Positions 1 to 64,000 of a stretch of 64,000 nucleotides of DNA are shown piece by piece. The position numbers and the translations under genes were made by a program. The notes under the pieces are model-generated. The model saw nothing but the letters and a program-made list of their open reading frames with translations. It was not told the origin of the DNA and ran no database searches. This DNA comes from an uncultured Bacilli bacterium (GTDB lineage Bacteria > Bacillota_I > Bacilli_A > RF39 > UBA660): assembly GCA_944350345.1 (NCBI GenBank), contig CALVOP010000003.1, positions 24,638 to 88,637 on the forward strand, written 5' to 3'. How positions within the stretch are numbered: the stretch's first letter is position 1; each line of letters begins with the position of its first letter.

Positions 1-5
1 TTTAA

Positions 6-51
6 AAAAAACGATATCATATTGAGTGTTTAAAAAACGATATCATATTGA
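6..51. repeat. two-copy 20-bp direct repeat at the left edge
   Basis: The same 20 bases (a run of A, then CGATATCATATTGA) occur at 6-25 and 32-51, a 26-base period. They lie just upstream of the point where the first surface-protein reading frame is closed by a TAA at 59-61. The core GATATC is palindromic. It may be a recombination or slippage site that cut the gene, or an assembly-edge artefact; the sequence does not decide. Confidence 0.6.
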
Positions 52-100
52 AAATATTTAAAATATTATAACAAAAACTGATGGACAAAATGTTATACCA

Positions 101-415
101 ATGGAAAACGGTAAATTTACTATATCAGTTAAAGTAGATGAAGATATGGCTAACAAATATAATGCATATAAAGCCGCATACATCAATGATGAAGGCAAAG
201 TAGAAGAAGTAATAGATGCTAATGAAAAAGACGGATATATTACATTTGAAACATCACACTTAAGTACTTATTCAGTTTTAGGTTACAATGCAACAACAAC
301 CGAAGTACAAAATCCTCAAACCTATAATGGAATTATGAATTATGCATTTATTGGACTTCTATCTATTGTATGTTTAGCTGGAACTGCATTATACTTAAAA
401 AGAAAATTTAACTAA
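101..415 (+). CDS. C-terminal part of a sortase-anchored surface protein (5' end missing)
   Basis: Only the tail of a cell-surface protein is visible. The frame is open from 62 (a stop sits at 59-61) and the first ATG is at 101, with no convincing ribosome binding site, so this is probably the end of a longer or truncated gene. The protein has a beta-rich stretch ending in HLSTYSVLGYN, then NPQTY (like the NPQT-type sorting signals of sortase substrates), a hydrophobic helix of about 20 residues and a short basic tail LKRKFN. That order is the classical wall-sorting arrangement. A decayed relative with the same tail lies at 33418-33924. Sortase itself is not in the window. Role of the missing N-terminal part is unknown. 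Confidence 0.6.
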   Translation: MENGKFTISVKVDEDMANKYNAYKAAYINDEGKVEEVIDANEKDGYITFETSHLSTYSVLGYNATTTEVQNPQTYNGIMNYAFIGLLSIVCLAGTALYLKRKFN

Positions 416-439
416 TAGAAATATTTAACTAAAGTATAA

Positions 440-470
440 AAGTAGACACATGATGTGTTTACTTTTTTTG
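440..470 (+). terminator. terminator after surface-protein tail
   Basis: An AAGTAGACACA arm pairs across a TGA loop with TGTGTTTACTT, followed by a T run. It lies 25 bases past the stop at 415. Confidence 0.8.
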
Positions 471-534
471 TTTTATAAGAAACAAATAATTCATATGGTC
501 AATATACATGTTATAATAAATAAAAGGAGAAAAA

Positions 535-1758
535 ATGATATACATAATAAAAGAAGAAAAAGAAATAAAAAAACATGATATAAAACAAATAATAGATTGC
601 AATAACAAAAGTTTAGAAGAATTTTATAATGAGTTAAAAGAATTGAAATTAAACGATAAAGATAACATAGGTTTATTAAATGGAACAAAAGAACAAAAAT
701 CATTATTAGATTTTTATTTATACTATCAAAAGTCTAAAAAAAATATAGATAAGGCAATAAAAGAATATAACAAAAACTCAAATGAAAAAGATAATTTTAT
801 AATAAAAAATGCCATAAAAAAATTAGCAATTGCAAACAAAGGTGGAAAAAATTTAAGGGGAATGCTAATAAACCTAGCCTATGACATAACAGGAGAAGAA
901 GACACAAATCCAATGCCATTAATAATTGCATATGAACTATTTCAAACATCAATTTTAATACACGATGACATAATAGATAAAGCAACACTTAGAAGAGGGG
1001 AAAAAACAATTCCAGAAAATTACATAGACGAATTCAAAAAAAATGATGAAAAAAGTAAACACATTGCAAACTCTTTAGCATTATGTTTAGGAGACTATGG
1101 ATTCTTTAAAACAAACGAAATATTATTAAAAAACTATGGTAAGAACGAAAACTTTACAGAACTTTTTAGTTATTATAACAAAATAGTAATAAATACAATA
1201 AAAGGAGAGATATTAGACGTATATTTGCCATACAAAGAAGAATACAAGCTAGGAAATTCAACAAAAGAAAAAGAAGTATTAGACATATACAAATTAAAAA
1301 CAAGTTATTACACAATAATTGGTCCATTTACATTAGGATTAATTCTAGGAAACACAAAACAAAGTGTTTATGAAAAATATGAAGAATTTTTACTTAACAT
1401 CGGCATATCTTTTCAAATAAAAGACGACATATTAGGTATATATAGTGAAGAAAGTGCACTCGGTAAATCAACAATATCTGACATCAAAGAATATAAACAA
1501 ACCATATTATACACAACAGTTGAAGGCAAATATAAAAAAGAACTACTAAAATATTATGGAAAAGAAAAATTAAATCAAAAAGAAATAGCAAAAGTAAAAG
1601 ACATATTTACAAAAAGTGGAGCATTAAATTATGCTACCAATAAAATGAACGAGTACTTTAATAAATCAAAAGAAATACTTAAAAACTTAAAAATCAAAAA
1701 TGAATACAAAAGCATATTACTAGGATTAATTATATATTTACAATTAAGAAATAAGTAA
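535..1758 (+). CDS. polyprenyl (geranylgeranyl-type) diphosphate synthase
   Basis: Trans-isoprenyl diphosphate synthase, 407 residues, which condenses isopentenyl diphosphate onto an allylic diphosphate in the cytoplasm. The first aspartate-rich motif is HDDIID near residue 143, followed by the usual ATLRRG segment. The second is KDDILG near residue 299, followed by LGKSTISD. The second motif has Gly where many farnesyl synthases have Asp, as in geranylgeranyl-type enzymes. About 85 extra N-terminal residues, Lys/Glu/Asn-rich, precede the catalytic fold (the family is usually 290-350 aa). The start is ATG with AAAGGAGA seven bases upstream, and a TATAAT lies at 512-517. Chain length of the product cannot be read from the sequence. 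Confidence 0.8.
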   Translation: MIYIIKEEKEIKKHDIKQIIDCNNKSLEEFYNELKELKLNDKDNIGLLNGTKEQKSLLDFYLYYQKSKKNIDKAIKEYNKNSNEKDNFIIKNAIKKLAIANKGGKNLRGMLINLAYDITGEEDTNPMPLIIAYELFQTSILIHDDIIDKATLRRGEKTIPENYIDEFKKNDEKSKHIANSLALCLGDYGFFKTNEILLKNYGKNENFTELFSYYNKIVINTIKGEILDVYLPYKEEYKLGNSTKEKEVLDIYKLKTSYYTIIGPFTLGLILGNTKQSVYEKYEEFLLNIGISFQIKDDILGIYSEESALGKSTISDIKEYKQTILYTTVEGKYKKELLKYYGKEKLNQKEIAKVKDIFTKSGALNYATNKMNEYFNKSKEILKNLKIKNEYKSILLGLIIYLQLRNK

Positions 1759-1815
1759 ATAATTTCATTTGTATTTCAACTAGTATATGATATAATAAAA
1801 AGTAGGTGATTAAGA

Positions 1816-2391
1816 GTGGCAAACAAAAAAAATAACAAAACAAAAAAAACAAAGAATAACATAAAAGTTATAAAAAAACAAATAAAAAAAGAAACAAAAA
1901 AAATAGAAAATAATAAACTAGACGGAGAAATTTTAAGCTTTATAAAAATTGCCCTAGGTGTTGGAGTGGTAGTATTAATAGTATTTGGTGCAACAATATT
2001 AATGAATAAACTTGGAGTATTTGACGAAGGATACACTAAACCAGAAAAAGGTGAAATAATTATAAGTTATGAAGATGCAACTGTTGGAACAATATTTAAT
2101 CGCCCTGATGCCGAATACTATGTAATATTTGATGACTTTACAGAAAATCCAAACCAATACTTGACAAGTATACTATTCAGATATAGTAACGAAGAAGAGA
2201 CATTACCAATTTACAAAGTAGATATGTCAAATGGATTTAACACAAAATATGCTGGCGAACAAGGCAATCCAAGTGCGCAAAAAGTAGAAGATATAAAGAT
2301 AAATGGCGTAACACTAATAAAAATAGTAAACGGAAAAAATGTTAAGTATATAGAAGGCACAACAAATATTGAAAACGAACTACTAAAATAA
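1816..2391 (+). CDS. membrane-anchored protein of unknown function, possibly thioredoxin-like
   Basis: 191 residues starting at GTG with AGTAGGTGA upstream; a TATAAT at 1791-1796 with TTGTAT 16 bases upstream gives a plausible own promoter. A very lysine-rich cytoplasmic N-terminus (residues 1-37) is followed by one hydrophobic helix (about 40-62) and an outside domain of about 125 residues. The alternation of short strands and helices (YYVIFDDF, LPIYKVDM, NGVTLIKIVNG) resembles a thioredoxin fold but no CxxC is present, so a redox role is unlikely. The protein at 24601-25197 has a similar plan. Function unknown; the fold is an inference. Confidence 0.55.
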   Translation: MANKKNNKTKKTKNNIKVIKKQIKKETKKIENNKLDGEILSFIKIALGVGVVVLIVFGATILMNKLGVFDEGYTKPEKGEIIISYEDATVGTIFNRPDAEYYVIFDDFTENPNQYLTSILFRYSNEEETLPIYKVDMSNGFNTKYAGEQGNPSAQKVEDIKINGVTLIKIVNGKNVKYIEGTTNIENELLK

Positions 2392-2420
2392 AAAATCTGA
2401 AAATTTTCAGATTTTTTTTT
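2392..2420. terminator. bidirectional terminator between convergent genes
   Basis: AAATCTGAAA pairs with TTTCAGATTT, flanked by A run and T run, so it can stop transcription from both the upstream membrane protein and the opposing rpmB. Confidence 0.85.
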
Positions 2421-2586
2421 ATGCAGCTTTTTTAGCTGATTTAATTTCTTTAGTAGATAATCTAACTTTTTTACCGTCAATTTTAACAGTTTGCAAATTA
2501 ACTTTTTGAGTTTTTTTAGTAGCTTTCAAAGAAAAAGGTCTATTATTTGCTACATTATTCTTTCTATTTGATATATTTTTTGCCAT
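2419..2586 (-). CDS. rpmB: 50S ribosomal protein L28
   Basis: 55-residue basic protein of the large ribosomal subunit. The conserved run NNRPFSLKATKKTQKVNLQ and the later DGKKVRLSTKEIKS match the L28 pattern. It lacks the zinc-binding cysteine pairs found in some L28 proteins, so it is the zinc-free form, and it is slightly shorter than the usual 60-63 residues. ATG at 2584-2586 is chosen because AAGGAGG lies just upstream; a longer frame reaching 2628 adds 14 residues without a binding site. It is monocistronic, with its own promoter and the shared terminator at 2392-2420. Confidence 0.82.
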   Translation of the reverse strand: MAKNISNRKNNVANNRPFSLKATKKTQKVNLQTVKIDGKKVRLSTKEIKSAKKAA

Positions 2587-2611
2587 AAATGCCTCCTTAA
2601 ATTCCTCTAAT

Positions 2612-2640
2612 AATTTAGCATAAAACACTAGTTAAGTCAA
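2612..2640 (-). promoter_or_regulatory. promoter of rpmB
   Basis: On the minus strand TTGACT (2635-2640) and TAAATT (2612-2617) are 17 bases apart, placing the start of transcription just before the rpmB binding site. Confidence 0.75.
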
Positions 2641-2672
2641 CCAAAAACGTGTATAATGTAATAGGTGGTAAT

Positions 2673-3533
2673 ATGTTATACATAGGTAGTCATGTAAGTT
2701 TTAATAAAGATACACAACTCATAGGAGTAGTACAAACAGCAATAGAAAATGATGCTAACGTTTTCATGTTTTACACAGGAAGTAATCAAAGCACATTAAG
2801 GTTCCCAATAGACAAAAGCCTTACAGACAAAGCACATCAAATAATGCTAGAACACAACATAGATAGAGAAAAATGTATTATACATGCTCCATTTATAATT
2901 AACCTAGCCAACAACAGCGATGAAAGAAAATATCAGTTTTACATAGATTTTTTAAAACAAGAAATAGACAGATGCATAGCTTTAGGCATAAACAACTTAG
3001 TTTTACACCCAGGCAGTCATGTGAAAGTAGCAAAAGAAGAAGCTTTATTAAGCGTTTCCAATGGATTAAACGAAGCACTAAAAGAAAATCAAAACATAAA
3101 AATACTAATTGAATTTATGAGTGGGAAAGGTACAGAAGTAGGATCAACAATAGACGAACTTAAGACCATTTTAGAAAACGTTATATATAAAGACAAAGTA
3201 TATATATGTTTAGACACATGCCACATAAACGATGCCGGATATGACTTAAACAATTTTGACGAATTTTTAAACGAATTCGATCAAAAAATAGGAATAGATA
3301 AAATAAAATGCATTCACATAAATGACAGCAAAAATAATTTAGGCACTCACAAAGATAGGCATGAAAACATAGGATACGGAACCATTGGATTTCAAACACT
3401 TATAAATATAATTTATAATAAAAGACTAGAAAGCGTACCTAAAATATTAGAAACACCTTTTATAAATGACCAAAGTCCGTACAAAACAGAAATAAAAATA
3501 ATTAGAGAAAAAAAGTTCATAGAATTCAAATGA
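2673..3533 (+). CDS. nfo: endonuclease IV (AP endonuclease)
   Basis: Deoxyribonuclease IV cuts 5' to abasic sites in base-excision repair, using a trinuclear zinc site in a TIM barrel. The zinc-ligand segments are present in order: GSHVSF at the start, HAPF, LHPGSH, IEFMSG, CLDTCH, then HINDSKNNLGTHKDRHENIG near the end and a final ETP. The 286-residue length is normal. I take the ATG at 2673 (MLYIGSHVSF) rather than an in-frame ATG at 2649 because GGTGG sits just upstream and the family begins this way. A TATAAT at 2652-2657 may be its -10. It overlaps the convergent DUF2624 gene by 8 bases; in Bacillus nfo (yqfS) is also next to yqfT. Confidence 0.93.
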   Translation: MLYIGSHVSFNKDTQLIGVVQTAIENDANVFMFYTGSNQSTLRFPIDKSLTDKAHQIMLEHNIDREKCIIHAPFIINLANNSDERKYQFYIDFLKQEIDRCIALGINNLVLHPGSHVKVAKEEALLSVSNGLNEALKENQNIKILIEFMSGKGTEVGSTIDELKTILENVIYKDKVYICLDTCHINDAGYDLNNFDEFLNEFDQKIGIDKIKCIHINDSKNNLGTHKDRHENIGYGTIGFQTLINIIYNKRLESVPKILETPFINDQSPYKTEIKIIREKKFIEFK

Positions 3534-3540
3534 ACTTTTT
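3511..3540. terminator. bidirectional terminator built on two overlapping stop codons
   Basis: AAAAGTTCAT (3511-3520) pairs with ATGAACTTTT (3530-3539) around a 9-base loop. The nfo stop (3531-3533) is in the 3' arm and the stop of the opposing gene (3526-3528) is in the loop. Confidence 0.85.
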
Positions 3541-3774
3541 ATATTTATTATAAAACTCTAACAACTTTAAATAAACCTCATCACTTAACTTATCCTTATA
3601 GTCTTCCAAATAAGCAATAGGATCCTCAAGCAAAACATCTATATCAAAATGAATTGCCTTAAAGATAATATCAACTTCTGCATCACTTACCATTACATTT
3701 TCCTTATATGCAAAACTAACAATATCATTTTTTGTAACATTAGCTGCATATCTTTTAATTACACTTTTATTCAT
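3526..3774 (-). CDS. DUF2624 (YqfT-like) protein
   Basis: 82-residue helical, acidic protein with no signal peptide or membrane segment. The opening residues MNKSVIKRYAANVTKNDIV and the later HFDIDVLLEDP fit the small Bacilli family DUF2624 (B. subtilis YqfT). The adjacent endonuclease IV gene gives the same neighbourhood as B. subtilis yqfS-yqfT, which is the main reason for the call. The ATG has AGGAGG upstream on the minus strand. Function of the family is unknown. Confidence 0.65.
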   Translation of the reverse strand: MNKSVIKRYAANVTKNDIVSFAYKENVMVSDAEVDIIFKAIHFDIDVLLEDPIAYLEDYKDKLSDEVYLKLLEFYNKYKKFI

Positions 3775-3824
3775 TATACCTCCTATATAGTTTATGTTAT
3801 TAAATTTTGGAAATACTAAATAAT

Positions 3825-5810
3825 ATGAAAAAATATTTATCAGATAACAAATTAATAAAACTAAAAATAAATTTCATTTCCATTACAATGATAATTATTT
3901 TTGCGTTCATACTACTTTACACATTTAAAATAATGATAATAGATAAAGAAAAATACGAAGAACTTTTATACATAAAAACCAGCAAAATATACAAAGGAAG
4001 CGAAGCACCACGAGGAAACATATATGATAGAAATGGAATACTTTTAGTTGGAAACGAAAGCATTCCTATAATAAAATACACAAAAACAAATTTAACAAAT
4101 GAAGAAGAAATAAAACTAGCAACCAGAATAGCTGAAAACATTAAAATCGATTACACAAAAGTAAACGAAAACATGTTAAAAGAATATATTTATAATACTA
4201 ATAAAGAAGAACTTTTAGGTAGAATAACAGAAAAAGTAAAAAAACAATATGAAAACAGAAAAATTACAAACCAAGAATACAAAGAAATAATACTAGATAA
4301 CATAACAGAAGAAGAAATAAATTCACTTAGTGAACAAGAAAAAACGACTGCATACATATACTACATAATGAATTTAGGCTATAGATACGAAGACAAAATG
4401 ATAAAAAACAAAGAAGTAACAGAAGAAGAAATGAAATACATAGAAAATGAACCAAACTTATATATAGACTACATTTACGAAAGAACATATCCGTACGGAG
4501 ACACACTAAAAAACATATTAGGAAATGTAGGCAGCATTCAAGAAGAAGACTTAGAACAATATTTAGAACAAGGATACTTTAGAAATGATTTAGTAGGAAC
4601 AAGTTACTTAGAAGAAGAGTACGAATCATATTTAAAAGGAACACCATACACTTATAGAATAACAAGCGATGGAAAAAGAGAGACAGTAACAGAAATGGAA
4701 AAAGGAAACGATTTATATCTCACAATAGACATAAATTTACAAGTTGAAATAGAAAAAATAGTAGAAGAACAAATGATAAAAACAAAAGGTGAGCCAAACA
4801 CGACATATTTTAATAAAAACTACATCATAATTGGAAACGCATACAACGGAAGCATTTATGCATTTGTCGGTAAAATGATAACATACAACGGAAAATATAA
4901 TTTCATTGATAACAGTTTAGGTTTAATTACCGATGCGATAACACCAGGTTCATCAATAAAAGGAGCAAGCCATTTAGTAGGTTATAGCACAGGTGCAATA
5001 ACATATGGACAAAAAATAACAGATGGCTGCATTAAAATAAAAAATACTGACGAAAAATGTTCATGGAAAAATCTAGGAGTAATTGATGACCTAGAAGCAC
5101 TAAAGTATTCATCAAACTACTATCAATTTGTAACAGCCATAAAAATTGGCAAAGGAAATTACAGATATAACGCACCACTAATACTAGACAAAAACGGTTT
5201 TGAAACATACAGAAAAATTTTTAACGGATTAGGTTTAGGAATAAAAACAGGTATAGATTTACCTTATGAAAGCACCGGTTTTAAAGGAAACGATGAATAC
5301 GTATTAAGCTTATTAGACTTTCCTATAGGACAGTACGATAACTACACACCAATTCAAATGTTTCAATACATCTCAACAATATATAATAACGGCACCAGAG
5401 TTGCACCACACTTAGCAAACTACATAAAAAATGACACAGAAACCATATACGAATACAAAAGGAATGTAGTTGGCGGGGTAAACGTAAAAGAGCAAGACTT
5501 TTTAAGAGTAAAAGAAGGCTTAAAAATGGTAATGGAAAGTGGTGGAACAGGGTATGGATACATAAATTTAAAATACAATCCAATAGGAAAAACAGGAACA
5601 GCTCAAAGCTTTATTGACACAAATGGAGACGGGAAAATAGACACTGAAACAGTAAGCAAAGCATTTGTTGGAATAGCAGATGAAATAACTTTTGTAGTAT
5701 TAAGCCCAAACATAAGCGATAGAAAAACATCATACACATCTAGTAGCAACAAAAAATTAAGCAAAACAATAAGCAACTTATATTTTGAAAAATACAAAAA
5801 AACCCAATAA
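3825..5810 (+). CDS. class B penicillin-binding protein (PBP2-like transpeptidase)
   Basis: Monofunctional peptidoglycan DD-transpeptidase anchored by one N-terminal helix (about residues 16-40), with the body outside. APRGNIYDRNG marks the start of the dimerisation domain. The catalytic motifs are SSIK (serine nucleophile, after TPG, near residue 377), SSN (near 428) and KTGTAQ (near 588), all intact. At about 661 residues it is class B size and has no PASTA domain, unlike the other class B PBP at 26978-29113; that points to elongation (PBP2/PbpA role) rather than division, by inference. ATG 3825 is chosen; a TTG at 3807 would add six residues, and neither has a strong binding site. Confidence 0.85.
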   Translation: MKKYLSDNKLIKLKINFISITMIIIFAFILLYTFKIMIIDKEKYEELLYIKTSKIYKGSEAPRGNIYDRNGILLVGNESIPIIKYTKTNLTNEEEIKLATRIAENIKIDYTKVNENMLKEYIYNTNKEELLGRITEKVKKQYENRKITNQEYKEIILDNITEEEINSLSEQEKTTAYIYYIMNLGYRYEDKMIKNKEVTEEEMKYIENEPNLYIDYIYERTYPYGDTLKNILGNVGSIQEEDLEQYLEQGYFRNDLVGTSYLEEEYESYLKGTPYTYRITSDGKRETVTEMEKGNDLYLTIDINLQVEIEKIVEEQMIKTKGEPNTTYFNKNYIIIGNAYNGSIYAFVGKMITYNGKYNFIDNSLGLITDAITPGSSIKGASHLVGYSTGAITYGQKITDGCIKIKNTDEKCSWKNLGVIDDLEALKYSSNYYQFVTAIKIGKGNYRYNAPLILDKNGFETYRKIFNGLGLGIKTGIDLPYESTGFKGNDEYVLSLLDFPIGQYDNYTPIQMFQYISTIYNNGTRVAPHLANYIKNDTETIYEYKRNVVGGVNVKEQDFLRVKEGLKMVMESGGTGYGYINLKYNPIGKTGTAQSFIDTNGDGKIDTETVSKAFVGIADEITFVVLSPNISDRKTSYTSSSNKKLSKTISNLYFEKYKKTQ

Positions 5811-5816
5811 GGGTTT
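5797..5816 (-). terminator. terminator for the Met/Asn-rich gene
   Basis: AAACCC-ttatt-GGGTTT followed by a T run when read on the minus strand. It overlaps the end of the PBP gene on the plus strand, where the T run is weak. Confidence 0.6.
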
Positions 5817-6138
5817 AAATAATAGTATTATTATAAGTAATATCTTCTTCCTTAACTTGTTCTAACTTAGATATTCTCGTATCAAGATTTCTAACTTGTC
5901 TTTCAAGTTTAGTTAACCTATCATCAATATCATAATCATAAATTTGGTTAGCCATTTGAGGATACATCATATTTTGATTATACATTTGATTTGGTAAAGA
6001 ACTGTTTTGCATCATTTGGTTTGGCATCATCATATTAGGCATCATTTGATTAGGCATAAAGTTCTGATTAATTGGCATAGGTTGGTCTATAAATCCACCA
6101 GCATTATAATTAGAATAAAACATATCACGCTTGTTCAT
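5815..6138 (-). CDS. Met/Asn/Gln/Pro-rich protein with C-terminal coiled coil, unknown function
   Basis: 107 residues. Residues 18-65 are low complexity: repeated NQMM, PNMMMPN and QMYNQNMM stretches with very many methionines. Residues 70-95 (DDRLTKLERQVRNLDTRISKLEQ) form a clear heptad coiled coil, so it probably oligomerises. No signal peptide or membrane segment. GGAGGT lies upstream of the ATG and a promoter (TTCACA, 17 bases, TATAAT) overlaps that of trmB in the opposite direction. The composition recalls some spore-coat and matrix proteins, but nothing here supports a specific role. Confidence 0.65.
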   Translation of the reverse strand: MNKRDMFYSNYNAGGFIDQPMPINQNFMPNQMMPNMMMPNQMMQNSSLPNQMYNQNMMYPQMANQIYDYDIDDRLTKLERQVRNLDTRISKLEQVKEEDITYNNTII

Positions 6139-6163
6139 AGTTTACCTCCATTATTTCACTCAT

Positions 6164-6204
6164 ATTATATGATTATTGTTAAAAAATGTGAAAAATGCTA
6201 AAAT
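6164..6204. promoter_or_regulatory. overlapping divergent promoters (Met-rich gene and trmB)
   Basis: Plus strand: TTGTTA (6176-6181), 17 bases, TAAAAT (6199-6204), for trmB. Minus strand: TTCACA (6187-6192), 17 bases, TATAAT (6164-6169), for the Met-rich gene. The two overlap by 17 bases (6176-6192), so polymerase probably cannot occupy both at once. Confidence 0.65.
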
Positions 6205-6223
6205 ATACATGAGGTCATATAAA

Positions 6224-6844
6224 ATGAGATTAAAAAACATAAAAGGCGCTAAAGAATTTGTGACAAAAAACGATTACATAATAAAAAATCCAACAAATTA
6301 TAAAGGCAAATACAAAAGCATATTTAAAAATAAAAACAAAATTGAATTAGAAATAGGTGTAGGCAAAGGAGACTTTATAATAGAAAAAGCCCTATCAAAC
6401 CCAAATATAAATTATATTGGCGTAGAAAAATACGCCAGTGTTTTAATATTTGCAATAAAAAAAGCAGAAAAAAACAAAATTACAAATATAAAATTCATTC
6501 TATCAGATGCAATACATATAGACGAAATATTTTATAAAGAAATAAGTAAATTATATCTTAACTTTAGTGATCCATGGCCAAAAAAGAGACACGAAAAAAG
6601 AAGATTAACAAGTGACGTGTTTTTAAATAAATACAAAAGCATATTTAAAAACATAAAAATAATCGAGCAAAAAACAGATAATGATAACCTATTTGAATAC
6701 AGTATAAAAAGTTACAAAAGAAATGGATACATACCTATAAAGAAATCAACAAACTACATAAGCAAATACAAAACAGAATACGAAAACAAATTTATAAAAA
6801 AAGGTAAAAATATAAATTACATAAAAGTAATAAAATTAGTTTAA
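6224..6844 (+). CDS. trmB: tRNA (guanine-N7-)-methyltransferase
   Basis: Makes m7G46 in the variable loop of tRNAs, using S-adenosylmethionine, in the cytoplasm. The SAM-binding motif LEIGVGKGDF is near residue 46, and the family signature NFSDPWPKKRHEKRRL near residue 112 carries the conserved Asp-Pro-Trp. Length is about 206, normal for the family. ATG 6224 (MRLKNIKGAKEF) is chosen because GAGGT lies eight bases upstream; an earlier in-frame ATG at 6176 falls inside the promoter. Confidence 0.93.
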   Translation: MRLKNIKGAKEFVTKNDYIIKNPTNYKGKYKSIFKNKNKIELEIGVGKGDFIIEKALSNPNINYIGVEKYASVLIFAIKKAEKNKITNIKFILSDAIHIDEIFYKEISKLYLNFSDPWPKKRHEKRRLTSDVFLNKYKSIFKNIKIIEQKTDNDNLFEYSIKSYKRNGYIPIKKSTNYISKYKTEYENKFIKKGKNINYIKVIKLV

Positions 6845-6891
6845 CTTTTACAAAATATTTGTTATAATTTTAAATGGAAGTGGGTGAAGTG

Positions 6892-7539
6892 ATGCTAAAA
6901 AAAATTATCTTGATAACCGGGCTATTTCTAATTACAGGATGTACAAGCGTGAGCATCAATACATTAAGTATTGAATCTGCAATTAATAACGTATTAAATC
7001 AAGATAACGAATTATATAACACCTATGAAGTTGGATATAGATTTTATAAACCAAGAAACTTTAATTTATTAAAAAGTGATGGAAACAATTATGAATATAT
7101 AAATAACGGAAAAAAATATTACTTATATGTAGACGTATTAGCCTACTACAATAAAGTAAATAATCAATACAGCCTAAAGAAAGATGCATATTACATACAA
7201 GAGTTTAACTACAATGGAGAATATGGTTTTTTAAATATTATTCAAAAAGATGATTACTTTTATCTTAAAATAATGTATAATTATGCTATAATAGAAGTGA
7301 AAGTTAAAGAAGACGATATAATTGAATCAATAATATATTCTAGTATTTTGCTTTCGTCTATAAATTACAATGATAATGTAATTGATCATTTAGTTCAAAA
7401 CAATCTAATAGGAACTAACGAAAAAAAATTTGAGTTAGAAGGGCCTAAAGAGAAAGAAGAAACATATTTAGATTATTTAGAAGATTACGATGATTATGAC
7501 AAAGAAAATGAAATACCTGACCCAGATGTTATTAATTAG
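6892..7539 (+). CDS. lipoprotein of unknown function
   Basis: 215-residue protein with a lipoprotein signal peptide: MLKK, a hydrophobic stretch and the lipobox LITGC, so Cys17 is the expected lipidation site. The mature part is mixed alpha/beta with many Tyr and Asn (NNYEYINNGKKYYLYVDV) and ends in a strongly acidic tail rich in Asp, Glu and Tyr. ATG 6892 is preferred over 6874 because GTGGGTGA precedes it. A TATAAT lies about 25 bases upstream. It leads an apparent operon with the charged protein, ytxG-like and ytxH-like genes. No family recognised. Confidence 0.6.
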   Translation: MLKKIILITGLFLITGCTSVSINTLSIESAINNVLNQDNELYNTYEVGYRFYKPRNFNLLKSDGNNYEYINNGKKYYLYVDVLAYYNKVNNQYSLKKDAYYIQEFNYNGEYGFLNIIQKDDYFYLKIMYNYAIIEVKVKEDDIIESIIYSSILLSSINYNDNVIDHLVQNNLIGTNEKKFELEGPKEKEETYLDYLEDYDDYDKENEIPDPDVIN

Positions 7540-7554
7540 AAAGAGGTGTAAAAA

Positions 7555-8406
7555 ATGGGTTTAATCGGAAAACTTAAAAACATATTTTATGATGAAGAAA
7601 TTGTTGAAGTAAAAGAAGAACCAACAGTTAGAGAAGAAAAAAAAGAAGAAATTAGGAAGCCAAGAATAGAAGAGATACAGGTTCAAAAAGAAGAAAAAAT
7701 AGAAAACACATATAGTGAAAGAGAATTATTTAAAAGTGAACCAACATTCAAATTTCCAGTTATTGATGAGGATGATGATGAGCCAATTCAAACGAGAAGC
7801 AGAGTTAACACGATAGATTTAGATAGACGAGAACCAACAAAAAGATCTGAAATAGTAACTGAAAGAATTAACGAAATTCACAAACCAAGCATAAATACTA
7901 CTATTAACAAGGAGAGGAATACTGAAAAAACTTTTACTCCATCGCCTGTCATTTCGCCAGTATATGGAATCCTTGATAAAAATTATACTAAAGAAGAAAT
8001 AAAAGAAAAAATAGAAACATCAAAAAGACCAAGTGAATCGGAATTTAATTATGACTATGTAAGAAGAAAAGCTTATGGAACGCTTGAAGATGAATTAGAA
8101 AATACTTTAACAAAACTAAATAATGAGGTAGACAAAAAAGTTAAAGAAGAGCCAAAAGACGATAATAGTAAAAGCATAGAAGAATTATTAACTGAAATAG
8201 AAGAAAATGCTAACATATCAGTTGGCGATTTAGAAGAAAAAATTAAAGACGAATATGAATTAGAAGAAGAACAAACACCAGTATTAGAAGAAAAAGAAGA
8301 AATCAAAATAGAAAACGACTTATCATTAGATACAGATGACAAAACACTTGAACATGATTTATTTAACTTAATAGATTCAATGTATGAAGATAAGGAAGGA
8401 GAATAA
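7555..8406 (+). CDS. charged cytoplasmic protein with a conserved-looking SPVISPVYG motif, unknown function
   Basis: 283 residues, dominated by Glu and Lys and probably disordered over most of its length. Two parts look constrained: the start (MGLIGKLKNIFYDEE, resembling the amphipathic beginning of SepF-type proteins) and residues 129-144 (SPVISPVYGILDKNYT) followed by a helical stretch. No membrane segment. It lies 15 bases after the lipoprotein gene and 2 bases before the ytxG-like gene, so it is cotranscribed with cell-envelope genes. An envelope or division adaptor role is conceivable but only inferred. Confidence 0.5.
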   Translation: MGLIGKLKNIFYDEEIVEVKEEPTVREEKKEEIRKPRIEEIQVQKEEKIENTYSERELFKSEPTFKFPVIDEDDDEPIQTRSRVNTIDLDRREPTKRSEIVTERINEIHKPSINTTINKERNTEKTFTPSPVISPVYGILDKNYTKEEIKEKIETSKRPSESEFNYDYVRRKAYGTLEDELENTLTKLNNEVDKKVKEEPKDDNSKSIEELLTEIEENANISVGDLEEKIKDEYELEEEQTPVLEEKEEIKIENDLSLDTDDKTLEHDLFNLIDSMYEDKEGE

Positions 8407-8408
8407 AA

Positions 8409-8696
8409 ATGGAGGCGCTACAATTAACACTACCTATTGTTATTTACTTTTTGCTAATAATTTTACTCATAATAGGAATAGTATTAGGAATAAAATTAAT
8501 AACAACTATGAATAAAGTGGATAAAATTTTAGATGATGTAAATGAAAAATTAGAATCAGTTGGTGAGGTATTTAACGTCATAGACTTTGTAACTGGTAAA
8601 ATGTCAGCGATAAGTGAAACAATAATTGGAGCATTAACTACTGCAGTAGTTAAAATATTCAAGAAATTTAATAAGGAGAGTGGAATTGATGAGTAA
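8409..8696 (+). CDS. DUF948/YtxG-like membrane protein
   Basis: 95 residues: one N-terminal helix (about 7-32, very hydrophobic) followed by an amphipathic helical segment (TTMNKVDKILDDVNEKLESVG) and a second weakly hydrophobic helix. This plan and the immediately following YtxH-type gene match the B. subtilis ytxG-ytxH pair. Its stop overlaps the ytxH start by 8 bases. Role in the family is unclear (linked to general stress response in Bacillus). Confidence 0.6.
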   Translation: MEALQLTLPIVIYFLLIILLIIGIVLGIKLITTMNKVDKILDDVNEKLESVGEVFNVIDFVTGKMSAISETIIGALTTAVVKIFKKFNKESGIDE

Positions 8697-9135
8697 AGGA
8701 AAAGGATTTGGGAAATTTATTTGTGGAGCAGCGTTAGGCGCAGGTTTGGCATTGTTATTTGCACCTAATAAGGGAAGTGTAACAAGAGCAAAACTAAAGG
8801 CAAAATTAGATGAAGTACTAGATTATGTGAAAAACATTGACAAAGAAGAAGTAAAAGAAGAAATAACAAATAGAGTATATGAATTAAAAAAAGAGTTAGC
8901 AACACTAGATAAAGAAAAAGTATTGGATATCGCAAAAGATCAAGCACAAAAAATCCAAAAGAAAGCAGAAGAATTATATCAATATGCAATAAAAAAAGGG
9001 ACACCAGTTTTACAAGATGTTACTAACGAAGTAAGATTGCGTGCTTTACAAGTAGCCAAAGATATAGTTGTTAAATTAGAAAGTGCTGATACTAAGCCTA
9101 AAAAAACTACAACAAAAAAGAAAACAACAAAATAA
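8689..9135 (+). CDS. YtxH-like protein
   Basis: 148 residues. The N-terminus GFGKFICGAALGAGLALLFAPNKGSVTR is the YtxH signature: a glycine-rich single helix ending in LLFAP-(N/K)-G. The rest is a long lysine-rich helix ending in a run of Lys and Thr. ATG 8689 follows AAGGAGAG and overlaps the preceding stop; an in-frame GTG at 8680 has no advantage. Likely translationally coupled to the ytxG-like gene. Function unknown, stress-associated in relatives. Confidence 0.7.
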   Translation: MSKGKGFGKFICGAALGAGLALLFAPNKGSVTRAKLKAKLDEVLDYVKNIDKEEVKEEITNRVYELKKELATLDKEKVLDIAKDQAQKIQKKAEELYQYAIKKGTPVLQDVTNEVRLRALQVAKDIVVKLESADTKPKKTTTKKKTTK

Positions 9136-9149
9136 TCTATGAAAAAAAC

Positions 9150-9322
9150 GAATAGCAATATAAACTGATTTCAGAAAGTTAGTGGGAGATGAAAACTAAT
9201 ACGGTTATATTGTAAATGTACATTTTTGGAGATTAATTAGGTCACGCTTTATAGTGAATGAGAAAAAAATAAGGTGGTACCACGGAAAAATTCGTCCTTT
9301 AGTGCTATCTTTTTTATTATTT
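9150..9322 (+). promoter_or_regulatory. T-box leader (tyrosine) of tyrS
   Basis: The T-box sequence AAGGTGGTACCACGG (9271-9285) with the partner CGTCCTTT (9293-9300) forms the antiterminator that reads the uncharged tRNA end. Stem I is closed by CAATATAAAC (9156-9165) with GGTTATATTG (9203-9212), and the specifier TAC (tyrosine) sits at 9200-9202 next to the closing stem, which fits tyrS downstream. A competing terminator can form between AAGGTGGTA and TGCTATCTT followed by a T run. Stem I is only about 57 bases, much shorter than in typical leaders. Confidence 0.88.
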
Positions 9323-9335
9323 AAAGGAGGATAAA

Positions 9336-10529
9336 ATGAAATTATATGAAGATTTAAAATGGAGAGGACTAATAAATGATATAACAAGTCCAGAACTAAT
9401 TGATAAATTAAATGAAGGTGGAATGATTTTTTATGTAGGAGTAGACCCAACAGGAGATAGTTTACATATTGGACACTTCTTAACAGTAATAGCAACTGTA
9501 AAAAGATTAAAAGATGCAGGGCATACCCCCATTATTATCGCGGGTGGAGGAACAGGATTAATTGGAGATCCAAAGCCTAATATAGAAAGACCAATGATAA
9601 CAAAAGAAGCAGTAAAACATAACATAGAATGTATAAAAAAACAAGTTAGCAACTTTCTACATGATGACATTATAATAGTTAACAATGCAGACTGGTTATT
9701 AGAAATAAATGCAATTGATTTTTTAAGAGATTATGGGAAACATTTCAACATTAATTATATGATAAATAAAGATACAGTAAAAAGAAGATTAGATATAGGA
9801 ATTACATATACAGAATTTTCTTATATGATATTACAAAGCATAGATTTCTTAAAACTATACGAAAAATACAATTGCACATTACAGATTGGTGGACAAGATC
9901 AATGGGGAAATATAACATCAGGATTAGAATTAATAAGAAAAGTACATGGAGATAAAGTAAAATGTTATGGATTAACAGTGCCGTTAGTAACTAAAAGTGA
10001 CGGAAGCAAATTTGGAAAAACTGAAAAAGGTGAAAGTTTATGGTTAGATAAAGAAAAAACAAGTCCGTACAAAATGTACCAATACTTTATAAATAGTGAA
10101 GATGTTATGGTAATTGATTACTTAAAAAAATTAACATTTTTACCAAAAGAAGAAATAGAAAAGTTAGAACAAAGTTTAAAAGATGAACCAGAGAAAAGAT
10201 TAGCTCAAAAAGCATTGGCATACAATATTGTGAAATTTTTACATGGAGAAAAAGAGGCAGAAAATGCTAAAAAAACAAGTGAAGAAATTTTTAGTGGAAC
10301 ATATAATAATATGCCTACAATGAAAATTGGTAAAGAAAAAATAAATATACTTGAACTATTAGTAGAAATAAATATAGCAACATCCAAAAGTGAAGCAAAA
10401 CGACTAGTTGTACAAGGAGGAATCAAAATCAACGATAAAAAAATATTTGATGAAAAATACGATATTGCTCTTGACAAAGAAATAGTGTTACAAAAAGGTA
10501 AGAAAACATTTGTAAAAATTGAAAAATAA
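9336..10529 (+). CDS. tyrS: tyrosyl-tRNA synthetase
   Basis: Class I aminoacyl-tRNA synthetase charging tRNA-Tyr, 397 residues. HIGH is intact near residue 46 (SLHIGHFLT); the second ATP signature appears as KFGKTE (in place of KMSKS, as is usual for TyrRS), and GGQDQWGN marks the tyrosine pocket. The C-terminal 65 residues are an S4 RNA-binding domain (SEAKRLVVQGGIKIN). AAAGGAGG precedes the ATG. Expression is controlled by the T-box leader, so it should rise when tRNA-Tyr is uncharged. Confidence 0.96.
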   Translation: MKLYEDLKWRGLINDITSPELIDKLNEGGMIFYVGVDPTGDSLHIGHFLTVIATVKRLKDAGHTPIIIAGGGTGLIGDPKPNIERPMITKEAVKHNIECIKKQVSNFLHDDIIIVNNADWLLEINAIDFLRDYGKHFNINYMINKDTVKRRLDIGITYTEFSYMILQSIDFLKLYEKYNCTLQIGGQDQWGNITSGLELIRKVHGDKVKCYGLTVPLVTKSDGSKFGKTEKGESLWLDKEKTSPYKMYQYFINSEDVMVIDYLKKLTFLPKEEIEKLEQSLKDEPEKRLAQKALAYNIVKFLHGEKEAENAKKTSEEIFSGTYNNMPTMKIGKEKINILELLVEINIATSKSEAKRLVVQGGIKINDKKIFDEKYDIALDKEIVLQKGKKTFVKIEK

Positions 10530-10568
10530 TAATTAAGCTTTTTAATAAATTTATAGAGAATATAAAAG

Positions 10569-10597
10569 CTTGAATATATATAAGATTCAAGTTTTTA
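10569..10597 (+). terminator. terminator after tyrS
   Basis: CTTGAAT pairs with ATTCAAG across a short AT-rich loop, followed by TTTTT. It lies 40 bases past the tyrS stop. Confidence 0.8.
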
Positions 10598-10614
10598 ATT
10601 TAATAATACAAAAT

Positions 10615-10643
10615 TTGAATAATTCATAAATATTTGCTATAAT
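10615..10643 (+). promoter_or_regulatory. promoter of tmRNA
   Basis: TTGAAT (10615-10620), 17 bases, TATAAT (10638-10643); the mature RNA starts 11 bases further on. Confidence 0.8.
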
Positions 10644-10654
10644 TACAAATACAT

Positions 10655-11007
10655 GGGGCTGTTTTGTTTCGACAGAGTGATGATTTTGTTAATAGCAAGT
10701 AGTAGGGATACTATAAATCCAAAAACGTTAAATAAACGGAAAACAAAATAATTTTGCACCTGCTTTTGCCTAATTAAGGTACGCGGTGGCTCTTTCTTAA
10801 CTTTGTTTGCGAGTTAAGGTAAAGGGTTCATAAAAGCAAACTATATCATTTATATGTCTATATTAAATGATGAAATTTATAGACTTAGAAAAACATTGGA
10901 AGTTGGCAATCCATAAATGTTTTTTAAAAATACTAAACCAACTAAACTTGTAGAATATTAATGAAATTGCGCTTTGGACACGAGCTCGATACTCGTCAGC
11001 TCCACCA
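10655..11007 (+). ncRNA. ssrA: tmRNA (transfer-messenger RNA)
   Basis: Rescues stalled ribosomes and tags the unfinished protein. The 5' end GGGGCTGTTTTGTTTCGACA and the 3' end CGTCAGCTCCACCA are the paired tRNA-like ends, with CCA encoded. Length is about 353 bases. The tag frame starts at GGA (10738-10740) and reads GKQNNFAPAFA before TAA. The tag end AFA differs from the common ALAA but matches the kind of tag end seen in mollicutes such as Mesoplasma. It has its own promoter and terminator. Confidence 0.95.
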
Positions 11008-11017
11008 ATTTGTTATT

Positions 11018-11040
11018 TAGTCCATAAAGGACTTTTTTTA
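11018..11040 (+). terminator. terminator after tmRNA
   Basis: AGTCC-ataaa-GGACT followed by a long T run, 11 bases after the mature 3' end. Confidence 0.85.
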
Positions 11041-11145
11041 TGCAAAAACAAGTAAAATATTTTACATTTTTTATATATTTAGAGAATACTTTACTTTAAA
11101 AAAAATAAAATAGGTTGTATACTCTATAGTGAAAGTAGGTAGCGT

Positions 11146-12207
11146 ATGAAAGCAAAAAAAATAATAATATCAATAATTGTAATAATATTAATAATACTAG
11201 GTTTATGTTTTATAAATTCTAAATTTAACATATTAGATAACATATTTGGTTTAGGAACAAGTGAATATGAAGAAAAAGAAGAACCAAAATTACAAATAGT
11301 AGATGAAGAAAGTGATTCAAGAATAATCGCGGTTATGATAAATAATAACCATGCAGCATGGCCACATGCAGGACTGCAAGATGCATTTTTAAATTATGAA
11401 ATAATTGTTGAAGGTGGAATAACAAGAATACTATCTTTATATAAAGATGCAGCCACAGAAAAAATAGGTTCCGTTAGAAGTGCAAGGCATTATTTTCTAG
11501 ATTATGCAATGGAAAATGATGCAATATATGTACATCATGGAAGAAGCCCACAAGCATTAGAAGACATTGAAAGTTATAATATAGATAATATAGAGGGATT
11601 ATATGATGAAGATGGATTTTGGAGAGACAAAACATTAAATAAGGCATATGAACACACATCATTTACTAATATTGAAAGAATAAATACAGTAATAAAAGAA
11701 AAAGGATATAGAACAACAACTGAAACAGATTTACTGTTAAATTATAGCGCTAAAGAAGTAGATTTGAGTAAGAAAGAAAATAGTGTCAAAGCTGATAAAG
11801 TTAGTATAGAGTATTCAAGTTATCAAACTACATACTATGAATATGATTCGAAAAACAAACTATATTTAAGAAGTATGGACGACGAAAAACATGTTGATGC
11901 AATAACAGGAGAACAATATACAACAAAAAACATAATTACTTATCAAGTAAAAAATAGAACAATAGATAGTACTGGAAGACAAGATTTAGATAATGTTGGT
12001 AGTGGAGAAGGATATTATATATCAAATGGATATGCAGTTCCAATAACGTGGGAAAAAGGTAGTAGAAGTAGCCAAACAATTTACAAATATATGGATGGCA
12101 CAGAAATAGAAGTAAATGATGGAGTAACCTGGATCCAAATACAGCCAGTTGGTAAAGAATTAGGAATAGAAGCACTTGAAGAAGAATATAATGATACAGA
12201 AGAATAA
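11146..12207 (+). CDS. DUF3048 (YerB-like) membrane-anchored protein
   Basis: 353 residues, N-terminal helix (about 5-25) then an extracytoplasmic body. Segments IIAVMINNNHAAWPHAGLQ, EGGITRILSLYKD and IGSVRSARHYFLDYA are the hallmarks of DUF3048 (B. subtilis YerB), with the C-terminal half holding the second domain (VTWIQIQPVG). There is no lipobox cysteine in the expected place, so it is held by the helix. TAGGT lies six bases before the ATG. It stands alone between tmRNA and the next small membrane gene. Biochemical role of the family is not established. Confidence 0.85.
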   Translation: MKAKKIIISIIVIILIILGLCFINSKFNILDNIFGLGTSEYEEKEEPKLQIVDEESDSRIIAVMINNNHAAWPHAGLQDAFLNYEIIVEGGITRILSLYKDAATEKIGSVRSARHYFLDYAMENDAIYVHHGRSPQALEDIESYNIDNIEGLYDEDGFWRDKTLNKAYEHTSFTNIERINTVIKEKGYRTTTETDLLLNYSAKEVDLSKKENSVKADKVSIEYSSYQTTYYEYDSKNKLYLRSMDDEKHVDAITGEQYTTKNIITYQVKNRTIDSTGRQDLDNVGSGEGYYISNGYAVPITWEKGSRSSQTIYKYMDGTEIEVNDGVTWIQIQPVGKELGIEALEEEYNDTEE

Positions 12208-12268
12208 ATGAGTTGATTAATTAACGATAATTTGCTAAAATAAAAATATAATAAGGAGGCTAGTAAAG

Positions 12269-12769
12269 ATGTTAGATTTTTTATCAGAAAATTATATATG
12301 GTTTTTTGTAGCCGCAGTTGTGCTACTATTTGCTTTAATAGGTTTTATAGTTGAAGGAAAGAAAAAGAAAAGTAAAGAATTTAAGGGAGAAAGTGTTAAC
12401 GATAACGTTGAAAACTTAAACAGTGCTTCAGGACTTGAAGTAAATGATATTCCAGTGGCTGAAACAATAAATAATATTTCTAGTGAACCAACAGCACCAG
12501 TTGAAAACATAACTGAACCTCAAGCTATTGAAGAATCTAATCAGATGGAGACTTTACAAAATGTAGATGTAACCGCACAAACAAATTTTTCAGCAAATGA
12601 ACCTCAAAGTGTAACAATAGGTGAACCAATAGAAATGCAAAGTGAACCGGTAATACCAACTGCGCCCGAATCATTCTATGATGAACCATTAATGCCAGAT
12701 AACAGCAAAGAAAAACCTACGGATATTGAAATAAATCCAAATGAAAATAATAATACTGAACGTCAATAA
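12269..12769 (+). CDS. single-pass membrane protein with disordered tail, unknown function
   Basis: 166 residues. One hydrophobic helix (residues 10-28, WFFVAAVVLLFALIGFIV) is followed by a short basic patch GKKKKSK, which by the positive-inside rule puts the long tail in the cytoplasm. The tail (about 130 residues) is rich in Glu, Asn, Pro and Thr and looks disordered. AAGGAGG precedes the ATG. It ends at a clear terminator, so it may be cotranscribed with the DUF3048 gene 61 bases upstream. No family recognised. Confidence 0.55.
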   Translation: MLDFLSENYIWFFVAAVVLLFALIGFIVEGKKKKSKEFKGESVNDNVENLNSASGLEVNDIPVAETINNISSEPTAPVENITEPQAIEESNQMETLQNVDVTAQTNFSANEPQSVTIGEPIEMQSEPVIPTAPESFYDEPLMPDNSKEKPTDIEINPNENNNTERQ

Positions 12770-12785
12770 AAATGTTAAACAAATA

Positions 12786-12814
12786 AAAAGATATAGATAA
12801 TATATCTTTTTTAT
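12786..12814 (+). terminator. terminator upstream of cdaA
   Basis: AAAAGATATA pairs with TATATCTTTT across GATAA, followed by T run. Confidence 0.8.
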
Positions 12815-12853
12815 TATATAATTAATTATAGTGAAAAGGGAGTTGAATTAAAA

Positions 12854-13705
12854 ATGTCATTATCAACTTTATATAATTTATTTACAGAAGTAGTAGATAT
12901 TGCTATAGTATGGTTTATGTTTTATTACATTTTAAAATTAATAAAGAACAACGTAAAATTAGTACTAATATTTAAAGGGGTTATAATTATAGTTTTACTA
13001 AAACTTGTATCGGATTGGATGCATTTAAACACTGTAGGAATATTACTTGAATATGTGATTGCTTGGGGACCGCTAGCCCTTATAATAATATTTCAGCCAG
13101 AAATAAGAACAGTTTTAGAAAATCTAGGACGCAGCCAATTATTAGGAAGACATAAAGTATTAACAGTAGATGAAAGAGAAAGAGTTGTATATGAAATAAT
13201 GCAAGCCGTTGAATATTTTAAGAAAAATAGAATAGGAGCATTGATGATTATTGAACGTGATTATAGTTTACAGCAATACATAGAACCAGCACAAAAGTTA
13301 TATGCTGATATAAGTAACGAATTATTGATATCAATATTTTTTCCAAATAACCCTTTACATGATGGCGCTGTAATTATTCAAGGAGATAGAATAACTTGTG
13401 CAGGAAGTGTATTACCTACAAGTATGAATCCAAATATATCAAAAAGACTAGGTACGAGACACCGCGCAGCATTAGGAATTTCGGAAATTACAGATGCTAT
13501 TGCAATAATTGTCAGTGAAGAGACAGGTAGAATAAGCATCGGATTAAATGGCGAATTAAATTACAATCTTACAGTTGATGATGCGAGAATGATGTTAATA
13601 AACGAATTACAACCTAAGAAAGAGACATTCTATGATGCAGAAGCTAATTTAGAAGAAGAAATTGAAAGCGAAGGTGAGACAAATGAAGAAGCAGAAGAAA
13701 AATAA
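12854..13705 (+). CDS. cdaA: diadenylate cyclase CdaA (c-di-AMP synthase)
   Basis: Makes the second messenger c-di-AMP from two ATP; controls potassium, osmotic and wall homeostasis. Three N-terminal transmembrane helices (about residues 8-90) precede the DAC domain, with the catalytic DGA in NNPLHDGAVIIQ and RHRAA in GTRHRAALGISE, both intact. 283 residues is normal. The C-terminus is an acidic tail. AAGGGAG lies upstream of the ATG. cdaR overlaps its end by 23 bases, the standard arrangement; glmM, the usual third gene, is not next to it here. Confidence 0.95.
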   Translation: MSLSTLYNLFTEVVDIAIVWFMFYYILKLIKNNVKLVLIFKGVIIIVLLKLVSDWMHLNTVGILLEYVIAWGPLALIIIFQPEIRTVLENLGRSQLLGRHKVLTVDERERVVYEIMQAVEYFKKNRIGALMIIERDYSLQQYIEPAQKLYADISNELLISIFFPNNPLHDGAVIIQGDRITCAGSVLPTSMNPNISKRLGTRHRAALGISEITDAIAIIVSEETGRISIGLNGELNYNLTVDDARMMLINELQPKKETFYDAEANLEEEIESEGETNEEAEEK

Positions 13706-15047
13706 AACAAACATATTTGTAAGAGCTTTCAAAGCAATAATTGAATTTTTTGACAAATTTATAATAACACCACTTAGTAAATTAGCTTATATAATAACTG
13801 ACAAACTAAATATAAAAAGTGGCACATTTGAAAAATTTTTAAATAAGCCTAACACCTTATTATATTTATCTCTTATATTAGCATTTTGTACATTTTTATT
13901 AATTGATAACAGGGTCATAAATTTAATTTCATCAGAGTCAATAGTACTTGAAAATCAACCAGTAGAAGTAGAATATAATGATGAAGCATATGTAGTCGAA
14001 GGATTGCCAGAAGATGTAGATATAGTTTTAATGGGCAGAAAAATGGATTTGTATTTAGCCGAACAATTAGGAGATCATAAACTATCTTTAGATTTAAGTG
14101 ACTATGGAGTAGGTACACATAAAGTCAACATAAAATATAACAATCCAGTAAACAATCTAGACTACATAATAAGTCCTTCGGAAGTAACAGTAGTTATATA
14201 TCCAAAAGTAAGTGAAGTAAGAACACTTTCAATAGATGTATTAAATACAGACAAATTAGATCAAACATTGGTAGTAAGCAACGTTTTACTTGATAGAGAC
14301 GAAGTAATAATAAAATCACACGAAACAAAACTTGCAAAAGTGGCAAGTGTAAAAGCATTAATAGATGTAAATTCTTTAAATGCTACACAAGCAGGGACAT
14401 ATACACTTGAAAACGTCAAACTTGTTGCATATGACGAGAAAGGCACTGAACTTTCTGATATCGAAATAATACCAGAAACAGTAACGGCAACAGTAACGAT
14501 AACAAGTCCAAGTAAAGTTGTACCAATACAAATTGTACCAATAGGAGATGTTGCACCAGGTAGTGCAATAGAATCAATTGAAAGTAGTGTAAGGCAAGTA
14601 ACTGTTTACGCAGATGAAGAAATTCTCGCAGCATTAAATTACATAGAAGTAGAAATAGATGTTAGTGGATTAAATGAAGATAAAACATATCAAAAAGTTA
14701 TAAATAAACCAAACGGAGCAAGAAGTATAAGTGAAACATCAATTACAATTAATGTAAAAATGGAGACAGAAACATCAAAAGAGTTTGAAAATATCCCTAT
14801 AGTATTTGAAAACTTAGGCAATGGACTAAAAGTTAATGCACAAAGAGAAGAAGACACAAAAGTAACTGTATCAGTAGGTGGAGTTCAAAGTTTACTAGAT
14901 AAATTAGAAGAAAGCGACATAAAAGCATACGTTGATCTAGAAGGCTTAGGAGTAGGAACGCATACCGTACCTGTATACGTAACTGGAGAAGACTTAAAAT
15001 TAACATACACAAGCAAGACACAAAATATAAAAATAATAATTGAATAA
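13683..15047 (+). CDS. cdaR: CdaR (YbbR-domain regulator of CdaA)
   Basis: 454 residues. A basic N-terminus and one or two hydrophobic segments (around residues 60-75) lead to an outside region made of repeated YbbR domains: each has a VEV/VDVLN-type strand, a V..P..V turn and a closing strand (for example SKVVPIQIVPIGDVAPG and FENIPIVFENLGNG); four copies can be made out. Regulates the adjacent diadenylate cyclase at the membrane. ATG 13683 is chosen, with GAAGGTGAG upstream inside cdaA; in-frame TTG 13662 and GTG 13674 are alternatives. Confidence 0.88.
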   Translation: MKKQKKNKTNIFVRAFKAIIEFFDKFIITPLSKLAYIITDKLNIKSGTFEKFLNKPNTLLYLSLILAFCTFLLIDNRVINLISSESIVLENQPVEVEYNDEAYVVEGLPEDVDIVLMGRKMDLYLAEQLGDHKLSLDLSDYGVGTHKVNIKYNNPVNNLDYIISPSEVTVVIYPKVSEVRTLSIDVLNTDKLDQTLVVSNVLLDRDEVIIKSHETKLAKVASVKALIDVNSLNATQAGTYTLENVKLVAYDEKGTELSDIEIIPETVTATVTITSPSKVVPIQIVPIGDVAPGSAIESIESSVRQVTVYADEEILAALNYIEVEIDVSGLNEDKTYQKVINKPNGARSISETSITINVKMETETSKEFENIPIVFENLGNGLKVNAQREEDTKVTVSVGGVQSLLDKLEESDIKAYVDLEGLGVGTHTVPVYVTGEDLKLTYTSKTQNIKIIIE

Positions 15048-15051
15048 AAAT

Positions 15052-15086
15052 AAAACTGTAAGATTTAATTCTTACAGTTTTACTTT
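15052..15086. terminator. bidirectional terminator between cdaR and DUF378 gene
   Basis: AAAACTGTAAGA (15052-15063) pairs perfectly with TCTTACAGTTTT (15070-15081). The 3' arm contains the stop codon of the opposing gene. Confidence 0.88.
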
Positions 15087-15283
15087 TCAGGATGAAATGG
15101 TTTAACAAGAAGTCCTATATTTATAATACCAGCTAAACCTACTAAAGCGTAAACTAAATTAGTAAACATGCTGTCTGCGCCAAACAGCGAAGATACTAAG
15201 TTGAAATCAAATAAACCTACAAGACCCCAGTTTAATGCACCTATAATAGTAAAAGCTAGACATATCTTTTGTAATATATCCAT
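15080..15283 (-). CDS. DUF378 small membrane protein
   Basis: 67 residues with two transmembrane helices (about 5-25 and 40-58). The segment GALNWGLVGLFDFNLV is the DUF378 signature, and the second helix ends in GLLVKP. ATG at 15281-15283 has GAGGAGG upstream; an in-frame TTG five codons earlier overlaps the binding site. Stands alone on the minus strand. Function unknown. Confidence 0.85.
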   Translation of the reverse strand: MDILQKICLAFTIIGALNWGLVGLFDFNLVSSLFGADSMFTNLVYALVGLAGIINIGLLVKPFHPEK

Positions 15284-15379
15284 ATTATTCCTCCTCAATT
15301 ATATTTTAAACAAATTTTCATCTTTTATTCATAAAGTGTTTTAGAAGAAATATAATTTACTAATGATGGGGGAGGAAAA

Positions 15380-16378
15380 GTGAAAAAATTATTATTTATA
15401 TTACTGTGTAGCATTTTAGTTGTTGGATGTGGAAAGGTTGATTCAGAAAAGGTGTTAAAAGAATTTGAAACAAAAGTGACAAATAGTGACAATTATACAT
15501 TAACTGGAACTATGGAAATAATTAACAATGAGGACGTATATAATTATGAAGTAAATGTATCTTATTTAAAAGGAGACTATTATAAAGTTAATTTAATTAA
15601 TACCAATAATGAACATGAACAAGTAATCTTAAAAAATGATGAGGGTGTATATGTAATAACACCTTCCTTAAATAAAAGTTTCAAATTCCAAAGTGATTGG
15701 CCAAACAACTCTAGTCAAACATACATCTTAGATTCATTATTATCAGATTTAAAAAGCGATGCAAATAGAGAATTACTAGAAGAGGGAGATAAATTAATAT
15801 TAAAAAGCAGTGTAAATTATCCAAACAATAGTAATCTTGTAAGTCAGTCAGTAACATTTAATAAAGATATGGATTTAGAAAAAGTAGAAGTATTTAATGA
15901 CGCAGGAGTAGCCCAAATTACTTTAGTTGTAACCGAACTAAACTTAAAAGCAAACAACACAAAAGAAATATTTAATCTAAGTAACATAATTCAAGAATCT
16001 GATGTAGATACAGAAACTGAAACAACAGGAACAATAGAAAATATAATTTACCCAATGTATGTACCGACAGGCACGACATATAGTAGTGAAGAAAAAATAA
16101 CAAACGAATCAAGCGAAAGAGTAATACTTACTTATACAGGAGAAAAACCGTTTATAATAATAGAGGAAACTGCACAAGTGCCTGAAGAAACAGAAGTAAC
16201 AGCAGTGAATGGAGATTTGGTAACATATGGGAACATTGTAGGAGTATTGACAGATACTTCATTAAATTGGACAACAAACGGAATGGAATACTACATAGTA
16301 AGTTCAAATATGAGTGCAGAAGAATTACTACAAATTGCTGCATCTACCGCTACAGTAGCTGTATCATCTATAAAATAA
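15380..16378 (+). CDS. lipoprotein with LolA-like N-terminal domain
   Basis: 332 residues, GTG start with GGGGGAGG upstream. Signal peptide with lipobox VVGC (Cys17). Residues about 25-215 alternate strands in the way of LolA/YdcC-type lipid-binding sheets (YTLTGTMEIINNEDVYNYEV, DYYKVNLINTNNEHEQVIL). Residues 235-332 (YPMYVPTGTTYSSEEKI, ending in MSAEELLQIAAS) look like the DUF4367 domain found at the end of such proteins. Likely surface lipoprotein carrying or sensing a lipophilic ligand; the domain calls are by pattern only. It is monocistronic, with a terminator just after the stop. Confidence 0.65.
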   Translation: MKKLLFILLCSILVVGCGKVDSEKVLKEFETKVTNSDNYTLTGTMEIINNEDVYNYEVNVSYLKGDYYKVNLINTNNEHEQVILKNDEGVYVITPSLNKSFKFQSDWPNNSSQTYILDSLLSDLKSDANRELLEEGDKLILKSSVNYPNNSNLVSQSVTFNKDMDLEKVEVFNDAGVAQITLVVTELNLKANNTKEIFNLSNIIQESDVDTETETTGTIENIIYPMYVPTGTTYSSEEKITNESSERVILTYTGEKPFIIIEETAQVPEETEVTAVNGDLVTYGNIVGVLTDTSLNWTTNGMEYYIVSSNMSAEELLQIAASTATVAVSSIK

Positions 16379-16401
16379 CGTCTTTAAAAAGACGTTTTTT
16401 A
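16377..16401 (+). terminator. terminator after the LolA-like lipoprotein
   Basis: ACGTCTTT pairs with AAAGACGT and runs into TTTTT; begins at the stop codon. Confidence 0.85.
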
Positions 16402-16441
16402 ATTTAAGAAAGCAAAATCTGTAAAAAATATGTGAAATCAC

Positions 16442-16470
16442 TTGATTTTTAGGCATATACTTAGTAAAAT
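16442..16470 (+). promoter_or_regulatory. promoter of hup
   Basis: TTGATT (16442-16447), 17 bases, TAAAAT (16465-16470), 51 bases before the HU start codon. Confidence 0.75.
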
Positions 16471-16521
16471 GATAAATGTAAGCATAAAATATGCTTAAAA
16501 AATATAATGGAGGTATTAGGA

Positions 16522-16794
16522 ATGACAAAAAATGCATTAGTTGAATTCATAGCTGCAAAAGCTGGTTTAACAAAAGCAGATGCCGCAAGAGCATTAGAAG
16601 CTACATTAGAAGGGATTGAAACTGGATTAAAAAAAGAAAAAAAAGTATCACTAGTAGGTTTTGGTACATTCTCTGCTAAAAAAAGAGCTGCTAGAGAAGG
16701 TATTAATCCTTTAACTAAAAAACCATTAAAAATTCCTGCAAAAACAGTTGCTTCATTTAAAGCTGGTAGCAAACTAAAAGATGCTTTAAATTAA
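16522..16794 (+). CDS. hup: DNA-binding protein HU
   Basis: 90-residue nucleoid protein that bends DNA as a dimer. The HU/IHF signature is complete: VSLVGFGTFSAKKRAAREG, then INPLTKKPLKIPAKTVASFKAG with the intercalating proline in the NP turn. ATG 16522 (MTKNALVEF) is the family start, with GGAGGT 10 bases upstream, which rules out the in-frame ATG at 16507. Codons are more regular than in neighbours, as expected for a highly expressed gene. Own promoter and terminator. Confidence 0.95.
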   Translation: MTKNALVEFIAAKAGLTKADAARALEATLEGIETGLKKEKKVSLVGFGTFSAKKRAAREGINPLTKKPLKIPAKTVASFKAGSKLKDALN

Positions 16795-16818
16795 AAAAGC
16801 CATTTGGCTTTTTTTTTA
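16795..16818 (+). terminator. terminator after hup
   Basis: AAAAAGCC-attt-GGCTTTTT followed by more T. Confidence 0.85.
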
Positions 16819-16845
16819 AATTAAAATGTAATATAATATTTATAT

Positions 16846-17925
16846 ATGAAAGAAAAATATTTTAATATATTAAAAGTTCTTAATAATAATGGATATGAGG
16901 CCTATATAGTAGGCGGTTTTGTTCGTGACAAACTTTTAGGCATAAATACAAGTGATATAGATATATGTACATCAGCAACACCAAAAGAAGTATTGGATAT
17001 TTTTAAAAACAATGTAAAAGTAATAGAAGAATATGGAACAGTAAAACTAACATTAGAGGACAACACAATAGACATTACAACGTTTAGGACGGAAGAAAAT
17101 TACAAAAATAATAAACCTACAAAAATAAATTATACAAAAAGTCTAAAAGTAGATCTGTTAAGAAGAGATTTTACAATAAATACAATATGCTTAGATAAAG
17201 AATCAAATATAATTGATTTACTAAACGCCAAAAAAGATTTAGAGAATAGGATATTAAAAGTAGTAGGTAATACTGAGCAAAAACTTAAGGATGACGCCAC
17301 AAGAATGCTTAGAAGTTTAAGATTTATGACAGTTTATAATTTTACACTAGATAAACCATTATATGATTATATTTTAAATAATAAAGAAAAATTAAAAACA
17401 ATAAGCTATTCGAAAAGAAAAGAAGAACTAGAAAAACTATTCAAGCACGAACAAATAAAACCATTTTTTGACTTTATAAAAGAACATAACATTGAGAAAT
17501 ACTTGGGCATAAAGTCAAATAATTTTGTAGAAACAGGAACAATAGTAGGCGTTTGGGCTCAACTAGAAGTTGATGAAGAATACCAATTTACAAAAAACGA
17601 ACGTGAAGAAATAGAAAAAGTAAAAGAAATAATACATAACAAAAACATTTCCAAAGAAACAATATATCATTATGGCTTATACCTATCAATAATTGCTGGA
17701 GACATATTAGGAATAGACAAAGCAATAATTAATGAGATTTATAACAATTTACCAATAAAAAGTACAAAAGATATAAATATATCTTATTTAGACATACAAG
17801 AAATAACAAATGCAACTCCCAAAACAATAAATAATATACTTAAAAATCTTGAAACTGAAATTTTAAATGGTAAAATAGAAAATAACCATGAAAAATTAAT
17901 AGAAAAAGTCAAGGAGTATTTATGA
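16846..17925 (+). CDS. cca: CCA tRNA nucleotidyltransferase (poly(A) polymerase family)
   Basis: Adds or repairs the 3' CCA of tRNA. The nucleotidyltransferase head has YIVGGFVRDKLLG (the GG(F)VRD motif) and DIDICTSATP with the two metal-binding aspartates near residue 42, followed by LRRDFTINT and the DDATRMLRSLRF template segment that selects C and A. 359 residues. A TATAAT lies about 15-20 bases upstream of the ATG and there is no clear binding site, so the message may be nearly leaderless. It overlaps dnaD by 4 bases (ATGA). Confidence 0.92.
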   Translation: MKEKYFNILKVLNNNGYEAYIVGGFVRDKLLGINTSDIDICTSATPKEVLDIFKNNVKVIEEYGTVKLTLEDNTIDITTFRTEENYKNNKPTKINYTKSLKVDLLRRDFTINTICLDKESNIIDLLNAKKDLENRILKVVGNTEQKLKDDATRMLRSLRFMTVYNFTLDKPLYDYILNNKEKLKTISYSKRKEELEKLFKHEQIKPFFDFIKEHNIEKYLGIKSNNFVETGTIVGVWAQLEVDEEYQFTKNEREEIEKVKEIIHNKNISKETIYHYGLYLSIIAGDILGIDKAIINEIYNNLPIKSTKDINISYLDIQEITNATPKTINNILKNLETEILNGKIENNHEKLIEKVKEYL

Positions 17926-18518
17926 AAGAATTAAAAGAATTTTTAAAAACTAAAAGCTTTGTAATTAATTCTAGTGTATTAAAAAACATATGTAATTTAG
18001 ATATAAGTTTAAAAGAATTCATTTTAATTTTATATTTTATAAATATAGACAACCATTTGGATTTAGAAAACATAAAAAAATACATAGATTTAGGTGATGA
18101 AGAGGTATTAAATATATATACATCGCTAATTAACAAAGGCTTAATTGAGACAAAACTTAACAAAAATGGGACTACAATAGAAGAAGAAGTAAGTTTAGAT
18201 TTATTCTATGATAAATTAATATTAAATAAAAAAGAAGAAAAAAAAGAAACTGATATATTTGAAGTATTTGAAAGCGAATTTGGACGCACATTAAGCCCAA
18301 TAGAATACGAAACAATAAATACATGGTTAGATAGCAATATTGACGAAGAAACCATCAAAAGTGCATTAAAAGAAGCTGTGTTAAACGGAGTAACCAATTT
18401 AAAATACATAAACAGTATTTTATATGAATGGACAAAGAAAGGCATTAAAAATAAGTCATTAGAAGAAACAAAAGATTTTAAAGATTTATTTGATTATGAT
18501 TGGCTAAAAGATGAATAG
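17922..18518 (+). CDS. dnaD: DnaD-type replication initiation protein
   Basis: 198 residues: an N-terminal winged-helix region (about 1-90) and a C-terminal DnaD domain (about 115-185) with FESEFGRTLSPIEYETINTWL and the closing YINSILYEW motif that contacts DNA. In Bacilli, DnaD works with DnaB and DnaI (both present at 29.9-32.1 kb) to load the replicative helicase. It overlaps cca by 4 and nth by 8 bases; dnaD-nth is the Bacillus order. Confidence 0.88.
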   Translation: MKELKEFLKTKSFVINSSVLKNICNLDISLKEFILILYFINIDNHLDLENIKKYIDLGDEEVLNIYTSLINKGLIETKLNKNGTTIEEEVSLDLFYDKLILNKKEEKKETDIFEVFESEFGRTLSPIEYETINTWLDSNIDEETIKSALKEAVLNGVTNLKYINSILYEWTKKGIKNKSLEETKDFKDLFDYDWLKDE

Positions 18519-19134
18519 TAAAGAAATATCAGAAATTTTAGATAATTACATTCCTAATCCAAAATGTGAACTAGAGTTTAACAAAGACTATGAATTAGTA
18601 CTAGCAGTGATGTTAAGTGCACAGACAACGGACAAAAGAGTAAACATGGTGACAAAAGAATTATTTAAAGAATATGATTCATTAGAAAAATTAAACGAGT
18701 TATCTATTAAAGAAATAGAAGACAAAATAAAAACCATTGGTATGTATAGACAAAAAGCAAAACATTTCAAAAACATAGTTAATGAATTATCAAAAATAGG
18801 ATACGTACCAAATGATAGAAAGTATTTAGAAAGTTTAAGTGGAGTAGGCAGAAAAAGCACTAACGTTGTGCTTGCAGTTTTATATAATGAGCCATGCATA
18901 GCAGTTGATACACATGTGACAAGAGTAAGCAAAAGACTTGGACTAGCGGATGAAAAAGATGATGTTTTAAAAATAGAACAAAAACTTATGAAATTTTTTC
19001 CAAAAGAATTATGGACGAAAATACATTACCAATTAGTTTTATTTGGCAGGTACCGTTGTTTAGCAAAGAAACCGCTATGTGATAACTGTAAATTCAAACA
19101 AATTTGTACATATAAAAAGAGTTCAAATAAATGA
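18511..19134 (+). CDS. nth: endonuclease III
   Basis: 207-residue bifunctional DNA glycosylase/AP lyase for oxidised pyrimidines. The helix-hairpin-helix LSGVGRKSTNVVLA is followed by the catalytic Asp in VDTHVTRVSKRLG, and the Lys in AQTTDKRVN is in place. The C-terminus carries the 4Fe-4S loop with cysteine spacing C-x6-C-x2-C-x5-C. It overlaps dnaD by 8 bases, and its stop lies within the terminator hairpin shared with the convergent ponA. Confidence 0.96.
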   Translation: MNSKEISEILDNYIPNPKCELEFNKDYELVLAVMLSAQTTDKRVNMVTKELFKEYDSLEKLNELSIKEIEDKIKTIGMYRQKAKHFKNIVNELSKIGYVPNDRKYLESLSGVGRKSTNVVLAVLYNEPCIAVDTHVTRVSKRLGLADEKDDVLKIEQKLMKFFPKELWTKIHYQLVLFGRYRCLAKKPLCDNCKFKQICTYKKSSNK

Positions 19135-19142
19135 ACTCTTTT
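19115..19142. terminator. bidirectional terminator between nth and ponA
   Basis: AAAAGAGTTCA (19115-19125) pairs with TGAACTCTTTT (19132-19142). The nth stop (19132-19134) is the start of the 3' arm and the ponA stop is at its end. Confidence 0.88.
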
Positions 19143-21990
19143 ATTCTATATAAATGCTTCTACCTTCACTACTATAAGTAACACCCAAGTATGTAACATG
19201 ATAAGTTATTTGATACCAACCTTTTTGAGAAGTATCTATATCAGATACACTATTCAACGTTTCGTTAGAAACTCTATCTTTAATAGTCATAGTAATGGTA
19301 CTTTTATCAATAGTTTCAGTAACATCTAACCCGTTTACAATTACTTTAATCGTATTTACACTGACGTCCGGAATAGTACCACCTATACTTATTGTCGGAT
19401 GAATTTTGCCAATACCCTCTAGAGCTAAAAGTTCAATATCAACTTCAGTAGCAGAACCGGTAATAGCTTTAGTCATACCATTACTAGCATTATCCTTAAA
19501 TTTACTATATGCACTTTTAACCATAACCTCATTATATCCTGAAGTATTACTAATAGTATAAGTTGTATCAGTTGTAAATCCGACATATTTCAAAGTATCG
19601 CCATTTTTTAAATAAATATCAAATCCAAAAGTACCCATATATGTATTGTTGTATTGTAATCTCAAATTGTAATATTTATCTGCATATTTTCCATAATTAG
19701 TATTAAAGTAATCTCTCAAATATTCTTCAGTAGAAACTTCTGGAACACCAGGAGAAGTCCAGCTCAAAGTAGCACCACTACTAGTTTCAATAACATTTAA
19801 ATCAGTAGGATCAGAAAGTTTAGCAAATCTAGGAGAAACTTCAGATGGTTCAGTACCCTTAATAAACAAGTGTGTTTCTACTAAATCATCAGGTGTATAC
19901 TCACTAGCCAACTGAGCAGGTATAGTTTCAAGTTCAACTTTTACAGAACTTATACCTCCTGGATTAGTAAACTTAGAATTTTTTTCAAATAAATTGTTTA
20001 AAAGTACACCTTGAATTTTATTTCTATTGCTTGACGATGAACCCATTGTATTATAGTATTCGCTATATAATTCATCATAACCATACCAGAATGATAAAGT
20101 ATAATCAGGACTATAAGTTGCTACCCATGAGTCACGTATTGTGCTAGATGGAACACCATATTCTTTAAGAGCCTCATCATCATAACTACTTGTGCCAGTT
20201 TTAGTTGCAACCTGTGTACCACTTACTCTTACACTTGAAGGTGTTACATTAAATAGTATGTTAGTTATCATATATGCCGTTTGAGGTGACATTACTTTTT
20301 CACGCTTGTGTTTAGGTTCTACAACTTCACCAGTATCTCTATAAACAATTTTAGTTACAGTATATGGTTCAGTGAAATATCCACCATTAGCAAACGCAGA
20401 ATAAGCACCGGCAAGTTCGGAAGGAGTAACACCATTAAATGCTCCAACTGCATGGGCTTCGTGTAGATATCCATCAGTTGTTTCTGGAGTAATACCTAGA
20501 GAAGTAGCAAAATCATATTTTAAATTATTATCTATTGCTTGGAAAGCTTGAAGTGCAATAGTATTTTTACTCTTATATAAAGCATATTTTAAAGTGACTA
20601 GTCCTTCGTACTGACTATTCCAGTTCGAAATAACTTGACCACTTGAATAAGCTACATCATTTTCATCAAAGAATGGAGTATAAGTAGACCATTTTAAATA
20701 TTCAATACCTGGTCCATATTCAAATATTGGTTTAGCAGTAGATCCAGGATGACTATCTATTTCAGTTGCATAGTTAAATCCTAATGCACGATCTTTATTT
20801 CTACCAGCACCGACAGCTATCATCGCACCAGTATCATTATCTAGCATACTTATACCAACTTGTATTTTTTCATCTTTAAATTCATAACCTAATTCTTCAT
20901 TGTAGAATTTATTAATAATATCTTGTTTACCTTTATCAATAGTACTATAAATTTCCATTGAAACATCATAAGGACTAACATCATATTTATTTATTATTTC
21001 TTTAACAACAGTATCAACAGCTCCTTGATATTCACTCACAGAAGAAGCACTAGAATTAACTAACAAATCTTTAATATGAGTACTTTTAGCTGTTTCGCAT
21101 TCTTCTTTAGTTATATAACCATGTCTTAACATCAAATTTAAAACAACATTTTTTCTAGCATCAGCATTATCAGGATAAACATAAGGGTCATATGCAGTAG
21201 GAGCCTGGAACAATCCAGCAATCATTGCAGCTTCAGGAAGAGATAAATCACTAACACTTTTGCCAAAATAAACTTGAGAAGCTTGCTCAACACCAAAAGC
21301 ACCGCTACCTAAAAAAGGTCCGTTTACGTAAAACTCAATAATTTCATTTTTAGTATAATTCTTTTCAACTTTAAATACTGCCATATAAATATCAGTAAAT
21401 TTTCTTATTATACCTTCAATACCAGTAGAGACATTATCAGTCCATGTATTTTTAACAACTTGCATTGTCAAAGTAGAAGCCCCACCTGCATCAGAATTAC
21501 CCATAAGTTGACCAACAGATGCTTTCAAAAATCTAAACAAGTCAAAACCATTATGCTGAAAAAATCTAGCGTCTTCAGTTGCAATTAAAGCATCAATGAA
21601 CACTTGACTTAACTCATCATATGTAACCTTTTCACGTTTTTCAACTGTATCATCACCAACACTAGTACCTAATGTTGCCATTATTTCACCATTAGAGAAA
21701 TATATAATTGACGCTTCTTTTTCATATAACTTATCTGGATCAAAAGCAGGAGCCTTAAAAATAATATAAGCACCAAATGCAATCACAGCTAGCAAGAAAA
21801 GAATAGCCAAACCAGTTATTGCTATTAAAATATAATAACCAACTCTAGAATTTTTCTTTTTCTTTTCTTTTTTAGTTTTCTTAACTTTCTTGCTTTCTCT
21901 TTCTTCCTTATCAGCCTTAAGTTTGGCTTTTATTTTACTTCCTTTATTTCTAATCTTATTAAAATTAATTTTATTCTTTAAACTTGTCAT
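19141..21990 (-). CDS. ponA: bifunctional class A penicillin-binding protein 1A
   Basis: 949-residue glycosyltransferase/transpeptidase of peptidoglycan. A long Lys-rich cytoplasmic tail (1-48) and one helix (about 50-75) precede the GT51 domain with EDARFFQHNGFD (catalytic Glu) and GGASTLTMQVVKN. The transpeptidase has STAK (after HPG, near residue 417), SKN and KTGTSS (near 597), all intact. The last 220 residues hold a fibronectin-III-like domain (PTDLNVIETSSGATLSWTSP) and another beta domain. recU overlaps its start by 4 bases: the recU-ponA pair of Bacillus. Its coding strand is G/T-rich, unlike the plus-strand genes around it. Confidence 0.95.
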   Translation of the reverse strand: MTSLKNKINFNKIRNKGSKIKAKLKADKEERESKKVKKTKKEKKKKNSRVGYYILIAITGLAILFLLAVIAFGAYIIFKAPAFDPDKLYEKEASIIYFSNGEIMATLGTSVGDDTVEKREKVTYDELSQVFIDALIATEDARFFQHNGFDLFRFLKASVGQLMGNSDAGGASTLTMQVVKNTWTDNVSTGIEGIIRKFTDIYMAVFKVEKNYTKNEIIEFYVNGPFLGSGAFGVEQASQVYFGKSVSDLSLPEAAMIAGLFQAPTAYDPYVYPDNADARKNVVLNLMLRHGYITKEECETAKSTHIKDLLVNSSASSVSEYQGAVDTVVKEIINKYDVSPYDVSMEIYSTIDKGKQDIINKFYNEELGYEFKDEKIQVGISMLDNDTGAMIAVGAGRNKDRALGFNYATEIDSHPGSTAKPIFEYGPGIEYLKWSTYTPFFDENDVAYSSGQVISNWNSQYEGLVTLKYALYKSKNTIALQAFQAIDNNLKYDFATSLGITPETTDGYLHEAHAVGAFNGVTPSELAGAYSAFANGGYFTEPYTVTKIVYRDTGEVVEPKHKREKVMSPQTAYMITNILFNVTPSSVRVSGTQVATKTGTSSYDDEALKEYGVPSSTIRDSWVATYSPDYTLSFWYGYDELYSEYYNTMGSSSSNRNKIQGVLLNNLFEKNSKFTNPGGISSVKVELETIPAQLASEYTPDDLVETHLFIKGTEPSEVSPRFAKLSDPTDLNVIETSSGATLSWTSPGVPEVSTEEYLRDYFNTNYGKYADKYYNLRLQYNNTYMGTFGFDIYLKNGDTLKYVGFTTDTTYTISNTSGYNEVMVKSAYSKFKDNASNGMTKAITGSATEVDIELLALEGIGKIHPTISIGGTIPDVSVNTIKVIVNGLDVTETIDKSTITMTIKDRVSNETLNSVSDIDTSQKGWYQITYHVTYLGVTYSSEGRSIYIE

Positions 21991-22526
21991 AATTCACTCC
22001 TTATTAATTCATCAACAATTTTTAGATAATCAATTCTTGGAAAATACTTTTCAGGAATTTTATGTCCGTTACTTTGTATAAACTCAAATGGAATACTTTT
22101 TCTATCATTATTATATATATATTCTAGAAGAACTTTACCTTCCAACAAATAAAACGCATTATTCATAAAGATTATTAAAAAAGTAATTCCACCATGCCTA
22201 ATTATATTATCGATATGATTTAACTGATGCTTTTTAATATTTGAAAGAGGAAAACTAGTTGTACTTTTACACTCCTTTGCATCAAATTCAATATATTTTC
22301 CTTTATAAATACCATTATAATCTAGAGTAGACGTATGAGCATAAACAGCCTTATCGATTATAGTAGTCTTCTTACTCCTATAACACACATTAAGCACTTT
22401 AATAGGTGTAGGCTTCTTATAAATAACAGCAATATCCTTAGATAAATAATAAGTATTAACGTCATTTATAATATTCTCAAGCCACATTCCGCGGTTACTA
22501 TAAATTGATTTAGTCTTAATTGCCAT
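21987..22526 (-). CDS. recU: Holliday junction resolvase RecU
   Basis: 179 residues; cleaves four-way junctions during recombination and segregation. The start NRGMWLENIINDVN, the catalytic core DYNGIYKGKYIEFDAKECKS (Asp, Glu, x-Lys of the nuclease fold) and FPLSNIKKHQLNHI match RecU. AGGTGG precedes the ATG on the minus strand and a TATAAT lies further upstream. It is the first gene of the recU-ponA operon and divergent from rpsB. Confidence 0.93.
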   Translation of the reverse strand: MAIKTKSIYSNRGMWLENIINDVNTYYLSKDIAVIYKKPTPIKVLNVCYRSKKTTIIDKAVYAHTSTLDYNGIYKGKYIEFDAKECKSTTSFPLSNIKKHQLNHIDNIIRHGGITFLIIFMNNAFYLLEGKVLLEYIYNNDRKSIPFEFIQSNGHKIPEKYFPRIDYLKIVDELIRSEL

Positions 22527-22615
22527 TTAGTCCACCTAACTAATTATACTATATTTTTTAGGAAATATCTATTTTACAAACATTTGACAACGGAATAATG
22601 TCAAGCAAAAATAAT

Positions 22616-22758
22616 TTGTCTTTTCAAAAAAAGTATGTTAAAATACTAATTGGCTTTAAAAAATAAACACTTTTATGGATTTTATTTACCAGTGCTCATA
22701 GAATATGAGTGTAAATATTTAGAAATAAAAGGGTGTAATAACGAAGGGAGAGATTTAT
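22616..22758 (+). promoter_or_regulatory. rpsB promoter and 5' leader
   Basis: TTGTCT (22616-22621), 17 bases, TAAAAT (22639-22644) start a leader of about 110 bases. It contains a small hairpin (GCTCATA-gaa-TATGAGT, about 22695-22711). Such a leader before a ribosomal protein gene could be an autoregulatory target, but I recognise no known S2 leader motif. A TTGACA/TGTCAA inverted pair (about 22584-22604) lies between this promoter and recU. Confidence 0.55.
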
Positions 22759-23703
22759 ATGGCAGTAGTGTCAAAAAGTTATTTATTAGAAGCAGGTGTT
22801 CATTTCGGACATCAAACAAAAAGATGGAATCCAAAAATGAAGGAGTACATTTTTACATCAAGAGACGACATTTATATTATTGACTTACAAAAAACAGTTG
22901 AAAAACTTGAAGAAGCATACGCCGAATTATTTAAAGCCACACAAAACGGTGGAAAAGTGTTATTTGTAGGTACAAAAAAACAAGCTCAAGAAGCAAGTAT
23001 TGAAGAAGCAAAAAGATGCAAAGGATATTATGTAACTGAGCGTTGGTTAGGAGGAACACTTACTAACTTTAAAACAATTAAAGAAAGAATCAATAGACTT
23101 TCAGAAATTGAAGAACTTGAAAAGAAAGGAACATTAGAACTTTTACCAAAAAAAGAAGCAGCTAAGATTAAAAAAGAATACGACAAACTTAATAAAATAT
23201 TATGCGGTATAAGAGAAATGAATAGATTACCACAAGCAGTTGTAATCGTAGATCCAAGAGTTGAAATAAATGCAATTAGAGAAGCAAGAAAACTAGGAAT
23301 TCCAGTATTTGGAATAGTTGATACAAACTCAGACCCAGACGATGTAGACTTTGTAATACCAGGTAACGATGATGCAGTAAGAAGCGTTAAAGTAATACTT
23401 GGAGTTTTAGCAAATGCTGTTTGTGAAGCAAATGGTTTACCACTTGACGACTATATAACAGAAGATAGTGAAATTAAGCCAAAAAAGAATGAAAATAAAG
23501 TAGAAATAGAAGTTATAGAAAAAGAAGTTGAGTCAAAAGAAAATACTGAAGAAGAAATAGTTAATGAAGAAGTAAAAGCAGAAAAAGAAGAAGTTGACTT
23601 AGATAGTATGAAATTAGCTGAATTAAAAGCATTAGCTAAAGAAAAAGGAATAAAAGGCTATTCATCAATGAAAAAAGAAGAATTAATAAAAAAATTAAAG
23701 TAA
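22759..23703 (+). CDS. rpsB: 30S ribosomal protein S2 with C-terminal Rho-N/SAP-like extension
   Basis: 314 residues; the S2 core (about 1-235) is clear from [47 protein letters not shown] and [15 protein letters not shown]. It is followed by an acidic linker (about 236-277, Glu/Val-rich) and a compact end (278-314) with [20 protein letters not shown] and [11 protein letters not shown], the pattern of the Rho N-terminal/SAP helix-extended-helix nucleic-acid-binding motif. S2 usually ends near 240-260 residues. GAAGGGAG precedes the ATG. tsf follows after 12 bases, the usual rpsB-tsf operon. Confidence 0.95.
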
Positions 23704-23715
23704 AGAGGTGCTATT

Positions 23716-24591
23716 ATGGAGATAAACGCTAGTCTTGTAAAAGAATTAAGAGAAATAACAGGTGCTGGAATGATGGACTGCAAAAAAGCATTAGTAGAAT
23801 GCAACGGAGACATCGATAAAAGCATAGATTATTTAAGAGAAAAAGGTATCAGCAAAGCTGCAAAAAAAGCAGATAGAATTGCTGCAGAAGGATTATCAAA
23901 TATATATATAAATGGTAACAACGCTGTAGTAATAGAAGTTAATTCTGAAACAGATTTCGTAGCAAAAAATGATGAATTTAAAACAATGGTAGACAAAATT
24001 GGTAATGCAATTTTAAGTAGTGATGTTAAAACAGTTGAAGAAGCATTAGAATTAAACATTGATGGAACTACAATTAATGATTTAATAGTAAATGAAACAG
24101 CTACGATTGGCGAAAAATTAAGTTTAAGAAGATTTGAAAAAATAACAAAAAATGACGATGAAACTTTTGGAGCATACTTACATATGGGTGGAAAAATTTC
24201 ATCATTAGTTGTAATAAAAGGTGCGAGCGAAGAAGTAGCAAAAGATGTAGCAATGCAAGCAGCAGCAATGCGTCCTGAATATATTGACAAAGACTCAGTT
24301 CCTGCTGAAGTAGTAGAACATGAAAAAAACATACTAAAAGAACAAGCATTAAGCGAAGGAAAACCTCAAGAATTTGTTGAAAAAATAATAACAGGTAGAC
24401 TAGAAAAATTTTATGCTGAAGTATGTTTAGTATTACAAACTTTTGTCAAAGACAGCGATTTAACTATAAGACAATATTTAGATAAAAATAATTCAGATAT
24501 TGTAGCATTAGTTAGATATGAAGTTGGCGAAGGTATGGAAAAAAGAAATGACAACTTTGCTGAAGAAGTAAGGAGTCAACTAAATAATTAG
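23716..24591 (+). CDS. tsf: elongation factor Ts
   Basis: 291 residues; exchanges GDP for GTP on EF-Tu. The N-terminal UBA-like domain (VKELREITGAGMMDCKKAL) and the core motif EVNSETDFVAKNDEF are diagnostic, and the tail carries VARYEVGEG-like VRYEVGEGMEKR. AGAGGTG lies before the ATG. It is cotranscribed with rpsB and probably with the small membrane gene that follows 9 bases later. Confidence 0.96.
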   Translation: MEINASLVKELREITGAGMMDCKKALVECNGDIDKSIDYLREKGISKAAKKADRIAAEGLSNIYINGNNAVVIEVNSETDFVAKNDEFKTMVDKIGNAILSSDVKTVEEALELNIDGTTINDLIVNETATIGEKLSLRRFEKITKNDDETFGAYLHMGGKISSLVVIKGASEEVAKDVAMQAAAMRPEYIDKDSVPAEVVEHEKNILKEQALSEGKPQEFVEKIITGRLEKFYAEVCLVLQTFVKDSDLTIRQYLDKNNSDIVALVRYEVGEGMEKRNDNFAEEVRSQLNN

Positions 24592-24600
24592 TGATTAGTC

Positions 24601-25197
24601 ATGAAAAAAAATAGAAAAAAAGGAATGGCAATGCTAGTTGTTGCCATCTTTCTTTTGTTAATAATCATAAACTTTGAGAGTTTAAGAAATACAGATGAAA
24701 ACCTATTACTTAGTTTTAATAGTTCACACACATCATATAAAAAAGTAAAAGGCGAAGTATTTGACATATTAACTGAAGATGCAGTAATAATATTTACAAG
24801 TGATGATACAGAAGCAAAAGAAGCAAAACGAATTTTATATAATGCGGCGGTAATAAATGATTATAGACCAATTTACGAAGTGGATTTAACTGCAGAGGAA
24901 ATAGAAATAGAACTTGTAGATAATAAAAACATAAATATAACAAAAGAACCAACCGAATTTTACAAAAAACTTTTGAGTGAATTAGGATCATTTTCTGAAG
25001 TATATGCTATAAAAAATGATTTTGGAGAGTACATAAATACAGGTTACCAAAAAATATATACACCATTAGTTGTATTTGTAAAAGACGGCAACATTTTATA
25101 TTCTCTTTACTTAAGTCAAGACGAAGAGATAAGTGATGAAGAGTTAAAAGAAATATATTTATATGGATTTAAATTACTAAATGATGAGAATGCCTAA
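24601..25197 (+). CDS. signal-anchored protein, thioredoxin-fold-like without cysteines
   Basis: 198 residues, N-terminal helix (about 9-24) then an exported domain of about 170 residues. DAVIIFTSDDTEAKEAKRIL, a central helix, and PLVVFVKDGNILYSLYLS follow the strand-helix-strand order of thioredoxin-like proteins, the last segment resembling the usual P-x-x-x-F-x-x-G turn, but there is no CxxC and no cysteine at all. Similar in plan to 1816-2391. It lies 9 bases after tsf and ends at a terminator. Function unknown. Confidence 0.55.
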   Translation: MKKNRKKGMAMLVVAIFLLLIIINFESLRNTDENLLLSFNSSHTSYKKVKGEVFDILTEDAVIIFTSDDTEAKEAKRILYNAAVINDYRPIYEVDLTAEEIEIELVDNKNINITKEPTEFYKKLLSELGSFSEVYAIKNDFGEYINTGYQKIYTPLVVFVKDGNILYSLYLSQDEEISDEELKEIYLYGFKLLNDENA

Positions 25198-25211
25198 AAG
25201 GCATTTTTTTA
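25189..25211 (+). terminator. terminator ending the rpsB-tsf operon
   Basis: AATGCC-taaaa-GGCATT followed by TTTTT; begins just before the stop codon of the preceding gene. Confidence 0.85.
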
Positions 25212-25266
25212 TTTGTCATAAAAAATGTAAAGTTTAATAAAAAAAACAAAAAAAGCCAAAAAAATA

Positions 25267-25337
25267 TTTACAATAAAAACTAAAAATAGTAATATAGTGG
25301 TAGATAGTGGCAAGATGTGGAAGAAAGTGGGGAATGG
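25267..25337 (+). promoter_or_regulatory. mraZ promoter with MraZ operator (GTGG repeats at 10-base spacing)
   Basis: TTTACA (25267-25272), 17 bases, TAATAT (25290-25295). GTGG follows at 25297, 25307, 25317 and 25327, exactly 10 bases apart, with a weaker ATGG at 25334. MraZ is known to repress its own cluster by binding short G-rich direct repeats at such spacing, so these sites over the transcription start are a near-ideal operator. Confidence 0.88.
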
Positions 25338-25339
25338 TA

Positions 25340-25768
25340 ATGTTTATAGGCGAGTTTCATCATAACATAGATGATAAAGGCAGACTCATAATTCCATCAA
25401 AATTCAGGTGCGAATTAGGAGAAAAGTTTATAATTACTCGTGGATTAGATAAATGTTTGTTTATATATTCAATGAACGAATGGGAAAACATTACCAAAAA
25501 ACTTCAAACACTTCCATTCACTAAAAAGGATGCCAGAAATTTTTCAAGATTCTTTTTAAGTGGCGCTACTGAATGTGAATTCGATAAACAAGGTCGAATC
25601 CTAATTACCTCACCTTTAGTTCATTACGCCAATTTAGTACAAAAATGTGTAATAATTGGCGTAAATGAACGAATTGAAGTTTGGGATGAAGAAGAATTTA
25701 ACAAATTCCTAAACGACAACGAAGAGCAGTTTAGTGAAATTGCAGAAAATCTATTTACTCAGGAGTAA
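25340..25768 (+). CDS. mraZ: transcriptional regulator MraZ
   Basis: 142 residues with two AbrB-like SpoVT folds: [22 protein letters not shown], and in the second half [22 protein letters not shown]. It autorepresses the division cluster. ATG 25340 gives the family start MFIGEF; an in-frame GTG at 25307 would begin inside the operator repeats. rsmH starts two bases after its stop. Confidence 0.95.
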
Positions 25769-25770
25769 AA

Positions 25771-26667
25771 ATGCATATAAGTGTATTATTAAACGAATCA
25801 ATCGAATCACTAAATATTAAAGGTAATGGGAAATACATAGATGCGACACTTGGTTATGCAGGTCACTCTAGTGAAATCCTAAGGAGGTTAGAAAAAGAGG
25901 GGTTCCTTTTCGCCTTTGATCAAGATGAAGAAGCAGTAAAATTTAGCACAGAAAAGCTAAATAAAATTAACAGTAACTTTAAAATCTTTCACACAAATTT
26001 TAAAAATATGAAAGAATACATCGACGAAAAAGTTGATGGGATACTATTTGACTTAGGAGTAAGTAGCCCACAACTAGATGAAACAGAAAGAGGATTTAGT
26101 TACCACAATGATGCACCATTAGATATGAGAATGGACAAAAGACAAAAATTAACCGCTTACGATGTAGTAAATAATTATAATCTAGAAAAACTTATAAAAA
26201 TATTTTACGAATACGGAGAAGAAAAATATTCAAGAAATATAGCAAGAGAAATCATAAAAAATAGACCAATAAACACTACATTAGAACTAGCAGAAATAAT
26301 AAAGTCAAGCGTTCCAGAAAAATATAGAAATAGTGCACATCCAGCAAGAAAAGTATTTCAAGCTATAAGAATTGAAGTTAATCAAGAATTAGAAATACTC
26401 GAACAAGCTTTATTAGATGCATTTTCGCTATTAAATAGCGGAGGAAGAATATCAGTAATAACATTTCATTCACTAGAAGACAGAATAGTAAAAAATGTAT
26501 TTAAAAAACTAACAGAAGAAGATGAAGTTAGCAAAAAATTGCCAACTACAAAAACAAATCAAAAAGCAAAATTAATAACGAAAAAACCAATTATTCCTAG
26601 TGAAGAAGAATTAGAAGAAAATAGAAGAAGTAGAAGTGCAAAACTAAGAGTAATTGAAAAAATATAA
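25771..26667 (+). CDS. rsmH: 16S rRNA (cytosine(1402)-N(4))-methyltransferase
   Basis: 298 residues; methylates C1402 in the ribosomal P site using S-adenosylmethionine. HISVLLNESIE at the start, DATLGYAGHS (SAM loop), DGILFDLGVSSPQLDE and the C-terminal RRSRSAKLRVIEK are all standard MraW/RsmH features. Its binding site AGGAG lies in the end of mraZ. Second gene of the mraZ cluster. Confidence 0.96.
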   Translation: MHISVLLNESIESLNIKGNGKYIDATLGYAGHSSEILRRLEKEGFLFAFDQDEEAVKFSTEKLNKINSNFKIFHTNFKNMKEYIDEKVDGILFDLGVSSPQLDETERGFSYHNDAPLDMRMDKRQKLTAYDVVNNYNLEKLIKIFYEYGEEKYSRNIAREIIKNRPINTTLELAEIIKSSVPEKYRNSAHPARKVFQAIRIEVNQELEILEQALLDAFSLLNSGGRISVITFHSLEDRIVKNVFKKLTEEDEVSKKLPTTKTNQKAKLITKKPIIPSEEELEENRRSRSAKLRVIEKI

Positions 26668-26679
26668 AGGAGAATAAAA

Positions 26680-26967
26680 ATGGCTAGAAAAAGAGTAATT
26701 ACATTAAAAGGAGAAAAAGTATTATATGTTTTAATTGGACTATTAATAGTTTTAAACGTCTTAGGTCAATCTTTTTCTATGGCCTTATTAAGTAAAACAA
26801 ACATTGAAGTTGAAAGCATGAGAACAAAGATAGAAAAGCAAGAAAACTTAAATGCAAGTTTAGAAATGAAAATAAACGAATTAGCATCTCTTGACAATAT
26901 TCAAAGTGTTGCATACGCATACGGATTAGAGTATAATAATGATAACATTAGAGTAATTGAAGAGTGA
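26680..26967 (+). CDS. ftsL: FtsL-like cell division protein
   Basis: 95 residues: short basic cytoplasmic start, one transmembrane helix (about 13-36) and an outside coiled coil (SKTNIEVESMRTKIEKQENL). FtsL is poorly conserved in sequence; the identification rests on this topology, on the length and on its place between rsmH and pbpB, where ftsL lies in most Firmicutes. Acts in the divisome with FtsB/DivIC and FtsW-PBP2B. AAGGAGA precedes the ATG. Confidence 0.75.
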   Translation: MARKRVITLKGEKVLYVLIGLLIVLNVLGQSFSMALLSKTNIEVESMRTKIEKQENLNASLEMKINELASLDNIQSVAYAYGLEYNNDNIRVIEE

Positions 26968-26977
26968 GGTGCAATAA

Positions 26978-29113
26978 ATGAGTAAAGCAAGAACCATTAG
27001 AATAAATCGCGTTTTTTTGATGGTTGTTGTTTTTTTGTTTGCACTTATAATTGCTAAATTAGTATATGTAGGATTAAGCCCCGTAGTAGATGGAGTAAAT
27101 ATCAAAGAATTTGCAGATAGTAGGAATACAAAAAAAGAAACCATAGTTGCTAATAGAGGAACAATATATGATTCAAATGGAGAAATATTAGCCCAAAACG
27201 TAAATAGTTATACCGTCATAGCGTACCTAAGTGAATCAAGAACAACTGATCCAGAAAATCCCTACCATGTTGTAGACAAAGAAAAAACAGCAAAATTACT
27301 ATCTCCCATAATAAACATGACAGAAGAAAGAATATTAGAACTATTAAATTATGATGCATACCAAGTAGAACTAGGTCCAGGTGGAAGAGGATTAACGGAA
27401 CTAGTAAAAGAAGAGATAGAAGCATTAGATTTGCCAGGAATAGACTTTATAAAAAGTACAAAAAGATACTATCCAAATGCCGACTTCTTGTCATATACTA
27501 TAGGATATGCAAAAACAGACGAATCAAACAATGTTATAGGAGAGTTAGGAATTGAACTATACTATAACGAGATACTAACTGGTAAAAATGGTTATAAAGA
27601 ATACCAATCAGATATGTATGGATACCAAATAGCAAACACTGAACCACTCATAGAAGAAGCAGAAGACGGAAATGACATATACCTAACAATAGATACAAAC
27701 ATTCAAATGTTTATAGAACAAGCGATGAACACATTAACTGAATACGGTGTTGACTGGGCATCAATAAGTATAACAAATGCAAAAACAGGAGAGATATTAG
27801 GAATAAGCTCTTCTCCAAGCTTTGATCCAAACATAAAAGACATCGAATCATATTACGATCCATTCGTATCATATACATACGAGCCAGGTTCAACAATGAA
27901 GATATTTAGTTTTATGGCAGCAATAGAAAACGGATTATATGATGGAGAAGAATTATATAATAGTGGACAGTTGACGATTGGAGAAGACAAAGTAACAGAT
28001 TGGAACACATACGGATGGGGAAAAATATCATTCAATCGAGGATTCTATGCTTCCAGTAACGTCGCCGCAACATTACTCGCACAAAGACTTGGAAGAGACA
28101 AATTAAAAGACTTTTACGAATCACTAGGATACGGAAAAATAACAGGAATAAATTTGCCCGAAGAACAAACAGGTGTCATAAATTTCAAATATGACATTGA
28201 AGTAGCCAATGCGGCTTTCGGTCAAGGAATGAGTGTAACACCAATTCAAATGGTACAAGCACTCACATCATTAGCAAATAATGGAACAGTAATCAAGCCA
28301 TACATAGTAGATAAAATTATGGACGGAGACGAAATAGTATATGAAGGAAAAAGAGAAGAAGTAAGAAAAGTAGCAAGTCCAGAAACAATAAAACAAGTAT
28401 TAGAACTAATGAATGGAGTAGTAAATTCAGAAGACAGCATAGCAACAGGAACAAGTTACAAAGTAGATTTTGTCAATTTAGCAGGAAAAACAGGAACCGC
28501 GCAGATAGCTAGCTCGAGCGGTGGATACATGACAGGATATTATGACAACATAAGAAGTTTTGCAGGAGTATTTCCATATGAAGATCCAGAAATAATAGTA
28601 TATGCAGTTGTAAGAAGACTAACAGACACATCACTACTACCAGAATCTGTAAAAGCACTAGTAGAAGATGTATCAACTTATTTAAATATAACTAGCACTG
28701 ATATAGTAAAAGAAGAAGGGACATACGAAGTAGATAGTTTCATTAACACTATAACTAAAGAAACAAAAGAAGATTTAGAAAACAACGATTTCGAAGTTAT
28801 TGCAATAGGAGACGGAAGCGTAGTAATAGATCAGTACCCTAAAAAAGGAACCACAATAAATGAGAAAGACAAAATATTTCTACTAACAAACGGGACTAAC
28901 AAAACATATCCAGATATGACAAATTGGTCGAGAAGTGATGTAACATCATTTGCGAACTTAATAGGGTTATCAGTAACATTTGATGGATATGGTTACGTAA
29001 AAAGTATGACGTCAAAAATAGGAGAAACAATAAACCTAAACCAAACATTAAAAGTATCTCTTGAACCAATTTACAATTTAGAAGAGAGTCTAACAGAAAA
29101 CGACAAAGAATGA
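26978..29113 (+). CDS. pbpB: division-specific class B PBP with two PASTA domains (PBP2B/FtsI)
   Basis: 711-residue septal transpeptidase. N-terminal helix (about 10-30), dimerisation domain from VANRGTIYDSNGE, then STMK (after EPG, near residue 306), SSN (in YASSNVAAT) and KTGTAQ, all intact. Residues about 588-705 hold two PASTA repeats (DNDFEV-type and WSRSDVTSFANLIGL), which bind peptidoglycan. It closes the short mraZ-rsmH-ftsL-pbpB cluster: no mraY, murD or ftsW follows, unlike the full division cluster. Confidence 0.94.
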   Translation: MSKARTIRINRVFLMVVVFLFALIIAKLVYVGLSPVVDGVNIKEFADSRNTKKETIVANRGTIYDSNGEILAQNVNSYTVIAYLSESRTTDPENPYHVVDKEKTAKLLSPIINMTEERILELLNYDAYQVELGPGGRGLTELVKEEIEALDLPGIDFIKSTKRYYPNADFLSYTIGYAKTDESNNVIGELGIELYYNEILTGKNGYKEYQSDMYGYQIANTEPLIEEAEDGNDIYLTIDTNIQMFIEQAMNTLTEYGVDWASISITNAKTGEILGISSSPSFDPNIKDIESYYDPFVSYTYEPGSTMKIFSFMAAIENGLYDGEELYNSGQLTIGEDKVTDWNTYGWGKISFNRGFYASSNVAATLLAQRLGRDKLKDFYESLGYGKITGINLPEEQTGVINFKYDIEVANAAFGQGMSVTPIQMVQALTSLANNGTVIKPYIVDKIMDGDEIVYEGKREEVRKVASPETIKQVLELMNGVVNSEDSIATGTSYKVDFVNLAGKTGTAQIASSSGGYMTGYYDNIRSFAGVFPYEDPEIIVYAVVRRLTDTSLLPESVKALVEDVSTYLNITSTDIVKEEGTYEVDSFINTITKETKEDLENNDFEVIAIGDGSVVIDQYPKKGTTINEKDKIFLLTNGTNKTYPDMTNWSRSDVTSFANLIGLSVTFDGYGYVKSMTSKIGETINLNQTLKVSLEPIYNLEESLTENDKE

Positions 29114-29147
29114 CAAGAATATAATGTATTCTAGTAATGGTGATATT

Positions 29148-29573
29148 ATGAGAATATATTATATTTTTTTAATAAAAAAAGAAATAGTAGAATTAACCAA
29201 AACCAAACCTTACAACCTATATAAAATGTTAGAAAACATATATTTAATGAACAATGACGACATAGTATTAGGATACAAAACATTTGAAAAACTGTGCAAA
29301 GTCATAAACAAAAGCAACTTTAGTAAACTTATAAAAGACATAAACAAAGACAATTTAAATTACACATGCTTTAACAATACACATTTATTAAACGATTTCT
29401 TTAAAAATGAAACGACCAAATTAATAATAAATAACAGTCACATGAAATTAAAAAGCAATGTAGAATACCCATCATTCTTAAAAGACGTAAAAAACATACC
29501 CAATTTATTCGTATGTGATTTTATAAATATGGATTATTTCTACATAAAAGACATATTAGTAGAAGCAAAATAA
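29148..29573 (+). CDS. SirA-like protein (putative replication-initiation regulator)
   Basis: 141 residues starting MRIYYIFLIKKEIVEL, which resembles the beginning of B. subtilis SirA (YneE), an inhibitor of DnaA at the origin. The final part, VCDFINMDYFYIKD, also fits the family's closing strand. The stronger argument is position: the next gene is a YneF homologue, as in B. subtilis yneE-yneF. In-frame upstream starts at 29124 lack a binding site; GGTGAT precedes 29148. Sequence similarity is weak, so this is a tentative call. Confidence 0.5.
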   Translation: MRIYYIFLIKKEIVELTKTKPYNLYKMLENIYLMNNDDIVLGYKTFEKLCKVINKSNFSKLIKDINKDNLNYTCFNNTHLLNDFFKNETTKLIINNSHMKLKSNVEYPSFLKDVKNIPNLFVCDFINMDYFYIKDILVEAK

Positions 29574-29637
29574 TCGCAAAGAATAATACTTGTAAAAACA
29601 ACATAAAATTGATAAAATGATAGTGAGGTGACAACAC

Positions 29638-29847
29638 ATGTTAATGGATATACTATATATATTAATTGGATTAATAGTAGGTGTAATAATTGGATTTTTA
29701 ATAGCTAGGCACATTATGAAAAAGCAACTTAAAGAAAATCCGCCAGTAAATGAAGAAATGATAAAAGCACTTATGAGAGGTATGGGAAGAAATCCTAGTC
29801 AAAAACAAGTAAATCAATTAATGAAACAAATGAGTAGATTTCAATAA
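29638..29847 (+). CDS. UPF0154/YneF membrane protein
   Basis: 69 residues: one N-terminal helix with glycine spacing (ILIGLIVGVIIGFLIAR) then the conserved tail KENPPVNEEMIKALMRGMGR and PSQKQVNQLM, the YneF (UPF0154) signature. GTGAGGTGA precedes ATG 29638; a second ATG two codons later is possible. Function unknown; the gene is widespread in Bacilli and Mollicutes. Confidence 0.9.
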   Translation: MLMDILYILIGLIVGVIIGFLIARHIMKKQLKENPPVNEEMIKALMRGMGRNPSQKQVNQLMKQMSRFQ

Positions 29848-29917
29848 TCACTCATTTTTATTTTTTTATCTTTTCTTTTTATAAATTATCATTTAAAATA
29901 AACTTTAGGTGAGTAGA

Positions 29918-31189
29918 ATGAAAGATATAAAATTATCTCCTTTAGACATATATCAAGTAATAAACAAAAGCATATTAAACGAAACTGATAAATTAGTTTT
30001 AACGATACTTTATATGCCACTTATAGGAAATAACAGCATAACTTTATATCAAACGTTATATAGTGAGTTAAGCCTAAATAATTACATAACTAGAGAACTT
30101 TCGCACCATCACTTAATAAGTACCACTGGATTAGGAATTAAAGAACTAACCGAAGCCAGAATGAAACTTGAAGGAATTGGGTTAATGAAAACGTATATAA
30201 AAGAAGACGACATAAATAGCTATATTTATGAACTATATAGTCCAATAAGTCCAAATGAATTTTTTAACCATCCAATATTTAATATGGTTTTATTTAACAA
30301 TATAGGAAAAGAAGAATACAATAGATTAATAAATTATTTTAAAGTTCCAAAGATAGATTTTAAAAATTACACAGATATAACATCCCCATTTGATATGTGT
30401 TTTAAAAGTGAATGTTTTACACCACTTGAAATAGAAGAAAATATAATCAAAAAAGAAACATTAAAACTAAATTATGAACTTGATTTTGATTTTGATATTA
30501 TAATTAAAAGTATTCCAAAAAGCATATTTAACAGCAGATGTTTAAACAAAAGCATGAAAGAATTAATAATCAATTTAGGATTTTTATACGAATTAGACCC
30601 ACTAACAATGGCAGACTTAATAAAAACAGCTTTAAATGAAAAAGGATGCATAGAAAAAGAAGCATTAAGAAAAAATGTAAGAAAATACTATCAATTTAAC
30701 AATAGTAATAGATTACCAAGTTTAATTTTTAAAAGTCAACCCGAATACTTAAAAAGTAATAAAACAGATAATACAAATCGTACTAGACTAATAAGAGTAT
30801 TCGAAAATACAAGTCCTTACCAATTTTTAAGAGCAAAATATAAAGGTGCTAGGCCAACTGACAGAGATATGAGCATACTAGAAAACCTGCTAGTTGACTT
30901 AAAACTAAATCCAGCAGTAGTAAATGTACTAATAGATTATGTACTTAAAACCAATAACAACAAACTAGTAAAAGCATATATAGATACAATTGCAGGACAA
31001 TGGAAGCGAAGTGGAGTAGAAACAGCAAGTGAAGCCATGGATTTTGCTGAAAAAGAACATAAGAAAAAAACAAAAAGCAAAAAAACAATAGAAAAAACAC
31101 CTGTTTGGTTCAACAAAGAGATAGAAAAAGAAGAAGTGAGCGAAGAAGAAAAAAAGGAATTAGAAGAACTATTAAAGGAGTTTAAATAA
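29918..31189 (+). CDS. dnaB: replication initiation protein DnaB (helicase-loader, DnaB-type of Bacilli)
   Basis: 423 residues. N-terminal winged-helix region (LSPLDIYQVINKSILNETDK, LVLTILYMPLIG) followed by a central segment and a C-terminal DnaD-like domain (about 300-370) ending in the YIDTIAGQWKRSGVETA motif. It loads the replicative helicase at the origin with DnaD and DnaI. ATG 29918 follows AGGTGAG; GTG 29909 is an alternative three codons earlier. Its last stop base is the first base of dnaI (overlap of one base). Confidence 0.88.
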   Translation: MKDIKLSPLDIYQVINKSILNETDKLVLTILYMPLIGNNSITLYQTLYSELSLNNYITRELSHHHLISTTGLGIKELTEARMKLEGIGLMKTYIKEDDINSYIYELYSPISPNEFFNHPIFNMVLFNNIGKEEYNRLINYFKVPKIDFKNYTDITSPFDMCFKSECFTPLEIEENIIKKETLKLNYELDFDFDIIIKSIPKSIFNSRCLNKSMKELIINLGFLYELDPLTMADLIKTALNEKGCIEKEALRKNVRKYYQFNNSNRLPSLIFKSQPEYLKSNKTDNTNRTRLIRVFENTSPYQFLRAKYKGARPTDRDMSILENLLVDLKLNPAVVNVLIDYVLKTNNNKLVKAYIDTIAGQWKRSGVETASEAMDFAEKEHKKKTKSKKTIEKTPVWFNKEIEKEEVSEEEKKELEELLKEFK

Positions 31190-32094
31190 TGCAAAAAATA
31201 AGTAATATGAACAAATACAAAAAGAAAGATTTAACACTAACATTAAGAAAAAGTTTTATGCTGGCATTAAAAGACGAAAAATTTGTTAAATTAGTAAATA
31301 GACTAGATGTAGATGAAGAGACATTAATAAAATATACTACAAAACTAGAAAATACAGTTAGTGAACTTAATAATTGCAGCGGATGTAAAGGAATTAGCCA
31401 TTGCAAAAACAGAGTAACTGGCTATGTAAGCTATCCAGGAAAACAAAATAACGGACTTGTATTTTCATACATTCCATGCAAACATCAAAAAGAACTATCT
31501 AAAATAAAAAATACAGTTACATTTTTTGAAACTCCCAAATTTTTAAGAGAAGCAAAAATGAAAGACATATATTTAAATGATAAAAGAAGAATAGAAGTAA
31601 TAAAATACGCGAAAAAATTTATAGATTCTTATAAAAACGGAGAAAAAATAAAAGGACTATATTTATACGGATCGTTTGGCAGTGGAAAAAGTTACATAAT
31701 CAACGCATTATTAAACGAATTAGGAAAAGAAGGAGTAATATGTATAAGCGTATACTATCCAAGTCTACTTAAAACATTAAAAGAAGGATTTAAAACAAAT
31801 TACGAAGAAAGACTAAAAGAGATAATAGAATGTGATGTATTATTATTAGACGACATAGGCGCAGAAAATAATACAGCATGGGCTAGAGACGAAATATTAG
31901 GGACAATTTTGCAATACAGGATGGACAATGGTCTACCAACATTTTTTACATCGAACTTAAATTTAGAAGAATTAGAAGAGCACCTTAAAACCACTACTAA
32001 TAGCACTGATAAAATAAAAGCGAGAAGAATAATAGAGAGAATAAAACAACTTACTGAACCACTAGAATTAGTCAGCAAAAACTTGAGAAAATAA
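31189..32094 (+). CDS. dnaI: primosomal protein DnaI (helicase loader ATPase)
   Basis: 301 residues. The N-terminal part has a zinc-type cluster (NCSGCKGISHC), then an AAA+ domain with Walker A GSFGSGKSYI near residue 163, Walker B LLLDDIGAE near 218 and an arginine-rich sensor end (KARRIIERIKQL). DnaI delivers the replicative helicase to DNA. Read in a coupled pair with dnaB. The promoter of the following accessory gene starts inside its last codons. Confidence 0.94.
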   Translation: MQKISNMNKYKKKDLTLTLRKSFMLALKDEKFVKLVNRLDVDEETLIKYTTKLENTVSELNNCSGCKGISHCKNRVTGYVSYPGKQNNGLVFSYIPCKHQKELSKIKNTVTFFETPKFLREAKMKDIYLNDKRRIEVIKYAKKFIDSYKNGEKIKGLYLYGSFGSGKSYIINALLNELGKEGVICISVYYPSLLKTLKEGFKTNYEERLKEIIECDVLLLDDIGAENNTAWARDEILGTILQYRMDNGLPTFFTSNLNLEELEEHLKTTTNSTDKIKARRIIERIKQLTEPLELVSKNLRK

Positions 32095-32111
32095 GTTTAA
32101 TGTGATATAAT
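32083..32111 (+). promoter_or_regulatory. promoter of the AbiEii-like operon
   Basis: TTGAGA (32083-32088), 17 bases, TATAAT (32106-32111). The -35 lies inside the end of dnaI. Confidence 0.75.
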
Positions 32112-32138
32112 ACATTTTTATAAAAAGGGGTATTGGTT

Positions 32139-32969
32139 ATGGAATTAAAAAATGGTGATCAGTTAAAAGCATATTTGAAAAAAGAATCAAAAAGATTGGG
32201 GATTTCAATTAATAGTACGTATAATGCATTTTTTACTAGAAATTTATTAGAAAGTATATCTGGGCTAAATTATGGAAATTTCGTTGTTAAAGGTAGTTTT
32301 TCTCAATTAATTCACTCAGGGACAATGTATAGGCCAGTCACTGATATTGATTTAGCAAGCAATAATGAAATTTCAGCTTTAAACCTTTTATATGAATTTT
32401 TAAACGGACAAAGTTCATTTATAACATATCAAATTAATAGAGAACCGCGTGTTACATCTCATGGCACTCATAATTTTTCAGTTTATTGTATGTTTGATAG
32501 TATTAAACATTCAATTGGAATTGATTTTATGCCAAATTATAATTGCTTATACGAAATTCAATATAAACCAGTTCCCAAAATATTTTTAGGAGATAACGAA
32601 TTTTATGTTAACACTCCATCATATGAAGAGTATTTAGCAGAAAAAGTTTGTATTGTTGCTGAAAATAATGCGTCTGGAAGAATTTTTAGAGTTAAAGATT
32701 TTTATGATATATATAAATTGCATAATGGTAAATATGATTATGAAAAATTTTCTATGTATTTTCAAAAAATGTTAAAAGATAGAAAACGTATTTCTATTGA
32801 TGATGTCGATGCAAAGCATTTGAATAAAGATCTAATATTAAGAATCCAAGATATGTGGAATAATGTTAAAAGCAATCATGAATTCTTGGATAGTTCGGTA
32901 GAACTTGAAGAAGCAGTTTATTATAGTAAAGGCGTTTTAGAAGACCAAATATTAAGGTTAAGGAGGTAA
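32139..32969 (+). CDS. AbiEii/AbiGii-type nucleotidyltransferase (putative toxin)
   Basis: 276-residue member of the DNA-polymerase-beta-like nucleotidyltransferases. The motif VVKGSFSQLIHSG with DIDLAS gives the G-S ... D-x-D metal site; a third acidic residue is in SIGIDFMP. EEYLAEKVCIVAENN and GRIFRVKDFYDIYKL are the conserved C-terminal features of AbiEii. In AbiE systems this protein is the toxin, paired with AbiEi upstream; no AbiEi-like gene is here. Instead two small charged proteins follow at once. The family usually shows KGGT where this has KGSF. ATG 32139 follows AAGGGG; an in-frame TTG lies at 32133. Codons are more T-rich than those of dnaB-dnaI. Confidence 0.8.
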   Translation: MELKNGDQLKAYLKKESKRLGISINSTYNAFFTRNLLESISGLNYGNFVVKGSFSQLIHSGTMYRPVTDIDLASNNEISALNLLYEFLNGQSSFITYQINREPRVTSHGTHNFSVYCMFDSIKHSIGIDFMPNYNCLYEIQYKPVPKIFLGDNEFYVNTPSYEEYLAEKVCIVAENNASGRIFRVKDFYDIYKLHNGKYDYEKFSMYFQKMLKDRKRISIDDVDAKHLNKDLILRIQDMWNNVKSNHEFLDSSVELEEAVYYSKGVLEDQILRLRR

Positions 32970-32970
32970 T

Positions 32971-33177
32971 ATGGATAAAACATCATTTGATGGCAAAATG
33001 AGTATGTTAGTGACAGAAAAGAGGCTTTTAGAAACTAGTTACAAAAGAACAAAGGATGAGGAGGTACAGTTGGAAATAAAAAGAAGAATAATACACATAA
33101 GAAGCGAAATGCAAAAATTAAAAAAGGAATATAACGAAAATCCAAATACCTTAGAAGAAATTGAGGGGATAGAATGA
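32971..33177 (+). CDS. small charged helical protein, first of two related genes; candidate antitoxin/partner
   Basis: 68 residues, almost all predicted helix, rich in Lys, Glu and Arg. It starts one base after the nucleotidyltransferase stop, with AAGGAGG inside the end of that gene, and overlaps the next gene by four bases, so the three are certainly one transcript and probably coupled in translation. Its central helix shares T-K-D-E-x4-E-I-K-x2-I-x2-I with the following protein. No HTH visible. Acting as antitoxin is an inference from position only. Confidence 0.6.
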   Translation: MDKTSFDGKMSMLVTEKRLLETSYKRTKDEEVQLEIKRRIIHIRSEMQKLKKEYNENPNTLEEIEGIE

Positions 33178-33368
33178 GTTATAAAGATGAACTATTTGAT
33201 TTACAACTTAGAGAGCAAATTTTAAAAGTGGAATTTTACAAAACTAAAGACGAAAAACGAAAAAAAGAAATTAAGGCATTAATTAGTGAAATAAACCGAG
33301 CAAAAAATACAATTGAAAAACATCAAACAAAAGCATACAAAAAGGCTGGACTTTATTTTAAATTTTAA
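33174..33368 (+). CDS. small charged helical protein, second of two related genes
   Basis: 64 residues, helical, Lys/Glu-rich, with the same T-K-D-E-x4-E-I-K-x2-I-x2-I core as the preceding 68-residue protein, so the two look like a tandem duplication. ATG overlaps the preceding stop (ATGA) with GAGGGGA upstream. It ends at a hairpin terminator that closes the three-gene unit. Function unknown. Confidence 0.6.
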   Translation: MSYKDELFDLQLREQILKVEFYKTKDEKRKKEIKALISEINRAKNTIEKHQTKAYKKAGLYFKF

Positions 33369-33398
33369 GCGTTCATTAAAACAATGGATGCTTTTTAA
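33368..33398 (+). terminator. terminator of the AbiEii-like operon
   Basis: GCGTTCATT pairs with AATGGATGC (two G-T pairs) across AAAAC, followed by TTTTT. Confidence 0.7.
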
Positions 33399-33417
33399 TT
33401 GTAAAGGGAGAAGCAAC

Positions 33418-33924
33418 ATGATAACAAGATGAAAACGGGACAATATATTTAGTAAGTGAAGATAATGCATTACTAACTATATACAAATTGGTTATTGATG
33501 AAATAACTGATGAAGTGCAAATCAAGAGTGTTCAAGATTTATTAAAATCAAATGAAACACTAATAAATTTATATGATATAAATTTATTAGATGGAAATAA
33601 TTTAGTTGTAAAGTTAGAAAATGGAAATTATCTAATAAATATTAAACTTAAAGATGAGTTAAAAAATTTGAAAACCTACAAATAGTTTATGTAGATGAAA
33701 GTAGAGAAATTGCTGAAAGATTAGGTGCAAAAATAGAATATGGATATGTGACTTTTGCTACTATACACTTAAGTACCTATGGAATTGTAGCATTGGGTAA
33801 AGTGGAAAATCCACAAAGAAATGATATTATCATAGCGTATATAATTATAATAATATGTGTTGTTAGGGGAATAGTAGGGTCAGCTTTATATATAAAATTT
33901 ATAAAGAAAAAAAGATTTAATTAA
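33418..33924 (+). pseudogene. decayed sortase-type surface protein gene
   Basis: A binding site AAGGGAG and an ATG (33418) open a frame that stops after four codons. The gene continues one frame over from about 33425 (DENGTIYLVSEDNALLTIYK and on to 33685), then shifts again near 33670 into FENLQIVYVDESREIAERLG and ends at 33924 with HLSTYGIVALG, NPQRN, a hydrophobic helix and KKKRFN. This tail matches that of the surface protein at 101-415, but the sorting motif NPQT has become NPQR. At least two frameshifts and a large internal loss make it non-functional. Confidence 0.8.
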
Positions 33925-33946
33925 AAAAACTGCTCAAAAAAAATAC

Positions 33947-34062
33947 TTGACTGAATATAATTAATGTAGTATGATTATTTTGCTTTGAGTTTTCGCGAGA
34001 AAACTTAATAAAAATACAAAATATGATACACCAGGATGTGTGTATAAGAAGGGAGAAATTAT
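33947..34062 (+). promoter_or_regulatory. str operon promoter and leader
   Basis: TTGACT (33947-33952), 17 bases, TATGAT (33970-33975). The leader of about 80 bases contains a perfect hairpin AGTTTTC-gcga-GAAAACT and a second stem pairing ATACAC with GTGTAT. They have no T run, so they are more likely stabilising or autoregulatory than terminators. Confidence 0.7.
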
Positions 34063-34479
34063 ATGCCTACAATTAACCAATTAGTTAGAAAGAAAAGAGG
34101 ACAAAAAGTAAGAAAAAGTAAAAGTCCAGTATTAGGAATGGGATTTAATACTAAAGATAGAAAAAGAACAAATTATGCTTCACCACAAAAACGTGGAGTA
34201 TGTACACGTGTAGGAACAAAAACGCCAAAAAAACCAAACTCAGCACTTAGAAAATATGCACGTGTTAAATTAAGTAATAACTACGAAGTAACATGCTACA
34301 TTCCAGGAGAAGGACACAATTTACAAGAGCACAGTGTAGTACTAATTAGAGGCGGTCGTGTAAAAGACCTAATTGGAGTACGTTATCACATTGTACGTGG
34401 AACATTAGATACAGCTGGTATAGATGCAAGAAGACAAGGTAGAAGTAAATACGGAACTAAAAAACCAAAAAGTAATTAA
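34063..34479 (+). CDS. rpsL: 30S ribosomal protein S12
   Basis: 138 residues of the decoding centre. [17 protein letters not shown] and [18 protein letters not shown] are diagnostic; the lysines of both segments, where streptomycin-resistance changes occur, are the ordinary sensitive form. AAGGGAG precedes the ATG. First gene of the str operon, with rpsG 17 bases on. Confidence 0.98.
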
Positions 34480-34496
34480 TAGAAAGGAGAATTACA

Positions 34497-34964
34497 ATGC
34501 GTAAAAAAAGAGCAGAAATAAGAGAAGTATTACCAGATCCAATTTATAATTCAAAAGTAGTAACAAAACTAATAAATAGAATTATGATAGGTGGTAAAAA
34601 AGGAACAGCACAAACAATATTATATGATGCATTTAATATTGTAAAAGAAAAAACTGGTAAAGATCCAATGGAAGTATTTGAACTTGCATTTGAAAATATC
34701 AAGCCATCACTAGAAATAAAAAGTAGACGTATTGGTGGAGGTAACTATCAAGTACCAGTTGAAGTAAGAAAAGAAAGACAGCAAGCATTAACATTACGTT
34801 GGTTAGTGCAATATGCAAAAAATAGAAATGGCAAAGGAATGGCAGAAAACCTTGCTGACGAAATAATTGATGCTTCAAACGGAGTAGGTGGTGCAGTTAA
34901 AAAACGTGAAGATACACACAAAATGGCAGAAGCTAACAAAGCATATGCTCATTATAGATGGTAA
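34497..34964 (+). CDS. rpsG: 30S ribosomal protein S7
   Basis: 155-residue primary 16S rRNA-binding protein of the head of the small subunit. [35 protein letters not shown] and the closing [14 protein letters not shown] are standard. AAAGGAG before the ATG; fusA follows after 15 bases. Confidence 0.98.
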
Positions 34965-34979
34965 GAAGGGAGAAAATAT

Positions 34980-37052
34980 ATGGCGCGTGACGTATCGTTA
35001 GACAAACTTCGTAATATAGGAATAATGGCACATATTGATGCCGGAAAAACTACATTTACTGAACGTGTTCTTTTCCATACAGGAATTACACATAAAATTG
35101 GAGAAACTCACGATGGTGAATCTCAAATGGACTGGATGGAACAAGAAAAAGAGAGAGGTATAACTATTACAAGTGCAGCTACTACAGCACATTGGAAAGG
35201 TTATAGATTAAATATAATAGATACACCAGGGCACGTAGACTTCACAATAGAAGTAGCGCGTTCATTAAGGGTATTAGACGGAGCGATAGCTTTAATAGAT
35301 GCTCAAGCTGGTGTTGAAACACAAACTGAACAAGTTTGGAGACAAGCAAACGAATGGAAAGTTCCAAGAATGATATTTGCTAACAAAATGGACAAAATGG
35401 GAGCAGATTTTAAATACAGTTTAAACAGCATTAAAGAAAGATTAAGCGAAAAATCAGCACCTATTGAGTGGCCAATTGGAGCAGAAGACAATTTCAATGG
35501 AATAATCGATTTAGTTTCATTAAAAGCTTACAAATATAATGGTGAACAACACGAAGAACCAGAAGAAATAGAAATACCAGAAGATTTAAAAGACGAAGTA
35601 ATGGAAAAGAGAAACGAACTTATAGAAGCAGTTGCAGACTTTGATGACGAATTAATGGAAAACTACTTAGAGGGAAAAGAAATTACTGCTGAAGAACTTA
35701 AAAAAGCAATCAGAAAAGGCGTTTTAAGCGTAGAATTCTTCCCTGTAATGTGTGGAACAGCATTAGGAAACATTGGAGTAAAACTAGCACTTGATGCAGT
35801 ACTTGATTATTTACCAGCACCTACTGATATTGAAGCAATTAAAGGTGAAGATATGAAAGGTAATCCAATCGAAAGAAAAGCAAGTGACTCTGAACCATTC
35901 AGTGCATTAGCATTTAAAGTAATGAACGACCCATTTGTAGGAAACCTAACTTTCTTTAGAGTATATTCTGGTACATTAAAAAGTGGAAGTTACGTAATGA
36001 ATTCTACAAAAGGAGAAAAAGAAAGAATTGGACGTATTTTACAAATGCATGCCAACCAAAGAAAAGAAATTAGCGAAGTATATGCAGGAGAAATCGCTGC
36101 TGCAGTAGGATTAAAAGATACCACAACAGGAGACACATTATGTGCTGAAAATAATCAAGTAATTCTAGAAAAAATGGAATTCCCTGAACCTGTTATTCAA
36201 TTAGCAATTGAACCAAAAAGTAAAAATGACCAAGAAAAAATGGGAATTGCATTACAAAAATTAGCAAAAGAAGACCCATCATTTAAAGCTAGTACAGACC
36301 ATGAAACTGGTCAAACATTGATAGCTGGAATGGGAGAACTACATCTAGAAGTATTAGTTGATAGAATGAGAAGAGAATTTGATGTAGAAGCAAACATTGG
36401 TAAACCACAAGTTGCATACAGAGAAACATTAACACAAGCTGGAGAATGTGAAGGAAAGTACATCAAACAATCAGGTGGACGTGGACAATACGGACACGTT
36501 TGGGTTAAATTTGAACCAAACAAAGACAAAGGCTACGAATTTGTTGATGAGGTTGTAGGTGGAGTTGTACCTAGAGAATACATAGGAGTTGTAGATAAAG
36601 GTTTACAAGAAGCACTTCAAGGAGGTCTATTAGCAGGATATCCTATGATAGACGTTAAATGTACATTATTTGATGGATCATACCATGACGTCGACTCATC
36701 AGAAATGGCATTTAAAATAGCCGCTAGCATGGCACTTAAAGAAGCTAAAAACAAATGTAAACCAGTACTACTAGAACCAATTATGAACGTAAGTGTAGTT
36801 GTACCAGAAGAATTTATGGGAACAGTAATGGGAGACCTTACAAGTAGAAGAGGTAGACCACTTGGAAATGAAAGTAGAGGTCGTGACTTAGAGATAAGAG
36901 CAATGGTTCCACTTTCAGAAATGTTCGGTTATGCAACAAGTTTAAGAAGTAACACACAAGGTAGAGGTACTCACCAAATGATATTTGATCATTACGAAGA
37001 AGTACCAAAAAATATTGCTGAAGAAATTATAAAAAGAAATAGTGTTCAGTAA
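34980..37052 (+). CDS. fusA: elongation factor G
   Basis: 690-residue translocase GTPase. G1 [16 protein letters not shown]2 [12 protein letters not shown]3 DTPGHVDF and G4 NKMDKMGAD are intact, and the five-domain length is normal. No fusidic-acid resistance inference can be drawn from the sequence by eye. AAGGGAG precedes the ATG. tuf follows but has its own promoter. Confidence 0.98.
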
Positions 37053-37074
37053 TCAAAAAAATGATAATAATACT

Positions 37075-37103
37075 TGCAAAAATTAGAAGTATTAGATAAA
37101 ATT
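37075..37103 (+). promoter_or_regulatory. promoter of tuf
   Basis: TTGCAA (37075-37080), 17 bases, TAAAAT (37098-37103), in the 85-base gap after fusA; AAAGGAGG follows before the tuf ATG. tuf can thus be read independently of the str operon. Confidence 0.7.
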
Positions 37104-37137
37104 ATATATGTAATTAAAAAAAGGAGGAAATTAAAAA

Positions 37138-38307
37138 ATGGCAAGAGAAAAATTTGATCGTTCAAAACCACATGTTAATATTGGTACTATTGGACACGTT
37201 GACCATGGTAAAACAACGTTAACAGCTGCAATTACAAAATATTTTGGTGATTTCGTTGATTATGCTGATATCGATAAAGCACCAGAAGAAAGGGAAAGAG
37301 GTATAACTATTAATACTGCTCACGTTGAGTATGAGACTGAAAATAGACACTATGCTCACGTTGACTGTCCAGGACACGCAGACTATGTAAAAAACATGAT
37401 TACAGGTGCTGCACAAATGGACGGGGCAATTCTAGTTGTTAGTGCAACAGATGGACCTATGCCTCAAACAAGAGAGCACATCTTATTATCACGTCAAGTT
37501 GGTGTACCAAGAATGGTAGTTTTCATCAACAAATGTGATATGGTAGATGATCCAGAATTACTAGATTTAGTAGAAATGGAAGTAAGAGACTTACTTACTG
37601 AATATGAATTCGATGGAGACAACACTCCAATTATAAGAGGTAGTGCATTAAAAGCACTTGAAGGAGATCCTGAAGCAGAAAAATCTATAAGAGAATTAAT
37701 GGCTGCAGTTGATACTTGGATTGAAACTCCACAAAGAGATACTGACAAACCATTCTTAATGAGTATAGAAGACGTTTTCACAATCACAGGACGTGGAACA
37801 GTTGTTACTGGTCGTGTTGAAAGAGGAAGACTAAATCTAAACGAAGAAGTTGAAATCGTTGGAATTAAACCAACACAAAAATCAGTTGTTACAGGAATCG
37901 AAATGTTCAGAAAACAACTTGAATATGCTGAAGCAGGAGATAATGCAGGTGTATTACTTCGTGGAATTAACCGTGAAGATGTTGAAAGAGGACAAGTTCT
38001 TGCAAAACCAGGAACAGTTACTCCACACAAAAAATTTAAAGCAAGCGTATATGTATTGTCTAAAGAAGAAGGCGGAAGACACACTCCATTCTTCAGTAAC
38101 TATAGACCACAATTCTACTTCAGAACTACAGATGTTACTGGTGTAATCGAATTACCACAAGGAACTGAAATGGTAATGCCAGGTGACAACGTAGATATGA
38201 CAGTTGAATTAATTACACCAATCGCTCTTGAAAACGGAACTAAATTCTCTATAAGAGAAGGTGGACGTACAGTTGGTGCTGGTGTAGTTTCAGAAATTAT
38301 CGAATAA
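37138..38307 (+). CDS. tuf: elongation factor Tu
   Basis: 389-residue GTPase carrying aminoacyl-tRNA to the ribosome. [39 protein letters not shown] and NKCDMVDD are all present. It is a few residues shorter than most EF-Tu because the switch I loop ([15 protein letters not shown]) is compact. Codon use is the most biased in the window. Terminator follows at once. Confidence 0.98.
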
Positions 38308-38311
38308 TACA

Positions 38312-38345
38312 TTTTAAAAAGTGCGATTTCATCGTACTTTTTTTA
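38312..38345 (+). terminator. terminator after tuf
   Basis: AAAGTGCGAT pairs with ATCGTACTTT (one G-T) around TTC, followed by T run. Confidence 0.88.
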
Positions 38346-38418
38346 TTGACAAAAAATACAAATATTTGCAATTTTTAATATTTATGATATACTAAAAATA
38401 TAATAAGAGGTGAAATAG

Positions 38419-40242
38419 ATGACTAACAATTACTTTACTATATGTAGTTTATTTTATATAGTCACTATTTGCATCGCTTTTTTTATAAAAGAAAGAATAA
38501 ATTCAACTGAAACAAATATATACAAATACATAATATTAACTAATTTATTTACTGTTATAACTGCAATAATATGTTTCTTCACAATTAAATATTATGAAAT
38601 TATTCCATTTATAAACATGATAGTTTCAAAGACATTAATTGTATTAATGTTTAGTTTTCATGTATTTTTAACAGCATATATTTATTATATCTCATCTAAA
38701 AATGTAAATAAAAATAAGAAAAGTTATGTTTTTGAAATACAAATAGCATTATTATTTTATATGATATCTGTGCTTTTAATATATGCTTTACCTCTTTATT
38801 ACCACAATGACAATAATGTTATATATTCATACGGTCCAAGTGCAAACGTAACTTATATATCAACCATAGTAATATTTGGATTTTGGATTTATTGTTTAAT
38901 TAAAGATAGAAAAAACTTTAAAGATAAAAAGTATTGGCCGTTTTTTGTATTTATGATTTTAAGTATTATATGTGTTATAATACAAAAATTATATCCAGGT
39001 ATTTTAGTTTTAACTGCACTTGAAACATTTATATGTGTAATAATGTACTTTACTATAGAAAATCCTGATGTAAAATTAATTAAAGAATTAAATTTAGCAA
39101 AAGATCGGGCAGAAAAAGCCAACAGTGCAAAAACGGATTTTTTATCTAACATGTCACACGAAATAAGAACGCCATTAAATGCTATAGTAGGATTCAGCGA
39201 AACACTATCAAGAGAAAATGTACCAAGTGAAATAAAAGAAGAAGTCAAAGACATACTAATGGCAAGCGATAACCTATTAGAAATAGTAAATGGAATATTA
39301 GATATATCAAAAATAGAAGCAGACAAACTAGAAATAATTAATACACCGTATAATTTTAATAAAATAATAGATGAACTAGCAGCATTAACAAAGTCAAGAA
39401 TAGGAGACAAACCGATTGAATTTATAGTAAAAAAAGACGAATCGATACCAGAATATTTATATGGTGACAGTGGAAGAGTAAAGCAAGTAATACTAAACCT
39501 ACTTACAAATGCAGCAAAATATACACTCGATGGAAGAATAACATTTACCATAAGCAGTATAATAAAAGGAGATGCAATAAGATTAATATTCAGCGTAGAA
39601 GACACTGGAATAGGAATTAAGGAAGACAAAATAGACAAATTATTTGGAAAATTTGAAAGATTAGGAGTAGAAGACGAAATAACTATAGAAGGAACTGGTC
39701 TTGGACTAGCCATTACAAAAAAACTATTAGACTTAATGCATGGAAAAATAGTCGTTCAAAGTACATATGGTGAAGGAAGTAAATTCATAGCCTATATAGA
39801 TCAATTAATAGTAAAAGACACAACTGAAATAAAAAATAAAGAAATGAATACAGTAGTTGACATAAACGTAAATTTTGCAAACAAAAAAATACTATTAGTT
39901 GACGATAACGAACTAAACATAAAAGTTGCAAAAAGACTTTTAAAAAATTATAATTTAGATATAGAAGATGTAATGAGTGGACAAGCGTGCATTGATAAGA
40001 TAAAAACAGGAAACAAATATGATTTAATATTATTAGACGATATGATGCCAAAAATGAGTGGAAAAGATGTTATCAAAATTTTAAAATCAGATCCAGATTT
40101 CAAAATTCCAGTTATAATGTTAACAGCAAATGCTTTAACTGGTATGAAAGAAGAATACATTAATTTAGGATTTGATGGGTACTTAGCAAAACCAATTGAT
40201 AGAAAAGAAATGCTAAAAATATTAAAAAAATATTTAGGATGA
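38419..40242 (+). CDS. membrane hybrid histidine kinase
   Basis: 607 residues. About seven transmembrane helices (1-215) form the sensor, with no large outside domain. Then HisKA with FLSNMSHEIRTPLNAIVG (phospho-His near 247), the ATPase with NLLTNAAKYT, DTGIGIKED and GTGLGLAI (near 424), and a receiver from 490 with VDDNEL, phospho-acceptor Asp in LILLDDMMPKMSG (near 540), Thr in MLTANA and Lys in LAKPID, all intact. The receiver at the end needs an Hpt protein to pass the phosphate on, which is what the next gene encodes 14 bases later. Signal unknown. RBS AAGAGGTG. Confidence 0.92.
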   Translation: MTNNYFTICSLFYIVTICIAFFIKERINSTETNIYKYIILTNLFTVITAIICFFTIKYYEIIPFINMIVSKTLIVLMFSFHVFLTAYIYYISSKNVNKNKKSYVFEIQIALLFYMISVLLIYALPLYYHNDNNVIYSYGPSANVTYISTIVIFGFWIYCLIKDRKNFKDKKYWPFFVFMILSIICVIIQKLYPGILVLTALETFICVIMYFTIENPDVKLIKELNLAKDRAEKANSAKTDFLSNMSHEIRTPLNAIVGFSETLSRENVPSEIKEEVKDILMASDNLLEIVNGILDISKIEADKLEIINTPYNFNKIIDELAALTKSRIGDKPIEFIVKKDESIPEYLYGDSGRVKQVILNLLTNAAKYTLDGRITFTISSIIKGDAIRLIFSVEDTGIGIKEDKIDKLFGKFERLGVEDEITIEGTGLGLAITKKLLDLMHGKIVVQSTYGEGSKFIAYIDQLIVKDTTEIKNKEMNTVVDINVNFANKKILLVDDNELNIKVAKRLLKNYNLDIEDVMSGQACIDKIKTGNKYDLILLDDMMPKMSGKDVIKILKSDPDFKIPVIMLTANALTGMKEEYINLGFDGYLAKPIDRKEMLKILKKYLG

Positions 40243-40256
40243 AAGGTGAGTGTATT

Positions 40257-41033
40257 ATGAGAGATGTAAACAAGTTAAAAGAAAATGGAGTTAATGTTGA
40301 TAAAAGCCTAGAATTATTTGGAGACATGGAAATGTATGATGCGACATTGATTGATTTTTTAGAAGGAGTAGATGAAAAACTAAAAAACTTAGAACACTGC
40401 AAAGAAAATGCTGATATGGTTAACTATGCAATATATGTACATTCATTAAAAAGTGATGCTAGATACTTAGGATTTGAAAAATTACAAGATTTAGCATATC
40501 AACAAGAGATGAAAAGTAAAGCAAATGACATCATGTTCATATATGATCATTACGATGAGCTTATGGAAGAGGCACATAGAGTAATTGACTTAGTTAACGA
40601 TTACCTCGGTAAAGAAAAAGAACAGGTAGAAAAACCAGATTTTATTATAAAAGATAAAGCAATACTCGTTGTAGATGATTCAGACATGATAAGCAGATTT
40701 ATAAAAAAAGTATTTAATAACGATTATGAAGTCTACACAGCAAGTGATGGAGCAGAGGCAATAAAATTTTTAGAAGAAAATAGGGACAATACAAAAATAA
40801 AAGCAGCACTAATAGATTTAAATATGCCAAACGTAAATGGTTTTGAGTTATTAGACTATTTTATTAAAAATCAATTATTTATAAAAATCCCAGTTTCTAT
40901 AATAACTGGAGTTGATGATAAAGAGACAATAGAAAAGGCGTTTCAATATGGGATAGTAGATTTATTAACTAAACCATTTAATGAAAGAGATATTAAAAGA
41001 ATTGTAGAAAAAACAATTAATTATAATATATAA
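40257..41033 (+). CDS. Hpt-receiver phosphorelay protein
   Basis: 258 residues. Residues about 1-110 are a histidine phosphotransfer domain with the phospho-His in YVHSLKSDARYLG; residues about 137-258 are a receiver with VVDDSD, phospho-acceptor Asp in ALIDLNMPNVNG, ITG and Lys in LLTKPF. There is no DNA-binding, cyclase or other output domain. ATG 40257 follows AAAGGTGAG; an in-frame ATG at 40239 overlaps the kinase stop. With the preceding kinase it makes a complete His-Asp-His-Asp relay. The final effector is not in the window. Confidence 0.88.
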   Translation: MRDVNKLKENGVNVDKSLELFGDMEMYDATLIDFLEGVDEKLKNLEHCKENADMVNYAIYVHSLKSDARYLGFEKLQDLAYQQEMKSKANDIMFIYDHYDELMEEAHRVIDLVNDYLGKEKEQVEKPDFIIKDKAILVVDDSDMISRFIKKVFNNDYEVYTASDGAEAIKFLEENRDNTKIKAALIDLNMPNVNGFELLDYFIKNQLFIKIPVSIITGVDDKETIEKAFQYGIVDLLTKPFNERDIKRIVEKTINYNI

Positions 41034-41064
41034 TGTAAATTAATTATAGTATTATATATTTATA

Positions 41065-41094
41065 TTGACTATATAAAAAAAAGAGTGGTATAAT
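41065..41094 (+). promoter_or_regulatory. promoter of the prepilin gene
   Basis: TTGACT (41065-41070), 18 bases, TATAAT (41089-41094), with AGAAAGGATGG before the start codon. Confidence 0.75.
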
Positions 41095-41132
41095 TTACTC
41101 AGATAGAAAATAAGAAAGGATGGTATATTTAT

Positions 41133-41576
41133 ATGAAGAAAAACAGTAAGAAAGGGTTTACTTTAGTAGAATTAATTGCGGTTATTGCAATATTATCTAT
41201 ATTGTTAGTATTGGCATTACCACAAGTACTAGAATTATTTAATGATTCAAGAGAAAGTGCATTTATTACACAAGTTCAATCTATTTATAGAGCAGCTGAA
41301 GAACAATATGTATCTGATCAATTATTACCGAGTGCTAGTTCTACATCAGTTTCATATTGTAAATCTTCTAGTGGTTCTGGAACATCTAGTACTTTAAACA
41401 TAAGTAACGATGATGTTTATTATGATATTGAGTTTAATTCAGAAGGTCAAATAACTAAAATAATAGTAACAGATGGTAAATATTCTTATACTAATAATTC
41501 AAGTAGTGCAATTAAAATAGGCGACATTAAAGATGTAGATGAAGATATCGCCACTATAACTTGTCCTACAGAATAA
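41133..41576 (+). CDS. type IV prepilin-like (ComGC/pseudopilin) protein
   Basis: 147 residues. The basic leader MKKNSKKG is followed by the prepilin cleavage motif G|FTLVELIAVIAILSILLVLALP with Glu5 of the mature chain, so it should be cut by the prepilin peptidase at 60371-61105 and assembled through the GspF-type protein at 58539-60362. The mature part after the helix (NDSRESAFITQVQSIYRAAEEQY) is short and Ser-rich with two cysteines that could pair. Monocistronic here, not in a comG operon. Pilus, pseudopilus or DNA-uptake role cannot be told apart. Confidence 0.85.
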   Translation: MKKNSKKGFTLVELIAVIAILSILLVLALPQVLELFNDSRESAFITQVQSIYRAAEEQYVSDQLLPSASSTSVSYCKSSSGSGTSSTLNISNDDVYYDIEFNSEGQITKIIVTDGKYSYTNNSSSAIKIGDIKDVDEDIATITCPTE

Positions 41577-41609
41577 AAATTTTGCAAAATTAATGTTTTA
41601 AACTTAAAA

Positions 41610-41641
41610 AAATACAATACTTTAATCTATTGTATTTTTTT
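41610..41641 (+). terminator. terminator after the prepilin gene
   Basis: AAATACAATA pairs with TATTGTATTT followed by T. The remaining 175 bases before the next promoter show no gene or structure I can support. Confidence 0.8.
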
Positions 41642-41815
41642 AAGTTTTGATAAAATATAAAAAACATTTTTCAAATATGTTATATGTATAAATTGCTAAA
41701 CAAAATTGTATTCTAACAATATAAAATAGTAAATTTTTGGAGTAAAAGTAATTTTATGAATAAAATAAACTTCCAAATGAAAATTAGTGTTAATATTTTA
41801 TGTCTGTAATTGCAA

Positions 41816-41844
41816 TTGACATTAAGAAAAATAAAAAGTATAAT
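41816..41844 (+). promoter_or_regulatory. consensus promoter of the giant surface protein
   Basis: TTGACA (41816-41821), 17 bases, TATAAT (41839-41844): a perfect housekeeping promoter, the best in the left half, suggesting strong constitutive expression of the surface protein. Confidence 0.88.
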
Positions 41845-41865
41845 TTAATTTAGAGTAGGTGCCAT

Positions 41866-44800
41866 GTGAAAAATAGATTATATTTAATAATTGTTTTAAT
41901 AGTTTTGTGTTTAATTTTAAGTATATGTGGAACATATGCTTGTTTTAGTACAAGAATTGAAAGTACAGAGGGAAAAGTGACATTAGTCACAGATGAACTT
42001 AAGTTAATTTATACTGATACTTTAGGAATGAATGATTTATCAATACAACCAGGTTGGAGTGTGACTAAAACATTTACAGTAGAAAATACAACAAATGAAG
42101 AAAAATATTATAAAATAGTATGGAAAAACTTAGTTAATACTTTTGTAAATATTGATAATTTAACAATAACAATTAATAGCACAAACGGTGGGGGAAAATT
42201 AAGTAAAAGCTCTGTTAAAAGCAGTAGTCTTCCAGGAAATTATGACATAATTTCAAGCGTTGCTATTGCAGGAAAAACTATACAAGAGTATACAGTTACA
42301 TTTGAATATGGAAATACAATTGTGGATCAAAGTGCAGATATGGGTAAAACATTTAGTGGAAGCATAGAAATAGAAGCATTAGAAAGCGAATACACGGAAG
42401 CATATTTGTATGCACAGGTGTTAGAAGATAACCCAAATGTAGAAACAAGGACAGATTTTAGTACAATATTTACAGAGAGTAACAATGGAAACACAATATA
42501 TAAAGCAAGTGGCCAAGACGGAAAAGACACATACTACTTTGCGGGACAAGTAACAAATAATTACGTAAAATTTGCTGATAAGTACTGGAGGATAGTAAGA
42601 ATAAACGAAGATAATAGTGTACGTCTAATATATGCAGGAACAAGCGCAACAGATACAGCAGCATTTATAAGTACAAGTCAAGTATATAACTCAAGCTATA
42701 ATAATAGTGCATATGTAGGATATATGTATACGGCAAGCGAACAATATGGAACAGGAACAAATAGCTCAATAAAAACAACAGTAGATAACTGGTACACAAG
42801 TAACTTGAATAGTTACTCAGGATATATAAATAAGACAGCAATATACTGTAACGATAGAACAGTGGCAAGTGGAACATGGAGTGCAACAGGAAGTACATTC
42901 TACTATGCTGCATATGCAAGATTATATATAAATAAAACACCAACGTTTGTATGTAGTAATGCAAATGACAAATTCACAGCAAGTACAAGTACGGGAAACG
43001 GAAAACTAACATATCCAATAGGACTAATAACAGCAGACGAAATAAGCTACGCAGGTGGATTGTGGGCAACAACTAACTTAAACTATTATATAGCCCAGAA
43101 CGTATCGAGTGGAGCATCGTGGTGGTGGACAATGAGTCCGAGCTACTGGAATGGCAACTACGCTCGCGTGTTCATCGTGGGTGGGTCTTCTTACACTGGC
43201 TACTTGAGCTACGACTGGGTCAGCAACACGTACGGCGTGCGTCCCGTAATTTCTCTGAAATCTTGTGTTCTCGCATCTGGAGGAGATGGAACGGCAAGTG
43301 ATCCATATACAGTAAGTTTGACGGATGAATGTGCTAATGTAGAAAATGAGATACTAGAAGAAAATACAGTAAGAGTAAGTGCAACAACAAATGATACAAG
43401 CATGGCTTCAGTCAATGCACCAAGTTCAGTAATAATAAATAGTGGAAGTTCACATACATTTACACTTACAGTAAAAGACGGATATGAATATGAAAGCGTA
43501 ACAGGATGTAATGGGGTATTTGATACAAACACAAATAAATTAACAGTAAGCAATGTAACGAGTAATACAACATGTCAAGTTAACTTTAAATCAAACAACC
43601 ATACAGTAAATATGAATGTAAGTGGTGGAACAATAAGTCCAACGAGCGCAACAGTGAGTCATGGCTCAAGTAAGACATTTACTGTAACAGCAAGCACAGG
43701 ATATACAACAACAGGAGCAACAGTAAGTTGTACAAATGGAGTAAGTGGAAGTATAAGTGGAAGCACAGTAACAGTAAGTAATGTAACGAGCAATACAACA
43801 TGTACAGTAACATTACCATCAAAGACATATACAGTAAGTGCAACAACAAATGATACAAGTATGGCAACAGTAAATGCCCCTGCATCAGTATCAGTAAATA
43901 ACGGAAGTTCACATACATTTATATTCACAGTAAAAACAGGATATGAGTATGAAAGTGTAAGTGGATGTAATGGGGTATTTGATACAAGCACAAATAAATT
44001 AACAGTAAGTAATGTAATAAGTGATACAACATGTCAGGTAAACTTCAAAGCCAAGACATATACAGTTACTATGAGTGGAAGCGGAGGAACAATAAGTCCA
44101 ACGAGCGCAACAGTGAGTCATGGCTCAAGTAAGACATTTACTGTAACAGCAAGCACAGGATATACAACAACAGGAGCAACAGTAAGTTGTACAAACGGAG
44201 TAAGTGGAAGTATAAGTGGAAGCACAGTAACAGTAAGTAATGTAACAAGCAACACAACATGTCAAGTTAACTTTAAATTAAAGACATATACAGTAAGTGC
44301 AGCACCAAATAGTACAACATATGCAACAGTAAGTGCCCCAAGTTCTGTATCAGTAAGTCATGGGGGAAGTCATACATTCACATTTAGTGTAAAAACAGGA
44401 TACCAATATAGTAGTTTAAGCAATTGTACTGGAGGAAGTTATAATACAAGCACAAATAAATTAACAGTAAGTAATGTAACAAGTAACAGGTCATGTACTG
44501 TAAACTTTAAAGCGCTAAGCCCATTATATGCGCAAGTGTTAGAAGATAATCCAAATGTAAGTACAAGGAGTAGCTTTAGTAGTATATTTACAGCAAGTAA
44601 TAATGGAAACACAATATATAAAGCAAGCGGGCAAAACAATAAAACTACATATTATTTTGCAGGGTCTGTAACAAATAACTATGTAAAATTTGCTAATAAG
44701 TACTGGAGAATAGTAAGAATAAATGAAGATAATAGTGTTCGATTAATATATGCAGGAACAAGTGCAACAGATACAGCTGCATTTATTAGTACGAGCCAAG

Positions 44801-46467
44801 CATATAACTCAAGTTATAATAATAGTGCATATGTGGGATATATGTATACAAAAAGTCAGCAATATGGAACAGGGACGAATAGTCCAATAAAGACAGTATT
44901 AGATAACTGGTACACAAGTAACTTGAATAGTTATTCAGGGTATATCAGTAAGACGGCAATATACTGTAACGATAGGACGGTAGGAAGTGGAAGCTGGAGT
45001 GCAACAGGAAGTACATTCTACTATGCTGCATATACAAGATTAAATACAAATAAAACACCAACATTTGCATGTAGTAATTCTAATGATAGATTTACATCGA
45101 GTACGACAACAGGAAACGGAAAGCTAACATATCCAATAGGACTAATAACAGCAGATGAGATAAGTTACGCAGGGGGATTATACGGAACAAATAACTCAAA
45201 CTATTATATATTCCAGAACGCATCGAGTGGAGCACGTTACTGGTGGACAATGAGTCCGGACCTCTGGAGTAGCCCCAACAGCACCGCTTTCGTGTTCATG
45301 GTGGGTGGGGCTACTCGCACTGGCTACTTGGACAGCAACTACGTCTACGTCACGTACGGCGTGCGTCCCGTAATTTCTCTTAAAGCTTGTGTTCTTGCCT
45401 CTGGAGGAAGCGGAACTGCAAGTGATCCATATACAGTAAGCTTGGCGGATGGGTGTGCTAATGTAGAAAATGAGATATTAGAAGAAAATACAGTAAGAGT
45501 AAGTGCAACAACAAATGATACAAGTATGGCAACAGTAAATGCTCCAAGTTCAGTATCAGTAAGTCATGGAGGAAGCCATAAATTTACATTTAGTGTAAAA
45601 ACAGGATACGAATATAGTAGTTTAAGCAATTGTACAGGAGGAAGTTACAATAAAAATACAAACACATTAACAGTAAGTAATGTGACAAGTAACAGGTCAT
45701 GTATTGTAAACTTTAAAGCAAAAACATATACAATAAGCTTTAATGCTAGAGGAGGAACAGGAGGGCCAACAACTGTAACAAAGACACATGGAGTGACTTT
45801 AACACTACCTACAACAAAACCGACAAGAAGTGGATACACATTTGTAGAGTGGAATACGAAATCAGATGGAACAGGTACAGCATATGCCCCAGGAGCATCA
45901 TATACAGGAAATGCAAATGCGACATTATATGCAAGATGGTTAGGGGCAAATACTTATACAGTACAAGCAACAAGTACAAATGCAGGGTGGTATGATAAAT
46001 GGACAAGTGACTGGTATAATAACTATTACGCAGCGGATCATGAAAGAGTTGGAATGTCATCAACAGGAATACCATATGCAATAAATATATTATTTGATCT
46101 CGAACCATACAAGAATAAAGAGATAACAAAAATACTATTATATATATATGTAATAGATGAAGCAACATGGCAATTTAGTATAGATCATAAATATAATAAC
46201 ACAGCGACAGGCAATTATAAGTCACAAGCGTGGGCAACAGTAGGATATAATTATAGTGGAGTAGGATCTACAAAAAGGAAGTATGTATATAGAAGTGACA
46301 CAGTAGAAGGATGGAATGCGATAGATTTAACGGAATATGGATTACCAGATTATGGATACGTACTAGGCCCATATAGTTCAAATGTAACAAACTACTGGAG
46401 AATAAGTAGAACAGCAAGTAGTGGAGGGAAACCATACTTAGTTATAACAGTAAAAGAAGAAGTATAA
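41866..46467 (+). CDS. giant multidomain surface protein with two variable lectin-like domains
   Basis: 1533 residues, GTG start with GTAGGTG upstream. Order: signal or anchor helix (5-25); TasA/camelysin-like domain (about 28-175); first lectin-like domain (about 183-480), beginning YAQVLEDNPNV and closing YGVRPVISLKSC; five beta modules of about 75 residues (502-884), each with two cysteines; second lectin-like domain (about 886-1190); a sixth module; a Listeria-Bacteroides (InlB B-type) repeat (FNARGGTGGPTTVTKTHG ... LYARW); and a unique 160-residue end. No sorting signal. The two lectin-like domains resemble the DUF6273/formylglycine-enzyme-like C-type-lectin fold used as target by diversity-generating retroelements; each contains a G+C-rich variable cassette listed separately. 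Probably an adhesin binding changing ligands (inference). Confidence 0.85.
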   Translation: MKNRLYLIIVLIVLCLILSICGTYACFSTRIESTEGKVTLVTDELKLIYTDTLGMNDLSIQPGWSVTKTFTVENTTNEEKYYKIVWKNLVNTFVNIDNLTITINSTNGGGKLSKSSVKSSSLPGNYDIISSVAIAGKTIQEYTVTFEYGNTIVDQSADMGKTFSGSIEIEALESEYTEAYLYAQVLEDNPNVETRTDFSTIFTESNNGNTIYKASGQDGKDTYYFAGQVTNNYVKFADKYWRIVRINEDNSVRLIYAGTSATDTAAFISTSQVYNSSYNNSAYVGYMYTASEQYGTGTNSSIKTTVDNWYTSNLNSYSGYINKTAIYCNDRTVASGTWSATGSTFYYAAYARLYINKTPTFVCSNANDKFTASTSTGNGKLTYPIGLITADEISYAGGLWATTNLNYYIAQNVSSGASWWWTMSPSYWNGNYARVFIVGGSSYTGYLSYDWVSNTYGVRPVISLKSCVLASGGDGTASDPYTVSLTDECANVENEILEENTVRVSATTNDTSMASVNAPSSVIINSGSSHTFTLTVKDGYEYESVTGCNGVFDTNTNKLTVSNVTSNTTCQVNFKSNNHTVNMNVSGGTISPTSATVSHGSSKTFTVTASTGYTTTGATVSCTNGVSGSISGSTVTVSNVTSNTTCTVTLPSKTYTVSATTNDTSMATVNAPASVSVNNGSSHTFIFTVKTGYEYESVSGCNGVFDTSTNKLTVSNVISDTTCQVNFKAKTYTVTMSGSGGTISPTSATVSHGSSKTFTVTASTGYTTTGATVSCTNGVSGSISGSTVTVSNVTSNTTCQVNFKLKTYTVSAAPNSTTYATVSAPSSVSVSHGGSHTFTFSVKTGYQYSSLSNCTGGSYNTSTNKLTVSNVTSNRSCTVNFKALSPLYAQVLEDNPNVSTRSSFSSIFTASNNGNTIYKASGQNNKTTYYFAGSVTNNYVKFANKYWRIVRINEDNSVRLIYAGTSATDTAAFISTSQAYNSSYNNSAYVGYMYTKSQQYGTGTNSPIKTVLDNWYTSNLNSYSGYISKTAIYCNDRTVGSGSWSATGSTFYYAAYTRLNTNKTPTFACSNSNDRFTSSTTTGNGKLTYPIGLITADEISYAGGLYGTNNSNYYIFQNASSGARYWWTMSPDLWSSPNSTAFVFMVGGATRTGYLDSNYVYVTYGVRPVISLKACVLASGGSGTASDPYTVSLADGCANVENEILEENTVRVSATTNDTSMATVNAPSSVSVSHGGSHKFTFSVKTGYEYSSLSNCTGGSYNKNTNTLTVSNVTSNRSCIVNFKAKTYTISFNARGGTGGPTTVTKTHGVTLTLPTTKPTRSGYTFVEWNTKSDGTGTAYAPGASYTGNANATLYARWLGANTYTVQATSTNAGWYDKWTSDWYNNYYAADHERVGMSSTGIPYAINILFDLEPYKNKEITKILLYIYVIDEATWQFSIDHKYNNTATGNYKSQAWATVGYNYSGVGSTKRKYVYRSDTVEGWNAIDLTEYGLPDYGYVLGPYSSNVTNYWRISRTASSGGKPYLVITVKEEV
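43093..43256 (+). other. putative DGR variable repeat 1 (VR1)
   Basis: Codons 410-463 of the giant protein. By hand count 64 of 120 bases at 43141-43260 are G or C, against 22 of 60 at 42961-43020. It encodes WWTMSP, a variable stretch, VGG, TGYL and TYGVRPVISL. Variable codons are mainly of the NNC and NCT type. The 3' block 43228-43256 is identical to the end of VR2. Template repeat and reverse transcriptase are not in the window. Confidence 0.65.
43627..44262 (+). repeat. near-identical internal repeat pair in the giant protein gene
   Basis: 43627-43803 and 44086-44262 (offset 459 bases) are identical over roughly the first 110 bases and differ at only a few positions after. They encode the second and fourth beta modules (SPTSATVSHGSSKTFTVTAS). 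Such identity points to recent duplication or gene conversion and could let modules be lost or gained by recombination. Confidence 0.8.
45211..45380 (+). other. putative DGR variable repeat 2 (VR2)
   Basis: From codon 1116 of the giant protein. 70 of 120 bases at 45241-45360 are G or C. Same frame and fixed residues as VR1 but different at 17 aligned codons and two codons longer. All differences change the amino acid; 13 keep the third base. The 29-base end (45352-45380) is identical to that of VR1, as expected for the site where mutagenic homing starts. Confidence 0.65.
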
Positions 46468-46609
46468 AAAATAACTGGATGCTGTAAAAATGTTTGATGT
46501 AGAAATTTAAATGTTTATATAATAAACTTTGTCTACAATGGAAAAAGCATATAAATTATATGTTATCATTGCTAGATAAAATAAATTTTAATATAATTAT
46601 AAAATATAT

Positions 46610-46728
46610 TACTTGGGTTGTCTTATATCATGATTATTTTATGATAGCTTATTTGACACAAAGAAGTAAGTAAATTAATGTCCCAGATAATTTATTAGAT
46701 TTTTATGAAGTCACGGGCAACCCAAGTA
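46610..46728. other. 119-base element bounded by a 14-bp inverted repeat
   Basis: The 420-base gap after the giant gene holds no plausible gene. Within it, TACTTGGGTTGTCT (46610-46623) pairs with GGGCAACCCAAGTA (46715-46728): 14 pairs, two of them G-T. An inner hairpin (TATCAT ... ATGATA) lies just inside the 5' arm. It is either a structured RNA with a long closing stem or a small inverted-repeat mobile element; there is no T run after it and no transposase. Confidence 0.55.
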
Positions 46729-46886
46729 TAAACACAATACTAATAAATGTTTATTTACGTGAAAAACTCTACTTATAAAAATATTAACAAATATAATGAT
46801 ATATGTTTGATAAATGTGGCTGAGAAACAAAAAATATAATGGTAAACTCATATTTGAAAAATACTAGTTCATATTTTAGAATTTAA

Positions 46887-47855
46887 AAAGCGTATAGTTT
46901 AATAAATAATATAACAAGTAGCGAAATAAATAATGTAAGTATAAGAAGCAAACATAGTACAATAATTACAGCATGTAATAATGGAAACACAATATATAAA
47001 GCAAGCGGGCAAAACGGTAAAACAACATATTATTTTGCGGGAACTGTTACAAATAACTATGTAAAATTTGCTAATAAGTACTGGAGAATAGTAAGAATAA
47101 ACGAAGATAATAGTGTACGTTTAATATACGCAGGGACAAGTGCAACAGATACAGCAGGTTTTATAAGACTAGCCGCAGAATACAACACCAATTATAAGAA
47201 TAGTTCGTATGTGGGATATATGTATACTGTAGGGGAACAACATGGAACAAGTACAAATAGTAATGTAAAAGCTATAGTAGATAATTGGTATGTAAGTAAT
47301 CTAAATAGTTATGATAATTATATAAGTAAAACTGCAATATATTGTAATGACAGAACAGTAACAGAAGGTAGTTGGTTCGCAACTGGTTCAGAAGAAATGT
47401 TATATAGTGCGCACACAAGGTTTGATAAATATGCACAACCATCATATGTATGCAGCAATGCAAGTGATAGGTTTACAGTAAGTACGAGCACGGGTAATGG
47501 AAAACTAACGTATCCAATTGGATTAATAACTGCAGATGAGGCATATTATGCTGGTGGCGGATTTTACAACAGGAATTCTAATTATTATTTAGTTCAAAAT
47601 GCTTTAAATGCAGAGGCATCATGGTGGACAATGACACCGAATAATTATTGGACACAAGGTAGCGGAGCAGGCGTATTTTATATAGGAGTATCTGAAATTG
47701 GAACTATAAGGGATGCGGGTGTATATCTTGATTATTTTTCAGTTAGACCTGTAATTTCGCTTAAATCATGTGTGACGGTATCTGGAGGAAATGGAACGGC
47801 AAGCAACCCATATACAGTAAATATTACTACTGCATGTTCAAATAGTGAAAATTAA
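46887..47855 (+). pseudogene. decayed copy of the lectin-like domain of the giant protein
   Basis: An open stretch without a start codon at its beginning (stop at 46884-46886). From about 46930 it aligns with the giant protein: NNGNTIYKASGQNGKTTYYF, KYWRIVRINEDNSVRLIYAG, then WWTMTPNNYWTQ and SVRPVISLKSC, ending at 47855 after NPYTV. The first 40 residues are divergent and no signal peptide remains. Unlike the two intact copies, its WWTM-to-VRP segment is AT-rich and shows no G+C-rich cassette. A GTG at 47211 could start a 214-residue product but has no good binding site. Confidence 0.7.
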
Positions 47856-47887
47856 ACAACTATGCTAATATTTATGGTAATTCCTTT

Positions 47888-47915
47888 CAAAAATCACATT
47901 TGAAAGTGATTTTTG
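47888..47915 (+). terminator. terminator after the decayed lectin-like copy
   Basis: CAAAAATCAC pairs with GTGATTTTTG. The rest of the 47856-48266 gap holds no supported gene, apart from the second hairpin at 48227. Confidence 0.75.
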
Positions 47916-48226
47916 CATTAAATTAAATTTTGGGACTATTTTAATAAAAGGGAATTTTTTTGCTTGTTTCAACAAAGCAACCAAAATGTTAACAACGCTA
48001 ACGTGTTTAACGTAAGTGATCACTAGCATTAGAAATTTGAACAATGGCTAATTTAACAACACGAATAAAATGTGTCCTATAATATTCTTTTAATGAATAT
48101 CAAATTTATTACAACAATTATGGTACGATAAATTTTAATAAAATAAGTGAAGTTTTATATGAAAACTATGAGAAATAAAACATGTAATTGTCAATACTAA
48201 TATCAAAACTAAAAATTTGTTAAAGT

Positions 48227-48256
48227 TAAAATCTGATATTTTAAATCAGATTTTTT
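48227..48256 (+). terminator. terminator upstream of hrcA
   Basis: AAATCTGAT pairs with ATCAGATTT followed by TTTT; insulates hrcA from upstream transcription. Confidence 0.75.
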
Positions 48257-48266
48257 AGATATAAAA

Positions 48267-48340
48267 TTAGCACTTGCATATTGACATTGCTAATGCATAA
48301 TATTATAATATGTTTAGCACTTGTGAATAATAAGTGCTAA
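48267..48340 (+). promoter_or_regulatory. hrcA promoter with two CIRCE operators
   Basis: Promoter TTGACA (48281-48286), 17 bases, TATAAT (48304-48309). A perfect CIRCE lies downstream: TTAGCACTT and AAGTGCTAA separated by 9 bases (48314-48340). A second, imperfect CIRCE lies over the -35: TTAGCACTT, 9 bases, CATTGCTAA (48267-48293), 7 of 9 bases matching in the right half. HrcA binding should block the promoter from both sides until heat shock. Confidence 0.92.
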
Positions 48341-48352
48341 AGGGGAGAGAAT

Positions 48353-49348
48353 ATGATTGGAGATAGACAAAAAAATATCTTGAAATCTATTGTTGAAGAG
48401 TACATTAAAACTGCTAGACCAGTTGGATCTAAAAGTTTATGTAAGAAGTTTAAGTGTTCTAGTGCTACTATTAGAAATGATATGCTTAATTTGGAGGAAC
48501 TAGGGTACTTGGAAAAACAACATATCTCTTCTGGACGTATACCTTCTGAAAAGGGTTATAGATACTATGTAGACTATTTGATGGAACCAAAGAAAATAAG
48601 TGGCGAAGATATGTTAAAGCTTCAAACTATATTTTCTAATAATGAACTTAATTTGAGTTCTGCCATTGAAAAGAGTCTTGAAATTATTAGTGATATTACA
48701 AATTACACGTCTGTTGTACTTGGTAAAGCTTCAAGTGATAATAATTTACAAAAAGTTGAACTTATACCAATTACTGAAGAAACTCTTGTTGCAATTGTTA
48801 TTACTGATAAAGGTATTGTTGAAAATAAACAAGTTAATTTATCTGAACGAGTTGATATGGGTGAAATTACTAAAACAAGTGAAATACTTAATAAAATGCT
48901 TGTTGGAACTCCTATTGATGAAGTAAGTAGTAAACTTGAATTTGAGATTAAACCTATTATTGGTAACTATGTTAAGAATTACGAAGTTTTATATAATGCA
49001 TTTTATGAAGCATTCAGTAATTTTGCAACTAAAGAATCTGTTAAATGGCGTGGTAAAGCTAATATATTAAAACAACCGGAATTTTCTAATGTCGACGATG
49101 TTAAAAACATTGTAAGTAAATTTGAAAGCAAAGAAGTAGTGAATAAAATTGAAGGTACAGACGATGAGGTTAAGATATATATTGGCAAAGAAAGTGAACT
49201 TGATGATAATGTTACTGTAATTAAAACTAAAATTAGACTTAATGGTGAAGATATGTCTATTGCTGTTATTGGACCTAAAAGGATGGAATACGGTAAAGTC
49301 GTAACAATGCTAGAGTATATTAAAGACAACTTAGAGAAGAAAGGATAG
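48353..49348 (+). CDS. hrcA: heat-inducible transcription repressor HrcA
   Basis: 331 residues; represses its own operon through CIRCE. Winged helix at the start (RQKNILKSIVEEYIKTARPVGSKSL, SSATIRNDMLNLEELGYLEKQH), then GRIPSEKGYRYYVDYLM and the long C-terminal dimer domain ending in IAVIGPKRMEYGKVV. AGGGGAGAG precedes the ATG. Codon use switches here to T/G-rich, in contrast to plus-strand genes further left. Confidence 0.97.
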   Translation: MIGDRQKNILKSIVEEYIKTARPVGSKSLCKKFKCSSATIRNDMLNLEELGYLEKQHISSGRIPSEKGYRYYVDYLMEPKKISGEDMLKLQTIFSNNELNLSSAIEKSLEIISDITNYTSVVLGKASSDNNLQKVELIPITEETLVAIVITDKGIVENKQVNLSERVDMGEITKTSEILNKMLVGTPIDEVSSKLEFEIKPIIGNYVKNYEVLYNAFYEAFSNFATKESVKWRGKANILKQPEFSNVDDVKNIVSKFESKEVVNKIEGTDDEVKIYIGKESELDDNVTVIKTKIRLNGEDMSIAVIGPKRMEYGKVVTMLEYIKDNLEKKG

Positions 49349-49351
49349 GTT

Positions 49352-49873
49352 ATGGAAAAGACTAAGAATAAGAAATGTAAGTGTGAAGATAATTCTAAAA
49401 AAGAATGTGAATGTAAAGAATGTCATTGTGATGAAAAAGATTTAAAATTAAAAGAAACAGAAGACAAGTTACTTCGTTTACAAGCTGAATTTATGAATTA
49501 TCAAAATAGACGTGAAAAAGAACTCGAAACTTTGTTTAAATATGAAGGCGAAAATATCATTAAAGAAATATTAAAAGTCGTTGATAATTTTGAACGTGCG
49601 ATTAGTATGGATGATGACGATTTAAGTGATGAAGTTAGTAAGTTCTTAAGTGGGTTTAAGATGATTTATACTTCTTTAGTTAATATGCTTTCTGAGTTGG
49701 AAGTTACTGAAATAGAAGTAGATGGTAAAGAGTTTGATCCAACTATTGCTGAAGCAGTGCTCGTTGAAGAAGATAAAACTAAACCTGCTAATGTAGTACT
49801 AGAAGTATTACAAAAAGGATATAAATATAAAGATAAAGTAATTAGACCAGCGATGGTTAAAGTTAATAAATAA
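49352..49873 (+). CDS. grpE: nucleotide exchange factor GrpE with Cys-rich N-terminus
   Basis: 173 residues; releases ADP from DnaK. Core: long coiled coil (LKLKETEDKLLRLQAEFMNYQNR), then KVVDNFERA and the beta-wing ending in VLQKGYKYKDKVIRPAMVKV. The first 30 residues hold seven cysteines in CKC, CEC, C and CHC groups among lysines and glutamates, an unusual tail that could bind metal. It starts 3 bases after hrcA. Confidence 0.95.
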   Translation: MEKTKNKKCKCEDNSKKECECKECHCDEKDLKLKETEDKLLRLQAEFMNYQNRREKELETLFKYEGENIIKEILKVVDNFERAISMDDDDLSDEVSKFLSGFKMIYTSLVNMLSELEVTEIEVDGKEFDPTIAEAVLVEEDKTKPANVVLEVLQKGYKYKDKVIRPAMVKVNK

Positions 49874-49887
49874 GAAAGGATTGATAA

Positions 49888-51705
<1,818 letters not shown>

Positions 51706-51708
<3 letters not shown>

Positions 51709-51732
51709 GTTCTAGATTTTCTAGAACTTTTG
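51706..51732 (+). terminator. terminator after dnaK
   Basis: AAGTTCTAG (51707-51715) pairs with CTAGAACTT (51721-51729) across ATTTT, followed by T. Only about 20 bases separate it from pepF, so some read-through is likely. Confidence 0.8.
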
Positions 51733-51750
51733 AATATGAAAGGACAAATT

Positions 51751-53505
51751 ATGGAAAATAGTTGGAATTTAAGTAAAATTATTAAAAATAATAAAGAATT
51801 TGATAAATTAATTAGTGAATGCGAATCATTAATTAATAAACTTATTAGTTATAAAGGGAAGATTACTAAAAATAGTAAAACTTTATATGAATTTTTAAAA
51901 TTAGAAGAAACACTTAATAGAAAATATGAAAAATTGTATGTTTATTCTTATTTAAACTACTATAGTGATATGACTAATGATAAGTTTAAAAATTTGACTT
52001 TAAAAGTTAATAATTTGGGAGAAAAGATTTCTGATAATTTGTCCTTTATTTTACCTGAAATGATGGAATGTGACTATAAGACTATTAAAAACTATATTAA
52101 AGAAAATGACTTGTTAAGTGAATATGCTTTTTCACTTGAACAAACTTATAGATACAAGTCTCATACTTTGAGTAAGGCTGAAGAAAAGATTGTTGCTAAT
52201 GCTACTAATGCAATGGGGCTATGTGATGAAGCATATTCTGCTCTTAATAATGCTGATGTTAATTTTGAACCAATTAAAGATGAAAAAGGTAAAGTAGTAG
52301 AACTTAATCAGTCTAACTATTCAGTATATATTAAAAGCAAGTCTTCTAAAGTTAGAAAGAGTGCTTTTATGAGTATGCATAATTTTTATAAAGAACATAT
52401 TAATACAATATCTAATTTATATCTAGGTGATATAAAAGAGCATTATTTTGTATCAAATGTTAAGAAGTTTAATAGTCCTTTAGAAAAAAGTTTATTTTCA
52501 GATAAAATAAAACCTGAACTATATGATTTATTAATAAAAGTAGTTAATGAAAATTTGCCTTTATTACATAGATATATAGCTTTAAAGAAAAAGATGCTTA
52601 AATCTAAAGATTTTCATATATATGATGTGTACATTGAACCTTTAAAAGTTAAAAATAAAAAAGTTAGTTATGATAAGTGCTTAGAAATGATTTATGATGC
52701 TTTGGTACCTCTTGGAAAAACATATATTACTGACTTAAAAAAAGGTATAGCAAGTGGTTGGGTAGATGTTTATCCTAAAAAAGGTAAAAGAAGTGGTGCT
52801 TATTCGTGGGGTAGTTATGATACATTGCCTTATTTAAGCATTAATTATGAAAATGATTATAGTAGTGTAGATACTTTAATTCATGAACTAGGACATTCTA
52901 TGCATTCATATTATTCAAATAAGTGTAATAATTATAGTGATGCAAGTTATCCAATATTTCTTGCAGAAATTGCATCAACTGTTAATGAAATGCTTTTAAC
53001 TAAATATATGCTTAATAATACAAAAGATAAAAATGAAATAAAAAAATATGTTTTTGAATTACTTGAAAGTATAAGAACTACAATATTTAGACAAACTATG
53101 TTTGCTGAATTTGAACGAGACATTTATGATAAATATAATAATGGTATTAGTATAACTAGTGAGGAGTTAAATAGTACTTATTATAATTTAAATAAAAAAT
53201 ATTTTGGCGAAAACATTATAATTGATGAAGAAATAAAATATGAATGGGCAAGAATCCCACATTTTTATACACCTTTTTATGTATATAAATACGCGACTGG
53301 TTTAATTGTTTCATTAATTATAAGTGATAAACTTATTAAAGAAGAAGGTTTTAAAGAAAAGTATATTAAATTTTTAAGTAGTGGTGGAAGTGATTATCCG
53401 CTTAATATTCTTAAAAAATTAGGAATTGATATTACTAAGAAAGAAACTTTAGAAAGTGCATTTAAAATATTTGAAGAGTACTTGAATATTTTAGAAAAGG
53501 AGTAA
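51751..53505 (+). CDS. pepF: oligoendopeptidase F (M3 metallopeptidase)
   Basis: 584-residue cytoplasmic zinc peptidase cutting short peptides. The zinc motif is HELGHSMHSYY near residue 387 with the third ligand Glu in FLAEIASTVNEMLL; GAYSWGSYDTLPYLSINY precedes it, as in the PepF/M3B family. ATG 51751 has AAAGGA upstream; an earlier in-frame ATG at 51736 lies in the terminator. It sits between dnaK and dnaJ, which are normally adjacent, and dnaJ starts 3 bases after its stop. Confidence 0.94.
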   Translation: MENSWNLSKIIKNNKEFDKLISECESLINKLISYKGKITKNSKTLYEFLKLEETLNRKYEKLYVYSYLNYYSDMTNDKFKNLTLKVNNLGEKISDNLSFILPEMMECDYKTIKNYIKENDLLSEYAFSLEQTYRYKSHTLSKAEEKIVANATNAMGLCDEAYSALNNADVNFEPIKDEKGKVVELNQSNYSVYIKSKSSKVRKSAFMSMHNFYKEHINTISNLYLGDIKEHYFVSNVKKFNSPLEKSLFSDKIKPELYDLLIKVVNENLPLLHRYIALKKKMLKSKDFHIYDVYIEPLKVKNKKVSYDKCLEMIYDALVPLGKTYITDLKKGIASGWVDVYPKKGKRSGAYSWGSYDTLPYLSINYENDYSSVDTLIHELGHSMHSYYSNKCNNYSDASYPIFLAEIASTVNEMLLTKYMLNNTKDKNEIKKYVFELLESIRTTIFRQTMFAEFERDIYDKYNNGISITSEELNSTYYNLNKKYFGENIIIDEEIKYEWARIPHFYTPFYVYKYATGLIVSLIISDKLIKEEGFKEKYIKFLSSGGSDYPLNILKKLGIDITKKETLESAFKIFEEYLNILEKE

Positions 53506-53508
53506 TAA

Positions 53509-54636
53509 ATGAAGAAAGACTATTATGAGGTTTTAGGTGTTTCTAAGAATGCAACAGATGATGAGATTAAAAGTGCATTTAGAAAACTAGCAAAAAAGTA
53601 TCATCCAGATGTAAGTAAAGAAGAAAATGCTGCTGAAAAGTTTAAAGAAGCACAAGAAGCTTATGCTGTTTTAAGTGATAAAGAAAAAAGGCGTCAATAT
53701 GATCAATTTGGTCATTCTGCATTTAATAATAATGCTGGTGGTGCTGGAGGATTCTCTGGTGGATTTGATTTTAGTGATTTTAATTTTGATGATATATTGA
53801 ACGAAGTGTTCGGTGGCGGTTTTTCATCATTTGGCTTTGGTGGCTTTGGTAATAAGAAAAGTAAAACTAGAGCTAGAAAAGGCGATGACTTAGTATATAG
53901 AATGAACATTACTTTTGAAGAAGCTGCATTTGGTACAAATAAAGATATTACTATAGATGTAACTGAAAACTGTAAAAACTGTGATGGTGTAGGTGGCCAT
54001 GGTGTTAAAACTTGTCCTGTATGTAATGGTGCAGGTGTAGTTGTTGAACAAACTAGAACAATTTTAGGTGTTATTAATTCTAAAACTACTTGTTCTAATT
54101 GTTCTGGAACTGGTAAAGTTTATGAAACTATTTGTGATGAGTGCCGTGGTAAAGGAAAGGTTAGAAAGAGAAAAACTATTTCTGTTAAAGTTCCTGCCGG
54201 AATTGACACTGGAGAACAAATAAGATTATCTGGTAAAGGTGAAGCAGGGCACAATGGTGGAGAGAATGGGGACTTATATATTGAATTTAATGTAGAAAGT
54301 CATCCATTATATAAAAGAGAAGATAATAATATAATTATAGAAATGCCTGTAACAATAACTGATTTAATTTTAGGATGTAAAAAGGAAGTTAAAACTTTAT
54401 ACGGGTTAATAGACGTAAAAATTCCTGCTGGTAGTCAAGCGGGAGATATTTTGAAGATAAAAGGAAAAGGAATAGAAAGTGTTCATACTGGACGTATGGG
54501 AGACTTATTTATAGTTTTAAATCTAGTTTTGCCTAGTAAATTAACTAGAGAACAAAGAGAATTACTTGAAAGGTTAGATGAAACTGATTTGGAAAATAGT
54601 GATGAATTTAAGAGATTTAATAGATTAAATAAGTAA
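53509..54636 (+). CDS. dnaJ: chaperone DnaJ (Hsp40)
   Basis: 375 residues. J domain with KYHPDVS (HPD), Gly/Phe-rich linker (about 72-110), four zinc-finger repeats [24 protein letters not shown] and CDECRGKG, then the substrate-binding domains ([19 protein letters not shown]). A full type I DnaJ. AAAAGGAG in the end of pepF is its binding site, so it is coupled to pepF rather than to dnaK. Confidence 0.97.
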
Positions 54637-54658
54637 AAATGTAAAAAAGTGTAAAATT

Positions 54659-54690
54659 AAGCAAAAATAAAAAAGAGTTTTGCTTTTTTT
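54659..54690 (+). terminator. terminator after dnaJ
   Basis: AGCAAAA pairs with TTTTGCT, followed by a run of T. Confidence 0.75.
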
Positions 54691-54720
54691 ATGAGTATAT
54701 ATAATAGTGTAGGAGGTAAA

Positions 54721-56448
54721 ATGGCTCTTATAGATAGTGAAACAGTAAATAAAATTAGAAAATCTAATGACATAGTTGACGTTATAAGTAGTTATATTGA
54801 TTTAGTTCCTAAAGGTAAAAATTATTTTGGTGTTTGTCCTTTTCATGATGATCATAGTCCTAGTATGTCAGTTAGTAGGGAAAAACAAATTTATAGATGT
54901 TTTACTTGTGGAGCGAGTGGTAATGTTCTCACTTTTGTAATGAACTATGAAAACATTGGGTTTGTAGATGCTTTAAAAAAACTTGGGGATAAGGTTGGAA
55001 TACATTTAGATATTAAAAGTAGTCAAAAAAATTCTAAATATAGTGAATTTTATGATATATATAAGCTTAGTACAAATTTTTACAAAAATAATTTAAATTC
55101 TCCACTTGGTGAAGAAGCTAGAAAATATTTGAATAGTAGAAAGATTACTGAAGATATGATTAAGACTTTTGATATTGGACTTAGTTTAAATGATTCTTTA
55201 AGTAAAATGTTGGTAAAAAAATATGATTCAAAGAAACTTATTGATATCGGTTTGTCTCATGAATATAATGGTAAAATTGCTGACTTGTTTTTAAATAGAA
55301 TTATGTTTCCAATTAAAGATTTGTTTGGTAATGTAGTCGCCTATAGTGGAAGAAAATATGATAATAGTGATGCGCCTAAGTATATTAATACTAAGGAAAC
55401 TGTTATTTTTAAAAAAGGAAATGTTCTTTATAACTATTTTAGTGCTTTAGAAGAAATAAGACGAAAGAAAGAGATAATTATTTGTGAAGGCTTTATGGAG
55501 GTAATTCGTCTTTATTCAATAGGCGTTAAAAATGTTGTGGCTTTAATGGGGACAAGCTTTACTAATGATCAGTTAGAAGTTATTAAAAAACTAAATGTAA
55601 ATGTAGTTCTTAATTTGGATAATGATGATCCTGGTAAACTCGCTGCATTTCAAATTGGTGAGACGTTATCTAAAAATGGTATTAACCCGTCTGTAATAGT
55701 TTTTGATAGATATAAAGATACTGACGAACTTATAATGAATGATGGAGCGGATGCTTTTCACAAAGCTTATAATAATAGAGTAAATTATATTGATTATAGA
55801 CTTCATTATTTAAAAAGTAATAAAAACTTGAATGATTCAGTTGAACTTGCTAAATATATAAACGAAGCAATACTTTCTATTAATGAAATAGATGATGATA
55901 TTTTAAAAGAGATAAAAGCTAAAGAGTTATCTAGTGAATTTGATATTAGTCTAGAAACTATTAAATCTAAGCTTACAACTAAAGAAGTAAAACCTAAAGA
56001 AATCGCTAAACCTAAAAAGATTATTTTAAATGATAAATATAGAAAAAGTGAAATTAGAATAATATATTTAATGCTTAATAATAAAGAAGTTATTAGAAAA
56101 TATGAAAAGAATCTTGGATTTTTACCCAATGATGATATGAAAAAACTTGCAAACGAAGTCGTTTATTTTAAAGAGATCAATGGTGGCTGGGATTATGCTG
56201 ATTTTATTACATATGTTATGAATAAGCCTTGGCTTAAAGAAAGCCTTGATATTGTATTAAATACTGAACAAAGTGAAGAATATTCTAAAGAAGAACTTGA
56301 AGACTATTTTACAACTATTAAAAAGTTTGAAGTGGAAAAACAAATAAATAAATTAACTAATAAGATGAAAGAAACATTAGATATTGAGGAAAAGATTAAA
56401 ATTGCTAAAAGAATAGAAAATATAAAAAAGGATGTGTTAGAATGGTAA
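54721..56448 (+). CDS. dnaG: DNA primase DnaG
   Basis: 575 residues; makes RNA primers for replication. Zinc finger near the start ([14 protein letters not shown] ... [10 protein letters not shown]), RNA-polymerase domain with [19 protein letters not shown], Toprim with IICEGFMEV and NLDNDDPG, and a helicase-binding end. ATG 54721 ([13 protein letters not shown]) follows AGGAGG; an in-frame ATG at 54691 lies just after the terminator T run. rpoD overlaps its end by 7 bases (dnaG-sigA macromolecular synthesis operon). Confidence 0.96.
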
Positions 56449-57530
56449 ATAATATTAAAACTTTTGAGGAAAGAGTACAAGAATTAGTAAAAGATGGTAA
56501 AGAAAATGGATTTTTAACTTATGAACAAATCGCTAAAAAAACTATTGATTTGGATTTAGATAGTAACTCGCTTGATGAGTTATACAATACCCTTACTGAA
56601 AATCAAATTGAAGTTAGAGCTGAAGATGAAGAAGAAGCAATTAATTTAGAAGAAGAAAATTTGGAAATTGTTGATATTCCTAATGAATCAAAAGATATGA
56701 GTGTTAATGATAATGTTAGGATGTATCTTAAAGAAATAGGTAAAATTAGTTTGCTTAATTTGGAAGAAGAACAAAAGTTAAGTAAAAGAGTTGCTGAAGG
56801 TGATGAAGAAGCTAAAAGATTGCTTGCTGAATCTAACTTGAGGCTTGTCGTAAGTATTGCAAAAAGGTATGTTGGGCGTGGACTTTTGTTTCTTGACTTG
56901 ATTCAAGAAGGTAATATTGGTCTTATGAAAGCGGTTGAAAAGTTTGATTACGATAAAGGTTATAAGTTTAGTACTTATGCTACTTGGTGGATTAGACAAG
57001 CTATTACTCGTGCTTTAGCAGATCAAGCTAGGACTATAAGAGTTCCTGTACATATGGTTGAAACTATTAATAAAATGGCAAGAATTGAAAGACAAATGAC
57101 TCTTGAACTTAATAGGGAACCAAGTGATGAAGAACTTGCTAAAAAAATGGGACTTAGTGTAGATAAGATTGTTGAAATTAAAAAGATAAGCCAAGATCCT
57201 GTTTCACTTGAAACTCCTATTGGTGAAGAAGATGATTCTCATTTGGGAGACTTTTTAGCAGATGAAAGAACTATGAGTCCTGAAGAATATGCGACTTATG
57301 AGATTTTGAAAGATGAATTAAGGGATGTTCTTAAAACTCTTACTAAAAGAGAAGAAGAGGTGCTAGAACTTAGATTTGGGCTTCTTGATGGCTCTTGTCA
57401 TACTTTGGAAGAAGTTGGTAAAAAGTTTGGCGTTACTCGTGAAAGAATTAGACAAATTGAAGCAAAAGCGCTTAGAAAACTTAGACATCCATCACGTGCG
57501 AAAAGATTAAAGGATTTTTTGATTGACTAG
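56442..57530 (+). CDS. rpoD: primary sigma factor RpoD (SigA)
   Basis: 362 residues. Region 1.2 ([16 protein letters not shown]), region 2 with [20 protein letters not shown] and [19 protein letters not shown] (2.3-2.4), region 3, and region 4.2 with [20 protein letters not shown] for the -35 element. The -35/-10 signals found across the window (TTGACA/TATAAT, 17 apart) fit this factor. Overlaps dnaG by 7 and trmK by 8 bases. Confidence 0.98.
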
Positions 57531-58140
57531 ATTAGAAGCAATAAATAATAGAATATCTCCAAACGACATTGTTTTAGATGTCGGCTGTGACACTGCATTG
57601 TTAGGTGGTTTGCTTGCTAAAAGAGGTATTCATAATTATGCATCAGACATTAAAGAGAATATTGTTAAAAATGCATACGAAAAAGCTTGCAGTGAGAAAA
57701 CTGATAAGTACATTACATTTATAGTAAGTGATGGGCTAGATAATGTAAAATTAGAAGAAATAGATACATTGGTTTTTGCTGGCATGGGAACTTATACTAT
57801 TCTTAAAATTTTAGATAGAACTGATAAAAAGTTTAAAAAAATTATTACTATTTCTAATAATAATCATGATATTTTAAGAATTAATATGAATAATTTGGGT
57901 TATTCTATTAAAGAAGAAGAGATAATAAAAGAAAATGGAAAATATTATAATTTAATTGAATTTAAAATTGGCAATGCAAAATATACAAGAGAAGAAGTTT
58001 TACTTGGTAAAAATCATCAAAATGTTGAACTGTTAATTGAAAAAAATAATTATTTATTAACTAAATATAAAGATTTCTATGATAAAAGTGAATCTATTAA
58101 AGAATTAGTTGATGTTATAAAAAATTATAAATACAACTAA
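57523..58140 (+). CDS. trmK: tRNA (adenine(22)-N(1))-methyltransferase TrmK
   Basis: 205 residues; methylates A22 in the D-loop of tRNAs with S-adenosylmethionine. [20 protein letters not shown] is the SAM motif (the Asp-His pair seen in many relatives is Asp-Thr here), followed by [14 protein letters not shown] and [19 protein letters not shown] start overlapping the rpoD stop; the alternative starts lie too far inside. Position after sigA matches B. subtilis yqfN. Confidence 0.85.
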
Positions 58141-58144
58141 TTTT

Positions 58145-58420
58145 TTATTGAAAAAATGTAAGAGTGTCTAAATCAAAAGAACCTCTAGATTCACCATTCT
58201 TTTTAGTTACATAATTTGTTTCAGGTCTTTTAAATTGTTCATTAATTCTGTTTTGTTCAATTATTTCTTCTTTTTTAACAGTGTTTAAAGTATTAAAAAA
58301 GCCTTTTACATTTGAATATATTGGTTTCACTTGTTTGTATACCGGTATAGCTTGATTTATAAGTGAAACTCCTTTGCTAACACTACCTATAATTTTTGAT
58401 ATATTTAAACTTGAAAACAT
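58145..58420 (-). CDS. YqfQ/VrrA-like small protein
   Basis: 91 residues. The first 50 (ISKIIGSVSKGVSLINQAIPVY, KPIYSNVKGFF) are a weakly hydrophobic helical region similar to the start of YqfQ proteins; the rest is charged and probably disordered. In B. subtilis yqfQ lies in the same sigA-yqfN neighbourhood, which supports the call. ATG at 58418-58420 follows AGGTG. Function unknown. Confidence 0.5.
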   Translation of the reverse strand: MFSSLNISKIIGSVSKGVSLINQAIPVYKQVKPIYSNVKGFFNTLNTVKKEEIIEQNRINEQFKRPETNYVTKKNGESRGSFDLDTLTFFQ

Positions 58421-58538
58421 AATATTCACCTATAATATTTTATGTGTTTAATAAAATTAGTTTAATATCATAAAAAAATCTTTTTTAATTTTAAAGGCTA
58501 TGTTATAATTAAATAGTATAAGAATAGAGGGAGTATAA

Positions 58539-60362
58539 ATGAAAAAGAGAAACACTAAAGTATTTAAAAATATTTTTAACTTCATCTATAGTATTATAAA
58601 AATGTTTTTTATAAGTTTATTTAAAACTTTAAAATTTATATTTTTGGAAATTGCTTTACTTTTAAAGTATTTTAGTGTAGGCTTGTTTAGATTTTTTGAT
58701 TTTACTATAACTAAACTTATTTCGTTATTTAGTTATATTGGTTATGGCTTACTAATAGTTTGTAAATATACTGGTAAACTTTTATATGTTGTTGGAAAAT
58801 ACTCTTATAAATATTTTTTAAGGTTTATTTGTATTGAAATTTATTTGTTATTAAAAGCAATTGGTAAAGGGTCAACTTTGACTATTAAGTTTTGCTTTTA
58901 TGAATTCCCAGTTTATATAGTTGGAAAATTAGCTGATTTTATTGAGTACTTAAGTAAAAAATTTAAAACTACTTTTGAAAAGACAACTACTTTTTTTAAA
59001 GAAATACCGAATAAAATAAAAAGTTATTTTGTTAGAAAATGGAATAATTTGGCTATTGTTAAACACTATAGAAATAAAAGAGATAGAGATTTAGAAGTTT
59101 TGCTAATTGATAAGTTTGGAAAAGATGCAGAAAGAAGCGAAAAAAAACAAACTTATCAATATTTGGCCAGGAACTCAAACGGAAAACTTGTAAAAGGATA
59201 TTTTAGTGCCTTTTCTAAATTAGACACACATTCATATTTACTTGATGAAGGCTATGAAGTTTATGAGATTAAGACGAACTGGTTTATTAATTTTGCACAT
59301 GGCGAGAGTAAATATTTTCAAAAGAATATGCGCAACAAAGATTTGATCTTTTGGTTAACTCAATTGTCGACTTATATTAAAAGTGGTATACCTTTGACTG
59401 ACGCTGTGAAAATACTTGCTCAACAGGATAAAAAGAAGAGATATAAAAAAGTCTATGATTCTCTTACTTATGAGCTTACTATGGGAGAAAGTTTTAGTGA
59501 GGCTTTGAAAAAACAGGGAAGTGTTTTTCCTGGACTATTAATTAATATGATAAAAGCGGCAGAACTTACTGGTGAGCTTGAAAACACTTTAGATGAAATG
59601 AGTAATTATTATAATGAAAAACAACAAACTAAAGATGCTTTGATATCTGCTATGACTTATCCAGCAATTATTTTGGTATTTGCAGTAGTGGCTGTAAGCT
59701 TTATTCTTATTGTTATTATTCCTGAATTTGTTGATATATATGATTCTATTGATGTCAAAATAAGTGGTTTAACATTAATCGTCATAAGTGCGTCTGAATG
59801 GTTAAAAGCAAAATATATATATTTAATTTTATTTGTAATTGGAATATCTATTTTGTATAAAGTGCTTTATACTAACGTTAAAGCATTTAAAACGGCAATG
59901 CAATATATTTATATGCATTTACCTATAGTTGGTAAGATGATAATTTATAATGAAATGTCGTTGTTTGCTAAAACGTTTGCCGTTTTAAATAAAAATAATG
60001 TTCTTTTAACTGATAGTATAGATTTACTTAGTAAAATAACTAATAATGAAATTTATAAAATGATAATGTATGACACAATATCTAATTTGTTACGTGGTGA
60101 TAAGATGAGTATGTCATTTAAAGATAACTGGGCGGTTCCTGAAATAGCATATTATATGATTACTACTGGTGAAAGTACTGGGCAAATTTCAGAAATGTTG
60201 GATAAAGTTAGTGATTTTTATAAAGTTCAGGAAATTAATATTTCTGATAAATTGAAAACGTTTATAGAACCTTTCTTGATAGTTGTTTTAGCAGTTATGG
60301 TTGGATTTATATTGATTGCTGTTATTTTGCCAATATTCCAGATGTACAATCAGTTATTATAG
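58539..60362 (+). CDS. type II secretion/type IV pilus platform protein (GspF/PilC/ComGB) with long hydrophobic N-terminal extension
   Basis: 607 residues. Residues about 215-605 are a normal GspF family protein: two cytoplasmic helical domains (FWLTQLSTYIKSGIPLTDAVKIL; LLTDSIDLLSKI) each followed by transmembrane helices, with MIKAAELTGELENTLDEM and MITTGESTGQISEMLDKV as the paired conserved segments. The first 190 residues are extra: repeated aromatic and hydrophobic stretches broken by lysines (LFKTLKFIFLEIALLLKYF), several long enough to lie in the membrane. The family is usually about 400 residues. Next gene is the prepilin peptidase. No assembly ATPase (GspE/ComGA) is here. Confidence 0.85.
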   Translation: MKKRNTKVFKNIFNFIYSIIKMFFISLFKTLKFIFLEIALLLKYFSVGLFRFFDFTITKLISLFSYIGYGLLIVCKYTGKLLYVVGKYSYKYFLRFICIEIYLLLKAIGKGSTLTIKFCFYEFPVYIVGKLADFIEYLSKKFKTTFEKTTTFFKEIPNKIKSYFVRKWNNLAIVKHYRNKRDRDLEVLLIDKFGKDAERSEKKQTYQYLARNSNGKLVKGYFSAFSKLDTHSYLLDEGYEVYEIKTNWFINFAHGESKYFQKNMRNKDLIFWLTQLSTYIKSGIPLTDAVKILAQQDKKKRYKKVYDSLTYELTMGESFSEALKKQGSVFPGLLINMIKAAELTGELENTLDEMSNYYNEKQQTKDALISAMTYPAIILVFAVVAVSFILIVIIPEFVDIYDSIDVKISGLTLIVISASEWLKAKYIYLILFVIGISILYKVLYTNVKAFKTAMQYIYMHLPIVGKMIIYNEMSLFAKTFAVLNKNNVLLTDSIDLLSKITNNEIYKMIMYDTISNLLRGDKMSMSFKDNWAVPEIAYYMITTGESTGQISEMLDKVSDFYKVQEINISDKLKTFIEPFLIVVLAVMVGFILIAVILPIFQMYNQLL

Positions 60363-60370
60363 GGGGATTT

Positions 60371-61105
60371 ATGAAAATTTTGATAGTGATTTTTATAGGA
60401 GTTTTAGGAGCAATTTTAGGAAGTTTTTATGCTTGTATGGGTTATAGAATTCCTAATAAAATTCCTTTGTCTAAACCAAATAGTTACTGTGAAAGTTGTA
60501 AAAAGGAAATTAAATGGTATATGAATATACCTGTTTTTTCTTATCTGTTTTTACGTGGTAAATGTGCTTATTGTAAGAGTAAAATTGATAGTTTATCTTT
60601 TATTGTTGAAGTTTTAACTAGTTTTTTATTTATTGTTTTTTATTTAAAATATGGATTTTCTATTACTTTTTTTATTTCCTTGGTTCTTATTAGTGTTTTA
60701 GGTGTTACTATGGTAAGTGATTTTAAATATTATTATGTGAGTGATAGAGTTGTTATTTTAGGTCTGATTAGTTTAATAGTTTTGGTTTATTTTGAAAAGG
60801 ATTTTATGTTTTATAAAATAATAAGTGGAATTGTTATGTTTTTATTGATGTTTTTAATTAAAATAATAGGTGACAAATCTTTTAAAAGGGAAAGTTTAGG
60901 TGGTGGAGACGTTAAATTGCTTGGGCTTATTGGTCTTGCTTTGGGGTTCTATCCAACTCTTATATCTTTAGTTATTTCATGTTCTATGACGTTAGTTTAT
61001 TATTTTTTAAGTAAGCAGGATGAAAAGGAAATTCCTTTTGGACCTTTTTTGTTAATTGGGGCATTATTGGTTTTGTATTTTATTCCTAATTTTAATTTTA
61101 TTTAA
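60371..61105 (+). CDS. prepilin peptidase (A24 family)
   Basis: 244 residues, polytopic membrane protein that cuts prepilin leaders and N-methylates the new end. N-terminal cytoplasmic domain with cysteine pairs CESCKKEIKW and CAYCKSKID, then the catalytic aspartates in VSDFKYYYVSD and GGGDVKLLG. It follows the GspF-type gene after 8 bases with GGGGG upstream. Likely processes the protein at 41133-41576. Confidence 0.94.
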   Translation: MKILIVIFIGVLGAILGSFYACMGYRIPNKIPLSKPNSYCESCKKEIKWYMNIPVFSYLFLRGKCAYCKSKIDSLSFIVEVLTSFLFIVFYLKYGFSITFFISLVLISVLGVTMVSDFKYYYVSDRVVILGLISLIVLVYFEKDFMFYKIISGIVMFLLMFLIKIIGDKSFKRESLGGGDVKLLGLIGLALGFYPTLISLVISCSMTLVYYFLSKQDEKEIPFGPFLLIGALLVLYFIPNFNFI

Positions 61106-61106
61106 T

Positions 61107-61135
61107 TTGATAAAGTGTATAAAAAACATTATAAT
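61107..61135 (+). promoter_or_regulatory. promoter of the polysaccharide deacetylase gene
   Basis: TTGATA (61107-61112), 17 bases, TATAAT (61130-61135); AGGTGAT follows before the start codon, giving a very short leader. Confidence 0.7.
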
Positions 61136-61153
61136 TTGTTATAGGTGATTACT

Positions 61154-61906
61154 ATGAAATTAAAAGTACTTTTAGTTTTTTTTGCAATTATTTTTGCATC
61201 GATTTTTGTTTCAATTTTTATTATATATTATGAAAACAGAAAAATGGTTCCAATTTTAACTTATCACTCAGTTGAACTTTTAAGTGATAATGATTTAACA
61301 ATTGAAGTATCTAAATTTGAACGTCAATTAAAATTGTTAAAGAAACTAGGATATAAAACTCTTACTCTTGATCAATTCTTATGCTGGAAAAATGGTAAAT
61401 GTGATAAACCTAACCGAGCGGTTTTAATAACATTTGATGATGGCTACTATAATAATTATAAGTATGCTTTTGAATTATTGAAAAAATATGATTTTAATGC
61501 CGTTGTTTTTTATTTAGGTGTAAATTATGACAAAGAAAACACAAACTATATGAATATAAAAGATATTTTAAAAATTAAAAACGAATACCCAAATATTGAG
61601 TTTGCTTCACATACTTTTAATTTGCATAATCGTGAAATGAAAAACTATGAAGTAGTTAAAAGTGATAGTGATAAAATGAAAAGAATTATTGATACTAAGT
61701 ATATTGCTTATCCTTATGGTGAATATGATTCGGAATATATCCGTGCGTTAAAAGATAATGGGTATGAAATGGCTTTTACTTTTGGCCCTGGGAAAGAGCA
61801 TAGAAAAGCTAGATTAACTGATGATAATTATAAAATACCAAGACTTAATATTAGTAATAATTTACCAATGTGGAAATTTGTACTTAGGTTGTTGTTACCA
61901 ATTTAA
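61154..61906 (+). CDS. membrane-anchored polysaccharide deacetylase
   Basis: 250 residues. N-terminal helix (about 3-26) then a NodB-type domain facing outside: ILTYHSVE, LITFDDGYYNN (motif 1, catalytic Asp and metal Asp), SHTFNLHNR (motif 2, H-x-F/H), and AYPYGEYDSE (motif 3). Removes acetyl groups from wall sugars or another polysaccharide; substrate cannot be told. ATG 61154 follows AGGTGAT. It is monocistronic by its own promoter. Confidence 0.88.
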   Translation: MKLKVLLVFFAIIFASIFVSIFIIYYENRKMVPILTYHSVELLSDNDLTIEVSKFERQLKLLKKLGYKTLTLDQFLCWKNGKCDKPNRAVLITFDDGYYNNYKYAFELLKKYDFNAVVFYLGVNYDKENTNYMNIKDILKIKNEYPNIEFASHTFNLHNREMKNYEVVKSDSDKMKRIIDTKYIAYPYGEYDSEYIRALKDNGYEMAFTFGPGKEHRKARLTDDNYKIPRLNISNNLPMWKFVLRLLLPI

Positions 61907-61924
61907 AAATATGTGTAAAGTTTG

Positions 61925-61953
61925 TTGTGATACATACTATTGTTTGATATAAT
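61925..61953 (+). promoter_or_regulatory. promoter of ruvAB
   Basis: TTGTGA (61925-61930), 17 bases, TATAAT (61948-61953), 20 bases before the ruvA ATG. Confidence 0.7.
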
Positions 61954-61973
61954 ATATTAGGAAGTGAATAAAA

Positions 61974-62522
61974 ATGTATGATTTTATTGAAGGAACAACA
62001 GTTGTTTTGGAATCTAATTATGTGGTAATTTGTAATAATGGTATTGGATATAAAGTTTTTACACCTAATCCTTATGTTTTTAAGGAAAATGAAGTGGAAA
62101 AAATTTATTTGTATAATTATATAAGGGAAGATGAAAATAGTCTCTATGGTTTTAAAACTTTGGAAGAAAGGGAATTGTTTTTGAAACTGATTGGTGTTAA
62201 GGGTTTAGGGCCAAAGGTTGCGTTGCCAATACTTGCTACTGGAACTGTAAGTGGTGTTGTTGATGCGATTGATAGGGAAAATTTGCTTTATTTGAAAAAG
62301 TTTCCTAAAGTTGGTGAAAAACTTGCTAAACAGATTATTTTGGATTTAAAGGGTAAGTTAGTGAGTAAATCTGATGAACCTGATACTAATGAAGAACTTA
62401 TAAGTGTTCTTATGAGTTTAGGTTATAAAAATAATGATATAAAGCGTATTATAAAAGATGTGGATAGTTCTTTATCTATTGAAGAACAAGTTAAACAAGC
62501 ACTTAAATTATTGTTAAAATAG
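61974..62522 (+). CDS. ruvA: Holliday junction DNA helicase subunit RuvA
   Basis: 182 residues; binds four-way junctions and recruits RuvB. Domain I ([19 protein letters not shown]), two helix-hairpin-helix motifs ([16 protein letters not shown] and [19 protein letters not shown]), and the RuvB-binding domain at the end. With RecU (21987-22526) the full branch-migration and resolution set is present. ruvB follows after 8 bases. Confidence 0.96.
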
Positions 62523-62530
62523 GAGGTTTT

Positions 62531-63532
62531 ATGGATAAAATATTGGATTATGAAGAACAAGTAACTGATAACTATGATAAATCTATTCGTCCGATTAATT
62601 TTGATGAATATATTGGTCAAACTGAAGTAAAAGAAAATGTTAAAGTTTTTGTTAAAGCTGCTTTACTTAGAGATAAAACTTTGGATCATGTTTTGTTATA
62701 TGGACCACCCGGGCTTGGTAAAACGACTTTGGCTCATATAATTGCCAATGAACTTGGAGTAGATATTAAAACTGCAAATGGACCAACTATTGAGAAAACG
62801 GGCGATTTAGCAGCAATTCTTTCTTCTCTTGAACCTAGAGATGTTTTGTTTATCGATGAAATTCATAGGATGCCTAGATATATTGAAGAGGTTTTGTATA
62901 GTGCTATGGAAGATTATCAATTGGATATTATTATTGGTAATGAAGGTCAAACTCGTAATATAAAAATTGATTTGCCTCCTTTTACTTTAATTGGTGCGAC
63001 TACTAGAGCAGGGGATTTGTCTAGTCCTTTAAGAGATAGATTTGGTATTACTTGTAAACTTGAATATTATACTGAAGATGAGTTAAAACAAATTGTTAAA
63101 AGAAGTGCTGGTGTACTTGATGTTAATATTGAAGATTCTGCTACAGAGATAATTGCGAAGAGAAGTAGAAAAACTCCTAGAATAGCTAATAGATTATTAA
63201 AAAGAGTTGCCGACTTTGCTTTGGTAGAAGGTGATGGTGTTATTACTGAAGAGGTGACTTTAAAAGCTTTAAAAAGGCTAGGAGTGGATGATACTGGGCT
63301 AGATAAGGTTGATTTGGAATATTTGAGTAGTATTATTAATAAGTTTAATGGTGGACCTGTTGGAATAGATAGTATTGCTTCAACAATTGGTGAAGAAAGC
63401 ACTAATATAGAAGATGTTATTGAACCATTTTTACTTCAAGAGGGTTATTTGAAGAGAACTGCTCGAGGAAGAATAGCTACTGAAAAAGCATATCAGGTTC
63501 TCAATATTAAACGTGAAAATACTTTGTTTTAA
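62531..63532 (+). CDS. ruvB: Holliday junction DNA helicase subunit RuvB
   Basis: 333-residue AAA+ motor of branch migration. [18 protein letters not shown], Walker [13 protein letters not shown], Walker [32 protein letters not shown] and the winged-helix end ([16 protein letters not shown]) are standard. AGGAGG precedes the ATG. Confidence 0.98.
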
Positions 63533-63693
63533 AAATTATATTAATATTATCAGTTATTATGGTTATGTATTTTATTGTTTTTCAGTTGTATTTGCTCTAT
63601 AATTAAATTCTTTTATTTTTTAATAAATTTAAATTAGTTGTATTTTGTGTGTTATTTTGATTTTCTTGAATAGAATATCTAGTAGATGGCAAT

Positions 63694-63824
63694 TTGACAT
63701 TATCATTAGATTGTGTTATATTATCGCTATAAAAAGACGACTTATTTGAAATGACGCTAGAGTTATCTAGTTTGCCATTTTGAGTCGTCTTTTTTATATT
63801 CGTTATGCCATATAACGTTTTTTT
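63694..63824 (+). ncRNA. candidate small structured RNA with own promoter
   Basis: TTGACA (63694-63699), 17 bases, TATATT (63717-63722) is a good promoter with no gene behind it. The RNA would start near 63729 and fold at once: AAAAAGACGACT (63731-63742) pairs perfectly with AGTCGTCTTTTT (63783-63794), enclosing AAATG/CATTT and CTAG/CTAG pairs. A second hairpin CGTTAT-gccat-ATAACG with a long T run ends at about 63824. Length would be about 70 or 95 bases. No known RNA family recognised. Confidence 0.45.
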
Positions 63825-63913
63825 ATTGCCATTTTTTGGGGGAAAATTTTCTTTAATTTCTATTATTTTTAATAATTTCAACACCTTAAAATTTATACAT
63901 AGTTAATTGCCAA

Positions 63914-63946
63914 AAAAAGAGAACTTATTTCAAAAGTTCTCTTTTT
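63914..63946. terminator. bidirectional terminator near the right edge
   Basis: AAAAAGAGAACTT (63914-63926) pairs with AAGTTCTCTTTTT (63934-63946). The stop of the minus-strand partial gene lies at 63925-63927, inside it. Confidence 0.8.
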
Positions 63947-64000
63947 AATTTATCAATATTGTCATTCATTATAGTTATATAAGTTTCACTATTTTTCCTT
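63925..64000 (-). CDS. 3' end of a minus-strand gene cut by the window edge
   Basis: Reading the minus strand, the frame is open from the edge to TAA at 63925-63927 and encodes a helical end (NSETYITIMNDNIDKLKREL). Its stop lies in a hairpin terminator, the same arrangement as at nfo/DUF2624 and nth/ponA, which supports it being a real gene end. Product unknown. Confidence 0.4.
   Translation of the reverse strand, partial: RKNSETYITIMNDNIDKLKRELLK

What the first reader, a model, noticed from the sequence alone, without database searches (positions are those of the whole stretch)
43093..45380. Two G+C-rich hypervariable cassettes in a surface protein: probable variable repeats of a diversity-generating retroelement
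Seen directly: 43093-43256 and 45211-45380 are 53% and 58% G+C over counted 120-base stretches, in a gene where a nearby flank line is 37%. Aligned codon by codon they differ at 17 codons, every one amino-acid-changing, with no synonymous difference between them, while the flanks differ mostly silently. Thirteen of the 17 keep the third base, giving NNC and NCT families, as expected if template AAC/AAT/ACT codons had adenines replaced. Fixed blocks (WWTMSP, VGG, TGYL) alternate with variable sites, and both end in the same 29 bases (43228-43256, 45352-45380), in the place of an initiation-of-mutagenic-homing site. Known: DGRs mutate adenines of a template copied into C-type-lectin-fold genes. 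Inference: this is a DGR with two targets in one protein. Not explained: four pairs (TCG/CGT, two TGG/TAC, ATC/ATG) also change the third base, and VR2 has two extra codons.
Basis: partly seen in the sequence, partly recalled or inferred. Interest (0 to 1): 0.88.

Follow-up and report, generated by a model that had tools for sequence, protein, structure and literature searches.

The report
Mutated lectin cassettes, engine missing
An uncultured Bacilli bacterium carries 13 copies of a small hypervariable protein cassette that was likely written by a diversity-generating retroelement (a reverse transcriptase that mutates chosen genes), but searches of its draft genome found no such enzyme, only a 64-base remnant where a sister species keeps it and one decayed template beside the cassettes.

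Summary
Of 6388 windows of 120 bp, only those in these two cassettes reach 53% G+C. They are 2 of 13 full copies in this genome. A congener (G004) has a complete diversity-generating retroelement (DGR): three tandem templates, bAvd, a YMDD/SQ-motif reverse transcriptase (RT) and a MutS_I-like gene, next to ecfA. Its variable repeat differs from template 1 at 18/35 adenines and 0/91 other bases. So the cassettes are DGR-type variable repeats. At ecfA 64 bp of the G004 core region remain, and the window holds a decayed template at about 47931-48190. Nine of 13 cassettes are fresh, and two paralogs with locally identical flanks carry different cassettes, so writing was recent. Whether the engine was lost or is unassembled is open. 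Known kind (DGR); the notable part is a multi-template, 13-cassette repertoire without its engine.

The parts
41866..46467 (+). Target gene, 1533 aa, N-terminal hydrophobic segment (by reading), two DUF6273-type domains each ending in a variable repeat, and a Listeria-Bacteroides repeat domain
   Evidence: ORF; PF09479; PF19789 matched by 12 of 13 domain copies, near the cut-off
43132..43257 (+). Variable repeat 1, core homologous to the G004 templates
   Evidence: against template TR2 of G004, 16/37 adenines and 7/89 other bases differ
45250..45381 (+). Variable repeat 2, two codons longer
   Evidence: against TR2, 20/41 adenines and 10/91 other bases differ
43227..43256 (+). Shared 3' end of VR1, in the position of an initiation-of-mutagenic-homing site (inferred)
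   Evidence: 30 identical bases; the G004 templates carry most of the same block before diverging
45351..45380 (+). Shared 3' end of VR2
42658..43218 (+). 561-bp tract identical to another target gene of the same genome (G000:C2), ending inside VR1: read as a recombination tract
46887..47855 (+). Third DUF6273-type copy, N-terminally short (stop-to-stop ORF; 47211-47855 from the first listed start), A+T-rich version of the variable repeat
   Evidence: matched only in part by the cassette search
47931..48190 (+). Decayed template repeat with its 5' leader and 3' tail, between the third copy and hrcA
   Evidence: 70% identity over 256 nt to TR2, score 157 against at most 28 in 200 single-base shuffles; G/C-to-A/T changes 50, reverse 13; 12/89 adenines but 66/167 other bases changed
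48353..49348 (+). hrcA, landmark next to the decayed template; no template relic seen upstream of hrcA in G001, G003, G005

Best explanation
The two cassettes are two of 13 variable repeats in one genome whose pattern shows that they were likely written by a diversity-generating retroelement, probably in trans and from several templates, in a genome in whose draft assembly no reverse transcriptase was found. Shown: the repeats, their adenine-type variation, a complete three-template DGR in a congener, the 64-bp remnant at the matching site in this genome, and a decayed template in the window. Inferred: a bAvd-RT complex copied template RNA, misread adenines, and the cDNA replaced the ends of DUF6273-type, predicted lectin-like domains of probably exported proteins, giving each a different binding face. 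Also inferred: recombination between paralogs moves finished cassettes from gene to gene. Open: whether the engine was lost recently (slightly favoured here, about 55:45) or lies in the unassembled part.
For: Congener G004: VR versus TR1, 18/35 A and 0/91 non-A mismatches, p=1.6e-12; RT with IGNMTSQ and YMDD, PHROG RT and 'Avd protein of DGR' families, RVT_1 and MutS_I over their Pfam cut-offs, bAvd at 35.5 bits against a cut-off of 40. Window VRs against the congener's TR2: p=1.1e-5 and 6.8e-6; 11 of 13 G000 VRs p<0.005. In nine fresh VRs, 126 of 145 variable codons end in C and 14 in T. Length and fixed-codon classes between TGG and GCT (4, 5 or 6 codons) recur in G000 and G001; the three G004 templates likewise differ in that length. 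Paralogs C2b/C10a: 168 bp upstream identical and 1 mismatch in the first 83 bp from the shared 3' block, yet 54% of A-columns differ. In 18 close public homologs (my choice among the 120 listed of 5158) VR columns carry 1.67 bits versus 0.52 elsewhere, and 29 of the 40 most variable columns are in the VRs. Loss at ecfA. Relic template.
Against: No RT, bAvd, MutS_I-like gene or intact template found in this genome's assembly. The own template is not known, so the window VRs are tested only against a congener's, and their non-A mismatches are not zero (7/89 and 10/91 with TR2; more with TR1 and TR3). Two G000 VRs (C8, C17) show no significant adenine bias with any of the three templates. Two codons (TCT TCT in VR1, GCT ACT in VR2) differ at bases that are not adenine in the G004 templates. 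No population reads were available. The RNA tail behind the template shows no special fold (z 0.06).
Confidence: 0.92

Rival explanations
1. Frozen repertoire (a state of the best explanation): the DGR wrote the cassettes in the recent past, then RT and templates were lost, and present variation comes only from recombination among the 13 cassettes and neutral decay.
For: ecfA site reduced to a 64-bp remnant in G000 and to short remnants in G003 and G005; decayed core in G002. Only template found in the genome is decayed. C3a/C2c share 561 bp ending inside the VR. Two VRs are old (21 and 23 of 87 non-A changes, 16 and 17 of them G/C to A/T).
Against: Nine VRs are fresh: 7 of 180 third bases at fixed codons differ from consensus, 4 of them one GGC variant probably from a second template, against 7.4% (G003) and 24% (G005) third-base divergence in ecfA1. 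The draft is 90% complete and its smallest contig is 2532 bp, so a short repeat-bounded RT contig could be missing.
Confidence: 0.5
2. Hidden engine (the other state): an active DGR locus lies at another, unassembled place of this genome and still writes the fresh cassettes in trans.
For: Freshness of nine VRs; C2b/C10a flanks locally identical around different VRs; DGR-type RT loci are common in the family; five G000 contigs end inside target genes.
Against: G001, G002, G003 and G005 (89-95% complete) also show no intact DGR-type RT and no bAvd, which is hard to blame on assembly every time; no further template at E<=0.001 in G000.
Confidence: 0.4
3. No DGR: ordinary cassette variation, gene conversion plus positive selection on a gene family.
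For: Recombination tract; 13 cassettes in paralogous genes; no RT found in the assembly.
Against: Conversion does not explain variation confined to adenine positions of a real template with 0/91 other changes in G004, C-ending variable codons, or a template-like relic in the window.
Confidence: 0.04
4. Horizontal import of ready-diversified target genes from DGR-bearing congeners (may add to the above).
For: HrcA is 98-99% identical among G000, G001, G003, G005 while ecfA1 of the same genomes is 61-96% identical to G000's, which suggests exchange, uneven rates or a foreign contig; G002's fresh VR has the G000-type, not the G004-type, fixed codons although G002 is nearest G004 by ecfA1.
Against: Would not by itself give 13 copies, nor locally identical flanks around different VRs.
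Confidence: 0.15

Closest known systems
Treponema denticola DGR (PMC4891356; passages seen)
   Same: Several dispersed targets (one template, one RT and seven target genes in ATCC35405); isolates lacking the core but keeping leftover target genes; several template variants seen in metagenomes
   Different: The isolate rows that I saw have one template each; here three tandem templates in G004 and 13 cassettes in the window's genome, with a decayed template in place
Faecalibacterium prophage DGRs targeting DUF6273 (PMC11792537; passages seen)
   Same: Variable regions at the C-terminus of DUF6273 domains
   Different: Phage-borne there; here beside housekeeping genes ecfA and hrcA, and close relatives of the G004 RT were not found in viral contigs (two distant hits, 29%)
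Thiohalocapsa PB-PSB1 DGRs (PMC10907252; passages seen)
   Same: Incomplete loci and remote targets; diversification in trans explored there
   Different: There the targets are putative sensors of conflict systems in a multicellular bacterium, with RTs in the genome
DGRs with several VRs or several TRs in surveys (PMC6642488, PMC3521204; passages seen)
   Same: 271 of 948 non-redundant DGRs have several VRs, 216 of the 271 with one TR, so several TRs are in print; SQ motif of DGR RTs
   Different: By the same A-A-C test (at least 9 per 100 bases) G004 shows three stretches, 12 of 30 family loci one, none more (about 1.5 kb each side of the RT)
MSL accessory protein of DGRs, PF01624 (PMC10053308; passage seen)
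   Same: The MutS_I-like gene behind the G004 RT fits this known accessory kind
   Different: In the window's genome only its last codons are left
Bordetella phage BPP-1 DGR (mechanism passage in PMC12875486; rest recalled)
   Same: Adenine-specific mutagenic retrohoming with bRT and Avd; lectin-fold target
   Different: One TR and one VR, together, in a phage

Membership tests
Diversity-generating retroelement (in the window's genome) | RT gene with YxDD and (I/V/L)GxxxSQ motifs | tested here: not met
   no RVT_1 and no relative of the G004 RT at E<=0.001 in the 898-kb, 90%-complete draft; so the genome as assembled is not filed as holding a working DGR
Diversity-generating retroelement (in the window's genome) | Variable repeats in coding sequence, differing at positions that are adenine in a template | tested here: met
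   against the congener's templates; 11 of 13 VRs p<0.005 with TR2, C8 and C17 not significant
Diversity-generating retroelement (in the window's genome) | Intact template repeat | tested here: not met
   beside VRs only the decayed copy at 47931-48190
Diversity-generating retroelement (congener G004) | RT, Avd, template and variable repeat together, adenine-limited mismatches | tested here: met
   (bAvd below the Pfam cut-off but named Avd of DGR by PHROGs)
Diversity-generating retroelement | Retrohoming activity in living cells | not testable with these tools
   needs reads or an experiment
C-type-lectin-fold DGR target | Variable repeat at the end of a C-type-lectin fold | tested here: inconclusive
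   [not shown]
DUF6273 (PF19789) | Pfam model match | tested here: inconclusive
   12 of 13 copies match at E<=1; first member 23.1 bits against a cut-off of 23.5; precomputed PF19789 on part of the homologs listed

The most novel reading that the evidence does not exclude
A bacterium has shed its mutagenic reverse transcriptase after using it to fill a library of 13 lectin-like binding domains, and now diversifies by recombining these finished cassettes: a somatic-type repertoire that outlived its engine and is traded among congeners.
Probability: 0.35. Interest if true: 0.72.

Novelty: new member of a known kind. Interest (0 to 1): 0.55.

Why it matters
It places a chromosomal, multi-template DGR lineage in a family of small-genome Bacilli and gives a natural series of states: complete with three templates (G004), decayed core (G002), short remnants only (G000, G003, G005). 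RT relatives at E<=0.001 are in 140 of 291 genomes drawn from the family; this count also takes in other kinds of RT (G005's, at 1e-6, looks like a group II intron protein), but the 30 best loci all have a bAvd match. That makes a question directly testable: what happens to a hypervariable repertoire once its mutator is gone, and do cells keep shuffling finished cassettes?

Tried and rejected
First AlphaFold2 job on 13 close domain copies failed (mean pLDDT 32); replaced by a 33-protein alignment of homologs (result). The protein modelled is the homolog P0001, not the window protein. Foldseek on the whole model gave nothing at E<=0.001 in PDB; in viral models 7 matches, some named DUF6273; the lectin rows come from the second aligner. 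Profile search of solved sequences: one chance-level row, E 0.14. Rfam: only a tmRNA in the window, nothing in the G004 locus. PF05635 was the wrong Avd model and rang nowhere, controls included; the bAvd protein itself was then searched. RT relatives in viral contigs: two distant only. The 814-aa homologs at about 47% identity turned out static (41 aligned, the other 40 at least 96% identical to the first), so they are no population test. The G005 RT (646 aa) looks like a group II intron protein by reading, and the second G004 RT like a retron; neither is taken as a DGR RT. One shared loss at ecfA versus several could not be decided: remnants are short and left flanks differ. G001's only close ecfA1 (61%) stands on a small contig without a remnant, so its site is unknown. 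The search scored 40 of 235 candidates; besides the 64-bp match it lists 84 short ones at E 7e-5 or weaker, which I read as chance in A+T-rich DNA. Alignment scripts were out of frame or failed and are not used.

Rows dropped before counts: the partial 14th match (the third copy in the window) is not among the 13 VRs. In one search, one G005 copy had no recognisable end and four (two G001, two G005) could not be anchored; these five are left out. Some kept G001, G002 and G005 rows are static or misaligned copies, so only G000 rows are used for freshness. 'Fresh' means 9 of 13 after setting aside C8, C17, C16a and C2c. One search found 12 domain copies of usable length; one search aligned them with the third window copy. 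In one search my pattern failed to read the RT of one locus (L116), counted as a miss.

Full report
What is there. The window is part of contig 3 of an 898-kb, 33-contig draft of 90% completeness. The 1533-aa ORF 41866-46467 carries two G+C-rich cassettes, the only places in the window where 120-bp stretches reach 53% G+C (18 of 6388 windows). The genome has 13 full copies of this cassette and one partial match, all read as ends of similar domains.

Are they variable repeats? The copies alternate fixed blocks with NNC/NNT sites. I needed a real template. Of six genomes of the genus, G004 has two RVT_1 matches and G005 one. In G004, contig 63 holds, in order, the end of a target gene with a VR, three tandem A-A-C-rich templates with similar leaders and tails, a bAvd gene, an RT with IGNMTSQ and YMDD, a MutS_I-like gene and ecfA. 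The G004 VR differs from template 1 at 18 of 35 adenines and 0 of 91 other bases. That meets the published criteria of a DGR (SQ motif: PMC3521204, passages seen). The window's VRs against template 2: 16/37 A and 7/89 others; 20/41 and 10/91. Of 13 G000 VRs, 11 are significant with that template and two old ones (C8, C17) are not.

Several templates. The G004 templates differ in length (codons between TGG and GCT) and in fixed codons; one has GAT TGG where another has AAC AAC and the third TGG AAC. In G000 and G001 the VRs fall into classes of 4, 5 and 6 codons with their own fixed codons. The ATC/ATG change remains a plain exception, and TCT TCT against GCT ACT is not explained by the G004 templates. 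That G000 once used at least three templates is inference.

The missing engine. The RT, bAvd and MutS_I-like gene were not found in G000. The ecfA ortholog is present, with a VR gene upstream, and of a 2.1-kb query covering the G004 core only the last 64 bp match there (91% identity): the last codons of the MutS_I-like gene and the ecfA leader. Short remnants of the same kind occur in G003 and G005; G002 has a broken MutS_I-like gene and an 18-residue trace of RT (E 0.02). In two other genera (G081, G208) bAvd-RT-MutS_I-ecfA stand in the same order (2 of the 30 loci), so this place is probably ancestral. In the window, 47931-48190 is a template that has decayed in the reverse manner of a VR: adenines kept (12/89 changed), other bases lost (66/167), 50 changes from G/C to A/T against 13 back.

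How recent was the writing? Nine VRs are fresh although the flanks of fresh paralogs differ by about 15% (36 pairs). C2b and C10a are identical over 168 bp upstream and nearly so for about 100 bp downstream, then diverge, but their VRs differ throughout: the cassette was replaced between unchanged flanks. In contrast VR1 of the window and C2c share 561 bp that end inside the VR: a copied tract. Both processes therefore seem to occur. Freshness argues for an engine until recently; absence in five of the six genus genomes argues for loss. The smallest contig is 2532 bp, so absence is not proof.

Print. I ran searches (no paper), 59, 60 and 97 on the held open-licence library and saw their listings. 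In one search (DGR, RF39, DUF6273, Erysipelotrichales, Acholeplasma; 132 papers with two terms, 10 listed) the only listed paper with the DGR term was the Faecalibacterium prophage one; so I saw no report of DGRs in this lineage, which is a weak negative. RF39 was a guess of mine at the taxon. DGR targets in DUF6273 are in print (PMC11792537), as are leftover targets without core (PMC4891356) and the MutS_I accessory (PMC10053308); of each paper I saw passages only. Verdict: real, DGR-type variable repeats; a known kind of system in a little-studied lineage, made interesting by the missing engine.

Noticed in passing
L059 (G004:C28) 1322-2578: A second RT in G004 matches PADLOC's RT_VI model best (E 2.4e-55), a retron type by recall, with a small ORF upstream.
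   Followed up: partly
L025 (G005:C5) 1171-3111: 646-aa RT that looks like a group II intron protein (by reading).
   Followed up: no
L210 (G005:C15) 1415-1819: An open MutS_I-like gene (47% to G004's) stands behind a VR target with no RT beside it: perhaps a second former DGR locus in the genus.
   Followed up: partly
[not shown]
   Followed up: no
P0048-P0090: A widespread 813-814-aa two-domain relative is nearly invariant over 41 sequences, VR position included: a static cousin of the hypervariable family.
   Followed up: partly
window 48353-49348: HrcA is 98-99% identical to the window's in G001, G003 and G005, while their ecfA1 is 61, 96 and 91% identical to G000's; gene exchange, uneven rates or a foreign contig in G001.
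   Followed up: no
L092, L093: In two other genera the bAvd-RT-MutS_I core keeps its place before ecfA but has no A-A-C-rich template upstream in the stretch read; templates may act from elsewhere.
   Followed up: partly
window 46610-46728: By eye, an element with inverted ends (TACTTGGGTTG ... CAACCCAAGTA) lies just before the third copy; not listed by the repeat finder.
   Followed up: no
window 41133-41576: Small pilin-like gene with an N-terminal methylation motif just upstream of the target gene.
   Followed up: no
window 10655-11007: tmRNA gene.
   Followed up: no
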